Below, piece by piece: positions 1-64,000 of a stretch of 64,000 nucleotides of DNA. The DNA comes from Picochlorum sp. 'celeri' (Eukaryota > Chlorophyta > Trebouxiophyceae): positions 496,001-560,000 of the forward strand of contig JAACMV010000020.1 of NCBI GenBank assembly GCA_010909725.1, written 5' to 3'. The number at the start of each line of letters is the position of its first letter. Within the stretch, counting starts at the first letter, position 1. The notes beneath the pieces were generated by a model. The model made no database searches. It saw only the letters and a list, made by a program, of their open reading frames with translations, and was not told where the DNA came from. The position numbers were made by a program, and so were the translations under genes.

Positions 1-1
1 G

Positions 2-280
2 AGCATGGACTTTTTGGGATGGCTGCGATATGTTCCAGGTATTCAAAACGTATGGAAGCATGTAGCTGGACAGGTCCTTGGTGAAGACTTGGTGCTTGTT
101 GTTGGCCAACAGGATCGTCTGAAAAGAGGCGGTGATACCTGGGCACATCCAGTATCGTACGATAAAATGGCAGTCAGATACAGAAGATGGCGTAATAGAA
201 TAGCAGAGGGTGGACACGTGAGCCAGACGCTTGTGGAGGCGTCAATGAGTGCTGGAGACCTCTTTGAACTCGAAGAATGA
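2..280 (+). CDS. CAO: Chlorophyllide a oxygenase, C-terminal end (partial)
   Basis: The reading frame is already open at the window edge, so only about 92 C-terminal residues are present and the Rieske and mononuclear-iron parts lie outside. The tail carries [13 protein letters not shown], then DTWAHPV, YDK and VRYRRWRN, the conserved end of the pheophorbide/chlorophyllide oxygenase family. GQQDR followed by VRYRRWRN fits CAO better than PaO or TIC55, from memory of the family. CAO converts chlorophyllide a to b in the plastid using ferredoxin and O2. Its presence would place the organism among chlorophyll b-containing algae. The stop is at 278-280. The downstream helicase gene converges on it with about 160 bp between stops. 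It could instead be another PaO-family member. Confidence 0.7.
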
Positions 281-443
281 ACAGGCTACGAATGTAATCA
301 TTATTTGCAATAACATTGTATTATTATTCATGTGACAATCAATTCATTTAGTTGTTGGCCGAATGCCTTCATCAGGGAGTATGTATACAGTAGGCACAGA
401 CACAACCAACCCTTTGTTGTTGGGAGAAAGTCTTGGCAATCAG

Positions 444-2597
444 TCAATTCGCGGTAAAGTCAACAAGACGGGGGCGCTCCTTGGCAAACATCAACGACAA
501 AAATCTACTTGGCTTGTTTGAACGCCCGTGCCGCGCATCTTTATTATATGATACACACAAGCTATCTTTAGCTCGTGTGATTGAGACAAACATCAGCCTG
601 GTTTCTTCATCCATCTGTTCCCAAGGATCCATGCTAGAATCTTGTTGAACACAAGGAATGAGACCCTCTGTGACAAAAGGAATATATACCCTATTAAATT
701 CCAGGCCTTTGGCTGCATGCATAGTCATTAACTGAACAGGTGCATTTCCAGGGGCATCTTCGTCGCCATACATGGCAGCAGCAGCAACGAATGCTTTTGC
801 GATCAGCACACTATTTCCATCACTGATGTCCTCCTCTTCAACATTGCGCGACATATCAATCAGCTGATCAATGTTGGATAATCTCACTTGTTTCTTTGAA
901 TCCTCCTCCTTCACACCAAGAATGTATTCTCTATAGCCTGTGTTGTCCACAATGTAGTTGAGAACATCACGGAGAGGCTCATTCTGCTCCAGTTTCTCGC
1001 GTATTGAACTGATGAGGTCCCTAAAACCACTCAAAGACTTCCTCACAGACTTTGATGTCACATCTTCCTCATTCAGAGCACCAAAGACATACTCTGCCAC
1101 ATTGATACCTTGTCCCTCGGCAGCCGTGCTCAGACCTTTGATGGCAGCTGGACCAATCCCTCGTTTCGGCGTATTGATCACGCGTTCAAGAGACAAGACA
1201 TCCGATACATTCAGCGCAAGTTTCAAATACGCCATAATATCCCGAATCTCTGATCGCTTCCAAAAAGACACCCCTCCAACCACAGTGTATGGCACCTGTG
1301 CAGAGGCAAGGGCTGTCTCAATAAACCTTGCACTTGCATGAGTTCGAAGCAATACAGCAATACGACAATCATCATGTTCACCTAATCGAGACTTGATATC
1401 CTGTGCAATACCCATCCCCTCTTCTACAGGGTTGCTATATACAAATACATCCACGGGCACGCCGTGTCCATCTTTGCGTACAGCACGAAATTCATCAACT
1501 CTGTCTGAATTCTTCAGCGTTGATATCAAACTCTGAGCGACTCCCAAAATATCTTTGGTCGATCTATAATTATCCTTCAATCTATAGCACACACTATGAG
1601 GGAAATCTTTGAGAAACATATCCCTCATATGATCCGCCGAAGCTCCCCTCCAGGTATAGATGGTCTGATCCACATCCCCAACAACAAACACATGCTTTGC
1701 ATCATCGTTACCACGACACAAATGCTTTATAATATTATACTGCACTACATTCGCGTCTTGAAACTCGTCAACGAGTATATACTTGAACTTGTTCCGCAAT
1801 CCCATCGCAACATCATCCTTGGTCTTTAAAACATGTTCAAAAACCCCCAACAAATCTTCAAAATCCAAAGCACCTGCGTCCCTCAACGCCTTCTCATACG
1901 CCATAGTCCAGAACAACAGATTCTCATCACCACTAATATATGCCTCATATCCAACCGATGGATCCAAATACCCAACACTGTTCTTCAGCCGCTTTATCTT
2001 TGACAGTACAGACTGTGCCAGCGCCACATCCATATCATGTTCTGTATCTTTGACAACCTTTTCCATCAGCCGTCGACAATCATCCTGATCCATGACCATC
2101 CAATCAACATCACGCCCAGGAAAGGCAACATCCATCACGTGTGCAGAGTACTTTTTCAGTTGCCTGTAACAAAAGGAATGAAATGTCCCAAACACCACAC
2201 CTTCCATCCCCACACGCTGTTTCATTTCTTCCGCCGCTTTATTCGTAAACGTCAACGCTACTATCCTTGAAGCATCCTCCGGATTCATTTGCAGTACGTA
2301 ATGAATCCGACCAGCCAGAACCCGTGTCTTCCCTGACCCTGGCCCTGCCACAATTCTTACTGGCACATCCAATGGGGCAGTGACTGCATCCCACTGCTCT
2401 TCACTAAATGTCATACCACCCAACGAACCGGGAGAAGAATACAATCTATGCCCATCCAGGGTATGACTCTTCAGTCTTTCGACTCCTGCTCCTCCTCCTC
2501 CTCGTCGAAAACCAAAACATGAGCAAGAAGAAGAACCAGCATAGAGTCTGGAATATGTAGACAAGCGCCCAAATCGCTTATACACAACTGCCATCAT
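444..2597 (-). CDS. UvrD/SRS2-like superfamily 1 DNA helicase
   Basis: An intronless frame of about 717 residues holds all SF1A helicase motifs in order: Walker A GPGSGKT near residue 85, ALTFTNKAAEEM (Ia), LVDEFQDAN (II), VGDVDQTIYTWRGA (III), LKDNYRST (IV), LMTMHAAKGLEF (V) and RLMFVSITRAK (VI). It should be an ATP-driven 3'-5' helicase for repair or recombination, like plant SRS2-like or bacterial PcrA/UvrD enzymes. The frame stays open upstream to 2870. I chose the ATG at 2597 because it starts a Ser/Arg-rich, Tyr-containing leader that looks like an organelle targeting peptide, and because it leaves a 293-bp divergent promoter shared with ribophorin I. The plastid or mitochondrial location is an inference. 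Confidence 0.88.
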   Translation of the reverse strand: MMAVVYKRFGRLSTYSRLYAGSSSCSCFGFRRGGGGAGVERLKSHTLDGHRLYSSPGSLGGMTFSEEQWDAVTAPLDVPVRIVAGPGSGKTRVLAGRIHYVLQMNPEDASRIVALTFTNKAAEEMKQRVGMEGVVFGTFHSFCYRQLKKYSAHVMDVAFPGRDVDWMVMDQDDCRRLMEKVVKDTEHDMDVALAQSVLSKIKRLKNSVGYLDPSVGYEAYISGDENLLFWTMAYEKALRDAGALDFEDLLGVFEHVLKTKDDVAMGLRNKFKYILVDEFQDANVVQYNIIKHLCRGNDDAKHVFVVGDVDQTIYTWRGASADHMRDMFLKDFPHSVCYRLKDNYRSTKDILGVAQSLISTLKNSDRVDEFRAVRKDGHGVPVDVFVYSNPVEEGMGIAQDIKSRLGEHDDCRIAVLLRTHASARFIETALASAQVPYTVVGGVSFWKRSEIRDIMAYLKLALNVSDVLSLERVINTPKRGIGPAAIKGLSTAAEGQGINVAEYVFGALNEEDVTSKSVRKSLSGFRDLISSIREKLEQNEPLRDVLNYIVDNTGYREYILGVKEEDSKKQVRLSNIDQLIDMSRNVEEEDISDGNSVLIAKAFVAAAAMYGDEDAPGNAPVQLMTMHAAKGLEFNRVYIPFVTEGLIPCVQQDSSMDPWEQMDEETRLMFVSITRAKDSLCVSYNKDARHGRSNKPSRFLSLMFAKERPRLVDFTAN

Positions 2598-2890
2598 TCC
2601 ATCGCGTGCTACTATATTAACACCATTGGGTTTATTGATCTGAATATAAGGTTGATTTTGGATAATATTCTTAAAATACTCCATGCAAGGTATTTTCTTT
2701 CGTATCTGTTTAAGGAATCCACAGTGCAAGAAGACAACATGTTTGACAATATTCCTGGGAAAATGCATACAGAAATGATATTTTAAAAGCATAGAAATAT
2801 TATATAGTCCATCTATGCGATACGTGTTCAGGGTCAGCCCAGATTCGTCGTCGATCAGCCCATTGAACAATTTTTAGACCATTAGCAACA

Positions 2891-4327
2891 ATGGGATCAT
2901 TCCGTAGTCTCCATAATGCACTCATAGTATGCCTACTCTCATCACTGTATAGCCTAGTATACGGATCAATAGTCATCGATCGTGTGGATCGAGAAGTTGG
3001 TGTTCTGCCGAGCAAATTACTTCAACGTGCTGCTTTGACGATTCGTCATGACGGTCGCCGCGGTGATGATATTGATGTGTTCAAATTTTGTGGGAGGAAG
3101 GAAGATATGGAGGCGAGTGCGGTGATTCAGATCGGAGAGGTTGATAAGGAGAAGGGTGAGGAGGTCAAGGAGGACTTGGTATATCGTGGCATCAGCGAAG
3201 ATACGTCTATTCCAGAAGGGATCTTGTGCTATGAGTACGATTTTCCTTCTCCTTTGAAGAAGAAGGAGACCCGGACGTTGCTTACGATGCAGATTTCTAC
3301 GAATCATTTGGTTGCATCTCCAAAGGAGAGGAAGCAGTCTGAATCTCCAAAGGTAGAGGTGACGATGCCTGGGGCATTCATCTCTGGATATCCAATCGGC
3401 GAGGAAGAAACAACTCTTATTTTAACGACAGCAAGAGATATCGAGTCGTACACGGGGAAGAGAGAGTATACCCAGGAGAAGCAAAAGGTTTTGTTTGATT
3501 CTGTGAAGAGGCTTGCTCCATATGACGGTGCCAAGGATATTGTGCGCATGCGCATTTCTATGAGACAGGGATTGCTTCGAGCAAAGACTGTTGAAAAAGA
3601 TGTATATGTATCTCCATGGGGAGGTGTGCGGGTGAAGGAAGTGTTTGATATTAAGAATGATGCTTCACTCATCCGAGGAGAGTTTTCCAGGCTTGATTTG
3701 ATGCTGTTGGGTGACAGTGGAGCTGCAGGAGCCGCCCTGTCGTTTTCCGCCAAGATTCCTGGATCTGCGTATGATATTAGATTTAGGGACGAGATTGGTA
3801 ATATATCCACGTCCGAGATTACATCTGCCAGAGAATGGAAGAAGCTGTTGTTGCAGCCACGGTATCCCGTCTTTGGTGGTTGGTCCACGTCATTCATGCT
3901 CGAATACTCGTTGGATATACCTTCGGTGACCATGTCCAAAAAGGGTGGATCTCATACGTTGGCCTTCACCTCGGTGCCGTCGATTGTTGACCTGGTGTAT
4001 GATGAGATCCATACAACAATTCACTTGCCAGAAGGATCTCATCTCGTTGGAGATGCATCCCTCTCTCAGGAACATACGCAGTCTGTGTCCAAGGAATATA
4101 CGTACTTTGACGTGTTGGGACGGCCAGTCATCTCTATCGGCCAGAAGAATGTCGTCCCTGAGATGATGACCCTGATCGAAGTGACATATTCGTTTTCAGA
4201 CATATTGTCCTATGAAAAACCCGTGTTGATGGGAGGATCTGTTGTTGCCTTGGCGATCCTCGTCAAGGCCATCCTTAGCATCGATTTGGGCCCCGCACAG
4301 GGACAGAAAGCGACAAAAGTAGACTAA
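2891..4327 (+). CDS. OST1: Ribophorin I, oligosaccharyltransferase subunit OST1
   Basis: This intronless 478-residue protein matches the ribophorin I family. It has an N-terminal signal peptide (hydrophobic core about residues 8-24), a long luminal domain with YDIRFRDEIGNIS and PRYPVFGGWSTSF, and a single C-terminal membrane segment near residues 450-468 followed by a short basic tail. OST1 is a non-catalytic subunit of the ER oligosaccharyltransferase complex, which transfers the lipid-linked glycan to Asn-X-Ser/Thr. Its length is near the lower end for the family. The start ATG (AACAATGG) has a favourable context. It is transcribed divergently from the helicase gene. Confidence 0.9.
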   Translation: MGSFRSLHNALIVCLLSSLYSLVYGSIVIDRVDREVGVLPSKLLQRAALTIRHDGRRGDDIDVFKFCGRKEDMEASAVIQIGEVDKEKGEEVKEDLVYRGISEDTSIPEGILCYEYDFPSPLKKKETRTLLTMQISTNHLVASPKERKQSESPKVEVTMPGAFISGYPIGEEETTLILTTARDIESYTGKREYTQEKQKVLFDSVKRLAPYDGAKDIVRMRISMRQGLLRAKTVEKDVYVSPWGGVRVKEVFDIKNDASLIRGEFSRLDLMLLGDSGAAGAALSFSAKIPGSAYDIRFRDEIGNISTSEITSAREWKKLLLQPRYPVFGGWSTSFMLEYSLDIPSVTMSKKGGSHTLAFTSVPSIVDLVYDEIHTTIHLPEGSHLVGDASLSQEHTQSVSKEYTYFDVLGRPVISIGQKNVVPEMMTLIEVTYSFSDILSYEKPVLMGGSVVALAILVKAILSIDLGPAQGQKATKVD

Positions 4328-5130
4328 TTGTGTAATAATATCCATAAACTGTGTCCTCGAATGCATCGCATGAAATCGGAGATACGATGCATGGTCCCAT
4401 GCATCCTCGGAGGGACCGATTCTGGCACACACGCCCACGAGGGCTTGAGCCTCGTCACTACCACACCCTCGTCAGCGCGTTTCACGTTCTCTCGCGATAC
4501 ACACTTACAGATAGTCGAATCATATACACATGACAAGAATACTATGCGCCTTGGCCGTGTATCGACCGAGGTGGATCGATTGACACCTTGAGCAGCTACG
4601 CTCTAGGTCTCTGCCCACACAGCCATCGAAGGTCCCAGAAATGGTCCCAGAGTACATGCTCCTAGAATCTTACCCACGTCAGGAGGATCTGACACTGCCA
4701 ATGCATATACATCGGGTATCTGTAGATGTTTTGAGTATATATACAAGTTTAATTACAAGGAGTATTTGACAAGAAGCTTTGTCGTCACGAATACACGCGT
4801 CGCCAAGGCTTGTTGTTGGCTTTGGAGCAGCAGCACCACTTCCAGAGTTGTGGACCGTCATGTATGACGCATGATGGCCTTGTAAAGAACTATAAAACTG
4901 TTTTACATTGTATGTCGAAGCGTGCATTCCAGTTTTACTGAAGCATTTGAGAAGCAGGTGCCGTGGTTGTCGTTGGCGGGCAGCAGTCAGTCAGAAGCGT
5001 GGTTGTCTAGGACTGACCCACGAGACAGAAAAGAATCCTAGTCTTAGCGGTGGTATCTCAGATTGATATCACATACATACATCGTTTGATTCTTATTTGA
5101 GTATTCCATAGAGGTTGAGAGAAGGAAAAG
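4328..5130. other. Intergenic, about 800 bp, with a perfect ATGCAT palindrome
   Basis: I see no convincing gene here; the open frames are short and unrelated to known proteins. It contains a near-perfect palindrome at 4386-4405, with arms GATGCATGG and CCATGCATC separated by two bases, just after the ribophorin stop. It also contains the 5' region of the glycosyltransferase gene. No tRNA signature was found. Confidence 0.5.
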
Positions 5131-7106
5131 ATGCTGGAGCACGTCTTTCAAGGATACTATCCAGTGTATGTGGCAGTGCTGAACATTCTAGTCCATGTGG
5201 CTATTGCACTGTCCGTGCTGGTGTCGTTGGATCGCCTGGTATGCATTTTGAAGTATGCTTTCATTAGATTGAAAGCGTTTGTGACGGGTAAAAGGCCGCA
5301 GCAATGCTGGAATTTCCAGCCATTGCCACAGGATAGTCAGGAGTATCCCATGGTGGCGATCCAGTTGCCCATGTTCAATGAGCGGGCTGTGTGTCAGGCT
5401 ATTATTGATTGCTGCTGCGAGATGAATTGGGAGCAATCTAAATTGCATATTCAAGTATTGGATGATTCGACCGACTCAAAAACGAGAGAGTTGGTGGATG
5501 AGCGAGTTCTGACGTGGAAAGAGAGGGGTGTGAGTATCAGCTGTGTACGGAGGACAAATCGGCAAGGGTACAAGGCTGGTGCTATGAAAGAAGGCATGGA
5601 GATTCTTTCGAGGCAAGGGTATCGATATGTGGCTGTTTTTGATGCAGATTTCAAACCAGAGCCGGACTTTTTGATGAGAACTATTCCTCATCTTCATGCT
5701 AATCCTAATGTGGGTTATGTCCAAACCCGATGGGTTTTCACCAATCCTGACGAGTCGTATCTGACAAAGGCACAGGAGCTCAGTCTCAATTACCATATGA
5801 AGTGCGAGCAGTATGTTCATTCTGCCACAGGATCTTTCTTCAACTTTAATGGAACGGCAGGGATTTGGAGGGTCCATTGCATTGAGGATGCTGGTGGGTG
5901 GAACAGTAGGACAACAGTGGAGGATATGGATTTGAGTCTACGAGCCTATCTGAAAGGATGGAAGGCCATCTTTTTAGACGATGTGACATGTTTGAATGAG
6001 GTATGTTGTATTGTCGAGTTTTGCGTTGGTTGCGTGCTGTGCACTACCTTTTATGGTTTCACATTGTGCAGCTGCCAGCCTCATTCTTTGCCTTTCGAAA
6101 GCAGCAACATCGTTGGACGTGTGGGCCCGCACAGCTGTGGTTAAAAGCACACAAAGATATATGGTCTTCTGATTTGAGTATATTCAGAAAATTGGAACTG
6201 ACAATAATGTACTTTGGAGCCCGCAAGTGTGCTACCCATTTTGTTGCCCTTGGGTTCTTTTGCACGCTTGTTCCTCTCTCCATCCTCACACCTGAAGTCA
6301 CCATCCCTACATGGGTCTTGGTGCATTTGCCCATCTTAGTGACATTGACTACTGCAGCGTTTACTCCTAAAGGATGGGCCTACTCAATCCTGTATGTGCT
6401 CTTTGAGAATGCCATGGGTATGGTCAAGCTCTGGGCAGTGATCACCGCTTTGCTGGATCTCAAGCGTGCCCAAGAATGGGTGGTCACAACAAAGCTTGGA
6501 TCTTCAGACAAGAGACCTGGAACAACAATGATGATTCCATCGTGCCGAATCTATGGAGGAGAACTCCTGTTTGGGATTATGCTCATGTCCGTTGGGACAC
6601 TAGGACTCATGCAGATGGCACACTGGGGACTCTCATCATACATGGTGGTGCAAGGGTTTGTGTTCATGGCGTTTGGTTTCAATATGGTTGATGTAGGAGG
6701 AATCTTAGGTGGCCGAATGGACCGCGAAGTGATCAGCTTTGGTCAGCAGAAAGCAGTCACATACGCCAGAGCTGGAGAGCATGGTGTGATGCAGCGACAG
6801 ACAACTGTGCCTGTGATTCGATTGAATCGGAGAGACACCATTGAGCCTGTGGAGAGTTGTCCCCCAGAGTTTGCATTGCTGGAGCAATCGAGACCATCAT
6901 CACCAAGCCATAGTAGCGCCTCAAGTGTTGAAACCCTGCCAAGCACATCAAGTACAGTGTTGTCAGAATCAATGTCCGTGATACAGATTGACGCAAACAG
7001 ATCACCAACGTCAAAACTTTCAAGTCTATCTCTTCAAGGATCAAGCGCAGTACCACGCAAAGGATTCAGAAATACTGAAACTCAACTCACAGATATCATG
7101 GTGTGA
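5131..7106 (+). CDS. CslA/CslC-like beta-glycan synthase (GT2)
   Basis: Exons are 5131-6000 and 6072-7106, with a 71-bp phase-0 GTATGT...GCAG intron; the product is about 634 residues. After an N-terminal membrane segment come the family-2 processive glycosyltransferase signatures: LDDSTD (substrate Asp), VFDADFKP (DxD), TVEDMDL (catalytic Asp) and, right after the splice, KQQHRWTCGPA (QxxRW). A multi-span membrane domain follows, then a Ser-rich cytosolic tail from about residue 530. This is the CslA/CslC lineage, which polymerises mannan/glucomannan or the xyloglucan backbone in the Golgi. Green algae usually have one ancestral-type gene, so the exact polymer is unknown. GT2 function is well supported; the product is an inference. 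Confidence 0.88.
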
Positions 7107-7279
7107 GCTCAACCGATAATCAGTTCCAGAACATCTACAGTTTTTTCCCCCTTGAACCATTCTTTTTTTCCTCTTTTGAGTATAGCTTCTGCTATATTGC
7201 TGTGACACCAAGATGAAAGTAAAGACACGAGAACTTGTAACATACACTCGTTTACAATCATGTATATGTATATTCTTAG

Positions 7280-8089
7280 TCAATGCTGGTCGCCCTTGAG
7301 GAAAACCTGCCGTAAATCAGCATTCATTCGTGTGCCCACACCCCCCCAAACCAAGAGATGAAAAATATCCGATAGATTCTCGCCTGTGACTTCACACTCT
7401 ACCTCAAACCCCATTCTTTCATAATACCTCACCAGTTTTCGATGCATGTCCTCATCATCATTGATCGCCAGAATTTCTGCCTTCTCACATCCCGTCTCCA
7501 GCCCATGGGCAAACACTGCTTGAGCCATGACTCGTCCAAGTCCCATAAAACCCAGCCTTCTGTCAGTTTTGCACGATTTCAACCGACTATTGTAAATTCT
7601 CATCGTATCACAGTGCATAAGTTTCAAAGGAGGGATGACAAAGCCATCAGTCTCCCCAAGGAGAATAGTACAAACATCCCCACCATCCTCAGGATGTTCT
7701 TCAACAGTGCAAGTTATTTTATACAGTGGACCGATGGTTGACAATGTCAGCCGCAAATCCCTGCATGCAAGTAAAGATGTTTTACTGTTGTAATACGGGC
7801 AAACATATCAGTCGGTAATGAATAGCACACGGCAAGCGTACCTTTCAACCAGAACTTGGTTTCTGACGTGTTCAAACGTAGCAGTTGAAGAAGAGCCACA
7901 GTCGTCTCCGGCCGCCATTCTCACATGAAAGCCATTACGTCGAGATGTATTGAACAAAGAATGAGCATGATGTCGGCAAGTATGGATGCTGGGCATGTTG
8001 ACTTGTGAACTCCTGTTTCCTTGCTCAGGAGACACATGTCGACGACATGTGCCTTGCTCAAGAAGGATGCATCTATAGATCGTGCTCAT
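7280..8089 (-). CDS. GNAT-like N-acetyltransferase domain protein
   Basis: Exons 8089-7842 and 7760-7280 join through an 81-bp GTACGC...GCAG intron in matching phase (AG|G, Arg), giving 242 residues. The last third looks like a GNAT fold: LGFMGLGRVMAQAVFAHGLE resembles the acetyl-CoA loop and helix, and AINDDEDMHRKLVRYYERMGF is the usual late strand and helix. The first 60 residues are rich in Arg, His and Ser and could be a targeting peptide. Substrate unknown. If translation starts instead at the Met at 7918, the leader is lost. The gene lies 40 nt after the stop of the phosducin-like gene on the same strand and converges on the CslA-like gene. Confidence 0.55.
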
Positions 8090-8129
8090 TCAGGGAAGAA
8101 ATACATAAATAAATATTAAATCATTGAAA

Positions 8130-8966
8130 TCATTCATCGCTCTCCTCGTCGGCCAGGTGAAGCTTTGTCAGCGTATCATCCAACAAGTCCGTCACCAGGC
8201 CTCTCCGTGCAGACGACGAGTCACCACAGATGGACCCAAACTGGTTCAAAAACAGTGCAATACGCGCAGGACTCGCTGATTGCCCACCCATAGTCTTGAG
8301 AGCATGTATGATTGTCTTTTGGCACTTTTTCTCATGGTATAAGAGCAGCGTTGGTAAAAAGTCGTCATTATACCCTGGAATACATTCCGTACTGATAATC
8401 TTGACCCATTTTGTCTCTGGATATTGCTCCGCTAGTGACCCCAGGCATTGATTCAAAATAGCACAATCTGAAACACTATCCTTGTATAAATGGCAAACCA
8501 CCCACCTGTCCTCACTAGCCTCATTCACTTCTTTGACAAAGTCCTGGCCATAAATATGCTGCAACTCTTGCTTTGTTTTGATCTTCTCAGTCGCTGCTTG
8601 CTCCAATTCAAGCATACGCTTCTTTCTATATTCTTCCAAGAATCTATCATCCTCAAACTCGTCTTCTAATTCTTCAAGTTCATCGAGCGTATCGATATCG
8701 TCCAAGTGTTCCTGAGCCCTCTCTGTTCCCAACCCACCTTGGCCCTTTTGTTTCCTCCAGTCTTCTTCTTCTGGCTCCCAATCGGGCGGTTTTGGCTTTG
8801 ATTCCTGAATATATATACATGTAATAGGTGTGATGTTCCAGAGATGTACATCAGAGGTGCCACAACTGCATACCTTTGGGGGCAAATTCCCATGCTTCCT
8901 CTGTATCTCGTCCCACTCCGTGGTTTCATATGGATCTCCCTTGTAAATGGTATGGTATTCGCTCAT
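8130..8966 (-). CDS. Phosducin-like protein 3 (PDCL3/PLP3-type, thioredoxin fold)
   Basis: The product begins MSEYHTIYKGDPYETTEWDEIQRKHG and continues with KPKPPDWEPE, an acidic/coiled helix and a thioredoxin-like domain (WVVCHLYKDS, WVKIISTECIPGYNDDFLPTL), the layout of phosducin-like proteins 2/3. These are cytosolic co-chaperones that help CCT fold tubulin and actin. The frame 8130-8966 is open throughout, but 8873-8805 is a 69-bp GTATGC...TTCAG intron without a stop; removing it joins NLPPK to ESKPKPPDW and gives 255 residues. An annotation that keeps it would add 23 non-conserved residues. The gene is divergent from MSH6 (262-bp spacer). Confidence 0.88.
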   Translation of the reverse strand: MSEYHTIYKGDPYETTEWDEIQRKHGNLPPKVCSCGTSDVHLWNITPITCIYIQESKPKPPDWEPEEEDWRKQKGQGGLGTERAQEHLDDIDTLDELEELEDEFEDDRFLEEYRKKRMLELEQAATEKIKTKQELQHIYGQDFVKEVNEASEDRWVVCHLYKDSVSDCAILNQCLGSLAEQYPETKWVKIISTECIPGYNDDFLPTLLLYHEKKCQKTIIHALKTMGGQSASPARIALFLNQFGSICGDSSSARRGLVTDLLDDTLTKLHLADEESDE

Positions 8967-9227
8967 TTTGCATTGTCATGGCTGAAGTATACTCTGCTTT
9001 CAGTACACATGGAGAATTGACCATGTTTCATTTTTCATTCAAATACGGAGAGCCATGGCTCGGTGCCATGCCATTTGAAATCTACAGATTCCTCGTGCTA
9101 CCCTAGGCCAAGATAAGACTCAATGATACATATGTAGTGTATTTCAAAGGTGAAATTGGCACCCAGGTGTTGAGATTGACGATTGGGATTTTTTGAATTT
9201 CGACTTGGCCAAGAAACCAAAACAACA

Positions 9228-12200
9228 ATGGCCTCGAACCTGTCTAACAAGAAAAGCAACAAGAGATTATCAGGACAGACATCAATACACTCATTTTTCA
9301 AGACGACAAAAGCCAAAGTTGGCAGTAATGACGAGAATCAGGATGACCAGGTGGTTCAGAATACTGAGACAAGAAGAGTCGTTCAGGTACGGTGCTACTG
9401 GTATGCGGTCCGATCGGATATGGTATATTTCATCTCGCTGTGTTGAATGCAGACGAATGGGGACGATGGCCAGGCAGTCACCACCACGCTGGAGGATGAT
9501 GATTGTGGCAGTGGAAGGAAGGCTCAGAGTGACAAGGTAGGCAGACAAAGACATGCACGATCTGCGGCAAACAAGAAGAAACATCTCAACTCTGTACTCG
9601 TATCTAGTGATGACGAGGAGGAGGGTGCATCCTCGGGCAGTGAATATGCTGCAAGCATTGATGAGGAAGAGGAAGACATGGATCTGGATGACTTTGTTGT
9701 TGATGAAGATGAGGAAGCAGAAGAAGAAATTATCGATGATGATGATGAAGAGATGGAAAAGAACCCAAAGAAGACGCCTCGCACTGCTGGGGCAGGGAAT
9801 AGCAAGAAGAAAAAGGCCAGTCCGGTTGCAAAGACTCCAGCTGCAGCAACCACGGCTGGGAGAGTCGAGATGACGCCGTACTCTGATTTCAAGACACCAA
9901 AATCATCGTATACTGAAAAATTAAAAGCATCTTTGGAGTCTCACATGACGGGCGGGTCTTTGGTTGGGACTCCAGAACAAGCACTGAAGTTTTCTCAGAG
10001 GGAGTCTGAACGCTTTCCATTCTTGCAGCCTGATAAAATAAAGGACAAGAAAATGAGAAGTCCTTCAGATCCAAATTATGATCCGACAACTCTTTATATT
10101 CCTCCAAATTGGTTTAAAACAAACAAAGTCAGCGAGGGCCAGAAGCAATGGTGGGAATTCAAGAGTCAGAACTTTGACAGTGTCTTGTTGTTCAAAGTGG
10201 GAAAGTTTTATGAATTGTACGAAATGGATGCTCACATCGGTGCAGAATGTCTTGGTCTGAGTTACATGAAGGGTGATCAACCTCACGTTGGATTTCCTGA
10301 AGTGGGTTATGCTCAAATGGCTGAGAGGCTTGCTCGTGCTGGACATAGAGTCAGTGTTGTCGAGCAGGTTGAGACACCAGAGATGCTAGCAGCTAGGAAT
10401 GCAGAGAGAAAAAAGTCTGGACTCAAAAGGGACACGGTTGTAAAGAGAGAAAAGGTAGCAGTTGTCAGTCGGGCAACCATGACTGATGGAGACATGGTGC
10501 AGTCCTCAACCACCTCTGACAGTGATTATTTGGCATGCATAGTTGATTCGACTACAGAGGATTCAGGCTGCTCTGTTGGTTTTATTGCTGTTGATGTTGC
10601 TTCTGCTCGCGTTATCTTGGGGCAGTTTAAAGATGATGAGCTCAGATCTCACCTACGAGCTGTTTTGACTGCATTGAAACCTGTGGAAGTTGTCATACCT
10701 AGGGATGCCGCTCATCTCAGTGCGGCTTCTCGAAAAGTCATCAAAGGAATTCTCAGAAACCCTCTTGTTGACGAAAGGCCCGTGGGAGATGATGAGGATA
10801 ATTTTTACACAGCATCACTGTTCTGGAAACTGCTCAAGTCGGAGGAGTACTTCCAAGAAGAATCTGCTATTCCAGAAGTTTTGCAAAGCATTAAATCATC
10901 GATGGACAAGTATACAGCCCTCTGTCTTGCTCTTGGTGGTATGCTTGCGAGTTTAAAGAGGAACTTGTGCGATAAGTGGGTGATGTGCTGTAGCAAGTTT
11001 CAAAGTATTGAGGACGTTTTGGGGCAATTGGGAAGATGCGCCTCGTCTGATACAGAGCAATCTGGCAGTGATAGTGTGGCTTCCACTATTAGCACGATGA
11101 CTTTGGATGGAGCGGCTTTGGAAAATTTGGAGATCCTCGAGAATGGAGATGGTGGTGTTGCAGGCACATTACTGGGATCTTTGGACCACTGCGTCACACC
11201 TTTTGGTCGACGCAGGCTCCGAGAATGGCTCTGCAGACCACTTTTTCAAGTACGTGACATCATCAGGCGACAAGACGCCATCAGGGATCTCATGGAAGTA
11301 GGGGAAGAAGCAGCTGGAATGGCAAGGAAGATGCTGTCTGGGGTGACGGACATTGAGCGAGCCATTGTTCGCTTATGTGCCTCGGGTCTAGGCGTTGGCT
11401 CTCTCCGAGAATCTTCTAGGGTGATCCTATATGAAGACGTATCGAAGAAGAAGATCAAATCAATTCTTGCAACTCTGTCAGATTTACGAAAAACCGTTGA
11501 TGCAGTCAAATCCTTCTCATCATTGGAACTCCAATCTGATTTTCTTCGCAGCTTGGTCGCCCCTGGATCGTTTCCAGACGTCGAAACCCCGCTAGAAAAT
11601 CTGATGAATGCTGTCGATTGGAAGCTGGCCGAGGAAACTGGAAGAATTCAGCCTGCTGAGGGTACAGATGCAGCATATGATGCAGCACAAGCCAATGTCA
11701 AGAAAGCGCAGCAAGATTTGGACAAATATCTCGAATCCCTACAATCCGACATCAAAAACGGGTCAAAGGTACTTCGCTACACGTCTTTGAATAAAGAAGC
11801 ATATGTACTAGAAGCACCAGACTCGGTCTCAGTACCATCATCATGGGAGAGTATCCAGGGTAAAAAGGGAGTCAAAAGATACATGACTGACGAGTTGAAA
11901 AAACTCTCTCTCGCCATGAGCCACGCCATAGAGGAGAAAGAAGTCGCTCAGGCTCAGATATTACAGCATGTGACTGCAAAGTTTGCATCGTACAAGGATC
12001 TTTGGCTTGCAGCAGTTGACAGCATTGCAAATCTGGACTCTCTCATGAGTCTTGCTCGTGCAGCAATGTGCAGCGATGGTATCATGTGCCGTCCGGAATT
12101 CATCGAGCACCCTGAAGCGTCACCTGACACTGCACCAGTATTTAGAGCCACATCACTCAGGCATCCTGCTGGCATTAGTGGGGTTGGCGCAGGTGGTTTT

Positions 12201-12959
12201 GTCCCCAATGATGTCCATCTTGGAGGGGAAGCATCCCCATTCATGTTGCTTACAGGACCAAACATGGGGGGAAAGTCTACAATTATGAGGCAAGTATGCC
12301 TCGCAACAATTGCTGCACAGATTGGCGCCTGGGTACCAGCAGAACATCTTGCTCTCTCTCCAGTTGATGCAGTATTTGTACGCATGGGAGCAAAAGACCA
12401 TATTATGTTGGGACAATCAACATTCTTCATTGAACTCTCAGAAACAGCTGCCGCATTGCACAGAGCTACGAAGCATAGTCTCGTTGCTCTGGACGAATTG
12501 GGCAGAGGAACAGCCACAGTGGATGGATCGTCAATAGCATCTTCCGTCCTGCAGTACCTTTCACACACAGTTAAATGCCGTGGCATCTTCGCGACACATT
12601 ATCACAATGTTGCCGAGTCATTTGAAGATGATGATCACGTGGCGTTGAAGCACATGGCATGTACCGTCAGGGAATCTTCAGATGGATCCGGAGTTGATGA
12701 CGTCATCTTCCTCTACCAACTGACAGCCGGTGCCTGCCCGAAATCATACGGCGCAAATGTTGCAAAATTGGCAGGATTGCCGATCGACGTTGTTTCACGT
12801 GCCGCCACTATTTCGAGCCGATTAGACCACGGAGCATCTTCCCACCAGCAATACAGTCACCTGTCTCTGTTTGACAAAGCATCTCAGGCCTGCAAAAGAC
12901 CCGAGCCCAAAGAAACGCTCGTCTCATTGCAAGCGCGTATCAATAATGAACTCGTATAG
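9228..12959 (+). CDS. MSH6: DNA mismatch repair protein MSH6
   Basis: Exons are 9228-9386 and 9453-12959 (66-bp intron, GTACGG...GCAG), giving 1221 residues. A PCNA-interacting motif QTSIHSFF is at residues 17-24. A long acidic, Lys-rich linker follows; I see no PWWP or Tudor module. The mismatch-binding domain has the MSH6 Phe-Tyr-Glu motif near residues 305-307, then the connector, lever and clamp regions. The ABC ATPase has Walker A GPNMGGKST near residue 988 and LDELGRGTATVDG. With MSH2 it forms MutS-alpha, which recognises base mismatches and small loops in the nucleus. The start is chosen for its ACAATGG context immediately before the PIP box. Confidence 0.95.
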
Positions 12960-13370
12960 ATGGTATCTGACAATGTAACGCATGATGATCCACAGAGATG
13001 ATTGCTGACTCAGCGCAGAGCTGAGCATCAGGTTGTTGAGGAATTTGAAAAAGATTCCCCGTTGAAAGGGAATCTCACAGCGGTCGATACCAGCGAGGGG
13101 AGGAATCTCTCTATGCTGTTGATGCTGATGGACAATATAACCACAGGGATTCACCAAAAGTGGCATTATTTCAATGTTTTGATATTTTACATTGCGTAGA
13201 TCAACCAAATACTCCGCCATTATCCGATTTTGTGCGGTTTGTTACTTGACCTGATCATACCGGCCCTTTCACCTTTTGTGCGCCGGATCGTATCAAGTGA
13301 GCCTTTGATTTCACTTGATCTATTCCTAAAAAATATTTTGCTGTCTAGTTAATCCCCAAGAAGAGCCAAT
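12960..13370. other. MSH6-BTA1 spacer with three inverted repeats
   Basis: No gene is visible in these 411 bases. Three perfect or near-perfect hairpins stand out: 12999-13030 (TGAT/ATCA outside CTCAGC/GCTGAG), 13052-13075 (AGATTCCC/GGGAATCT, 8-nt loop) and 13292-13319 (ATCAAGTGA/TCACTTGAT, 10-nt spacer). The last lies about 50 bp upstream of the BTA1 start codon. I saw no P1BS-type GNATATNC element in this stretch. Confidence 0.5.
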
Positions 13371-15511
13371 ATGGGCAAAGGAGGGGATGCAAACTTGCGC
13401 CAGAGGAAGAACAAGGGGACCAGGACGTCCTCTGGACGCTTAATGAAGCGCAGTTCCAGTGTTTTGGAGAAGATGTCGAGCTTACAGACTACTTTTGATG
13501 CTAAGAAGAGGATGAGAGATCTTCACAATGATTTGACTGTTCTGAAGAATATATGGTTCAAGAAGTTGGCAAAGACTGAGAGTCATGCCGAGAGGCTGGA
13601 ACAATTTTATGGCCCACAGGCTCATGCATGTGCGTCGAGACTATGGTGAAAATCTATGCATGTATATTGTGCTAATTGAGTGATGAATGATGTGCAGATG
13701 ACGGATTCAGATCTAACTTTTTGTGGGGGAGAAAGCCCCTGCTGGCATCCTGTGCAGCGCGATTGGAAGACATTGCGTCAACAGATGATATGGTTTGGGT
13801 TGACCTTGGTGGAGGAACAGGAGAAAATGTCAGCATGATGTCAGAATATATGGACTTGTCCAAGTTCAAGAAGATTTACGTTGTTGACCTCTGCAGTTCC
13901 TTGTGCGAGCAGGCAAGGAAAAAGGTGACTGAGAATGGGTGGAAGAATGTCTCCGTTGTGGAGGCTGATGCGTGTGAATTTACCCCTGATGAAGGAAAAG
14001 CAACATTGGTGACATTTTCATATTCTCTTTCAATGATTCCTCCTTTCCATGCCGCTGTGGACCGTGCAGTCAGCTATTTGGATCCAGAGGATGGTTTGTT
14101 GGGAGTCTGTGACTTCTTCACTGGAGCCAAATATGATCTTCCCATGAGGCAGATGAGCTGGGGAAGAAGGTTTTTCTGGAGGTGCATCTTTGATACTGAC
14201 AACATTGACATTGGTCCTGAGAGGAGACAGTACCTTGATCATTCACTGTCTAGAGTGTGGGAGTTCAACGATGAAGGGTCCATTCCTTATGTTCCATATT
14301 TCAGGGCACCGTACTACGTTGCTATTTATACTGTGCCGAAATTGGAAAGTTTGCTGATCGAGAACAAGGTTGAAGCACCTCCAAGATTTCCTCCAACGTT
14401 CTTGTACACTCAGTCATGGGAAGACCCTCATAAGGATGAGCCATATCTCAGGGCTGGCCCTGGTGATGTTTGTCTCACCTTGACATCTGGTGGCTGCAAT
14501 AGTCTTAAACTTTGCTTGGATGATGTCAAGGCGGTATACTCGGTGGACTGCAATCCAGCCCAGAATGCACTCCTGGAGTTGAAACAGGTTGCAATCCGCC
14601 GCCTTGAATATGAGGACTTTTGGAAATTGTTCGGCGAAGGGAGACATGAAAACTTCCCTGAATTATTTGAAAAGAAATTGGCCCCATTCTTGAGCCAGAA
14701 TTCCCTCAAATTCTGGAGAACAAAACAGTATTACTTCAAGGATGGACTGTACTATCATGGAGGGATGGGAAAAGTTGTGTGGAGCATGCAAATTTTGTTC
14801 AAGGTTCTCTTCCTCAAGGGTGCCGTGGACAAGATGCTTCATGCAGAAACTTTGGAGGAGCAAAAAGCAATTTTCAACAATTCATGGCTTGTCAAATTGT
14901 TCAGGACAGCACCAGCTCCTCTTCTTTCAGTTATTTCTGACACTCTTGCTCTGCTTCTTTTCAATAGAGTGACCCTTTGGTTTGGTGCGGGTGTACCGCT
15001 CAAGCAATACCAGTTGATTAAGCAAGATGGTGTGCACATGTCAAATTATGCTGCAAGGACTTTTGATGGGGTTGCTCAGAACTGTCTGATTAGCAAAGAC
15101 AACTATTTCTACTACAACTGCTTGACTGGATCATTCGCAAAGGACAATTGTCCTGATTATCTTACCAAGGAAGGATTCGACAAATTAAAGGCCGGAGCGG
15201 TTGACAGTCTCTTCATCGTGAACGACTTTTTCCTCCCAACCCTCAAAGCACGCAAATACACAAAAGTCATTCTGATGGACCATGTTGACTGGCTTGACGA
15301 TACAACGGCGAAACAAGTCGCCAAAGCATTAGGAGAACAAGTTAAGACTGGAGGAAGGGTTATCTGGAGGTCTGCAGCCTTCAGCCCACGATACGCCGCA
15401 TTCATTGAAGCTGCCGGCTTCTCTGTAGAACGCATTCAGGTCCAAGAGCCTGGGAAAATGATGGACAAGGTCAACATGTACTCAAGTTTCTATTTGGCCA
15501 TTAAGAAATGA
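13371..15511 (+). CDS. BTA1: Betaine lipid (DGTS) synthase BTA1, bifunctional
   Basis: Exons 13371-13629 and 13698-15511 are joined across a 68-bp GTGCGT...GCAG intron inside a Tyr codon, giving 690 residues. The N-terminal half is a SAM methyltransferase of BtaB type (motif I VWVDLGGGTGENVS). The C-terminal half, from about residue 230, is a BtaA-type 3-amino-3-carboxypropyltransferase (TQSWEDPHKDEP, LTLTSGGCNSL, VDCNPAQNALLELK). Together they convert diacylglycerol to diacylglyceryl-trimethylhomoserine on the ER, using SAM for both the homoserine moiety and the methyl groups. The domain order matches the Chlamydomonas enzyme. In algae this lipid often replaces phosphatidylcholine under phosphate shortage. 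The Tyr residue at the splice site restores QAHAYDGFRSNFLWG. Confidence 0.95.
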
Positions 15512-15611
15512 TTATCATCGCCGTTATTTTGTGAAGTGATTACGACGGATAAGATTTGACACTTTTGATTATTGATTCATGATTATTCAAGTTTTGTTTG
15601 ACTCTTCTGCT

Positions 15612-15637
15612 GATGGTCAAACTGGGGTTTGACCATC
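15612..15637. repeat. Strong 11-bp hairpin after BTA1
   Basis: GATGGTCAAAC and GTTTGACCATC form a perfect 11-bp stem around a TGGG loop. It lies 100 bp after the BTA1 stop and 53 bp before the start of the next gene. It could be a 3'-UTR element of BTA1, a 5'-UTR element of the next gene, or an operator-like palindrome. Confidence 0.7.
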
Positions 15638-15689
15638 TTCAGGAGTACGTCATGAGAACGTCCATGTCCTGTCTCTAGCATATTTGATT

Positions 15690-17391
15690 ATGAAAGATGA
15701 TATTAGTACACAATGTAAAGAGATGAAATTCGAAATTACCAACCAGTGTCTGTCCTCTTCGGTGTTGGAGGTATTTGATTCCCTTCTACAAGATCTCAAA
15801 GTAGCTGTACAAGGCGTCATAAAGACGGTATGTTGCTGCCGCATTAGTACCCAGATTCGCTGCACACCAATTATTTTTAAGAATGTATGGCACACATCTT
15901 CAGGGGAGAGTCACACGAGAGTCACACAGACAGGCAAAGCGTGTCCATGAGGGGATACAGTTTCTTATACATACCATATCAGATGTCAGGCAAAGGTGTA
16001 TCGCCACAATGGCATACCATGCCTCCTTTGAGTTCTTCTTATATTGCTATAAAGAAATCCAATACTCTGAAGAAGAAGAAGAGAAACGGAAGGAGAAGGA
16101 AAGAGATGCAGGTGAGCACTTGTCTAGTGTTCAGTTCTGGGAAGATTCCACAAGAGACCAGGCTGGACTGGTGGATCCTTGTCATCTCCTTCGACATTAT
16201 ATTGGAATTGATATGACATGTATTAATTCCTACGAAGGCTACACTATCATGGCACGGGGAGCAGATGATTCTCACAACCATCTCGAGAGACAAGATGATG
16301 TTGGGGAATGTCATGAATGCAGTCTCCCAGATATACTGGGAACCATTGACACAGTCATCCATCTCCGATTACATCCCCATGCTCCATTTCCAGAGAACGT
16401 CAAGGCAGCCAATTCTCTACCACCACACATCACCCCATCACCACAGACAATACTTAGCCATTGCAGGGATTTTGAGGGCCCAAAGCGAGCGCCTCAAAAG
16501 CGTAAAGGAAGGCAGAAAAAACATGATACGGTGAGAAACCATCTAGGATGCCCGACAACGTCGCTATCATTTCACAGATTATATTGCCAGCTTTCCATGT
16601 CCTTCATGCACGGAACCCCATCAACCATCATGCTTGCAGGACCTCGTGGCTGTGGGAAACGCCACATCATCCTAGACGTGGCGTCAGCCTTTGGACATGT
16701 TCAAGTCACGGATGTACTCTCGACCATCGAATCACTGCAGCTCGATGAGGAATCACCAACATTCAATAAGGATGTGTGCGAGACACTAGATTCTGCATTC
16801 TCCACAGCCATGGAATGTCCAGCCCCAACCATTATGCTTTTTCGCCATATCGAGCGAGTATTCATCACATCATCGGCTCGAGATAATGAAAACAAGCTGT
16901 CTGTGCTCGCTCGAGCCATAAAACCTTGGATACAGAATCAAAAGGGCAAACTCCATGCAGGCAGGGTGGTCATCATAGGAACAACATCCAGGCCAGATGA
17001 CTGCGCAGGAAAAGACCTCGAAGACCTTTTGGAGTTTTTCGATGATTATATTACACTACCACAGATGGACCACTTTTCCAGAATGATGCACATACAGCGC
17101 TCTTTGGAAACCCATCAACACCATGCTGCAGATGAAAATCCCACAGTATGCCATTGGGCAGTACAATCAGCCCTTGCCTGGAACAATCCAAACGCGTCAT
17201 GGAATGAAATCGATACAGCTACGAAACAGTTCAGTGACACTCCTGGCCTACCCCCCGCTGAGGCCGTGTCACAGTATCAAACCCTGCTGCACCATTGTCA
17301 CATCAGCAGTGACCGTCAGGCACAGACGGCTGAAATCGAGTCCTGGATGCAACGCATCCTCTCTCATCGTATACAACTTTTACATAAATAA
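15690..17391 (+). CDS. AAA+ domain protein resembling the D1 ring of PEX6; no D2
   Basis: Exon 1 (15690-15827) joins 15904 onward in phase 0 (76-bp GTATGT...TTCAG intron). The last 250 residues resemble the first AAA domain of plant PEX6: a Walker A-like GPRGCGKR with Arg where Ser/Thr is usual, then APTIMLFRHIERVF in place of Walker B, as in the degenerate PEX6 D1. The highly conserved catalytic D2 is absent: the stop at 17391 faces the TIM23 gene 28 bp away. The helical N-terminal half is not recognised. The middle is uncertain. Frame 1 is open throughout, but frame 2 is also open over 16265-16530 (helix-like YLAIAGILRAQSERLKSV), and a 47-bp GTGAGA...CACAG intron (16531-16577) would return it to the ATPase frame. 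A role in peroxisomal import is only an inference. Confidence 0.5.
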
Positions 17392-17419
17392 AGAGTAGTA
17401 GTATCATGTAAATCCAGAA

Positions 17420-18151
17420 CTACAAGCCAGAACTAATAAACGTCCGTGCTCCCAACAACAGAATACCACCCAAACCACCAACAGCAGCAGCAGCAACAGC
17501 CTGTCGAGGACCCCTCACAGACCGGTAAATTGCACCCGTTGTCGCTCCTGACGCAATAGTCATCAACTCCTCCGGCAAGATCGCATCATTCATGTAGTAA
17601 TAAAAGCTCTCTGTGGACGAAAACAGCAGCCCCAACACCCCAAGGGCATTCCCTGCCGACCTCCCCAATTTACCACTCGTATTCAACAACTGATTCACTC
17701 GAATTCTTTGCGATGGCAACCCACCTTCACCCTGAATCGCACTTGGCGTCAACAGCGCCTTGTATGCTCCAACACCACCTCCTCCTGCTGCTCCAGCCAG
17801 ATACCCTACCCCAGTATAATACGTCAGGTTCTCGCTCCAGCTCCGCCTCTTAATCACCGATTCCTCACTAAATAAAAACTCTGGCTCCTCTGGTAGCTTG
17901 AATGGAGCCTTCACATCGCGACGATCAAGTGCCGCACTGATTCCTTCGTATGGATTATACAAGCGCTCACCACCGAAATCAAGCCCATTATGAGCACTTG
18001 GGTCCTGTCCAAACGATCCATCTGACAATATTTCACCAGAAGAAGAGGGCACACCCTCTTGGGTATGGGATTGCAACGCCTCCGTCGATGTGGAGGCAGC
18101 ATGTTCCTCCGGCTGGGAATTCTTCCCACGAAATACGTCCAACAGACCCAT
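17420..18151 (-). CDS. TIM23: Mitochondrial inner-membrane translocase subunit TIM23
   Basis: The intronless frame encodes 243 residues. The first 80 are hydrophilic, as in the intermembrane-space domain of Tim23. A Tim17/Tim23/Tim22-family core follows: YYTGVGYLAGAAGGGGVGAY, RIRVNQLLNTSGKLGRSAGN, GLLFSSTESF, ASGATTGAIYRS and GPRQAVAAAAVGGL, giving four Gly-rich membrane spans. Tim23 is the channel-forming part of the presequence translocase. The plant-type Tim17/23/22 family also includes plastid OEP16/HP20-like proteins, but the long hydrophilic N-terminus and the RxRxNxLLNxxG segment favour Tim23. It converges closely on the PEX6-like gene (28 bp between stops). Confidence 0.88.
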   Translation of the reverse strand: MGLLDVFRGKNSQPEEHAASTSTEALQSHTQEGVPSSSGEILSDGSFGQDPSAHNGLDFGGERLYNPYEGISAALDRRDVKAPFKLPEEPEFLFSEESVIKRRSWSENLTYYTGVGYLAGAAGGGGVGAYKALLTPSAIQGEGGLPSQRIRVNQLLNTSGKLGRSAGNALGVLGLLFSSTESFYYYMNDAILPEELMTIASGATTGAIYRSVRGPRQAVAAAAVGGLGGILLLGARTFISSGL

Positions 18152-18188
18152 TAATACAACAGTTATACTTTATTTTACTACGTTATTG

Positions 18189-18638
18189 CTAAGAATATGG
18201 CATATAGATTGTGTTTGGCACTGGTATATATTGGTGAAGGATGTGGCAAACAAGGAACAGCACCAATATCCTATCAAGAGTTTGCGTTGATGGGACAAAC
18301 GTGTATATATCGATCAGAACAACAGGGCTCCCAATCCAAGATGCACTACGACCGGTAGGCTGTTGTGACACATCTATTTCAGCAGCAGCTGAATCCATAC
18401 AATGGAAATGTTCAATTGAGAGATTCAGCGTTGTAAAAAAGAACCCTTGCGATGCGATCCTTACAGGGCTAGATGTATTTAATTTTTGCAGCAGAATATC
18501 ACAATCAGTAATCAGATCCCTGGTATCATGAATATTGGCCGTGTCGTCTTTGAAATACAAGGACGCTGCCCTGGAGGTCATCAGGGAACCAGTCGTTTGG
18601 GTGGAGATGCTCGAGTTATGAGCCATCAGTATCGCCAT
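18189..18638 (-). CDS. Uncharacterised open frame, possible small protein
   Basis: A 149-codon frame with no recognised family. It is longer than expected by chance, but it lies head-to-head with glucokinase: from the first ATG the two coding regions would overlap by 21 bp, while the Met at 18581 would avoid this. Its stop is only 37 bp before the TIM23 start on the same strand, so its last 30 codons probably coincide with the TIM23 promoter. The opposite strand is also open over 18241-18531. Residues such as YFKDDTANIHDTRDLITD look protein-like, but nothing confirms coding. Confidence 0.25.
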   Translation of the reverse strand: MAILMAHNSSISTQTTGSLMTSRAASLYFKDDTANIHDTRDLITDCDILLQKLNTSSPVRIASQGFFFTTLNLSIEHFHCMDSAAAEIDVSQQPTGRSASWIGSPVVLIDIYTFVPSTQTLDRILVLFLVCHILHQYIPVPNTIYMPYS

Positions 18639-19799
18639 ACTAGTACCAGTAATTGTTATTTTACGTGTTTATCGAAGAATATCACGCATTCAGGGCATGG
18701 GTGGTTTGGGTCTCGGAGGAGGGGTGGAGTGCCCCTTGCGGGACTCTCCAGGGATTCCATTGTTGCTGCTGCTGGTGTCGCAAAAAATACAAGCGTGTTG
18801 GTTGCGGATATCGGAGGAACAAACTGTAGGTTCCAGTTGTGGGAGTTGGATGCGTTTTATCGCCCTGCTGAGATGACTCTGGAGCAGATTCTTCCCACCA
18901 GTGACTATGAGACGTTTGATCTTGCCCTTGCTGCGTTTCTACAGACGGATGCAGCGACTCGATCGCCGCCAAAAGCTGCTGCGTTTGCATGTGCTGGTCC
19001 TGTGAAGAATAATTGCTGTCGGTTTACGAATTTGAAATGGGTGGTTGACAAGGAGGATGTGGAGCGCGAGTTTGGAATTCCTTGTCGGGTGCTGAATGAT
19101 TTTGAAGCTATTGGGTATGGTGTGACATCCCTGGGGAGTCATCAGATATTGACATTGCACGATGTTCCGAGGGAGAAGAGAGGACCATTGTCTGTTCTTG
19201 GTCCTGGGACGGGCTTGGGTCAGGCACAGTTGTTTTGGAATGATGCAATTGGGAATTACACTGTGTATCCCTCAGAGGGCTCGCATGCCACATTTGCTCC
19301 ACGTGGGTGGAAGCAGAGAGCATTGCAGGCAAAGGTAGAGGCGGATCGTGGGCATTGTTCTGTAGAACGCGTGGCCTGTGGGAGTGGTTTGGTTCGTATT
19401 TATGAGTTTTTGCACACGGATGAGATTTCACACAGACCCATCCATCCTCCCATGGAGAATCCCACGCCAGCATCGGTGTCCAAGGCGGGATTAGAGCGGA
19501 CGGATCCTGTGGCGTCTGAGGCATTGGACATGTTCCTGTCTATTGTTGGTGCAGAAGCGTCTCATATGGCGTTGAGAGGGTTGTCGACTGGTGGAGTGTA
19601 TATAGCTGGTGGTATCCTACCAAAGGTACTAGAGCGAGTAGAAGAAGGAGGCCTTTTAGAGGCCTTTCTGTGGAAAGCGTCTCGCTTCCATGACAAGGTG
19701 CTCAAGCATATTCCATTGTATGTTGTGTTGGAGGAGCGAGTGGGTCTGATGGGAAGTCGAGAGCAGGCTATTCAGCTAATTCAGCAACATAAACAATAA
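18618..19799 (+). CDS. GLK: Glucokinase, bacterial (GLK) type
   Basis: About 393 residues of the bacterial/cyanobacterial glucokinase family rather than plant hexokinase. Visible are the phosphate-binding VLVADIGGTNCRF, ACAGPVKNN, the catalytic RVLNDFEAIGYG, VLGPGTGLGQA, YPSEGSHATFAPR with the glucose-contacting Glu, the His of RVACGSGLVRIYEF, and GGVYIAGGILPK near the C-terminus. It phosphorylates glucose to glucose-6-phosphate with ATP. The 65 residues before the domain are rich in Ser, Arg and His, so a plastid or mitochondrial targeting peptide is possible. The start is uncertain: the frame is open up to 18486. I use the ATG at 18618. It converges with the ferredoxin gene. Confidence 0.88.
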   Translation: MSHQYRHTSTSNCYFTCLSKNITHSGHGWFGSRRRGGVPLAGLSRDSIVAAAGVAKNTSVLVADIGGTNCRFQLWELDAFYRPAEMTLEQILPTSDYETFDLALAAFLQTDAATRSPPKAAAFACAGPVKNNCCRFTNLKWVVDKEDVEREFGIPCRVLNDFEAIGYGVTSLGSHQILTLHDVPREKRGPLSVLGPGTGLGQAQLFWNDAIGNYTVYPSEGSHATFAPRGWKQRALQAKVEADRGHCSVERVACGSGLVRIYEFLHTDEISHRPIHPPMENPTPASVSKAGLERTDPVASEALDMFLSIVGAEASHMALRGLSTGGVYIAGGILPKVLERVEEGGLLEAFLWKASRFHDKVLKHIPLYVVLEERVGLMGSREQAIQLIQQHKQ

Positions 19800-19893
19800 C
19801 AGTTTCTGGTACCACCATCAGACGAATATGGTTGTAGCAATTTAGCAACTGCCTCTACTAGAGGCCCACGAGTAACAAAGAATGAAAGCACAT

Positions 19894-20537
19894 CTAATGC
19901 GGTTTTGGTACAAAGCCATCTACTGCGAAATTTCGCGTTGCCGAGGGTATGGTAACATGCATCCCATCCAACTCTTCTGTAGCAATCACCTGGCACCCCA
20001 ACCTCGACGTATCCGTCAACCCAAACGCAAGATCAAGCATATCATTCTCATCATCGTCAGGCTCAGGAATCTTATCATAATACGCTTGATCTTCCACAAT
20101 CACATGACATGTTGAGCACGCAAGGGACCCTTCACACGCCCCCTCCAAATCAATCTCATTGCTATGTGCCACTTCCAATAGGTTCTCTCCCAGCGGAGCT
20201 TCCACAGTCACCACAGAACCATCCTTCTCGTCTTTAAAAGTAACATGGATTGATCTGCAGGCAATTGCATACCGAATAGAGTTATTTATAGACATACGCA
20301 GCAGGAAAGAGACAAGAGTGTTGCAACAGCATGTTCTGACATGTCTACGTACGACTTTTTATCTTCCGCTGCGGCTATGGATGAAGATGCCAGGGTCCTT
20401 GATGAACATAAATAATCTTTTATCATGTGTTGAGAGATGGTATAGTCCCAGACAGCCCTTTCTGGCTGAAGCTTGGACAAGTCTCCAACGCTAGACGAGC
20501 ACTGCTTTGCCAGTCTTGACACCGTACGACGCAACAT
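19894..20537 (-). CDS. Mitochondrial (adrenodoxin-type) ferredoxin
   Basis: Exons 20537-20353 and 20254-19894 join through a 98-bp GTACGT...GCAG intron (TC|A, Ser), giving 181 residues. Residues 1-60 ([16 protein letters not shown]...) look like a mitochondrial presequence. The [2Fe-2S] domain has the vertebrate-type/adrenodoxin ligand set [12 protein letters not shown] with the fourth Cys in RLGCQV, and the acidic partner-binding helix [19 protein letters not shown]. It carries electrons from NADPH-ferredoxin reductase to Fe-S cluster assembly and related steps in the matrix. The fourth-Cys spacing and the DDDENDMLD helix separate it from photosynthetic ferredoxins. Confidence 0.9.
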
Positions 20538-20742
20538 TGTGTCCCTAACGCTATAAATGATATAATGTGCTACAGGTATGTCTGATACGGGTGCGTTTCT
20601 GGTGACAAGAGCACATTAGGGTGTGGTTGAGAAAGTCCGTATATAAAACATTATGTATCGTAGATTTTTGATACCACCCCAAGCTTGGGCATGCGTCAGT
20701 CGAATCCATTTTGCTTTAAAAAATATTAAAAAAAAAGAAACA

Positions 20743-22060
20743 ATGGATGAAGAAAAGAAGGAGCAAGTTCAGGCCCGTGTGAGGGACCTATTGCCCCGTC
20801 TTGAACTTGAACAGTCCACTTTGACAAGTATTCAGGTATGCACTTTGGACGCTTTGCATCATGTATAAAAGATGCAATGTTACTACTACTGTAAAAGTAA
20901 TAATATTACAGGAGAGTCTCGAGTCGGATCTTGGCTTCTCATTGGCAGAGTATAAAGACTTGCTCAGGTCAGAAGTTGACTTGTTTTTACGAGAGCAAGC
21001 CATGCGTGAACATCAGAAGAAGAGAAAAGCGGCCGAGGATGCTGTTTTGACGCAGCTTCATGATGCGGTGAAGAAGCAAAAACAAGAATCCAAGGTTCCT
21101 GGCTTTTATCCATTGTCTTCAAAGAGGTATGTGGGACTGAAGACGTTTCATGGGAAGCATCTTGTGGATATCAGAGAGTTTTACGAGAAGGATGGGCAGA
21201 TGATGCCTGGTAAAACGGGTATATCTTTGACATTGAAGCAATGGGAGTGTCTTCGTTCAAAGGTGATGGATGGTGATGTGGATGGTTTGGTGAATGCTAT
21301 TTATGATGAGCCGTGTTCGTTTAACATGATCAACATGTCCTTTGAGATATCTCCGACCAAGAAAATAAGCATCGTTCTTCTCGGTGGGGATTCTATGGGA
21401 TTTGATATACGAGAGTTTTATGATAGTAATGGAGAGATGAAGCCTTCGAAGAAGGGTATTTGTTTGCCTCGGGCGCAGTATGATGCCTTGAAAGTCATCA
21501 TGGGCCCGTTGCAAGAGGACATTGCTCGGCTTGATTCGGTCGAGGAGGGCGATTCAAAGGGCAACGAAGGAGGTAGTTCTGCCAAGAAGGAGAGTGACAA
21601 GGCGCCAGTCGCGGAACAGCAGAAGGAAAAGCATGATGCTCCTCCCCAAGGAGATGGTGGGCCAACAAAGCATGCACTGTCACAGAATAGATTTGTCAGT
21701 TTGGAGAATTGGCGTGGGTCTGATTTGCTCAATCTGAGAGAATATTACGAAAAAGATGGAGAGTTGCGACCAGGAAAGAAAGGGATTTCTCTCACGTCAC
21801 CACAGGCAAGGACAATGCTGGAAAAGATTGAAGACATTTCTCAAGCATTTGCCCAGCGTGATGAGTCATTTTCTCTCGAGATTTCGCCGAAACGCAAAGT
21901 TACCATCCTGATTTTCAAAGGAACGCCCATGGTGAACGTTCGAGAGTATTATGAGAAGAATGGGGAGTTGTGCCCCGGAGCAAAAGGCTTGAGCATGCCA
22001 GAGGAACAATGGACAGCGTTCAAAGCAGTGTTACCAAGTCTTGTGCAATCAATGAAATAG
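20743..22060 (+). CDS. KELP-like transcriptional coactivator with four PC4 modules
   Basis: Exons 20743-20835 and 20912-22060 (76-bp intron) give 413 residues. Residues 1-75 resemble the DEK_C/KELP N-terminal helical domain (DLLPRLELEQSTL, ESDLGFSLAEYKDLLRSEVD). Four PC4/p15 single-strand DNA-binding modules follow, each ending in the signature REFYEKDG/REYYEKNG ... P(G/S)KKGI(S/C)L. They alternate between two types: A begins KRYVGLKTFHG or NRFVSLENWRG, and B begins SFEISPTKKISIVLLGG or SLEISPKRKVTILIFKG. The A-B pair has therefore been duplicated. An acidic, Lys-rich linker separates the pairs. The usual plant KELP has one PC4 module. A nuclear role with RNA polymerase II or in repair is inferred from the family. 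Confidence 0.85.
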
Positions 22061-22067
22061 GGCATTA

Positions 22068-23697
22068 TTATTGTATTTTATACATGGATATCATTTCTTT
22101 CAAATCTGCTGTCCAATCCATGCATGCATCGATATCATCTGTACTGTATGTTTGGTGGACTGTCTTTCCACTCAGCCATGACATGGATGCTGTCTCCTTG
22201 AGTTTCCAGGACGGGGCATCACCGAGCTCGAATTCACACCTGGAAAGGTGAATACTGCATTCTGGACCACCAGAGAAGACCCACATTCTATCTTCAGTAC
22301 TGTCATTTGTAGTAAACCAATGTAAAAAGCCTGCTCGAGTAAGCACCGCATAGCCATCTACCCACACCCTTCTCGAGTCCATTCGCCGCACACGCCCCTG
22401 CCTAATGACATCTACACTCCCTTCCAGCTGACGCCATAAATATTGAATCATTTGGGATTGACGCCTGGATAGCACCTCTCCACCTTTGGTACTATCCGCA
22501 GCCATACTTGCAAACGAATCCAAATCTGATTCTCCATCAACAGCCCCTAGACTCCCAAGGGCAGAATCTGATTGCTCTCGTATTTCAAGAGATATGGAAC
22601 TCGCCATCAGTTCTACACAATTCGTCAATGCCATTTTCGTGACACTAATTCTTTGTCGTTCAAGCTCTCCAACACGCCGGAAAGCTCCAGCCAAATACTT
22701 TCTCTGATTCGCCTGCGCGATTCTCAGTGCAGCTTGCCTCTCAACCAACCGCCCTTCTGCAATCCATGGATCAGATTCCACCTGCCGCGATTTCGAGGTA
22801 AACTTTGTATTCTTCGACAACGCCAACGCATCAAAAGATTTACATACATCTCTATGCGCGACAACAGACTGCCGAAGAGCCTTCATGCTCAAGTCAACGT
22901 CTGCCTGCACCTTCAAAGCTCCTTGCTTCAGCTCGGCACACGCCTCTCGGAGCTTTCCTACCAGGTCGCGCACCAAATTAATCGACGGTTGCGACGCATG
23001 CGACGCTCTATCATGACTATCTCCAACCATCTGCATACAACAAGATCATACATGTATATAAATATATACGTCGAGACGGATCCTCATCACCATGACTGGT
23101 CACACACACACGTACCATGGGTAGTTGCACAAAGTCTGCCAATGCATCCCTCAGCGTCGCCCCATCCGCATCCCCTATTAGCTCCATCCCCCCTATTGTA
23201 CTCAAAGATTTTCCATACGATCTATTCGCCGACGCAAAAGCCTGCAACACGGACAAAATCTTCTCTGCAGATGATCTTCCTGACTGAATTCTTGAAATCA
23301 CAACACTCGCCATCTCCTGATTCAACCGACTCTCCAATTCCGTATCCCTGTCAAGAGCCTCACAGACTTCCTTCTGTCTATCGATATCTGGGTCATGAGA
23401 GAGAAAGGCCAGGCTATCATCCAACCCAGCAGTTGGGGTCGCCTGACCAGACACGGACTCCAACCGGGCAGCCTGAGAAATTTTTGGATTCCGAGCAATG
23501 TCCTCCACATAACTAAATTTCCTATCAGGAGACGATCCAAAATCCTCTTCACTATCTAATTTAATCTCTGCAATCCGATTGAGCAACCGACTCGTTGGCG
23601 AGTCCGGAGGACTGTCGTTGTCGTGTGCCTTGCTCTTCTTCTTCTTCTTCTCCTCCTGCTCCTCCCCATTGATGATGACACCCTTACTATGTGACAT
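22068..23697 (-). CDS. F-BAR-like and PH domain protein
   Basis: Exons 23697-23116 and 23030-22068 (85-bp GTACGT...GCAG intron, phase 0) give 514 residues. A Lys-rich N-terminus with disordered Ser/Asp segments leads into a long helical region from about residue 125 (RLNQEMASVVISRIQSGRSS, FASANRSYGKSL) to 340 that looks like an F-BAR/BAR coiled coil. A pleckstrin-homology domain follows (RRVWVDGYAVLTRAGFLHWF ... DACMDWTADLKEMI, with the invariant C-terminal Trp). Such proteins sense or bend membranes and bind phosphoinositides, usually in endocytosis or actin regulation. F-BAR proteins are rare in land plants. The PH call is firmer than the F-BAR call. Confidence 0.65.
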
Positions 23698-23864
23698 ACT
23701 AGAAGATAATAATGCTCCTCGGTGTATTCAGCATCAATTGTGTATACAACGTTGCGTCGCTATTTATTTACAGGTGTTTCTCAACAACAAATAAAATGAT
23801 ATCTGTCTCCTACGTCCTTGACAATGTCAGTCGTGGTATAAAAGTATTTGGAATTTAATATGTG

Positions 23865-26800
23865 TCAGGATCCTCTGTAGGTGGAATACCCGAATGGGTT
23901 CCATGTCAATGGGACGTGGAAATGCTGGTTGACCTGCACATGATGATCAGTTTGGATGGATGAGTCTTGATAGACATTCACGAGTGATATAGACGCACCT
24001 GATCCTGTCTGATACTGAAATGAATCTTCACAAATGGGTAAAATGAGGCGTCGCGAAAGAAGGTTGGATTCTCGATTCGACACTGTTCCACATACTCACC
24101 CACATGGAACGTAAGGCAGTACCATCCTGGTTGAGGTGACGCATCAGATGGCAAAAGATTGGCTACTCTGCCGTCACTGTTGGTTTTTCCTCTTCCTATA
24201 GGTATCCATGTGTGTGGAGATGAGGATGAGCAGTAGTCGAGATCGATAGAGACTCCTGAGGCTGGTCTTCCATTGCATGTGTCCAAGACATGGGTGGTGA
24301 TTGGTGATGTCTTCTTCTGCTTTGAGACAGATTGTCCTGGAATGAGAAGACACATAATAATAATTAGAAAATGGTATATATATATAATCAAGGAGTGATA
24401 GAGACAAGGAAAAAAAGAGAGAGAATGCGCGTACCTGTTTTGCTGGTGGAGCCAAGTTGAGATGCCAAGTTGGCAGCCCTCCTATCAACAACGCTGTTGC
24501 TGTCGAGAGGCGCCTCCTGGCGAGCAAATGTATCCTTGAGTCTCTTTTCTGTAATCTTTTGCTGCTCAAAGGCAGCATGGCGTAATTCAATGTCCGCTGT
24601 ATTGACATACCTGCATCAATCAATCATCATCAAGTGGAATCATTCATTGGTAGTAAACAAAATATGGTGCCTTGAAATGATCAGACAACCGAAAGGAAGC
24701 ACCAGGCCAGAATGTGACGATACAAGGCAATTGAATGATGCAATTGACTGTTTTCAAGGAAAAAAAAAGACAGTTCCATGCCCAAGCAATGAGAGGATGA
24801 GAGAGACTAATTGATTGTGGGATGGCCAAGGATACACACTGTTTTGACCCTGGATCATTTGGATTGGTTTATAGACAGGTGGAGCAACCGTCAAGGCCCT
24901 TCTTTGTTTTCCCAAAGATTTTATATCACGCATCCTTAGGTAGTCTACATCTTTCTTTCGATATTTATATCGATTTTAGGTAGCATAGTTTGTATTCTTT
25001 AGCATATCAGAATGTCTTCCTCGATCGCATCTCCGATGAGGGTGCCCACGAGTTCGGCAACCCCCCAAAAGTTTGCTGCACCATCCAGGACATCTTCCAA
25101 GGTATGTAATTAATAATCTTTATGCTTTTCAAGGGAGCGCATGGGCAATTGTGTCTGTTCGTCCTCCCGAGTGTTGGCATGTCCAGATCTGTTTGTTGAT
25201 TGAAGGATTCTCACCCAGTCGTATGACGCACGTGCAGATGGACCGCTTCATTCCTAATAGGAGTGCGAGCAACCTGGATAGTTCACAGTACAATATCGCA
25301 TTAGAGATGAGGGATGTTGAGAATACTCAGCAGAATGTGGCTTCGTCTCCAAGCAAGGTGTGTGCTCATGAGTTTGCTCATTGATGCCGTGTTGGATGCC
25401 ATATACGATCATATAATACGTACCATTTGTGCAGGAGTACAAGAAACAACTTGCCGCGAATCTGGGAACCGATGCCTCTGCTCGTGTGCTTGCATTCAAG
25501 CAGAAGGCCCCTGCCCCACCAGAGGGACATTCCAGTCATTTGGCAGCATTGTACTCTGCTAATGCAACAGATATGAAGCCATCCAAGAAGTTCAGAGCAG
25601 TACCATCGCAGCCAGACCGTATCCTTGATGCTCCAGACCTGGTTGATGATTATTATCTCAATCTGATGGACTGGGGATCATCGAACAAGGTGGCCATTGC
25701 CTTGAGCCAAACAGTGTATCTCTGGAATGCATCAGGAGGAGATATTCAGCAGTTGCTTGCAACTGAGAATGATTCCTATGTGACTAGTGTGAACTGGGCA
25801 GGCGATGGAAGGCACATTGCGGTGGGCTTTTCTGATAACAATTGCCAAATCTGGGATGCTGAGAGATTACGTCCAATTAGAAACCTGGGAGGGCATTCAT
25901 CTCGTGTTTCTTCTCTGTCTTGGAATAATCACACTCTCAGCTCTGGAAGTAGAGACAGCACAATTATCCATCATGACGTGAGAGTCAGGGATCATATTGT
26001 GAAGACTCTGCGAGGACATCAGCAAGAGGTTTGCGGCTTGAAATGGTCTCCAAGTGGGTCACAGCTTGCATCCGGAGGAAACGACAATATGTTGATGATT
26101 TGGGATGCTCGTCATGATGGACCCACCCATACCCTTACAGACCATCAGGCTGCAGTCAAAGCCCTTGCTTGGTGCCCATTCCAGTCCAACCTTTTGGCAA
26201 GTGGAGGAGGAACAGCGGACCGTAGCATTAAATTCTGGAACACGACAACGGGTGTATGCTTGAACTCCATTGATACTGGATCTCAGGTGTGTGCCCTCCA
26301 GTGGAATCGTCATGAGAAGGAGATTCTCTCCTCTCATGGATTCTCTCAGAATCAGCTTTGCCTTTGGAAGTATCCTTCCTTGGCAAAGGTGGCAGAGATG
26401 AATGGGCACACATCTCGTGTGCTTCATTTGGCACAGTCTCCAGATGGAACAACTGTGGCCTCTGCCGCTGCTGATGAAACCCTGAGATTCTGGAAATGCT
26501 TTGGTGACGGATCCTCCTCTAGATCTTCTCAGGGCAAATCTGTTGCAAAGGCTGCGTCCGGGATGAGCTCCTCTTTGCTCCGTACTGTCAATATTCGTTA
26601 ATCATTCTTTGATGCACCATTGTATATTTTGGCGTTGCCTCTCTGTGTTTTTTTGCGTCTCACCATGTTTTGTTGCAGGTACACTACTGTGTGATATGAA
26701 TTGCTCTGTCACAGGTATGTTTGACTTTTGTCAACCCATCATGGTGTTTCTAAACACCACCAATCCTTATCACGTGGTCAATTTGTGTCCTCCCAATGTA

Positions 26801-27377
26801 TTCGCTCTCTCGCTGTCTATCTTGTTTGTGTCATGATGTAAGAAGAAATACACACACATACCTTTTGCACAGTTCTGATAATATCTCACGTGATGACCTT
26901 CCTTGTGCGAATATCAAAAAGACGTGACCAAATCTTTGTTTATACTTGGCATTCCAATGCGCAAGCTCCTGCACATGATGAACCACGGCTGCTGTCATGG
27001 GAGGGCACATGGAAAAAGGCAATCAAAGCAACGCTACCTCCTTGAGACTCTCATCTGCCGTCTGCGCGGCCATCGACTGCTCCACAGCACTGAATGCACT
27101 GCCCAAACCCTCGCCACTCGCTCGCTCACCTATACTTGGGTGTGCTTGAAAAGCCTCGAGCCAGTCAAAAATGGACAACTGCAGCAGACAAGGGTTGTGT
27201 CATTTGACACCCGCAGTGCTGTAATTGCATTATATGGCATACCTCAGTCCACCAAATATCTCTAGATATCTTAAAAACCTCTGCTTCGTCCTGAAATGGA
27301 GAATGCGAGGCTAATCGTTGCGCAAATGTCTTTGACGCGCAACAGTTCAAAACTTCCTCGTACGATAGGGATACCAT
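23865..27377 (-). CDS. Allantoin synthase (OHCU decarboxylase-HIU hydrolase), six exons with a 2.25-kb intron
   Basis: Exons 27377-27243, 27178-27038, 26968-26862, 24610-24435, 24336-23999 and 23933-23865 are all in matching phase and give 321 residues, the plant TTL/ALNS length. The N-terminal OHCU decarboxylase domain shows SRDIWWTE, FDWLEAFQAHPSIGE (catalytic His), WNAKYKQRFGHVFLIFAQGR and, across the long intron, CKR|YVNTADIELRHAA. The C-terminal transthyretin-like hydroxyisourate hydrolase has THVLDTCNGRPA, TNSDGR and the terminal STYRGS. Together they turn 5-hydroxyisourate into S-allantoin after uricase, in peroxisomes. The linker has RAANLASQL, PTS2-like except for Ala at position 2. 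The 2251-bp third intron (26861-24611) holds CDC20 on the other strand. The start codon lies 18 nt after the LACS stop. Confidence 0.88.
25012..26601 (+). CDS. CDC20: CDC20, anaphase-promoting complex activator, nested in an intron
   Basis: Exons 25012-25101, 25238-25357 and 25435-26601 (introns 136 and 77 bp) give 458 residues. The C-box DRFIPNRSAS opens exon 2. The CDC20 hallmark ILDAPDLVDDYYLNLMDWG precedes a seven-blade WD40 propeller with repeats such as LASGGNDNMLMIWDA and SRDSTIIHHD. The protein ends in Ile-Arg, the IR tail that docks on APC/C. It recruits cyclins and securin for ubiquitination at anaphase. The DAPD-DYYLNL run favours CDC20 over CDH1/FZR. The whole gene, with about 400 bp upstream and 260 bp downstream, lies inside intron 3 of the opposite-strand allantoin synthase gene. 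Confidence 0.93.
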
Positions 27378-27395
27378 GCTGATCTATTACATGAA

Positions 27396-29390
27396 TTATG
27401 AAAGTGACGCATACATTTCATTAATTAATTGTTCAAAGACAGCCTTGGCCTGAGGACGCTTCACCTTGAATGTTGGGGTCAAAAGGCCATTCTCCACACT
27501 CAACGGCTCTGCCCAGAGGCGAATGGCAGCAGCCCGTTCAAATCCTTTCAGCCCAGCCGATCTGGCTTCTTCTTGCATGCTCTTAAATATGGCTGCAGAG
27601 ACGTGCGAGTTGGCGCAGAGCTGGTTCAGATCTTGAGGTAGGTTTCTTTGTGCTGCCCAGGGCAGCAGGTACTCTGGGTCAGGGACCACAATGGCCACCA
27701 ACTGGGCCTGTAATGAATCTCCATACACAAATGTCTGCAAAATGAAGGGAGATCTGCCATAGACACCTTCAATCTTTTCCGGAGATATGTATTCCCCTTG
27801 CGCGAGCTTGAACAGACTCTTTTTCCTGTCGAAAATTTTCAACCGACCTCCAGGGAGCCACATACCAACATCGCCAGTATGTAACCATCCATCCTTGTCT
27901 ATTGTCTCTGCTGTAGCCTCTGGGTTCTTCAAATACCCGGAGAATAGAATGGGACCTCGAACACAAATCTCCCCTCGAGGATACGGTGTATCCTTGTTTG
28001 AGTAATTCATCTCTGGAATATCATCCAGCTTGACCTCACATGATGGAATGGGTGCGCCAACATGGCCATATGTGGCATCTCCCGGGTATGTCAACGTGAT
28101 CAAGCATGCCGTCTCTGTCATCCCATACCCCTCCAGCACATTTGGTCCAAAACATACTCGCAGAAATAAGAACACATCGCTCGAAATGGGTGACGATCCG
28201 CTGGATAACATATGAATCTTCCCGCCCAATTTTGCTCGAATTTTTGAAAACACCAGAGCGTCAAACAATGGGGCAAGAGGCCCCCCTCGCAAATCGCCGT
28301 TCAAAATATGCGACTTTTTATAATTAAACGCCGTCCAGAACAATTTTTTCGCGACGATACTGCTACTTTCAATTTGCGCCATGACTTTATCGTATATTCG
28401 ATTGTACAACCTGGGCACAGATGCAAATGTTGTGGGCTGAAGCTGTTCCACATCCTCCAACAACAGCAACACATCCCCTCTATAGAATCCTATAGCTCCA
28501 CCCTTGAATGTCATCAATATCACATTAAATCGCTCATAAATATGCGCCAAAGGCAAATACGAAATATGCCTGTGCTCCATCGTGTCAGACTCTATGATTG
28601 GGTCAATCACCATGCATGCTCCAGCCACATTTGCAATCAAAGCTCTGTGCGTCAACATGGCACCCTTCGGTACACCAGTCGTCCCAGACGTATAATTAAT
28701 CAATGCGATATCATCAGGCCGTGGAGGCATGTGCGGCTTTGGATGCTTGTATCCCATGGCCTGCACTCTATCCAATGTCATCACTCTGACATGCCCACAC
28801 CCAGCAGGCTTCTCCGGCAACCTCTGGTGAGGCGTCGTCCCATACACAACAACCAGCTTGACAGTGGTACACGATGAAAGAACTGGATATAATTTATCAA
28901 GCACTGTAATAGAGCACGCGATCGCCGCCAGCTCAGCATGATTGGAAATATACTCCACAGCATCTGGTCCCAAGGTGTCATATAACGGCACTGCCGTCAT
29001 CCCATACGCATGAACAGCGCAATCAACCAACATCCAATCCACACTATTATGTGAGTACAGTCCAACCCTCGTATCGTTCCCTCCCCTCACTCCCAACTCG
29101 AGCATACCAGACCCAATGGCATTTCGTATCTGAGCAACATGTCCATACGTGATCCACTCATATGCAGCCGCAGACCCATCCTCAAGGATGGTTCTATACC
29201 CTAGATATGGTTTCTCTTTGTATAAATCAACACTCCGCTCAAATACGTCGTACAGAGTGCGTACTGTCTCTGCATCCTCCTGACCTTGAAATGTCTCGAC
29301 AAGATTCCTCTCACTCAATACACTCCGTCGAACGACCCAATCCTCCTCTCCATGAAGCTTTTCTGGTAAAACCCTACAATATTCTTCCAT
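27396..29390 (-). CDS. Long-chain acyl-CoA synthetase, LACS6/7-like
   Basis: An intronless 664-residue ANL-superfamily enzyme. The AMP-binding P-loop is INYTSGTTGVPKGAMLTHRA. It is followed by YLPLAHIYERF, FASVPRLYNRIYDKVMAQI, LEGYGMTETACLI, DGWLHTGDVG and FDRKKSLFKLAQGEYISPEKIE. The sequence around GDATYGHVGAPIPSCEVKL and PTFKVKRPQAK resembles the peroxisomal LACS6/7 branch. It activates fatty acids with ATP and CoA, probably for beta-oxidation. No C-terminal SKL is present, and the N-terminal RVLPEKLHG only weakly resembles PTS2, so the location is inferred. Its TAA stop lies 18 nt before the allantoin synthase ATG on the same strand. Confidence 0.93.
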   Translation of the reverse strand: MEEYCRVLPEKLHGEEDWVVRRSVLSERNLVETFQGQEDAETVRTLYDVFERSVDLYKEKPYLGYRTILEDGSAAAYEWITYGHVAQIRNAIGSGMLELGVRGGNDTRVGLYSHNSVDWMLVDCAVHAYGMTAVPLYDTLGPDAVEYISNHAELAAIACSITVLDKLYPVLSSCTTVKLVVVYGTTPHQRLPEKPAGCGHVRVMTLDRVQAMGYKHPKPHMPPRPDDIALINYTSGTTGVPKGAMLTHRALIANVAGACMVIDPIIESDTMEHRHISYLPLAHIYERFNVILMTFKGGAIGFYRGDVLLLLEDVEQLQPTTFASVPRLYNRIYDKVMAQIESSSIVAKKLFWTAFNYKKSHILNGDLRGGPLAPLFDALVFSKIRAKLGGKIHMLSSGSSPISSDVFLFLRVCFGPNVLEGYGMTETACLITLTYPGDATYGHVGAPIPSCEVKLDDIPEMNYSNKDTPYPRGEICVRGPILFSGYLKNPEATAETIDKDGWLHTGDVGMWLPGGRLKIFDRKKSLFKLAQGEYISPEKIEGVYGRSPFILQTFVYGDSLQAQLVAIVVPDPEYLLPWAAQRNLPQDLNQLCANSHVSAAIFKSMQEEARSAGLKGFERAAAIRLWAEPLSVENGLLTPTFKVKRPQAKAVFEQLINEMYASLS

Positions 29391-29683
29391 GTAAGGTATT
29401 CTGTGTGATTTTCCTATGAAAAAGACAGTCTCGAGCGATCCTTCCGAAAATGGCCTTGTCCTTTCGACACAAATTGACGCTACGTACTATCAATTGCGTA
29501 TATGATTTTGAATTTTATGGATGGATGTGGCCTTCAGGGATGAGCATTGTACGTAAAATTGACTCGAGTTCCTTAAATAGATTCTCGAGCTGATTTTGGC
29601 TCTCTCAAGGCTTGGGTAGATCCCCAGTACAAGCACAGTTTGAATTAATCAATCAATATAATCCAATATTATAGTAAAAAAAC

Positions 29684-31699
29684 ATGTCGAGTTCATTCAG
29701 TCTATCACACGTGGAGGATAACAAGGAGGGATGGGGCCCAAGCAGCATTCCTGAGAAATTCACTGCAGTGCCTTTCCTTCCCTACGGAAAGGGAGAAAGG
29801 CTTGGTAGGATTGCAGATTTTGGGTATTCTTCTCACAGTCGCATGGGACATTACAGTGGTGCGTATTCTGACTGTCGCCGATTGAGGTGGAGCGACGGCG
29901 ATTGTCGTTCTTTTTTCACGAGGGGATTTTACTCGCGAATTCCATACTGTTTAGTCAGATAATTCCTTTAATGTTGGATGAATTCGCTTACATGGTCCAA
30001 TGGTTATGTTTGCAGGTCGATACAGAGAGCCAGCGCCGGGAACGTCAGTGTTCAACTTTGAAAAGGCGGATGAGGATGAGGCGTTCGAGCTTGTGGATAA
30101 CAAGCCTGTGAAAAAGTCTTTCGGAGGGCCACAGAGGCGTCCACAGAACCAGCAGCGTTGGGGACAGCAACCGGCGCACCACGGAGGTGGTCGTGGAGGT
30201 CAACATGATGGTGGCCGTGGAGGGCGCGGTGGGCACGGAGGAAGGGGCAGGCCACAATGGAGAGATCAACAGAGAGAACGAGTGCTCTCCGAGTCCATTG
30301 ACGTGCGTCCTGATTGGCAGGTGCTCGGAGACCAGATATTGTTGCCAGCTCTCGGCAAAATGTCTACAAAGGTGGACGAGGGAGAGAGCCTGGTGTCTGT
30401 TGGATCTCTTCCAACGTATGATCGTGCTGCTGATCGAGTTGGACCAAAGCTTCCTGCAAAGGTGAAGGAGCCATCAGGGGCACATGCGTATCCTCTGAAG
30501 ATTTGGGATGATCCTGTGATGAAGAAAATGGCTGAGAATGATGAGGCAGATGTGTTTGTGTCAGATTTGATCTTGACTGTCATCATGACAGCCCCACGAT
30601 CATTGTTCCCATGGGATATTGCAATTTTGAAGAAGAAGAATAAAATGTACCTGGATCGACGTACTGGAAGTTCTTTGGAGTACATCACAAATGGTGAGAC
30701 AGCACCTGACCCCCTTGTGGAGGATAAAGAGAATGTGAACGGTATTGAAAATTTAAAAGCCGAGTCTACGCATGTTCACCAGGCTTTCAGGGAGCAGGTC
30801 TTGCAGAGGAAGAAGGGCCATGATTTGGGTGAGCCATTGCCATCAGAGCTGGAGGGTGCAGCCACACCGTCAGCAGGATATATTTACAAGAGATTTGATC
30901 TTGGCAACATCCGGTTGATTGTTCGTTGTGAAATTGATGGATGCATGACGGTGGCTAACAATTTGCAAACGGTTGCTGTTCATGCATTGAACGAGTTTGA
31001 TCCTAAATGGTCTGGTATTGACTGGCGTACAAAATTAGACACGCAGAGAGGTGCAGTGCTGGCAACAGAGTTGAAGAATAATGCAACAAAGATTGCTCGA
31101 TGGACTGCTGCAGCACTTTTGGGTGGAGTAGACATTATCAAACTTGGTTATATTAGCCGCACATCGTTCAAGAGCTCCAAGGCTCACCAACTGCTGGGTA
31201 CACAGGCTGTCAAGCCAAAGGACTTTGCTGCACAGATGAATTTGAATATGGATAATGCTTGGGGTATCGCCAAGGCACTTTTAACCTTTTGCTTTGATAA
31301 TACAGAAGGTTCGCCTGAAGGTATGTTGTATGCTTCTTGTCTCATGTGTGAGCCGCTACTCAACCACCAACCTGAGCTGCTCATGGTGCTTTTGTTGGCA
31401 AGGATATGCGGAGACGAATGCAAACTTTGGCCCAGTATACATGTGTCTGCAATAGTGTTGAGTACCATTGTGGAACTTGGGCCATACCTGCAACAGTATG
31501 CATGTCGATTTACATATATCGTGAGAATGATTGCTAATCCTAGTATTTTTTTACTAATGATGATGCAGGACAGTACATTATGATGAGAGATGCAAACAAA
31601 TCTCAGTTGAGAGTGTACTCAGTACCGTCCCTGGAGAGCCAGCCAGCTCACCAGGATGATGACGACGACGAAGTCCAGGACTCGGTCCCTGTAGAATAA
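29684..31699 (+). CDS. EIF3D: Translation initiation factor eIF3 subunit D
   Basis: Exons 29684-29858, 30016-31320 and 31569-31699 (introns 157 and 248 bp, longer than most here) give 536 residues. The N-terminus has EGWGPSSIPEKFTAVPFLPYGKGERLGRIADF, typical of eIF3d once split at its spacer. A Gly/Arg-rich RNA-binding stretch (about residues 110-135) follows, then the cap-binding core with DVRPDWQVL, RRTGSSLEYI, YKRFDLGNIRLIVRCE and ARWTAAALLGGVDIIKLGYISR. The third exon supplies GQYIMMRDANKSQLRVYSVP and an acidic tail ending in VPVE. eIF3d contacts mRNA and eIF4F in the 43S complex. The second intron has no stop in the exon frame until near its end, so an unspliced frame would replace the conserved C-terminus. 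Confidence 0.93.
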
Positions 31700-31987
31700 T
31701 ATTCTAATGCATTTGTTGCTGTTATATATGTGTAATCGATACGCGATACGTTGCTCTTCTGTCACCGTCATGCATTCTCTCGTGCATCTCCATGCAAATC
31801 TGAACGGGCGCGTCCTCTGTCGGGACATCCGAGAAACAGAAACACGTGGCAAAATACGTGGCAATTCAGATTCTGAAAAGTCCGATAATAGTATGGGAAG
31901 CCATCAGACGGTACGCGTGGAATCCTGAGCAGTTAACAAAAAGTGTTAGAATATTTTGTCCCTGCGTACAGAGTATACCAGGACAAG

Positions 31988-34900
31988 ATGAAGGGAAACT
32001 TGGCGAGGCACAGTCTTTTCGCCTTATTCCTTGCCGTGTTTCTGAGCGCGGCACAGTCCCAAGACTGTCCTGCAAACTACACCGCTGCAACATCCTCAGG
32101 ATACTATGTGCTGTATTTTGGTGATTCTGATAGCGGTGGGGACTGTTGTGCTAATAATGAGCTTGCAATCAGCTGCGGTATTGACGTACTCTGCTCCGAC
32201 CCTGCCATTTATGACGAATCCTTTGGGGCTTTGGCTCCATATTCCTCCTGTGGGACGTCTAGAGAGCTACTTGTCGGATCAGACAACAGTGGTGCATCGA
32301 CCACCTGTGATGAGGCGATGCAATATGTCCAGAATGTTGCAAACCAAAGCGACCTGGGATGCGACTCTGATCAGTTCTCTGTAGCACGGCGGCAAGCACT
32401 GGCCTTGTGTGGGAATCAGGCATATCTGTGCATGGCTCAGCGCGTGGGAGGAATTTGCGGCGATAATACAACCCTTGTGGAGGTGGATAGTACTGAGGCT
32501 GAAGATTCCGAGGTGGATTGTCCTCCTGAATATGTAGCAGCAAAGGAGAGTGGCTTCTACCCTCTGTATCTCGGAAGTAGCACAGGGTTTACGAATCAGA
32601 CTTGTTGTGAACGGTATCAAGTAGAGTCCTCGTGTGGTCTGGATGTCCTCTGCCCAAATCCAGCAGGGTATAATCAGTCGTATGGAGAATTGTACACGTA
32701 TATTTCATGTGCAACCTCGGGACAAGTTCTTGTTGGGCTTGACAGGGCCAGTACATCTCTCTCTTGTGATGATGCCGTAGCATATGCATGGAACATTTAC
32801 AATCAGACTGGATGTGATTCTGATGAATACAATGCTGCAATTCAACAGGCACAGGCCAGATGTGGGTATCAGTCCTTAGAGTGCATTGGGAAAACAGTAT
32901 ACGGCGGATTTTGTGACATTGGAGTTCCTCAGGAAGATATTTCGGCATATCAGTGTTTCGCTGCTGCTCAAAATACAGCAGAGCAAGCTCAAGAAAAAGG
33001 CTGTGCCAGTGATGAATACATGGCTGCATTGAGTGAGACAAAGGCCTTGTGCAGAGATGATGCAGAGACTGTATTGGCTGCGACAGTTGGCAACGCATGT
33101 CCGTACACCTGTCAGAGTGCATTAAACAATCTGAGGGCAAAAGCGTCTACATTTTACACGTCTTGTGGAACAAATGATTACAATTACGCAGCGCAGATTG
33201 TCGTTAACCTGTGTGGACCTGATGTCTTTATTCAAATCAATCAGGAGCTTTGTGCACCAAAGCCTTCCTCGTGCGAAGTTGCTTTGGATAATGCGATTCA
33301 GGCAGCGCAAAAGTATGGATGTGCTAGTAGTGAGTGGTCTGAAGCTCTTGCAACAGCAAAATCGGCGTGTCCTTTATCCAAAGTAGCTGCTGCTATGGCC
33401 AATGCTGGTGTAGAATGTCCAATTACATGCTCACAGGCAATTCATGATCTAAAGAGAGCTGCATACTGGCCAGGATGCTTTACATTCACTTACTATCAAG
33501 CTTCCAAGGTTGCGATCAACACCTGTGGGTGGTTCAATTACTTCATTGCAGTGAAGGAGAACAACATCTGCCAGACAAGCCCAAGTCCATCACCACCACC
33601 GCCACCGCCGCCTCCACCATCTCCTCCTTCACGCCTATGCAGTACTAATATTGTTCCAAATGGGCCTTCTAATCTCAGGGTAACACAGCTGGGATCTACA
33701 AGCGTAGATCTGTGTTGGTATGTTGCTGCTGTGAGTCTTTGTCTGTAGGATCAAAAACATTATTATTGCCTTCTGATGATGTGCAGGGATACTCCATCGA
33801 ATCGTGGGTGTGTGGATTATTACGAGGTTCAAATCACTCCGGTGAATCTGTATGGCCTGTCTTCCTTGTTCTTCTCAGGCAGCAGTATCAAGGTACAGAG
33901 TGGGCAGTGTGTTCGTGTGACTGATTTGGCTCCTGGAACAAAATACTCTGCGAAAGTCACCTCTGTGACAACAAAAGGTGGTGGGTCTTCTGAGCTCACC
34001 TTCACAACTGTCCCAGCGCCACCGAGTCCACCTCCAGTTCCTCCTAGTCCACCACCATCTCCACCATCACAGCTCTGCTCTACATTGATCAGGCCAGGAG
34101 GGCCAAGCGATGTGCGTGTGACTACTCTGGGGGCAACGAGTGTCGAGATGTGCTGGAATCCACCAGAGAACGGAGGGTGTGTGGACTATTATGACGTGAA
34201 CGTCACGCCTGTTGGTGTACAGGCTGTATCAGTGGCACTTGGAACCATCAAGGTTCAACGTGGGCAATGTGTGACAGTGAAAGACCTTGCTCCAGGAACT
34301 CAGTACTCTGCGACAGTAAGCTCTTATGCCGAAAGATTTGGAGGAGGGGGGTCCACAAGCATCACGTTCACGACAGTTGCTCTGCCACCTGGGCCAAGCC
34401 CGCCTCCAGTTCCTCCTAGTCCACCACCATCTCCACCATCACAGCTCTGCTCTACATTGATCAGGCCAGGAGGGCCGAGCGATGTGCGTGTGACTACTTT
34501 GGGGGCAACGAGTGTCGAGATATGCTGGAATCCACCAGAGAACGGAGGGTGTGTGGACTATTATGACGTGAACGTCACGCCTGTTGGTGTACAGGCTGTA
34601 TCAGTGGCACTTGGAACCATCAAGGTTCAACGTGGGCAATGTGTGACAGTGAAAGACCTTGCTCCAGGAACTCAGTACTCTGCGACAGTAAGCTCTTATG
34701 CCGAAAGATTTGGAGGAGGGGGATCCACAAGCATCACGTTCACGACAGTTGCTCTGCCACCTGGGCCAGCTGGCATTGTGCCACAGCCAGAGCCAGTCAA
34801 GCCAATCATTGGTCCAACAGTTTCATCCCCATCTCCAGAGCCATCACCGTCTCCAGAGCCAGCGCCTTCGCCATCTCCAGAGCCTATTGTTCCAAGTCCA

Positions 34901-35524
34901 CCAAGCCTTGAGCCAACGCCATCTCCATCTCCTTCACCATCACCATCTCCATCACCATCGCCATCGCCATCTCCATCGCCATCGCCATCACCATCGCCTT
35001 CACCATCTCCTTCGCCTTCTCCATCGCCATCGCCATCACCATCACCATCACCATCACCATCTCCTTCGCCTTCTCCATCACCATCTCCATCACCATCTCC
35101 ATCACCATCTCCATCACCATCACCATCACCATCACCATCACCATCTCCATCACCATCACCATCACCATCACCATCGCCATCACCATCACCTCCAGCATGC
35201 ACACCTCCAAGCAGTCCATTGAATCCTCAAGTCACTTCTGTGGATGAAACATCAGCCACAGTGTGCTGGAATGCACCGCTAGATGCCACTTGTGTGGACT
35301 ATTACAACGTTGCCCTGGGCTCCAACCCACCAACAGTAGAGAATGGCCCCTGCAAGACATTTGGGCAATTGCAACCAGGCACCAGTTACACAGTTACAAT
35401 CACCAGTGTATCGACTGTCGCTGGAGCAGGAGGATCTGTACAGACATCTTTCACCACCACCACAGCACCAGTACCACCTCCTCCAGTGCCATCACCTTCT
35501 CCATCACCAAATCTTGATGGGTGA
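31988..35524 (+). CDS. Secreted Cys-rich, FN3 and (Ser-Pro)n cell-surface protein
   Basis: Exons 31988-33717 and 33787-35524 (69-bp intron, completing a Trp codon) give 1155 residues. A signal peptide (residues 1-24) is followed by two related 100-residue Cys-rich units (starting DCPANYTAA and DCPPEYVAA), then about six 45-55-residue four-Cys repeats of the pattern C-x2-A ... GC-x-S-x-EY ... A-x2-C. A poly-Pro hinge leads to four FN3-like domains with their own Cys pair (CW...CVDYY). Domains 2 and 3 are almost identical copies. An array of about 45 Ser-Pro dipeptides, an expected O-glycosylated rod, separates domains 3 and 4. It resembles algal pherophorin/extensin wall proteins in layout only; the Cys repeat is not recognised. 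Confidence 0.75.
34031..34774 (+). repeat. 372-bp tandem duplication of an FN3-plus-hinge unit
   Basis: Two units with a period of 372 bp (124 codons), 34031-34402 and 34403-34774, differ by about four substitutions by eye (for example GAGATG/GAGATA before TGCTGG). Each encodes a Pro-rich hinge and one FN3-like domain. The similarity at silent positions points to a recent duplication or gene conversion. Confidence 0.85.
34919..35190 (+). repeat. (CCATCN)n minisatellite encoding (Ser-Pro)n
   Basis: About 45 tandem hexamers of the form CCA-TCN, with T, A or G varying at the third Ser base, encode an uninterrupted Ser-Pro rod in the secreted protein. The length is likely to vary between isolates. 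Confidence 0.9.
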
Positions 35525-35766
35525 TTCTACTAGAAATTCCAGTCATCGTGTTACTCTTTTTGCATCATGCGTGTAAAACAAACATCAGAAAAACGGTATT
35601 ACTACTACATCCCACACATTCATCATCATTATACAAAAGGGGTATTTGACCCCATGGTATGCTTTCTACAGACAGACAGCTTGCAACATGAAAAGAAATC
35701 GGTACCGGCACTTCCTTGCGAAGACAAAACTACTATACCCGGAGAAAGAGGTCAAAAGAATAAGAA
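35525..35766. other. 3' flank of the secreted-protein gene
   Basis: No coding sequence is supported. Short open frames here are low-complexity or are translations running into the tRNA gene. Confidence 0.4.
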
Positions 35767-35882
35767 TAGAAGTCATATGCGCTATCCAATTGCGCCACCG
35801 AGGCAAGCACGCTGTAACACGTACGACATGGCAGAAGTATTTTCGCCACCTCGGACGGGGGTCGAACCCGCAACCTTATGAT
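35767..35882 (-). tRNA. Permuted tRNA-Arg(UCU): 3' half precedes 5' half
   Basis: On the minus strand the 3' half (35882-35847, bases 38-73) comes first, then a 42-nt spacer (35846-35805), then the 5' half (35804-35767, bases 1-37). Joined in the order 5' half then 3' half they form a full cloverleaf: acceptor GCCTCGG/CCGAGGT (7 pairs, one G-U), D stem GCGC/GCGC with loop AATTGGATA, anticodon stem TATGA/TCATA (5 pairs), loop CTTCTAA with anticodon TCT, five-base variable loop AGGTT, T stem GCGGG/CCCGT with loop TTCGACC, discriminator G. The A box (TGGCGCAATTGG) and B box (GGTTCGACCCC) are both consensus but in reversed order. CCA is not encoded. The cut sites fall at 37/38, and C32 can pair with the G three bases before the 3'-half cut, the A-I pair used by the splicing endonuclease. 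Confidence 0.9.
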
Positions 35883-36117
35883 GTCTACAATAAATTGTTT
35901 ACAAAATCGAATTTCCGTCGGAATAAAAACAGATCAATCTTCTCACCCGGTCCTCAGACCTCCTTTTACTGTCCTCTTTCGTGTAGATAGGACAATACCA
36001 TGATGCATACACATCCCGGGTTGATGTCTGCAGGCGATACAGTCCTGATACCACACAAATGTTCGCAAACCCACCCACAACGTGGTCCCAGCACTGCCCA
36101 CCTGTGCAGCAGATGCT

Positions 36118-36465
36118 TTAAAATGTCCTTGAATTCCACCCAAACATATGACGTTCGCTATCCACAAATTCGATATAACATCTGCTTGGATCAACACCGT
36201 AACTCTGTTGCAGGAGCTCACAAATACTCGATGAAATTGTCACGTTGGACTCTGCGTTCAAATTCCCAATGGATATCACTCTCACAAACGCACAGGGTTC
36301 CTGTGTTCCAGAATATGTCATTACTTGATCAGTATTGATGTGAGTCATAACATATTGCTCCGGTTTCTTCACTGTTTTGGCCACGATGCTGCTCAAGGAT
36401 TTGGCAACGTCGCTGTCCTTGACCTTGTCGCTGGGGACATTTACATTGACGATTGCAGTTGGCAT
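36118..36465 (-). CDS. Macrophage migration inhibitory factor-like tautomerase
   Basis: The 115-residue frame from the ATG at 36465 has the MIF length. It begins MPTAIVNVNVP, so Met removal exposes the N-terminal Pro that acts as catalytic base. The frame stays open four codons upstream, but that start would bury the Pro. Other family features are the central PCAFVRVISIGNL strand with the N/S-rich turn, and the C-terminal YIEFVDSERHMFGWNSRTF, which ends like other MIF proteins with the Trp-Asn segment at the active site. Plant and algal MIF/MDL proteins are trimers with keto-enol tautomerase activity; their physiological substrate is unclear. Confidence 0.9.
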   Translation of the reverse strand: MPTAIVNVNVPSDKVKDSDVAKSLSSIVAKTVKKPEQYVMTHINTDQVMTYSGTQEPCAFVRVISIGNLNAESNVTISSSICELLQQSYGVDPSRCYIEFVDSERHMFGWNSRTF

Positions 36466-36654
36466 TTTATATTTCAATTAATGGGTCAAGGGTTCTTTGG
36501 GTGACAGATCTGATGATGACCCATCATGGCTAGATGATGGTTCTCCTTCCAGACAATGCCTGTAATCGATTTCTCTTTTTTTTCTTTGCTTGGACACTCG
36601 TATCCTGCTGCTACATAGGTTCAATTGAGAAATTAATTATTGACTCCAAGCGTC

Positions 36655-37947
36655 ATGTTTCTTCAGAGAGGCATGGTATCGCGGGCAGCGATATCCTGCC
36701 CGTCTACAAGTGGTAGTAGTGGTGGTAGAAACTCAAGTGTCCACCGTGGTATTCAGAGAACAATCCTTGCGCAGAGTACATCATCACATGGCATTGGAGA
36801 CACTAGGATAGACAGCGATCGGATTGTGTATTCTTGGTGTGCAGGGGAGGATTCTTGGGATTTTGACAGAAAGGATGAAGCACCATTGGCTCTTCCCAAG
36901 GTGGCTCAGGGGCGTGTTGCAACCGTGACGTTGGTTCGACATGGGCAATCGACATGGAATGCACGAAATAGAGTACAAGGGAGTTCTGATTTTTCGGTGC
37001 TGACGGAAAAGGGTATATCTCAGGCCCAGGAGAGTGCACAGGTATTGTCACAGCTGCTTCAGGAGCAGCGTGACCTGTCTGTGTATGTCAGTCCTCTCAA
37101 ACGGGCTCGGCAGACTGCAGACATCATTTTGCAAGGATACTCTAAAGAAGTCGTCGATGGAATGTGTGTGATTCCAAGTCTGAGGGAAATTGACTTGTAT
37201 TCATTCCAAGGTATGGATAAGTATTCTACAAGGGCAGCAAATTCAAAGGAATATGCAGAATGGAAGTCCCATCCTGCGGAATTTGAAATAGATGGCCATG
37301 CCCCAGTTCGAGAGTTGTGGTATAGAGCGTCGCTTGCGTGGCAGAAGATTTTGGCGGCAGAGTCTGACCATTGTCTTGTGGTTGCCCATAATGCTGTAAA
37401 CCAGGCATTGATATGTACAGCGCTGGGTCTACCTCCAAGCATGTTCCGCCGTATCCAACAGTCGAATGCATCCTTTTCTCAGTTACAATTCACGCATGAT
37501 GATGTGCGCGTGCAATGCATCAATTCATTTCCTGTAGTCTCTATGATGGAGAAGGAAATAACAAAATCACATTACAAGCTTGTTCTCGTGTGTGGTGGCA
37601 CCAATGATTCCTCCAGTATATTGTCGAGGATTAAAGATGTAGACACCATGCTTCCTTGCATGGTGGCCGTTGGGACTCCTGGGGAACAGGTTGTCGATGT
37701 GATGACTGCCCTGGAGGCGTCTTTATCATCATCTGCACAATCAGGTATTGTTGCTATTGCTGATGCAGAAGCATGTGATGAGATTGTACGACGATGTGTA
37801 TCGTCAGACACTGATACTGTTTTGATGAATCAGCGTCGGTTTGACTTCCGACCTGGAAGTGCAACAATTCTTTCATTTACATCAAAGGACTCTGGTCATG
37901 CAAATTTGGTTTGCTCAAATTACACATCACAACGGCTTTTGGCATGA
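36655..37947 (+). CDS. Histidine phosphatase, 2-carboxyarabinitol-1-phosphatase-like
   Basis: About 430 residues starting at the ATG at 36655. The first 75 residues are Ser/Arg-rich and look like a plastid transit peptide. The phosphoglycerate-mutase/acid-phosphatase fold has the catalytic VTLVRHGQSTWN, SPLKRARQTA, REIDLYSFQG and the second His in CLVVAHNAVNQALI. A C-terminal 120-residue extension (KLVLVCGGTNDSS...) resembles that of plant plastid probable 2-carboxy-D-arabinitol-1-phosphatases, which remove a Rubisco inhibitor. Substrate is inferred from that layout. Its last 21 coding bases overlap the end of the opposite-strand methyltransferase gene. Confidence 0.82.
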   Translation: MFLQRGMVSRAAISCPSTSGSSGGRNSSVHRGIQRTILAQSTSSHGIGDTRIDSDRIVYSWCAGEDSWDFDRKDEAPLALPKVAQGRVATVTLVRHGQSTWNARNRVQGSSDFSVLTEKGISQAQESAQVLSQLLQEQRDLSVYVSPLKRARQTADIILQGYSKEVVDGMCVIPSLREIDLYSFQGMDKYSTRAANSKEYAEWKSHPAEFEIDGHAPVRELWYRASLAWQKILAAESDHCLVVAHNAVNQALICTALGLPPSMFRRIQQSNASFSQLQFTHDDVRVQCINSFPVVSMMEKEITKSHYKLVLVCGGTNDSSSILSRIKDVDTMLPCMVAVGTPGEQVVDVMTALEASLSSSAQSGIVAIADAEACDEIVRRCVSSDTDTVLMNQRRFDFRPGSATILSFTSKDSGHANLVCSNYTSQRLLA

Positions 37948-38958
37948 AAACATGATGAATCTAAACTGTCTTTTTACCACTGTAAAGTTTTCTAAACCAG
38001 CTGCAGCGCATAGGTCTCGTAATTCATCCTCATTCCACCATCTAAAATCATTGGTACGGGGTTCTGCATTTCTGAGCGGTTTGAACACGTCATCACTCCC
38101 AAAGAACTCTCCGAGCGGAGCAACAAAGCTTAAAAATGTTGTGCCGACAAAAATACCTCCTGGAGAGAGCACTCGGCTCATTTCAGCCATGGCCAACAAC
38201 GGTTCTGGCCAGCAATGGATTGCTGCACCTGCATGAATCCCAGGAATTGAACCGGTCTGGAACGGAAGTCTCGCCACATCTGCTTGGACGAGTGAATACA
38301 GCGAGGGATCTATGGATGCCGCTTTAAAATTCTGCTGCGTTTCCTGGAGCATTGTAGGACTAAAATCTACTGCAGCAACATGAGAAAATTTTCCAGACTG
38401 CAAAAACTTCCGAGCAAACAGTCCACTGCCACACGACATATCAACAAGCACTTGGCCATAGACTGGTCGTAATACATTCATGGCCATATCAGCCTCAATA
38501 TCGACCCCAGGAAAGGCTGCCCAAGAGAAGCTTTGGCGCCATCCTCTCTCATAAATACCAGAGACCACGGGGTTTTTGAAAATCTCCACACTATTTGGCC
38601 CCTTCTTCTCGAACGATCTACTGCTCAGACCAGACACCAGAGTCAAATCTTGTATGCCATTGTTAGCACCGGAAAATGTTCTATTGCACGCCGCACAGGA
38701 TAACCCTGAGGCTGAACTGGTGTCTGCATCAGCAACTCTCAATGGCCTGTGACAAATTGGACAGACCAACTCTGGCCCTGTGGAATTCGCTTCTCTTCTC
38801 TCATTCGACTCCGTTGCAACACCAGTATCCTTGGATGCAGATCGATAAACCGTGCTGGCTCGCCTCGCCCGCACACCAGCCAAGAAGAAGACCTTTTTCC
38901 TGGCTCTCTGCCCTGCTGTTGACAAGGCACCGCAGCGGTTGTTGTGAACCGTCACCAT
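37927..38958 (-). CDS. Plastid SAM-dependent methyltransferase (At1g78140/At2g41040-like)
   Basis: The frame encodes 343 residues from the ATG at 38958. After a transit-peptide-like leader comes a zinc-ribbon-like CPICHRPLR ... CAACNRTF. Then FKNPVVSGIYERGWRQSF and FPGVDIEADMAM are the signature of a plant plastid/plastoglobule methyltransferase family. The class I methyltransferase domain has motif I VLVDMSCGSGLFARKF, VAAVDFSPTML, QADVARLPFQ and SRVLSPGGIFVGTTF. Its substrate is unknown; related enzymes methylate quinones or lipids. The C-terminal coding end overlaps the phosphatase gene by 21 bp in convergent orientation, so both 3' UTRs must lie inside the other gene. Confidence 0.85.
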   Translation of the reverse strand: MVTVHNNRCGALSTAGQRARKKVFFLAGVRARRASTVYRSASKDTGVATESNERREANSTGPELVCPICHRPLRVADADTSSASGLSCAACNRTFSGANNGIQDLTLVSGLSSRSFEKKGPNSVEIFKNPVVSGIYERGWRQSFSWAAFPGVDIEADMAMNVLRPVYGQVLVDMSCGSGLFARKFLQSGKFSHVAAVDFSPTMLQETQQNFKAASIDPSLYSLVQADVARLPFQTGSIPGIHAGAAIHCWPEPLLAMAEMSRVLSPGGIFVGTTFLSFVAPLGEFFGSDDVFKPLRNAEPRTNDFRWWNEDELRDLCAAAGLENFTVVKRQFRFIMFSCQKPL

Positions 38959-39288
38959 CGTCACGTCTTCAGAGCGCTATGTAATCGCAACAAAAAACCC
39001 AATATTCTTCAACGACGAGAACTGGACACCACGGCGTAGAGGTACAATCATGGCCACACGTGTCTCCCAATCCGACTTGACAAATCGACCAATACCATCG
39101 GTCAATCAATCAAATTGATAGGACCTCTTGTGTTACATACGCTGTCCCCTACCTGTAGTCTACATTCTTCAAGGAATCAGCATCATTCCCCCGATACATG
39201 CCGCATATGGCTCAGTAGAATTATTCTATATTGCTCAAGGAAACTGGTGGAGTAAGAGAAGCTACTCTTGGAGGAGGACAGACTCCGA
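38959..39288. other. Divergent promoter region, methyltransferase/MO25
   Basis: About 330 bp with no supported gene; it should hold both promoters. Only short Asn/Ile-rich frames and ATCAATCAATCAA-type simple sequence are visible. Confidence 0.4.
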
Positions 39289-40374
39289 ATGGCGAGTCGA
39301 CTGTTCCAACGCCTTCGGGTGAAAAACCCGGCTGAATTGGCTGCGAAAGCGCATCAAGCCTTTCTCCGATTACCATATGAGAGTTCACAGGATAGAATCG
39401 TCGAGGAAATATCGCGATTGATGGTGGGGATAAAGGAACTCATGTTCGGGGATGGCGAGCAGTGTAGCAAAGAGTCTGCGCTTCTCATAGCCAAAGAAGC
39501 TTGTAAAACAGAATTGGTATCTGAAATGGTGGATTGTTTGGGCATGCTGGATTTTGAAACCCGCAAGGACGTGGCTCAGATCTTTGGGAGCATTCTTCGC
39601 CTGGAAGAGCCAGCAGCTGGCGGAGACGCTAGCGACGCCGGTTCTCATCAAGAACACGGGACAGGAGGCTACTGTCCAGGAAAAGAATATGTATTGCAGC
39701 ATGTAGAATTATTGTCGACGCTGTTCGATGGGTTTTCCAGCCAGGAAATTGGAATCAACTGTCAGGAAATGTTTCGAGAATGCATACGGCACCAGGAGAT
39801 TGCGAAATACGTGCTGGAGTCTGATATGTTCTTTGAATTGTTCGAGAAACTTCATGATACGGAATTCGAGATGGCATCCGACTCGTTCACGACGTTCAAG
39901 GATTTGCTGACACGACACAAGACCATGGCAGCTTCCTATTTGATCAAGCATTATGACGAGTTTATGCACGAGTATTCCAAGTTGTTAGAGTCTCCAAACT
40001 ACTTCACGAGGAGGCAAAGCGTGAAATTATTAGGAGAGATGTTGTTAGAGCGCGCTAATGTGCGCGTGCTGGTGAAATATGTGGCAGATCCAGAGAATTT
40101 AAAGGTGATGATGAATCTGCTCAAATCCTCTGCCAAGTCTATACAGTGGGAAGCATTTCATGTGTTCAAAGTATTCGTGGCAAATCCGAACAAATCACCA
40201 GCTGTCACTGATATTTTACTCAGTAATAGGGACAAATTATTACAATATTTCGAAGACTTCCAAGTGGACAGAACAGACCAACAATTCTTGGAGGAAAAAG
40301 CAGTTATTATTCAGGAAATTTCAATGCTCCAGCCAAAGGAGGAGGAAAAGCCAGAGGCAGAACATGATACTTAA
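39289..40374 (+). CDS. MO25/CAB39 scaffold protein
   Basis: An intronless 361-residue helical-repeat protein. It starts MASRLFQRLRVKNPAEL and continues with the MO25 landmarks LLIAKEACKTELVSEMVDCLG, CQEMFRECIRHQEIAKYVLES, FELFEKLHDTEFEMASDSFTTF, NYFTRRQSVKLLGEMLL, ILLSNRDKLLQYFEDFQ and TDQQFLEEKAVIIQEIS. MO25 stabilises STE20-type and LKB1-STRAD kinases in their active form and takes part in cell polarity or division in algae and fungi. The frame is open seven codons upstream; I use the first ATG. Its TAA overlaps the stop of the opposite-strand coiled-coil gene by four bases. Confidence 0.92.
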   Translation: MASRLFQRLRVKNPAELAAKAHQAFLRLPYESSQDRIVEEISRLMVGIKELMFGDGEQCSKESALLIAKEACKTELVSEMVDCLGMLDFETRKDVAQIFGSILRLEEPAAGGDASDAGSHQEHGTGGYCPGKEYVLQHVELLSTLFDGFSSQEIGINCQEMFRECIRHQEIAKYVLESDMFFELFEKLHDTEFEMASDSFTTFKDLLTRHKTMAASYLIKHYDEFMHEYSKLLESPNYFTRRQSVKLLGEMLLERANVRVLVKYVADPENLKVMMNLLKSSAKSIQWEAFHVFKVFVANPNKSPAVTDILLSNRDKLLQYFEDFQVDRTDQQFLEEKAVIIQEISMLQPKEEEKPEAEHDT

Positions 40375-41409
40375 TTCCGCTGTAACTTTGATTCTATATC
40401 CGTCAGTATTGGTATGATGGACGATTCAACGCTCGAACTATACGTGTGCAGCCTGTTGATTTCTGCACACAAGGCCATGACTTGAATCTCCAGGTCGGCA
40501 CATTTGGTCTGCCACTGTGACACATTCCCCTCTAACGCTTTGTAGTGCACTAATACGTTATTATACTCTTCCCGTAATATACCAACTTCTTCCTCGCTTG
40601 TCGTCCTATGTGATTTGGTGATTCGAGGAATCGACACCCCATCTGCCCCTTTGGGCACAATCCACTGTGACCCCTCCTCCAACAAATCCTTGAGACGACA
40701 GGACAGAGCAATATTTTCCTGCACCTGTCTCTCCCAAGCATCACACGAATCCTTCAACCGCTCTACTGCATCACATAAAGCTCTATTTTCCTTGGACATC
40801 TTGTCCAATTCATCCGCACTCGCATCCAAGGATTCAATCAATTGTGTCTGAGACTGTGTCAGCACAGACACTTTCTTCTTCAGCTCTTCAATCATTTCTT
40901 CATACTCGAATTCCTCCTCCACCTTTTTATTCTTTCCTTTCAATCGAGCAACCTTATCCTCTGACGCAGCCAGTTTCTTCTCCAACGTCGCAATAGTCTT
41001 GTCTTTTGCCTGAACCATCTTTTCCAATTCTGCTGTAATCCTCCGTTCCTGTTCCACCTCACCCAACAGAATATCCACATCAGCTTGCAACGCGCTCATC
41101 TCATCCTCCTCCTCTCCATCACCCTCCCGATCATGATCATGCGTGCTTGTACTCGCATCGCCACCATTGACCCGGTCCGTCGTATCCTGTTCCACCAGCC
41201 TGCCCACCTGCTCCTCCAACTGAAGCACACGCCGGGCTAATTCATCCCTAGCATGCTGTAAAATGCAATAATTCAAGTAAATAAAAAGTAACTGACATCA
41301 GATCGATCAATACACCGCGTACTTTGAGTTTCGACCGTTCTTGATTGTCCAACTGCCTCAGGTGCTTTTCACGCTGAAGCTCCCCAATCAACTCATCCTC
41401 TCGAGTCAT
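40371..41409 (-). CDS. Coiled-coil protein of unknown function
   Basis: Exons 41409-41323 and 41255-40371 (67-bp GTACGC...ACAG intron, phase 0) give 323 residues. Nearly the whole protein is heptad-rich helix (ELARRVLQLEEQVGRLVEQ, TIATLEKKLAASEDKVARLK, EEEVGILREEYNNVLVHYKA), broken by an acidic Asp/Glu patch near residues 60-75 and a Pro/Gly break near residue 230. No domain is recognised; a structural, tethering or cytoskeletal role is possible. The start codon is only 21 nt after the COQ4 stop on the same strand, and the 3' end overlaps MO25 by 4 bp, so the gene has almost no private flanking DNA. Confidence 0.75.
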
Positions 41410-41430
41410 ACTTTACAAATAATTTATAAA

Positions 41431-42423
41431 TTAGGAATCCGGAGGGATGGGTCGTTTTAAAATCCGCCAGGCCTCTCGTACATCGTTCAAATCCCTATGC
41501 AGATGCTCTTCGTAATACAGGCAGGCCAAATCAGCTGCCTGTGCCCCAGCCTGAACAGCCCATGGCAAATACACCGTATTTAGTATCTTCCTCTTTGGTC
41601 TCGATAATCTCCATTCTGCTGCAATCACTGCCATACCAGTCATTGGCATACCAGTTTGCATAAACTCCACAGCCTTCAAGGCAGCCTCCCCCAACACATC
41701 TGTATGGCAATCAAACAACACGTGCCAAAAATCGTGCACCTCTCTCATTCGAGCCGCGACGTATGCCAATTCAGGATCATCTATAAACCGTACAGCCGGT
41801 CGTTCGTCCGCATGAAACCCCCTCGTGCCCATGAACGATGCATACGCACCCCCAAACGTGTGAGGGGGCATCCCTTGCGCCCGAGACAGCGTCGCTGCAT
41901 CCGTCACACGAGGCCTTTCCTCCAACACCCGTCTTCCTTCCTCACTCCTCCGCATCCTATCACGAATCAACGACAGAGCCTTCTCACCAGTCACTTCTCC
42001 AACGATGGCAACCAAATCAGCCCTCCTGGGATCCCGAAAAGCCCCCCATGATGACAAGATACTCAGCAAACCCCTCTGAAACCCAGTCAAGGGCACACCT
42101 CTCTCCCTCTCTCCCATCAACGGTGATACATCCTTCCCTGTACTATCTTGAGGATGTCCGTGCTCATCCAACAATGCTATTGACTCCAGTATACGAGCAT
42201 TCCTATCATGCTGCTGCCCATCTTTTTCTTCTTCTCCTAGAGAAGTAGTACTACTCCCTGCGCTTCTACTCGACGGGGTAGAGTCTGTAGTACTCGAAGA
42301 AGGACTACTACTGATGATACTAGAATACCATGCACTCGTGGTGGCTGTACCAGCCTGCTGCCACACAGACACTGCTCTCGTCTCGAGACCTCGTGGTGTC
42401 AACATGCGCATCATCATCATCAT
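41431..42423 (-). CDS. COQ4: Ubiquinone biosynthesis protein COQ4
   Basis: About 330 residues, intronless, starting with a run of Met codons and an Arg-rich leader typical of a mitochondrial presequence. After a Ser-rich linker (residues 25-90) the COQ4 domain has GFQRGLLSILSSWGAFRDP, LPPHTFG-like MPPHTFGGAY, the metal-binding REVHDFWHVL, EFMQTGMPMTGMAVIAAEWR and ILNTVYLPWAVQAG. COQ4 acts in the mitochondrial coenzyme Q complex, recently linked to C1 decarboxylation/hydroxylation of the ring. The 5' side faces prolyl 4-hydroxylase across a 379-bp divergent promoter. The 3' side is 21 nt from the next start codon on the same strand. Confidence 0.92.
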   Translation of the reverse strand: MMMMMRMLTPRGLETRAVSVWQQAGTATTSAWYSSIISSSPSSSTTDSTPSSRSAGSSTTSLGEEEKDGQQHDRNARILESIALLDEHGHPQDSTGKDVSPLMGERERGVPLTGFQRGLLSILSSWGAFRDPRRADLVAIVGEVTGEKALSLIRDRMRRSEEGRRVLEERPRVTDAATLSRAQGMPPHTFGGAYASFMGTRGFHADERPAVRFIDDPELAYVAARMREVHDFWHVLFDCHTDVLGEAALKAVEFMQTGMPMTGMAVIAAEWRLSRPKRKILNTVYLPWAVQAGAQAADLACLYYEEHLHRDLNDVREAWRILKRPIPPDS

Positions 42424-42802
42424 CTTTTTTCTCAAAATCGCATCATGATGACGCCTTGTTATACTACTACTACTACTTCTGCAACGCGACCATGACTTTT
42501 ATTGTATTCTTCTCTTTGTCAATCCATATCACGAATAGTACTACTAGACTGGATGCGTGCCCATTTCCATCCGAGGTGGGTGGTATCGTATCTATATACC
42601 CGACATCGGAATTAAGTAAAACAAGACACGTCTGCTGACGTGGATGACAACCACCCCTGTCGTGGTCACGTGACCCATTTTTATATTCATCGTCGTCGTT
42701 CCTGATACACACGTGCTCGTATTAAAACATTATTATACGTACTAAAAACACGTATTCTTTCTCCTTTGATAGAAATACATCAGGCTGAAGCAAGAAAGAA
42801 GC
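42424..42802. promoter_or_regulatory. Divergent COQ4/P4H promoter with an ACGT-core cluster
   Basis: No gene is seen. Four ACGT-core elements occur within about 115 bp: TGACGTGG at 42636-42643, the 10-bp palindrome GTCACGTGAC at 42665-42674, CACGTG at 42710-42715, and ACACGT near 42745. bZIP factors bind such cores, and TGACGTGG matches the plant unfolded-protein-response element. That would suit an ER prolyl hydroxylase; this is an inference. Confidence 0.45.
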
Positions 42803-43813
42803 ATGCTTGGTCGCCTTCTATTCCTGCTTCTCTTGTCAATCACACTGGCTGTTGCTGGTGTCTCGGGCCGATCAGCTCCAGGCGAAACAGAACAGTTGGA
42901 TCCAGTAAAACACTCGAGCCATGCTATGACAAAGAGAGATAAGACACCGCGTATGCAGGTGTTGGATGAGGATGCGCGCATCTTTTTGTTTGAAAACTTT
43001 TTGACTGAAGAGGAATGCGACCACCTGATCAACCTCGCGCAGGACCACCTCCAACGATCTGGTGTTGTTTCCAATAAAAAGGGAGAGAGCAGTGTGAGTG
43101 ATGTCAGGACGAGCAGAGGTACATTCCTGAGGCGAGGGCAGGACGAATGGGTACAGGAGATTGAGCGGCGAATTGCCAGGTGGACACTGCTTCCTGTGGG
43201 AAATGGAGAAGGGTTGCAGATTCTCCGATATGATAAGTCGCAAAAATACGACGGACATTTCGATTACTTTTTCGACGAGCAGAATGGAGAGAAGAATGGA
43301 GGGAATAGGTTTGCCACAGTATTGATGTACCTCAACACGGTGGAGGAAGGAGGTGAGACAGTCTTCCCAAACATCCCAGCACCAAACGGTGACAACGGGC
43401 CAGACTACTCTGCATGCGCGCGACATCATTTAGCAGCCAAACCGAGAAAAGGAGATGCGGTGCTTTTCCACTCGATCAAACCCAATGGTGAATTGGAACG
43501 CCGAAGTCTCCACACAGCCTGCCCTGTGATCAAGGGAGTGAAATGGTCTGCACCAAAGTGGATCCATGTGGGACACGTGTCTTCTGGAGATGAGGCTCCT
43601 GTCTCAATCAAACAGCACTTGAATAAAGTATTAGGTGAGAATGGATGCGGTGATAACCATGTCAAGTGCGCCGAATGGGCAGAGCAAGGGGAATGCCAGA
43701 AGAATGCGTCATTCATGGTTGGTGACTCGTTGAATCCAGGCGAATGCCTGTACTCGTGCAATCGGTGTGATATCCTCCGGAACGCTGGGGGAAAGAAATC
43801 ATACATCCATTAA
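42803..43813 (+). CDS. Prolyl 4-hydroxylase with C-terminal ShKT domain
   Basis: A 336-residue protein starting with a signal peptide or anchor (residues 1-20). The 2-oxoglutarate/Fe(II) dioxygenase core has LQILRYDKSQKYDGHFDYF (HxD iron ligands), FATVLMYLN, GGETVFPN, GDAVLFHS, the distal His in RRSLHTACPV and the 2-oxoglutarate Lys in KWSAPKWIH. A six-Cys ShKT module closes the protein (CAEWAEQGECQKN ... NPGECLYSCNRCD). It hydroxylates peptidyl proline in the secretory pathway, so it could act on Ser-Pro-rich wall proteins such as the one at 32-35.5 kb. Its stop is 45 nt before the next start on the same strand. Confidence 0.93.
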   Translation: MLGRLLFLLLLSITLAVAGVSGRSAPGETEQLDPVKHSSHAMTKRDKTPRMQVLDEDARIFLFENFLTEEECDHLINLAQDHLQRSGVVSNKKGESSVSDVRTSRGTFLRRGQDEWVQEIERRIARWTLLPVGNGEGLQILRYDKSQKYDGHFDYFFDEQNGEKNGGNRFATVLMYLNTVEEGGETVFPNIPAPNGDNGPDYSACARHHLAAKPRKGDAVLFHSIKPNGELERRSLHTACPVIKGVKWSAPKWIHVGHVSSGDEAPVSIKQHLNKVLGENGCGDNHVKCAEWAEQGECQKNASFMVGDSLNPGECLYSCNRCDILRNAGGKKSYIH

Positions 43814-43858
43814 TTGTTTTTTATTTACTCATTTGTGAAATACAACGTCTCCATCATT

Positions 43859-44869
43859 ATGATGACAATGCGATTGGCGAGATTGCCTAGTTTGGATGGC
43901 GAGACATGTGGTAGGAATTACAACATGATCCAGAGCTCGGTAGCAGGGCCTTGCCATAGAATGAGTAGATTCGGGACAAATACAACCATATATGGTTGTA
44001 TACCGAAGAGGACGGCTCATCGCACTGCAATGATGATGGCATCAGCATCTGCAACACAGGAACCCTCTTCCACAGGCTCTACTCCTGTGGAGGCTTTAAT
44101 CTTTGATTGCGATGGCGTCATTGTCGAATCCGAAGGAATCCACAGAGAAGCGTATAATGCAGCATTTAAAGAATTCAACGTCATCTGTCCAGGGGAAGAC
44201 GGCCCTCTTGTATGGACGGAGGAATTCTATGATGTGTTGCAAAACACAGTGGGAGGTGGAAAGCCAAAGATGCGATGGTATTTCGGCAAGCACGGATGGC
44301 CCACAACCACCATTCTCGAGGGAGGAAACGCCCCAACAACAGATGAAGAGAAGGAAAAGGTGATTGATACCCTCCAGGATTGGAAGACACAAAAGTACAA
44401 GGATATTATCAAGAATGGCGTGGCTGCCAGACCAGGCATTGAGAGAATCATGGATGAGGCCAGGGCCAGAGGCATCCCCGTGGCGGTATGCAGCGCTGCG
44501 ACCAAGGAAGCCGTCATCTTTGTCTTAGAGTCTCTGTTAGGAAAAGAGAGATTCCAGCAATTGGATCTGTTCATGGCCGGAGATGATGTCACCGCCAAGA
44601 AACCAGACCCTATGATTTACAATGAGGCTGCTGCGCGCCTGGGTGCAGATCCATCCTCATGCTTGGTCATCGAAGACTCGGTGATTGGACTACAAGCAGC
44701 CACAGGTGCTGGCATGTCCTGTGTCATCACGTACACATCCAGTACCAAGGATCAAGAGTTTGACGACGCCCTTGCCGTGTTTCAAGACATGACCCATGTC
44801 AATATCGACATGTTGCTCCAGGGAGCCTACTCTGGATTTGATTCACGAACATTCCAGTCTGCTGAATAA
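43859..44869 (+). CDS. CbbY-like HAD phosphatase, plastid
   Basis: About 336 residues from the ATG at 43859; the first 70 are rich in Arg, Ser, Met and Thr and look like a transit peptide. The HAD domain has the nucleophile motif ALIFDCDGVIVESEGIHREAYN, a helical cap with WTEEFYDVLQNTVGGGKPKMRWYF, motif II VAVCSAATKEA, the Lys motif and the acidic MAGDDVTAKKPDP ... VIEDSVIGLQAA. This matches plant and algal CbbY, which dephosphorylates xylulose-1,5-bisphosphate, a Rubisco misfire product and inhibitor. The start is uncertain; the frame is open from the preceding stop. Confidence 0.9.
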   Translation: MMTMRLARLPSLDGETCGRNYNMIQSSVAGPCHRMSRFGTNTTIYGCIPKRTAHRTAMMMASASATQEPSSTGSTPVEALIFDCDGVIVESEGIHREAYNAAFKEFNVICPGEDGPLVWTEEFYDVLQNTVGGGKPKMRWYFGKHGWPTTTILEGGNAPTTDEEKEKVIDTLQDWKTQKYKDIIKNGVAARPGIERIMDEARARGIPVAVCSAATKEAVIFVLESLLGKERFQQLDLFMAGDDVTAKKPDPMIYNEAAARLGADPSSCLVIEDSVIGLQAATGAGMSCVITYTSSTKDQEFDDALAVFQDMTHVNIDMLLQGAYSGFDSRTFQSAE

Positions 44870-44965
44870 TAATAATAATTTTTTAGCATAGAATAGCCAC
44901 ATATGTATACAGAAGATTGATTTATGCCACATATTCTGGCGGATTGAGACGATTCAGGATCGGCC

Positions 44966-47900
44966 ATGACGAATACACCAAAAAAAAACAAGGCCTCTCT
45001 TTCAAAGAGGGGTGGGTCGATGAGGGATCGATTGTTGGAATCTGTAGGGGTAAAATCATCTCCTGCTCTAGTGAAAAGTAAAACGCAGGAGGGGCTTGCT
45101 GAAGAACAGGAACAGATCCAATTGGGATTTGAACCTCGGTTGAGTTTATATGCGAGGACGATGGCGGGCGAGGGTGGTCTGGTATGTGTTTATTAGTACA
45201 GCAAGTACGCATGTGTGATGTGTCTGATGTCAAGGTTTGGTGTAGATGAGTTTTTCAGAGGTTGCCAAGGCACTGCTCGAGGCACCTGATAGATACAAGG
45301 ATAGAAAGTATAGGGAGTATTTTGTGTCTCTGTTGCATCGATTGTACTTGTTCGAGTACTATCCTGCGGATGTGGTGTCTCGGTTGCTTCCGTGTTTGGA
45401 ACTGTGTCGGACCCATGTGCAGATTATGAAGAGTTTGTTGTATATTGTGGGTTGTAATGTGTCTCGAGGGCATGCTGGGACGCCGACGTTGTTGGAGCAT
45501 TCTGGGACGACGTTTGCTCCGGATGGGATGACGTTGAAGCGAGAGGTTGATGTGTGTTATGCCATGGCTGTGGCAGGGGATGCCATGCCGTCCATTCAGA
45601 GGACTGCGCTGTATACTATGGCGTGCTCTGTGAGGCAGGATGCGTCGATGAATGCTGTGTTTCAGAAAGCTTTGACGGATATGATTACTGCGGTGGATGA
45701 AGCTGGGGCAAAGGTGAAGAAGGAGGAGGGGTCTGATCAGCCAGCATCAGCAACGGCATGGGATTTACAGCACTCTGTGTTTGGGGCGTTGAGGATATGT
45801 GGAGGGCCAGTGCGTGGTCATCCTGTTGCTGGAGCGTGCTTTTTAGGGGTGATGAGTCCCGATCCTGTAGGGGCGAGGCATGCGCTTGCTATTGCAGAGG
45901 AGATTTCGGTGAAATCTCCGACTGTTGTTCAGAAGGAGCTTGGGCCATTGATGGATTCGACAATCAAGGTGTATGGAGAGGAGGGTCCGGGCAAGTGTGT
46001 TGCTCCAGCGTGTGGTATAACGTTGGTGGATACGTTGTCTCGAACGCATATGGCACGAATATGTGCCTATCTTGTGAACTCTGATCAGGGGTCATTGGAT
46101 CCGACATCGCAGGGTGGGAAGCAGTTTTGGGATATGTTGACGTTGATGATTTCGAGGGACCCGTCTGATACGGTTCGATTTGTAGCGCTGCAAGCGCTGA
46201 CAGGAGGTGTGGTGTCTCAGAGTGAAAGCGTGTTGGGACCAACGAGTTTGGGCAAGGGGCGTGATGATGCTGTGGTACAGCAACGGAGGGCTAGAGCATG
46301 GAGAGTGTTGATTGCGCAGGCTGGCGTCGAGGTTACTATTCCTGGTATATCAGAGTCAAAGCCGATTAATTTGAAATTTATTGATCTGGTCGGGAGGCTT
46401 GTGTTGCTTGCTTTGAACAAGCCTGTGAAGAAGGCAAGATTTTCAGTTGCAGCAGGTATTGTTGCGTGCATGGCCAAGTCATGCCTGGCGTTTCAAGTGT
46501 CTGGCGGTAATAAACAAGCACCATCCCCCGAAGTGGATCGAGTTATGAACATTTTAGCAAAGGAATTGGGAAGTTTGATTGAAAGCCCGTTATCTGGTGG
46601 GCAGAGGGCAGCATGTATTGAAGCGTTGTTGTATCTTCAGGCGGCAGGGTTTCCAGTGTCTTTGCACGCATCATCGTTTACATTGGTTGGCGCTGAGGGT
46701 GGATCAGGAGGTGCACAAGATTCTTTACTCGTTGCAGTGTTGCGATGTGCGCGTTCATGCCCAGGGCAGGCTCCTCTCTTTTTGGAATATGCATCTGGCG
46801 TGGTGGGCATTGCTCCGGAAGCTGTCGATTTGAAAAAAGTGGTTGCGTTGTGGAACGCTGCATGCGATAGTGAGAATAGTGCTGCAGGGAAAAAATCTGC
46901 CTTGGTGGCGGCGTTGTCAGCGCTGAGAAGCCCACTTCCGCCCAGTGCCATGTCCAAGGCAGGGGCTTTGTATCACAGAGCATTGGCTGCTGCAAGGAGT
47001 GATGCAGGGTGGACATCTTTTGTTGCAACAGCTGCCTGGTGGCTTGGAGAAATGGCTAATCAGCTTTGTGGTGAAAAATGTGGCTCTGTTGTTGACTCGA
47101 TACTTTTGAGAGCAAAACATGATGCGGCGTCTGATGATGATGAGAGTGTGGAAAATACTGAGGAAGAGGAGGAAGAGGAAGATTTGTCACAGGAACAGTT
47201 CGATCGCAGGACCCTCATAGATGCCCATTCCAACCGCTCTCCGTCTCTTTCCATCATTATATCCGCGCTCAATGACATTATTCTGGGTGGTAATTGGCAG
47301 TTGAGATCTGCAGCAGCTCGTGCCATTGGAAAAATAGCAATCAGGTCAGGGGAGCCATACAGGCTTCAGTGCTACGGGATTTTGCGTTCTGTGTCCATGG
47401 GCTCCAATGGCCAGGATTCGTTAGGTCTTCAAGGAGTGGTCTCGCCGGCCATACACGCCTTGGATGAAATATATGGGAGTCAGGCTGTCATTGACTCCCT
47501 CTGGGACAAGCATGGTGATGACTTGGATGAGTGGCCTGTGGAAATTCTCGAGTCCATCGCGCGGAGAGTGCAATATTTGAATGTATTAGTTGAAAATACT
47601 GTGTGCTCGTTGCCGAAATCGGGATTTAATATACTTGGGGTGAAGGCTCAGAAGATTTGCACCCAGTATTATGATGAGGGCGAAGACCAAGACCAGATGA
47701 CTCATTTGACAGATCTCGAGAAGGATGGCGATTCAGCGTTGAAATCGAGGAAAAGTAAGGAGATTGAGGACATACTCTCGTTTGGGGGCACTGACGATTC
47801 GTTTAATTTCACCCAAAAGTTTGAAAAGAGGCGTGACAAGGACATTGAGATTGAATCTTTGCTTACCAAGGACGAGGCATCGCACGCGGCGTGGGAAGCT

Positions 47901-48701
47901 ATGGCAGAAGAGCAACAAGGAGTCAGGCGTGACGACACGATGAATGCATTCGTAGATAGCGCCCAGCCATCTGGAGCAGAGTTTTCTCCAAAATCCAGTG
48001 ATTATGGAGGCACGCCTCATCGAACAAGTCTTGATACATCCTCTGTGCGACATGGCAAAATGATCCACACATTCATTGCTGCTCCAAATCACTCTGAAGA
48101 ACTGTCTATTTTTGAAGGCGATGAGGTGGACGTGTTGGACCTGAGTTTGGAAGGTTGGGCCCTCGTGAAAGACCCTAATGGGCACCAAGGATTAGTACCC
48201 CGATCATATGTCGCTATAGATGATGATGTGCCAAATCTGAGTGATTCCATGAATTTGCTGGATATTGAGGAGTCGGATACCACCCCTTCAAATATCCACA
48301 ACTATGTGGACGAGGTCTTCTCCTCCAATGGGGTTCAAGGCATGCCATCTGGCCAGCCGTGGGGCCACTCTGACTCTGGAGTATCAGCTGCTGTACCAAA
48401 CCAAGAAGATACGAATCCGTTTGAAACCACGTGTTTTGGCAGGTCCCATCGAAGAAGCATCTCTGGATTGTCTGGTGATTTCTTCTCTGGGTCCCCAGCC
48501 TCACCTGGATCCCCCACCAGGAATGTACAACATGTCATTGTCCACAAATTTGAGGGTGAATTGGAAGGTGAACTCACTGTCGAGGTTGGAGATGGCGTTC
48601 AATTGATTTCTGACGCAGGTGGGTGGGCAAAGGTTATGAGGCTGTCAGACAAACAAACTGGTCTTATTCCCTCTTGGGCGATTCAAGCAAAGAAATCTTA
48701 A
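44966..48701 (+). CDS. TASH3: TSET/TPLATE complex subunit TASH3 (TSAUCER)
   Basis: Exons 44966-45181 and 45246-48701 (64-bp GTATGT...GTAG intron, phase 0) give 1223 residues. A short basic N-terminus (TPKKNKASLSKRGGSMRDRL) leads into an adaptin-like helical solenoid beginning FSEVAKALLEAPDRYKDRKYREYF, which covers about 900 residues. A disordered acidic region follows, then two C-terminal SH3-like domains (MIHTFIAAPNHSEELSIFEGDEVDVLD and VIVHKFEGELEGELTVEVGDGVQ ... TGLIPSWAI). This is the layout of TASH3, the large beta-like subunit of the TPLATE/TSET complex, which drives clathrin-mediated endocytosis in the plant lineage. Confidence 0.92.
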
Positions 48702-49029
48702 AGTCGTTACATATACGTGGGAAAAAGTGTATTTAAAAGAATATGCGTGATAATGCATTGTCTCTATCGTATCTCGAAATCAATCAATCAATCACAAAAC
48801 TCCTCATTCATTAGTCAAGCAAGCAAAAAGTATGCAAGCCTCTTGGGGTTTCATCCAATATTTGAAATCTGGACGGTGAAATGAAATATCCATGTATACA
48901 TCATCCTCCTACAACCTTTTTGAATTCATCTTGCGTAAAGGATTGCAGTGTAAACACTCGTGTCATGCAATAGCACAAGTTCGTAAATGAAATCGTCAAC
49001 CCAAATGACCGAAAATATTCGAGAGCTTA
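48702..49029. other. Convergent spacer TASH3/CCCH gene
   Basis: 328 bp between convergent stops. It is AT-rich with an ATCAATCAATCAATC run near 48780-48794. Nothing gene-like is seen. Confidence 0.5.
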
Positions 49030-50523
49030 TCATGCATGTCTCTCTCCTGCAGATTCGTACTCGTCCAAATTCAGTGGCAAAGTGAGCCCTTGAGACATCT
49101 GAGAGCCATTTCCTTGGAAAGAGCCGGCATTGTCACGGAAATTCAAGCTGCCCATGGAATTGACAATGGAGTTCAAGTTTCCTGCCCCTGCTGGATTTGA
49201 AGATTCAAGCCAGTGCGCAGCATGAGCATACTCGATTCCATTCATCGCAGCCAACAAGGATGGGTGCATGGCATCTGGATGGCTTGATGACAGTGGGAAC
49301 CTGTCAACATTTCCATAGTCATTATATCCATCCAGCGACCTCCTTGCGTTCATATGCTGCTGCTGAACAAGATCAAACGATCTTCTCTGTGGAGACATAA
49401 TTCCTGCCGAGGACGCAGACGATGTCCTCGTGGGAGCCAACCCCAGCTTCCTTGCGACTGCATTTGACATGCGTGGGCCCTGAGTGGACACCAGAGGCTG
49501 CTCATTCACTGGCACACCTTGCATCAACTGAGAAGTGGTATTTGAATTTGTCCAAGCCCCATCCATACTCTTGCGCTCCAATCCATTTGGTCGATAGCCA
49601 ATCTGCGTGTCCAAGGACACTGGGCGAACCTTGTCCTCCTCCCGTGGGCTTCCAATGCCAAGCAAGCTCACATTATCGGTCGTCGGCATTGCAGCCGATC
49701 TTTCCTTTCGCTGTGCTTGAGGAGTGGCCGGGAAACCCTGCATTCTCTCCACTGCTGGAAGCAAATCTTGGCTTGATTTTGTTGAATCTTCATTTTGCAA
49801 CATTACGTTCTGTGAGGAGTCGCCAGCATCTTCATTGTTGTTTCCGGAATCCGAAGAGCTGCCCTCACTGCGTTTCTCATTTGATTTTCCCATATTATTC
49901 AAAGCCTCTTCCTGCTCACTGGATTGAATTGACTGTGCATCTGCCTGGACATGTTGCATCAAGGCAGCTGCAACTGTCTTTGGGATTTCAGCTTCATTCT
50001 GAGCATCATCTTGGAAAACATGCGTTGGCTGCCTTAAATCACCCACCGAGTGAGCAAAAAAGCACACAGGCCTCTTGCAACGAGGCCCTTCCTTGCACAA
50101 CTGTGTCTTGTACTTTGCTGGGTGAAGCCAGCATTCATAAACACCATGTGAATACGGGCATGTGTCTCCTCTCAAGCAAATCCCTCTCTTGTAATCTGGG
50201 CACGGAACAGGGACATACTTGAACTGTCTGGGGTCTCTGCGCCTCGCATTCTCTGTAGGATGGGCAAATGGACAGGATCTCCAGTCGTGCACAAATCTCT
50301 TGCTGCACCGCTCCACCTTGAAGTGGAACATTCTGAATCCATCAGAAGCATACTCTGGTGCATTCAATTCAGTTGTATTAAACTGCCCAACATTCATTTC
50401 TTGCTGTCGCTGCATCATCATATGCTGCTCCAAGTGTCCCCCAAGTGACTGCTGCTGCACTGCGTGCATGCCATGTCCTTGAGATGTTGGTGACAGCAAA
50501 TCCTGCGGAAGGAGAAATTCCAT
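49030..50523 (-). CDS. Arginine-rich CCCH tandem zinc finger protein (RR-TZF type)
   Basis: About 497 residues from the ATG at 50523; another ATG lies eight codons upstream, and an intron at the 5' end (acceptor TTCCGCAG just downstream) cannot be excluded. The N-terminal region has the plant-specific RR-TZF signature: FRMFHFKVERCSKRFVHDWRSCPFAHP ahead of RRRDPRQFKYVPVPCPDYK, then CCCH fingers CLRGDTCPYSH and CKEGPRCKRPVCFFAH. The remaining 300 residues are Ser/Asn/Gln-rich and disordered. Plant members bind AU-rich mRNA and work in RNA decay, in P-bodies, or in stress signalling. Function here is inferred. Confidence 0.88.
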   Translation of the reverse strand: MEFLLPQDLLSPTSQGHGMHAVQQQSLGGHLEQHMMMQRQQEMNVGQFNTTELNAPEYASDGFRMFHFKVERCSKRFVHDWRSCPFAHPTENARRRDPRQFKYVPVPCPDYKRGICLRGDTCPYSHGVYECWLHPAKYKTQLCKEGPRCKRPVCFFAHSVGDLRQPTHVFQDDAQNEAEIPKTVAAALMQHVQADAQSIQSSEQEEALNNMGKSNEKRSEGSSSDSGNNNEDAGDSSQNVMLQNEDSTKSSQDLLPAVERMQGFPATPQAQRKERSAAMPTTDNVSLLGIGSPREEDKVRPVSLDTQIGYRPNGLERKSMDGAWTNSNTTSQLMQGVPVNEQPLVSTQGPRMSNAVARKLGLAPTRTSSASSAGIMSPQRRSFDLVQQQHMNARRSLDGYNDYGNVDRFPLSSSHPDAMHPSLLAAMNGIEYAHAAHWLESSNPAGAGNLNSIVNSMGSLNFRDNAGSFQGNGSQMSQGLTLPLNLDEYESAGERHA

Positions 50524-52059
50524 TGGATCACATACACATGTACACATAATGGCCAACCTCTTCAAGTAGCGAGCGAAGAGAGTGCCCTAACTCTCAAAAT
50601 CAAATAGAATGAAATTCAAATGAAATACTGTGACACGTTGTAGAACAACGACGAGTGTAGTAGTAGTAGTAGTACAACCCACACTAATAGTAGCACGTAT
50701 ACTTTCAGAATTATATATCATCAATAACAACCATCCCGACATGTATATACACCCCACGAAACCATGCCTCCCTGGGCAGTCCCATGCAGATCCCATGCCT
50801 GTTTGACCTCCCAATGCCACTGGGACTCCATGCATGCAAGCACCCAAACCCACCCTCCTCGCTCGCCATCATAGCATCACACATATGAACGTACCTCCTC
50901 TCGTTCATCCCTCATCCCCGGATGAAAACTGTGATACAGGACCTGAGCCATTGATGAATTCATTTCAGCGACCTGTTGCTGTTGTTGATTCTTTCGCTGA
51001 AAAACACCGAAACAAGACAGGCTTGTTTCTCAATAAAACGGCAAAAACTGATAACCTCACGAAGTGTTGGTAATAATTCTCGTGCGAGAATCTCTCTCTC
51101 TACGTCTTTCCAAGCACGAAATAAGTCTCTTTCACTAGATCCGGTTGTGAATGCTCAATGACCGGATCACACCAAATATCAAGACGAGGCGCTCGCGTGT
51201 CGTGCCAAGGACCTGTCCCTACTTCAAAAACCACGTCCGTGACGAACGCTGGTCGAACAAGAATTATATATTTATTTCTTATGAAGAAAGCTTGTTCACA
51301 CCGTACGCAAAACCACTGCAAAACTCTGTTGTTGAGTTTCGGTAGCGCACAGAAAAAGCCTTGTGTGCAGGAAAACAGAAAGCGGCAAACAACCTCTGCT
51401 TATGTAGAGTAATCAAACATTCGTTGGAGTTGACAATAAAATAACCGACAATAATGTTTTGTGCACGTATGGGTGCTCCCAGATATGCATTCGGACACGA
51501 GGGGCGACGATGGAGGCGGATGCGAAGCATTTCCTATCAAGAGGGTTGGTTGATGGGAAGTGGAATGGGAGCATTGGATGCGAAATTGGGCGCGATTTCC
51601 AAGAAATCTTGAAAGAATCTTGGATTCGCGTTTTTAAAGTACCTTATTACGAAATATTTCGATTTGAAGTAGGCGAGTCCAGACTCCCTGGATCGATCCA
51701 GCTCTATATACGTTTAGGGTTACTGATACGCACTTTCTTTCGACATGTCGGAAACAGTGATCGCCACGCACAATGTTTTTGAAAAGAATAATCTTTTTGT
51801 ATCGACTTAAGATACGAAATCTTAATGAATACCTGCGGTAAGCTGCGAAACCAACACTATCGAGGTTCGTAAACACGCCCGCCGCTGGGAGTAACCCTAG
51901 CATACTTACTTACTTTTCCGTGTATTCGTGTGTGCTTTCATTGCTGCAACGCAGCTTGCTTCCAAGGATCGAAGTCTATCATTCCTCATCGGCTCACGTC
52001 TCAAATTTGCAGGCTGATTATATTACGTACCCACCTGCTCGAGAATTCTCCTGTACATT
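50524..52059. other. 1.5-kb hairpin-rich intergenic region
   Basis: No protein gene is supported between the divergent CCCH and BspA-like genes. A (TAG)n run is at 50659-50673. Perfect inverted repeats are dense: 51009-51029 (GAAACAAG/CTTGTTTC), 51076-51091 (ATTCTCG/CGAGAAT, 2-nt loop), 51138-51168 (GATCCGGT/ACCGGATC), 51321-51339 (AAACTC/GAGTTT), the 14-bp palindrome CTGGATCGATCCAG at 51688-51701, and the 10-bp arms TAGGGTTACT/AGTAACCCTA at 51715-51724 and 51890-51899. This could be a structured non-coding RNA or a regulatory island. Confidence 0.5.
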
Positions 52060-53730
52060 ATGTCGCAGGGACCAGTTCATCATCAACAGAGGGTCGCTCC
52101 GACGGAGAGGAGTGTCGGCTGTCCGCTCCTGTGGTTTGCTCTGATCGCTGGACTCGTGCTCATTCCTGTACGTTCTCCTGCTTGTCTTCCTTCTAGATTC
52201 TTGTGAACATCCTGCTGCAGTGTGGCATCGTCAAAGTGGCAATTTGTGTGATGGATGGTATGCATGGACGGCAAGGTGTCAGTCGGGGTTGCATTGCACG
52301 TTTCATAGCCATGTATAACATGCAGTGAATGCGCTTACCAAATGATGCAGATCGATATTGTCTAAGTTGCGTTTATTTTTGCAGGTTTGCGAGTGCTCGC
52401 CAAGCCCTGCACCCCGGGGCCAAGGTTTACCAGCTCCACCAGCCACTGCAGAAGCAAAAAATACACAACCCCCTGTTCCGGGCACTCGTGTGGTGTCGTC
52501 TTCAAAGTACGTCAGTGCCGTGATACTTTCCTTGTGTTTCGAGCCATTATTGAGAATTCGATGCGTTGCACCTGCAGTCCCTTGTTTTATCTGAGCACCA
52601 ATGGCGTCACAGTCATGTGTCCTAGAGCCAAGGTGGGAGCCACCGGCACTGTGAATGGTGTTGTGTACACCAAGAGGTCAAGGAGGGACCTCTACAGCTT
52701 GGTGTCGACCAACCCATCGGCCCTCAGGAGTACATGCACAAGCAATATCACAGATATGAGCCGACTGTTTTCTGATGCGCCTGCATTCAACCAGGATATC
52801 AGCAAGTGGGACACTGGTCGGGTGACAGATATGAGCAGAATGTTCTATCTTGGCGAAGCGTTCAATCAGGATATCAGCAGGTGGGACACTGGTCGGGTGA
52901 CAGATATGAGCAGAATGTTCTTTGGTGCATCTGCATTCAACAAGCCCATCGGCAGGTGGGACACTAGTCACGTGAGAAGTATGAGCGACATGTTTACTTC
53001 TGCAATCGCTTTCAACCAGGACATTGGCAGGTGGAACACTGGTCGGGTGAGAAATATGAGAGGAATGTTCCAGTCTGCAATTGCTTTCAACAAGCCCATT
53101 GGCAGGTGGGACACTGGTCGGGTGAGAAATATGAGAGGAATGTTTTCTGGGGCGTCTGCATTCAATCAGGATATCAGCAGGTGGGACACTGGTCGGGTGA
53201 CAAGTATGAGCAGAATGTTTGATGGTGCCCAAGCATTCAACAAAGACATCAGCAGGTGGGACACTGGTCAGGTGACAGATATGAGCAGAATGTTCTATTT
53301 TGCCCGAGCATTCAACCGAGACATTAGCAGGTGGGACACTAGTCGAGTGAAAAATATGAGAGTCATGTTCAAGTCTGCAATTGCTTTCAACCAGGGCATT
53401 GGCAGGTGGGACACTGGTCGGGTTAGAAATATGAGAGGGATGTTCTCTGATGCATCTGCATTCAACAAGCCCATCGGCAGGTGGAACACTGGTAAGGTGG
53501 CAGATATGAGCAGCATGTTCTCTGGTGCATCTTCCTTCAACCAAGACATCGGTAAGTGGAACACTGGTCGTGTGACAGATATGAGGAGCATGTTCTCTTT
53601 TGCATCTGCATTTAACCAGAATATTTCACTATGGTGCGTATCCCTGATATCCTCCAAGCCATTGGGATTCTCTCAGTCAAGTCCTCTGCTGCCATCATTC
53701 AATCCAAAATGGGGAACCTGTCCAGAGTAA
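52060..53730 (+). CDS. BspA-like (DUF285) repeat membrane or surface protein
   Basis: Exons 52060-52167, 52385-52506 and 52578-53730 (introns 217 and 71 bp) are in matching phase and give 460 residues. Exon 1 ends in a hydrophobic stretch (LLWFALIAGLVLIPV), a signal anchor or signal peptide. Exon 2 encodes a Pro/Ala/Ser hinge. Exon 3 encodes eleven full 25-residue units with consensus AFNQDISRWDTGRVTDMSRMF, the BspA-type leucine-rich-like repeat. The protein ends soon after a partial twelfth unit. Such proteins are known from bacteria, protists and some marine algae and usually act at the surface. Repeats alternate between NQDIS and NKPIG forms. Function unknown. Confidence 0.8.
52779..53630 (+). 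repeat. 75-bp coding repeats of the BspA-like protein
   Basis: About eleven and a half tandem 75-bp units encode the 25-residue module starting with (A/S)FN. Units are similar at DNA level (for example GGCAGGTGGGACACTGGTCG recurs), so unequal crossing-over could change copy number. Confidence 0.85.
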
Positions 53731-54130
53731 CAGGGGAAGGTGTCCATCTTTCTCAAAGTACTGCTGCCGAACATGTAAACCTATGGAACAAGAAAGCAAA
53801 ACACTAAAGACATAAGATGCGATATCTTCACCATGGTCCTCCCATGCATTGACGTACAACGTGATGTAAATCTTCCAGCAAAATCAAAAGAAGGTACTAG
53901 CAGTCATTCGTATCACTCTGGCTTCTTTACGACCCATAATTGCTTCGGTTTTTTTTAACAAACATACTTACAAGTATATCATATATACATGGGTATCGAT
54001 TGATTGATTGATTTTCTCCGTCACATTGAACAGTGTATATATATAATGCTACATCTCTTGTCGCACTGAAATACATCCGCCTCTGAAGACTCCACACAAT
54101 ATGCATCACCATGCATGTGCCCAATCATAA
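53731..54130. other. Convergent spacer with (GATT)n
   Basis: 400 bp between convergent stops. It holds a GATTGATTGATTGATT run near 53998-54013 and AT-rich sequence. No gene seen. Confidence 0.5.
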
Positions 54131-54750
54131 TCACAACTGACTCGGTGGTGCTGTACCCGGTGGATGATTGTCATCAGTCAGAGGCGCAAACCTATCCCAA
54201 CCCTCTTCTTGAATTCTCTGAAGCCTCTGTTTCTCACGCTTCTCGCGAATCAGACGCAACCTGTCCATCTCCTCTTGCATTTTCCTCTCCTCCTCCAACT
54301 CCCTGCGATTCTTCTGCACTGGCTGAGGAGCACGTGGCTCATCCTCATCCTCCTCATCCGAACTCATGGGAGGCAAATCACCAGGAAGCACTGCTCTTCC
54401 TCGAGCCTGACCCCCACCTCGCTCGTCCTCATCGGAAGATGAGTAGTCATCACTGTCGCTTGGAGGCAGCATACCAACTCTATCTGACTGCCCACCTCTT
54501 CGACGGGCTACACCTACAACCATGTAATGCTGTATTAATCATGACGATGCGTGCAATCAGGAACTGTGTTGACTGACGTACCGAATGCTTCTCCGCTCGA
54601 CGATGAAGTGTCGCTCTCGTCCCCAACGGATGATGATGATCCATCTCTATTCTCAATATATTCTGGTTCATGAACTGGTCTGTCCCGTCGAGATCCTCCT
54701 CCTCCACGTCCTTTACGACCTCGGCCTCTGCTCCCACCTCTATACCCCAT
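54131..54750 (-). CDS. PDAP1/PP28-like phosphoprotein
   Basis: Exons 54750-54582 and 54513-54131 (68-bp GTACGT...GTAG intron, completing a Gly codon) give 183 residues. The N-terminus is Arg/Gly-rich (GYRGGSRGRGRKGRGGGG), followed by acidic Ser clusters (SDSDDYSSSDEDERGG) that look like casein kinase 2 sites. The C-terminal basic helix with ELEEERKMQEEMDRLRLIRE and EKREKQRLQRIQEE matches the PP28 domain of the 28-kDa heat- and acid-stable phosphoprotein. Its role is poorly known; the RGG box suggests RNA binding. An upstream in-frame extension to 54912 lacks support. Confidence 0.75.
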
Positions 54751-55004
54751 GCTCTGCTGCTGTCCGAAAGATTCTAATGGTCTTCTTTTAGTTATTATTG
54801 TTGCAATGAATTTTCTATTCTTCTTCTTCTCAATGCCCAATATCTCCGTAATGACTGCTGCTGGCAGATGAACTTTGGAAGACGCACGAAAGCAAGCAAT
54901 CTTGAAGAACATACTTCCATGCCATGTACCTGTAAAAAGAGCAGCAGCATTCGAATTGAATTGAATTCATTCTCAAGACATTTCTATACATATAGTCTTA
55001 TATG

Positions 55005-55853
55005 TTACACCATAAATTTCCATAACCCTCTAAAATACGATACCAGAGATGATACAGTCAAACAGGCTGCAATGCCTAGTAATGCTAATCCAGTGTCTGT
55101 GGCAAGTGCTTCCCATGGGGATACGACAGTCGTCTTCGCCCCAAGCAACAGTACAAGAGATGCCATTTGCGAGGATGTCTTGTACTTGCCTAGTGCATTC
55201 ACAGCGACAGCGCTGTGAGCTTCAGGACCAAGGGTGGCACCCCACTCTCTCAGTGCTGACATGGTAATCTCACGAGCAATGATGATGCACGCCGTCACGG
55301 GAAGTATCCATGTATTTCCAGCAAAATATCCTGCTGGAATCGGCACAGTTCCTATTAATATCAATATCGTCGCAACCATAAGTTTATCTGCTACCGGATC
55401 AAGGAATGCTCCAAATGGTGTGGAGCAGTTCCATGCCCGTGCCAAGTATCCATCAAAAAAGTCTGTGACGGAGGCGCCTATGAACAGTCCCCAACACCAC
55501 ATCCACATCTGACTACACCAACATGCAACCAAGGCTGGTATGGCGACCACGCGGGCCAATGTGAGCATGGTGGGGATTGTGAACAATGTTGTTTGGGCAT
55601 CCTGTGATGATGATGCGCATGGGAGCATCTCCCCTCCTCGCCTCTGAAGGCGCATGTCTTGGCGTAATGTCATATCGTACACAACTGGACTGAGACGCAT
55701 ACTGCGTTTGGAAATCCCGTGCCTGGTCGTCACTGGAGACGAATATTGAGCAGAAGAAAAACAACAAGGAACAGCAGAAGAAGAGACAGCAGTCCCCTGT
55801 CGCCTCCGAGGTATGTCGAGAGTGCCATGCAATTTTCTGATGGACTGGAACAT
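55005..55853 (-). CDS. PGP1: Phosphatidylglycerophosphate synthase
   Basis: An intronless 282-residue protein. Residues 1-90 look like an organelle targeting peptide (Ser, Arg and Gln rich). The core starts LFTIPTMLTLARVVAIPALV and contains the CDP-alcohol phosphatidyltransferase motif DFFDGYLARAWNCSTPFGAF followed by LDPVADK, the DG-x2-AR-x8-G-x3-D-x3-D pattern. Further membrane spans include IIIAREITMSALREWGA, typical of PgsA. It makes phosphatidylglycerophosphate from CDP-diacylglycerol and glycerol-3-phosphate, the first step to phosphatidylglycerol in plastids and cardiolipin precursors in mitochondria. Confidence 0.93.
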   Translation of the reverse strand: MFQSIRKLHGTLDIPRRRQGTAVSSSAVPCCFSSAQYSSPVTTRHGISKRSMRLSPVVYDMTLRQDMRLQRRGGEMLPCASSSQDAQTTLFTIPTMLTLARVVAIPALVACWCSQMWMWCWGLFIGASVTDFFDGYLARAWNCSTPFGAFLDPVADKLMVATILILIGTVPIPAGYFAGNTWILPVTACIIIAREITMSALREWGATLGPEAHSAVAVNALGKYKTSSQMASLVLLLGAKTTVVSPWEALATDTGLALLGIAACLTVSSLVSYFRGLWKFMV

Positions 55854-56825
55854 GCTTTTATTACCTATAATTTACCAATGAATGATACTGTGCCGGGCGT
55901 ATGGATTGACGGGAAGCTTGAAAGACTGGACATTCGGAATCATTGGAATCCGCAGTATACTCTCCCATCAAATATATCCTTTGATCGAAAGCGAATCTAG
56001 AAGCCACCACCCGCGGAAGAATATACTCAAGGGGGAGGCATTGGTGGAAAGGTAGATGTATTGGTAAACTGAATTTAGAATTCTAAATATAAATTGGTTG
56101 CGGAATGGTATGTATGCCAAGAAAGGCAATGTTGTTGTCGGCGTTGGGGTACCTCGCTAGGTTCTCTGTCGTCGGGTGCTTGATTGAACACGGAGGGGTA
56201 TCGAAGGGGGATAGGGGGGTTTGGGACTTGTATATGGCTGTCTCGGATACGACATGGTGACAAAAAGGGACAAGCATAGAGGACAAGAGGAGCCATGGGC
56301 TGCATTCGTGTGTGGCAAGGTCTCGTAGAATATCTACGTGGTGATGGCAATGGTCCCTATGCAGGGGCATGCGGGACCGGAGGGATGTGTCGATTTCAGG
56401 GTGGGTTGGGATAAGGTTGGGTGTTTGCGAGTTGAGTCCCTCTATGAGTGCCGTGGCGGGTGGGATGGTGATACATTGTGTGCAATTGGTGGTATGGCAT
56501 GTTCGATCGGGGGAAAGAGAGTACGATGTCATGGGGATGATGCCGTGTTTGGGTTTCTTTTAACCCTCCTGTACTTGTGTGCATGTGCAGCATGGTACAA
56601 TGGCATGCTATTGATATTGGAGTTTGTTGAATGGATGGACCAGTATCTTTTGTGAGTTAAGATTAGTGGTGAAGAAGCGTAGCAGTAAATTTTTGTGTGC
56701 AAGGAGCAGGAGTTTCTCTCAATAGGATTGTGGCTTGTTGTAAGGGAGGCGATTTGCAGTATCTGCACGAACGGATTTTCCGAGTATTGTCTCAGTTGTT
56801 TGAACATTGAATATTTTGTATACTA
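55854..56825. other. G-rich leader/promoter of the AP2 gene
   Basis: 970 bp with no supported gene. From about 56100 to 56760 the plus strand is strongly G-over-C biased and holds several upstream ATGs, as expected for a long 5' leader of the AP2-factor mRNA. A 105-codon frame (56338-56655) has no recognisable similarity. Confidence 0.4.
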
Positions 56826-58934
56826 ATGAAGACGGAAGGGTACAGTGCGACGAATGGGGCGGAGCAGATGCTGTTTCATCCCCTGGAGAAGCGAGGTGGT
56901 GGACAAGGGCAACATGGTCTTGCATGCAAGACGGGTGAATCTCCGAGTGATGAAAAGCCATCAAGTTCTTTGTCAGAAGCAAATACATCTGCTGGTGGGC
57001 TGGGTTCGGATGGGAGTCCCCAAGTTCGCTCTCATGCACCAGTGAACAAGAGCAGGTATCGAGGAGTCAGTTACGACAGAAAGAAGGCGAAATGGAGGGT
57101 TCAGATCAAAGTTGCAGCGTTGGGTAAAAGTGGAGTATCAGTTGGGTATTTCGATACTGAAGAGGCTGCTGCAAGAGCATATGATCGGGCTGCCATTGGT
57201 CTTCTAGGTCGGGATGCACCAAATTTGCAGACAAATTTTGATGTTTCTGACTATTCAGAGGATTCTATTCCTTGTCTCAGTGGCAAGACACGTGAAGAAG
57301 TGAAGACAACGTTGAAGAGTGAGAGAATCAAGCAGGCTCCTCGGCGTCGATTCATGTCTCGGCAGAGAACATCCAAGTACATGGGGGTGGGCTCTTCCAA
57401 CAGGAAGAATCAATGGCAAGCAAGGATATTGGTACATGGTAAAGTGACTCATCTTGGGTACTATGAGACAGAAGAAGAGGCCGCAAAGGTCTACGATCGA
57501 GTGAGCCTTGCCCTGCATGGGATGCAGGCACAAACAAATTTCCCAGTGGATGACTATCCTGAGCAAGACATTGAGCCTTTCAGAGATTTGGATAGAGAGA
57601 GCTTGCAGCGCGCATTGGGTGTTAAGCCTATGGATAAAAGCAGTAAGTACAGGGGTGTTTCTAAGAAGAAGGGGAAATGGGAGGCTAAAGTCATGGTCAA
57701 CAGAAGGTGGGCATACAGGGAGCTCTTTGATTCTGAAGAAGCTGCTGCACGCGCATATGATAAAGCCCTGTGGCGATTGAAGCCAGCAGAAGCACAGTCG
57801 TATGTAAATTTCAAAGATGAAGCGCCGAATGGAGTCAAAGTTGGCGTAAGACATAGTATTGTGGAGGAGATGTCCATGGATGACGGAAGGTTTGGAGAAT
57901 GCAATGAAGTTGATTCTGACGATGATTTTGAATACGAATACAGGCCAACGAAAGGAACGTCCCGAAGTGAGAAGATGAGAGCGAAGAAAAATATGTCAGG
58001 AACGCATGTGGATCACAATCATTCAGCTGCGCGAGCAAAAGCAGCACCAAATGAACGCCATAGACAACATGGCAGACCACAGTTCTCCATTACCCCAGGC
58101 GAAGGGCTCAAGTTCACCTCTGGTAGTATTGAATCAGACGTGACACCGATAGGAATGATTCCAAACCAGCAGCAGGGTTCATTTGATGAACCTCTTCTCA
58201 TCAGAGTTGGTTCAGAAAGCCATATATTGGCACCTGATCATCACATGAATGCTGGATCCAGCACAGATCTGGTCACCAAAAGACATTCCGGGATGAAGAG
58301 AGTCACCAGTGAGCCTCAATTTTCACATGTACCTTTCAATGGTGAACCTCTTGGTCAGATGGCAGTCCCAGGAACGTATGAAGAAATTCACGACTTTATG
58401 CATGAGAAGGACATTTTTGGTGGAGTTGATTTGGGAGAATTGACAGGGTCTTTGGGTCAACCGGAAGATCACGATCTGCAGCATATACACGACTTTGTGA
58501 CCACATCCGGTGTGGATATGCATGGAGGAGCTTCCGAACTTTTGTTTGAGGATGAGGAGATGGCCCTCACAAACCTTGAGCAGAATGCAAGGCCGCGAAA
58601 ACTGAACAAGAGCATCTCGATGCAAAACCTCTCATGCATAGACATCTCGGATGCAAGCAACGTGACAACAGCCAACAAACCCCCTCTTCCAGGTACCATG
58701 GTGGGTAGAATGGCCACACTGCAGACAACTGACAGAAACCTGCCACCCAAGCCTGTATTACGACGCATCAACACATACACCAGTGCACTGCCCAGCTTGG
58801 AAGAAGAATATAATCTGGCACGATCGCACAACTCGAGTGATGAGGATTTGGTAAAAAAGTTATGGGGAGCAGCCCCAACTATTGGCGTGCCAAATACCCA
58901 CTCGGATGATGTCAGGGCATTTGACCATACTTGA
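56826..58934 (+). CDS. AP2-domain transcription factor with three AP2 domains
   Basis: An intronless 702-residue protein. Three AP2 DNA-binding domains lie at about residues 76-140 (SRYRGVSYDRKKAKWRVQIK ... AARAYDRAAIGLLG), 180-240 (SKYMGVGSSNRKNQWQARIL ... AAKVYDRVSLALHG) and 270-330 (SKYRGVSKKKGKWEAKVM ... AARAYDKALWRL). The 370-residue C-terminus is Ser/His/Asp-rich and disordered, with short patches that could activate transcription. Land-plant AP2-type proteins have two domains; three or more is more common in algae. Domain 3 is shortened in the YRG loop. Target genes unknown. Confidence 0.9.
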   Translation: MKTEGYSATNGAEQMLFHPLEKRGGGQGQHGLACKTGESPSDEKPSSSLSEANTSAGGLGSDGSPQVRSHAPVNKSRYRGVSYDRKKAKWRVQIKVAALGKSGVSVGYFDTEEAAARAYDRAAIGLLGRDAPNLQTNFDVSDYSEDSIPCLSGKTREEVKTTLKSERIKQAPRRRFMSRQRTSKYMGVGSSNRKNQWQARILVHGKVTHLGYYETEEEAAKVYDRVSLALHGMQAQTNFPVDDYPEQDIEPFRDLDRESLQRALGVKPMDKSSKYRGVSKKKGKWEAKVMVNRRWAYRELFDSEEAAARAYDKALWRLKPAEAQSYVNFKDEAPNGVKVGVRHSIVEEMSMDDGRFGECNEVDSDDDFEYEYRPTKGTSRSEKMRAKKNMSGTHVDHNHSAARAKAAPNERHRQHGRPQFSITPGEGLKFTSGSIESDVTPIGMIPNQQQGSFDEPLLIRVGSESHILAPDHHMNAGSSTDLVTKRHSGMKRVTSEPQFSHVPFNGEPLGQMAVPGTYEEIHDFMHEKDIFGGVDLGELTGSLGQPEDHDLQHIHDFVTTSGVDMHGGASELLFEDEEMALTNLEQNARPRKLNKSISMQNLSCIDISDASNVTTANKPPLPGTMVGRMATLQTTDRNLPPKPVLRRINTYTSALPSLEEEYNLARSHNSSDEDLVKKLWGAAPTIGVPNTHSDDVRAFDHT

Positions 58935-59079
58935 TTCACATTGTACCATATTTGATATATGAGAGCCTGCCTTTCAGGCAGCAGATAGGATAATTATATT
59001 CATTAGTCGATTTTGAGCTTCGATGAAACAATCAACGTTGATTTTTTCTTACATGCGATGTAAAAATCCAGAGTTCTAA

Positions 59080-59291
59080 CTATTTCTTTGCTGCCTTTTT
59101 GGCATTTGATGCCGCTACACTCTGCACACCACAAACACCACCATCATTCACATGTTGACCTATAGTATCGTAATTACAGATCCACCAACCTTCAAATACC
59201 CAAGCTTGACGGATCCGTAGAGAACTCCTCCTCCCACCGCGGCAACCCTCAGCACCTTTGCCAGGGTTGATGTGCCACTGTACGGATTCAT
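59080..59291 (-). CDS. Short ATP synthase subunit e-like membrane peptide
   Basis: Exons 59291-59190 and 59121-59080 joined by a 68-bp GTTGGT...GCAG intron give a 47-residue peptide. It contains one membrane helix with a GGGVLYGSVKLGYLK motif and a Lys/Ala-rich tail ending AKKAAKK. The Gly-x3-Gly helix followed by YLK resembles mitochondrial ATP synthase subunit e, which helps dimerise the enzyme. The donor lacks the usual GTRYGY form. Without splicing the frame reads through to a short non-conserved tail. Small size makes the family call tentative. Confidence 0.5.
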
Positions 59292-59560
59292 AACAGAAAC
59301 ACTACAAAAAAACCTATGGAATAAAAGAAATTTCACTGGGAAATCTGTATGGCTCGAGCATACGTGAGAACGTTCATCCTGGCTGGATTCTCCGTAATAT
59401 ATATATTCGGAATGTTTTAAGTACGGAGAATTTCCTATCGAACATCCATACAAGCACTATTTGTACCGATGGTGTTGATTAAATACAAGTTTACATACCA
59501 AATATACCAATGTATCTTGTGCATTGTTGATTGAGTAGAAGAGTGACGCGGATACGACTC

Positions 59561-62167
59561 ATGGGGGCGACACATGGAGTCGTGGGTCTCAGGAACCCGC
59601 AACAGAGGTGCCATGGTAGCAATCTGAGAAGACGATGTTCACATTTTGGTAATAGGAAGCATAAGATGATTGGAATGCGAGGCATTGTGGCCCAGGGGCT
59701 TCCTGGTTGGCTTAGCGGCATTGGGGGTGGTAGCGGCAAAAATGCCGAGGGGCCTCCAAAGCCGAATACAAGTAAATTTAAGAAGGAAGATTTGAAGCGG
59801 ATCAAGAATGAGGGGCCGACAATGGATGATTTGAGGGCTCATTTCGAGGTGCCTAAAAGAGGAGAGGATGACATGGAGAAAAATGTGTATGATTTTGTGC
59901 CATACGAGGTGCTCGGGGGGCAGCAATATAATCCAGAGCCAAAGTGGTCAGATATACAGCAGATGTCGTATATGGAGTTCTATGCGGGTCTGAGGGAGAG
60001 GAATTGGACGAGTGAATATTACAACCCGGATGCAGAGGTGTGGAATATGGAGTTTTTCAGTGATAGTGGGCGGTTCCTTCGTCCAAGTTTCGCAGGATAT
60101 AGAGTGTTGTTGACATCTCCTGAGAAGGAAGGTTGGAAGCGGTGGGTGAATTTAGATAGACCTGGTCCGGATAATTTCCTGAGGGATTATATGGGTGGTG
60201 GGACTGTGGGAGGCATCTACAAGACAAAGAGGATGTCGCAGAAGCCGTTTTCGCCGAGAGAGTATGGGTATAATCAGGTTTTTGAGCAATTATTTGAAGC
60301 GTATGAGCAACGGTTGTCGAGGAAAGCAGCGCTTGATGTTGAGAGGAAGGGGTGGACGAAGCGGGCTTCTGGTGCTGGGTATGATTGTCCTGCGGACAAG
60401 CATATGAATATATCATTCCATTACACAGCGCCGGAACGTTCGTTGCACGCATTTTGGGAAATGCTTCCTACGATTGCATTCTACGGGTTTGGAATGTCCT
60501 TTTTAGCTGGAGCATTGGCCATTGGGATTTTTAGACCGCGAAAGCAAATGCCAACTGACATGTTTCAGGCCATGGAGTTTGCACAAAGTAAAGGAACAGC
60601 CCGTAAGGATGGATCTTCGGATGTCAAATTTGCTGATGTAGGTGGGTTGGGGGAGACTATTCACGAAATGATGGATATTGTCTCATTTTTAAAGGATCCA
60701 AAGAGATATGCTGCTTTGGATGCAAGGCCCCCAAAGGGAATTCTCCTCTCTGGAGACCCTGGTGTAGGAAAAACCCTTATTGCGAAGGCAATAGCTGGTG
60801 AAGCTGGAGTTCCATTTTATCAGATGGCAGGCTCAGAGTTTGTCGAAGCTATTGTTGGTGTTGGAGCTGCACGAGTGCGTGATTTGTTCCGGAGAGCACG
60901 AGCCCAAGCACCATGTATAGTATTTGTCGATGAGATTGATGCGCTTGGCATTCAAAGAGCAGCTGCAGGAGTGAAAACTAATGAAGAGAGAGAGCAAACG
61001 TTAAATCAGTTGTTGTCCGAGATGGATGGTTTCAAACCTGATTCAGGAGTCGTGTTTGTTGCTGCTACAAACAGACCAGATTTGCTGGATGCAGCACTCG
61101 TCCGAGCTGGTCGATTCGACCGAAAGATTGTCATCAGACGACCAGATGAAGAAGGACGAAAAGAAATTTTACAAATACATGCAAGACGGCATAAAATGTC
61201 GCCTGATGTGGATTTAGGGCAGTTGGCAAAGGATTTGCCAGGTCTCTCTGGTGCTGAATTAGGCAATGTGCTCAATGAAGCCGCACTGGAGGCTGTCCGC
61301 AGAGACGGACATGAAATTATCCCAGAAGATGTATATGGTGCTGTCGATAGAGTTCTTCAGGGTATTAGACGGCCAGCCCTTCCTGATAGATTCCCCATCA
61401 AGAGGTCCATGGCAGTCCATGAAGCTGGCACTGCCATCATTGCATCTCTTCTCCACCAGAAAGCACAGAGGATAGAGGCAGTAGAGAGAGTCTCCATTGT
61501 TCCTAGAGGGAGGGATTGGAGTAGAACAATATATGCGAGAGGTAATGACGAGGATTACATCATTATGACCAAGGGAAGGCTTTTGGATAGGATCAGAGTC
61601 GTCTTGGCAGGGCGAGCTGCAGAAGAGGTCTGGGACGGTGTCCCGTCAACATATGGAACAAACGACGTTAGGGTACGATTTTTTTCTTTTTTACATAGGT
61701 CGCCATGTCCCACAGCTTTGTGACGATACTTATTGTCTTTGCAGGATGCAACCAAACTGGCAATGCGATTTGTAGCAAACTATGGACTAGATGCTGCACT
61801 TGGAATCACAACGTATGCTCCCACGCCAAGCCGCCTAGGCTTCATGCAGAAAAGCTTCGAGGTTGCTGTAGATAATATCGATGAAGATTTATACGGGACA
61901 AGTATCGACGGTGGATCATTCCAGCCATCTGACAATTCCTGGCATGCCATGAAATCACGGGCAGCTGATATTGTCAAAGAATCATACATGGCCAATCTAA
62001 AGGAACTTAGTGCACGAAAAGAAGCAATGAGTGTTCTATCCGATCGTCTTTTAGAAAAAGAGACGGTGTTTGGAGAAGAAGTTATGGAGATTATCAAGCA
62101 GTATGAGCCAGCCGGAAAACTACAGGATGCATCATCATCTTCTTCTTCGTCCTCCTCTTCTGTGTAA
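59561..62167 (+). CDS. FtsHi-type plastid AAA protein, protease-dead
   Basis: Exons 59561-61672 and 61745-62167 (72-bp GTACGA...GCAG intron, phase 0) give 844 residues. A transit peptide and a long N-terminal region precede a membrane segment (TIAFYGFGMSFLAGALAIGIF, near residues 305-325). The AAA domain has Walker A SGDPGVGKTLIAKA near residue 400, Walker B CIVFVDEIDALG, and the second region of homology FVAATNRPDLLDAALVRAGR. The M41 protease site reads HEAGT near residue 620 instead of HEAGH, so a zinc ligand is missing. Proteolysis is therefore unlikely. Plant FtsHi proteins form the Ycf2-FtsHi import motor at the inner envelope. Confidence 0.9.
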
Positions 62168-62326
62168 CGCTCTCTTTCTTCGTTCCTCTCACCTTTATCA
62201 CAGTAGGAACGAGTACATAAATATATGTATGTGCTATAACACGTTTGCAGACATATTGGTCCTCTGAGCTTTACAGAGCTTGACCAATACATACTAGATT
62301 TCACATCTTACATGGATAGAATTGGT

Positions 62327-62983
62327 TTACATATTCTGAGGTGGCTGTGGCAATCCCAATGACTGAGCCAATTTCGCCATTCGCTCCTTCATTCCTGCAA
62401 CACTCTTTGCATGTGCATCCTTCATCGCTTCAGTCACCAATGCAGACAACTTCTCATTCCCTTGACTGTATGCTGCCTCTGTGATATCTACAGACTTTGG
62501 CTCCTGGTTCCCCGTCATAATCACACGCACAGTCTCATCAGAACTATATCCTTCAAAATCAGTGTTTGCCAACTCCTCTTGCACCTTTGCAGCTTCAATC
62601 TGAATCATACTCTGAGCCTTTTTGATATTCTCCATAAAGTTGCCCATATTTCCGAGACCTCCAAGACCTCCACCATTCCCCTACATGGACCATAAAATCA
62701 ATTTATCAGATGTATTCGACACCATATCAACGCATATCGACGCATCATCGCAACCATCTCAAGATGCGACGTCACAAGAACTCACATCTTTATTACCGCC
62801 GCCAAAGAGTGCTCTTGGTGCGACTGCAACCCGTCCAGATCTTCTTTTACTGCAATTTTATGTACATTTATTAGCCAACCAGATGGCCCATTTTGAAATC
62901 ATACGACCACCACGCTACTCGTACCTGGTCACGTGGAAACCAGAGACAAAGCTCGGCTTTTGTGTAATTACAGACAACTGCAT
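62327..62983 (-). CDS. YbaB/EbfC-family protein, plastid (STIC2-like)
   Basis: Exons 62983-62925, 62849-62786 and 62680-62327 (introns 75 and 105 bp) are in phase and give 158 residues. Residues 1-40 (MQLSVITQKPSFVSGFHVT..KRRSGRVAVAPRALFGGG) look like a chloroplast transit peptide. A Gly-rich GNGGGLGGLGNMGN leads into the YbaB fold, with FMENIKKAQSMIQIEAAKVQ, VRVIMTGNQEPKSVDITEAA and a C-terminal helix. Bacterial members bind DNA; the plant homologue STIC2 works with thylakoid protein targeting. The first two small exons are supported by phase, splice consensus and the sense of the resulting peptide. Confidence 0.87.
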
Positions 62984-63107
62984 TGTATTGAATATTTTTA
63001 ATCGACTACTTTATTTTAAATAATTCAAACAGGCACACGCATTGCATTGGATGGAATTTCCTATCCTATGCTCCTGGACACACACAAGGCCCTGATGTGG
63101 ATCAGTC

Positions 63108-64000
63108 TCAGGACGACGAATCCGTGCTCAAACTACTACTACTGCTGCTGCTGCTGTCAGAAGAAGACGAAGATGATGACGAAGACGATGGGCTGGATAT
63201 CGAGTCACATCGTTCATCCTCATCAATAATATATTGGGCACTCTCAGCCAGATCTGGGCGCTCCAACCTGAGATGTTTCAACCAATATCGAGTCATTTTC
63301 GGTCGACTGATCCGACAATGCATAAATACTTTTCTAAAGTTGGCACTCGAACAGAAATTATGTGTCACAGCCACGGTAAAATCCAAGTTGAGGACAACAT
63401 GCCACCACCCATTGGGAACATACACTGTGTCTCCTGGGTGTTGAATAACATGGATTGGTCTCGGATACTTCCAATCCTTCTTCAACGTCTGTGGCCAGAC
63501 GATATCAAACCATCTCGCAGCACTATCCACACCTTTTGGCTTGATGGCGTCTTGTGGCGTCTCAGGACTGAAGAGCACCCACCGCTTGTGACCTCGAACC
63601 AAGGCATTCCATGCAGACGTTCCCAATGGATCCACATGAATATTTGTTCCTGAACGAGCACCTCCCGCACAGAACCACCTCCAAGGTGGTCTCTTATCTT
63701 CCCCAGCGAGTCGCAACAAATCCTCTGAGAAGATAAAAGGGACGGTGTAGTCCTTCATCATACAACTCCCATCCTTTGCAGTCTCTGACAGCACAGATCC
63801 ATCAAAAATATACAATGGAGAATCATCCCGCAAGCCTTGTTCAGGATCATGCGCATATTTCAGAAAATGATGAAATTTCATCCGCACGGGGTACCCATCA
63901 TCATCAGAACCGACTTTGAATGAATAGTCCTTGTATCTCTGCAGCAACGCTGCATCACTCCATTGCCCTTGCATGGCTGGCCAGTGTTCACATACATTCT
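63108..64000 (-). CDS. JMJD6: JMJD6-like JmjC dioxygenase (partial, 5' end beyond window)
   Basis: The frame is open to the window end, so the N-terminus is missing; NVCEHWPAMQGQW upstream of the first in-window Met aligns with the conserved JMJD6 start region. The visible 296 residues include KVGSDDDGYPVRMKF, DDSPLYIFD, RPPWRWFCAGGARSGT, the iron ligands in NIHVDPLGTSAWNALV, GHKRWVLF, PGDTVYVPNGWWHVVLNLD (second His) and AVTHNF. JMJD6 is a nuclear 2-oxoglutarate/Fe(II) lysyl-hydroxylase of splicing factors. The tail is a poly-Ser run (over 30 Ser), as in animal JMJD6. Confidence 0.92.
   Translation of the reverse strand, partial: NVCEHWPAMQGQWSDAALLQRYKDYSFKVGSDDDGYPVRMKFHHFLKYAHDPEQGLRDDSPLYIFDGSVLSETAKDGSCMMKDYTVPFIFSEDLLRLAGEDKRPPWRWFCAGGARSGTNIHVDPLGTSAWNALVRGHKRWVLFSPETPQDAIKPKGVDSAARWFDIVWPQTLKKDWKYPRPIHVIQHPGDTVYVPNGWWHVVLNLDFTVAVTHNFCSSANFRKVFMHCRISRPKMTRYWLKHLRLERPDLAESAQYIIDEDERCDSISSPSSSSSSSSSSDSSSSSSSSLSTDSSS

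Follow-up and report, generated by a model that had tools for sequence, protein, structure and literature searches.

A circularly permuted tRNA-Arg(UCU) gene in Picochlorum sp. 'celeri' and further permuted tRNA types in its genome

The tRNA-Arg(UCU) locus

The locus lies on the minus strand of the window, by which we mean the whole stretch of 64,000 nucleotides that was analysed (C20:496001-560000, from a genome of 27,412,692 bases in 30 contigs) and which has a G+C content of 45-50% in 4-kb bins. Read from 35882 to 35767, it consists of a 3' half of 36 nt, a spacer of 42 nt and a 5' half of 38 nt of tRNA-Arg(UCU) (Table 1), i.e., the 3' half stands upstream of the 5' half on one strand with a spacer between them, which is the arrangement of a type II permuted tRNA gene. 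All four stems close after the exchange of the halves, as stated in the original prediction, which was made from the sequence alone: the scans gave 7/7 pairs in the acceptor stem (six Watson-Crick pairs and G1-U72) and 5/5 pairs in both the T stem and the anticodon stem, and a D stem of 4/4 pairs (GCGC/GCGC) was read by eye. The A box and the B box, which had been predicted to be consensus RNA polymerase III boxes, fit what we take to be the consensus and occur in inverted order.

Table 1. Features of the permuted tRNA-Arg(UCU) locus, with positions in the window.
Feature	Positions	Strand	Basis
3' half of tRNA-Arg(UCU), N38 to discriminator G73, with T arm and 3' strand of the acceptor stem	35847..35882	-	scans, sequence letters
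Intervening spacer, 42 nt, without a run of four T	35805..35846	-	scans, sequence letters
5' half of tRNA-Arg(UCU), G1 to A37, with D arm and anticodon	35767..35804	-	scans, sequence letters
Anticodon TCT	35768..35770	-	ARAGORN on the rejoined halves, sequence letters
B box GGTTCGACCCC, upstream of the A box	35858..35868	-	sequence letters; identical B box on the C5 allele
A box TGGCGCAATTGG	35786..35797	-	sequence letters; fit to consensus read by eye
Leader GTAGAC: GTAG (-6..-3) opposite CTTC (32-35), bulge-helix-bulge helix; AC in the 3' bulge	35883..35888	-	
AAATTC, candidate external promoter element, -32 from N38	35909..35914	-	RAATTC at -50..-30 in 8/13 permuted genes, motif chosen by eye
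TTTT, likely RNA polymerase III terminator past the 5' half	35754..35757	-	T4+ in 13/13 trailers, 0/13 spacers

After the halves of 35767-35882 were rejoined, ARAGORN recognised a complete tRNA, Arg(tct), and it made no call on the locus in genomic order. No tRNA was called anywhere in the 64-kb window by ARAGORN or by Rfam at its gathering threshold; in the original prediction, no linear tRNA-Arg(UCU) had been seen there. A scan for permuted structures, which required a T arm of 5/5, an acceptor stem of 7/7, an A box and an anticodon stem of 5/5, found one match in the window as opposed to none in 300 dinucleotide shuffles of it; when the anticodon stem was not required, two matches were obtained in the 300 shuffled windows. 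The covariance model R1, in whose training alignment the spacers were cut to 8 nt, matches the locus with 64.5 bits, a score that is not independent, as the gene is part of the training set.

The published phased assembly of Picochlorum celeri is described as 27.43 Mb in two sets of 15 scaffolds, with a G+C content of 46% and 0.8% SNP heterozygosity (PMC7225527). One protein encoded in the window, identified through its relatives as an acyl-CoA synthetase, has its highest-ranking named relatives in Micractinium, Parachlorella and Chlorella, i.e., among Chlorellaceae. The Arg(UCU) locus is found on both haplotypes, on contigs C20 and C5. From the 3' half through the spacer and the 5' half to nucleotide 40 of the trailer, the two alleles are identical; they differ at two positions in the 60-nt leader and at more in the outer flanks. 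A check for any other tRNA-Arg(UCU), as suggested in the original prediction, was made by comparing the rejoined mature sequence with the genome; all four matches correspond to the halves of this gene, two on each haplotype, in a search that would miss a diverged linear gene. With respect to close copies, the locus shows the usual type II trait that no linear gene exists for the same tRNA. A gapped pattern for linear genes, TTCTA followed by a B box, occurred at 21 places, of which a single pair, the Gly locus on C4/C30, was identified as a tRNA by the scanner; this gene is itself permuted. The linear gene L106, which ARAGORN called as Arg(tct) with an intron, was rejected as a candidate, as its stem, CCAGT/ACTGG with TTCAAG between the strands, together with a long variable arm identifies it in our own reading as Leu(CAA). 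The inventory of linear tRNAs is incomplete, and the ARAGORN calls for intron-containing genes often differ from the loop read by eye.

Permuted tRNA types and their junction

The search of the assembly for permuted tRNA genes, also suggested in the original prediction, was carried out in part, using the three B-box patterns GGTTCGANNCC, GGTTCAANNCC and GAGTTCRANNCTC, and all counts of types are lower bounds. The pattern GGTTCGANNCC occurred at 138 places, of which 66 + 5 were examined, GGTTCAANNCC at 195 places, of which 89 were examined via 88 regions and a few others were already covered, and GAGTTCRANNCTC at 34 places, of which 15 + 2 were examined; most of the places listed but unexamined lie on the presumed second haplotype. 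These scans revealed permuted genes for Arg(UCU), Arg(UCG), Leu(AAG), Leu(CAG), Leu(UAA), Gly(GCC), Ala(UGC), Ala(CGC), Cys(GCA), Ser(GCU), Ser(AGA), Thr(CGU) and Thr(AGU), i.e., at least 13 permuted tRNA types, every one of them split at 37/38, which is more than the 11 genes of Cyanidioschyzon merolae, the largest number in the 2014 table. ARAGORN called the rejoined halves of all 13 as tRNAs with the expected anticodon; its one call among ten permuted genes in genomic order was a spurious tRNA-Cys at the Gly locus. The spacers of the 13 genes are 11 to 128 nt long, and the range given in Table 1 of Soma 2014 is 1 to 74. The permuted order was kept at all nine loci (8 types) that were compared on the second haplotype, including AlaCGC with its altered D arm, and the remaining 5 of the 13 types were seen on one haplotype only.

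Some of these loci have peculiarities of their own. Permuted Arg(UCG) genes are located at two places on contig C8, L067 near 59353 and L069 near 537665, with alleles on C17 (L213 and L214), and their spacer of 128 nt, which exceeds the maximum of 74 in the 2014 table, appears by eye to be rich in inverted repeats. The two alleles of the permuted tRNA-Ala(CGC), L077 and L216 (C10, C16), differ at 8 sites in the halves, mainly in the D arm, as opposed to none in the other 8 allele pairs. L122 (C2 near 956236) has a T arm and an acceptor-like 3' end, and its partner was not found in the scan; ARAGORN, when allowed introns, names it tRNA-Phe(gaa), which is unlikely because a Phe(GAA) exists elsewhere and the arm resembles the 3' half of a Ser tRNA. 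L159 was dropped as a permuted tRNA, with a T stem of 4/5, C at position 8 and no ARAGORN call on the rejoined halves.

For the junction, the original prediction had proposed a bulge-helix-bulge (BHB) motif at the cuts, with a helix between CTTC and GTAG and a pair between C32 and G(-3). C32 does face G(-3), but the central helix pairs at only 3/4 positions, with a U34-U(-5) mismatch. In the BHB model, positions 32-35 pair with leader positions -3 to -6, which gives four cells in each of 13 genes, or 52 cells in total, and the halves of three genes were positioned by hand ahead of the count. In the predicted register, 42 of the 52 cells of this central helix (helix H) are paired, compared with a mean of 29.7 when the leaders were reassigned among the genes, where 42 was reached in none of 50,000 shuffles; seven slid registers gave 17-26 paired cells. 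The anticodon-intron pair 32/-3 is formed in 12 of the 13 genes (C-G, T-A and one G-T), as opposed to 4-9 of 13 at ten other positions and a shuffled mean of 7.8 (P 0.00042, 50,000 shuffles). Because paralogues are not independent, a reduced gene set was also used for the junction statistics, in which one gene of each isoacceptor pair (LeuCAG, AlaCGC, ThrAGT) was dropped; helix H then pairs in 32/40 cells (P 6e-05) and 32/-3 in 9/10 genes (P 0.002). SerGCT is an exception, with 1/4 pairs in helix H and no anticodon-intron pair.

The fold of the single Arg(UCU) sequence does not support the BHB register and prefers another one, in which UAGA of the leader pairs with positions 34-37, and the free fold is not clearly more stable than that of shuffled sequences (z -1.03; 29 of 200 shuffles are equally stable or more so). 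This other register fills 4/4 cells in Arg(UCU), but only 22/52 over the 13 genes. As the Arg(UCU) fold alone prefers another register and is unremarkable against shuffles, the support for the BHB is comparative: the 37/38 junction lies, as in type II genes, within a BHB-like motif, which is not visible in the single-sequence fold.

Transcription and proposed maturation

A run of at least four T is present at +4 to +36 past the 5' half in all 13 genes and in none of the 13 spacers, and the Arg(UCU) locus has the type II configuration of a spacer without terminator and a T run after the 5' half. Upstream of N38, the motif RAATTC starts at a distance of 30-50 nt in 8 of the 13 permuted genes, compared with 1.5% expected per gene, and is absent at -50 to -30 in 5; since the motif was picked visually from the data on which it was then scored, its P value is optimistic. 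Among 24 rows of linear genes, 7 have RAATTC at -50 to -22 and 17 are without it; these rows count L181 twice and include two Phe alleles, but not L212, which repeats L017. Since the B box precedes the A box here, an upstream signal for the transcription of Arg(UCU) is plausible, by analogy with the external upstream signal that has been argued for the permuted genes of C. merolae (Soma 2014, section 5). TFIIIC may still act on the permuted genes, since a TFIIIC B-block domain is encoded in the genome (30.8 bits); in C. merolae, homologues of TFC1/TFC3 were not identified (Soma 2014). Among the linear genes, the sequence GGTCCCGGGTTCAAA, which resembles a T arm with B box, directly precedes the first base of tRNA-Phe (L098/L099 alleles) and of tRNA-Asn (L005); it may be what is left of tandem tRNA halves, or else an external B box.

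For the maturation of the transcript, a pathway has been proposed from other algae in which endonuclease cleavage and circularisation by ligation are followed by the action of RNase P and tRNase Z and the addition of CCA (Soma 2014, section 6), and by analogy we infer transcription, a circle and a ligase for Arg(UCU). RNA polymerase III would start upstream of the gene, probably guided by the AT-rich element, and would produce a transcript composed of leader, 3' half, spacer, 5' half and trailer that ends at the TTTT. Leader and trailer would meet in the bulge-helix-bulge at 37/38, both strands of which would be cut by the splicing endonuclease, and a ligase, perhaps RtcB or one of plant type, would join A37 to A38, resulting in a circle that retains the spacer. 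The spacer would next be cut away from the acceptor stem by RNase P and tRNase Z, before CCA is added. The genome encodes PF01974 splicing-endonuclease domains of two kinds at 9 places, and RtcB domains at two places, on C7 and C24. A PF01974 domain with equal score is found on seven contigs, C9, C12, C26 (1564-1779), C10, C16, C21 and C25, three of which share the coordinate, and looks like part of a multi-copy segment.

The Arg(UCU) gene is a real permuted tRNA gene and belongs to a known kind; the structure, the presence of both alleles, the absence of a close linear copy and the 12 further permuted types with covarying junctions bear out the original prediction that tRNA-Arg(UCU) is permuted, with its junction at 37/38. 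We consider it very probable that 35767-35882 is a functional, circularly permuted nuclear gene, whose RNA would mature through a circular precursor.

Alternative explanations, known systems and relatedness of the permuted genes

The anatomy of the locus is also what would be expected from a duplicated intron-bearing tRNA gene without its outer halves (Soma 2014, section 10), and the locus could in principle be a disused pseudogene left by tandem duplication. We regard such a relic as very unlikely: no close linear replacement for Arg(UCU) was found, the AGA codon is in use (106 of the 7328 codons in 11 ORFs picked by hand from 21 listed), and the junction pairing is preserved across the permuted genes. 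Moreover, the halves of 8 allele pairs carry 0 substitutions in 595 sites, as opposed to 18 in 2015 in spacers and flanks (Fisher P 0.02), a count in which gaps were not considered and the AlaCGC pair was left out; with AlaCGC included, the halves carry 8 substitutions in 667 sites.

Swapping of the halves by an assembly error, which the original prediction had named as an objection, or by a phasing artefact has to be considered in an assembly that was polished by long reads only (PMC7225527), yet the order is identical on C20 and C5, 8 other loci are permuted on both haplotypes, and 13 types share one architecture together with a covarying junction, which leaves an artefact with hardly any probability. 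The unremarkable free fold of the single Arg(UCU) RNA would be in line with a chance cloverleaf formed by unrelated tRNA-like pieces, but the full structure was found in none of the 300 shuffled windows and the rejoined halves give a full tRNA, which makes coincidence extremely improbable.

Permuted tRNA genes were known from Cyanidioschyzon and prasinophytes, as the original prediction stated: Soma 2014 covers 34 such genes in six algae and one archaeon, among them C. merolae and Ostreococcus tauri. The tRNA-Arg(TCT) of O. tauri is a type II (37/38) permuted gene (Soma 2014, Table 1) which shares with the Picochlorum gene the anticodon, the junction position, the order of the halves, the BHB-type junction and the lack of an intron; it differs in its spacer of 11 bp, compared with 42 nt here, and in its prasinophyte instead of trebouxiophyte host. 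C. merolae has 11 permuted tRNA genes of types I-IV, for which the circular intermediate has been shown (Soma 2014). Inverted halves, a T-run terminator and a spacer without terminator are common to C. merolae and Picochlorum, as is an upstream element, a TATA-like signal in the former and an AT-rich candidate in the latter; the two differ in that all 13 Picochlorum types are split at 37/38, while C. merolae has types I-IV.

In the trebouxiophyte Auxenochlorella UTEX 250-A, nuclear permuted tRNA genes were reported in 2025, after the tRNAscan-SE set had proved incomplete (PMC12636532). Picochlorum resembles this alga in being a trebouxiophyte with nuclear permuted tRNA genes, and the statement in the original prediction that no report was known for this lineage was too wide, since both belong to the class Trebouxiophyceae. 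For the genus Picochlorum itself, no earlier report was found in the literature searched, outside of which most subscription papers lay; the accessible text of the Picochlorum SENEW3 genome paper describes the use of tRNAscan-SE and mentions only tRNA-Sec. Permuted tRNA genes easily escape ordinary annotation, and Arg(UCU) was missed by both ARAGORN and Rfam. With 13 types in a phased diploid alga, the origin of permuted genes becomes testable, as do the reading of inverted internal boxes by RNA polymerase III and a possible role of the circular precursor. Since P. celeri appears to be genetically tractable, as far as the Cas9 papers indicate, deletion or linearisation of one permuted gene could be attempted.

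The isoacceptor pairs provide information on the relatedness of the permuted genes. Leu(AAG) and Leu(CAG) are identical at 42/42 positions of the 3' half and 34/37 of the 5' half, and their spacers align with a local score of 31 that was reached in none of 2000 shuffles; leader and trailer are not shared. The spacers of Thr(CGU) and Thr(AGU) are similar with P 0.0005, while Ala(UGC) and Ala(CGC) share the trailer (0/2000 shuffles) and, weakly, the spacer (P 0.03). The shared spacers of the Leu and Thr pairs indicate duplication after permutation, followed by a change of the anticodon, at least for the Leu gene and probably for the Thr gene. Among 78 spacer pairs, four beat all 400 shuffles, two of them across amino acids (ArgTCT-GlyGCC and ArgTCT-ThrCGT), and no support was obtained for a shared ancestry of the spacers of Arg(UCU) and Arg(UCG) (P 0.43). 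For the genome as a whole, we lean slightly towards the view that a substantial fraction of the nuclear tRNAs of Picochlorum passes through circular precursors and that its permuted genes multiply as units, with the anticodon changing after permutation. If this is true, permutation would be a gene architecture that is stable, expands and is driven by a promoter outside the gene. At the start of the Arg(UCU) spacer, the sequence GCGAAAAT (35835-35846) resembles GCGAAAATTTTTT, the 3' trailer of L017, a linear tRNA-Lys(UUU) gene, and may be what remains of a terminator in a tandem ancestor.
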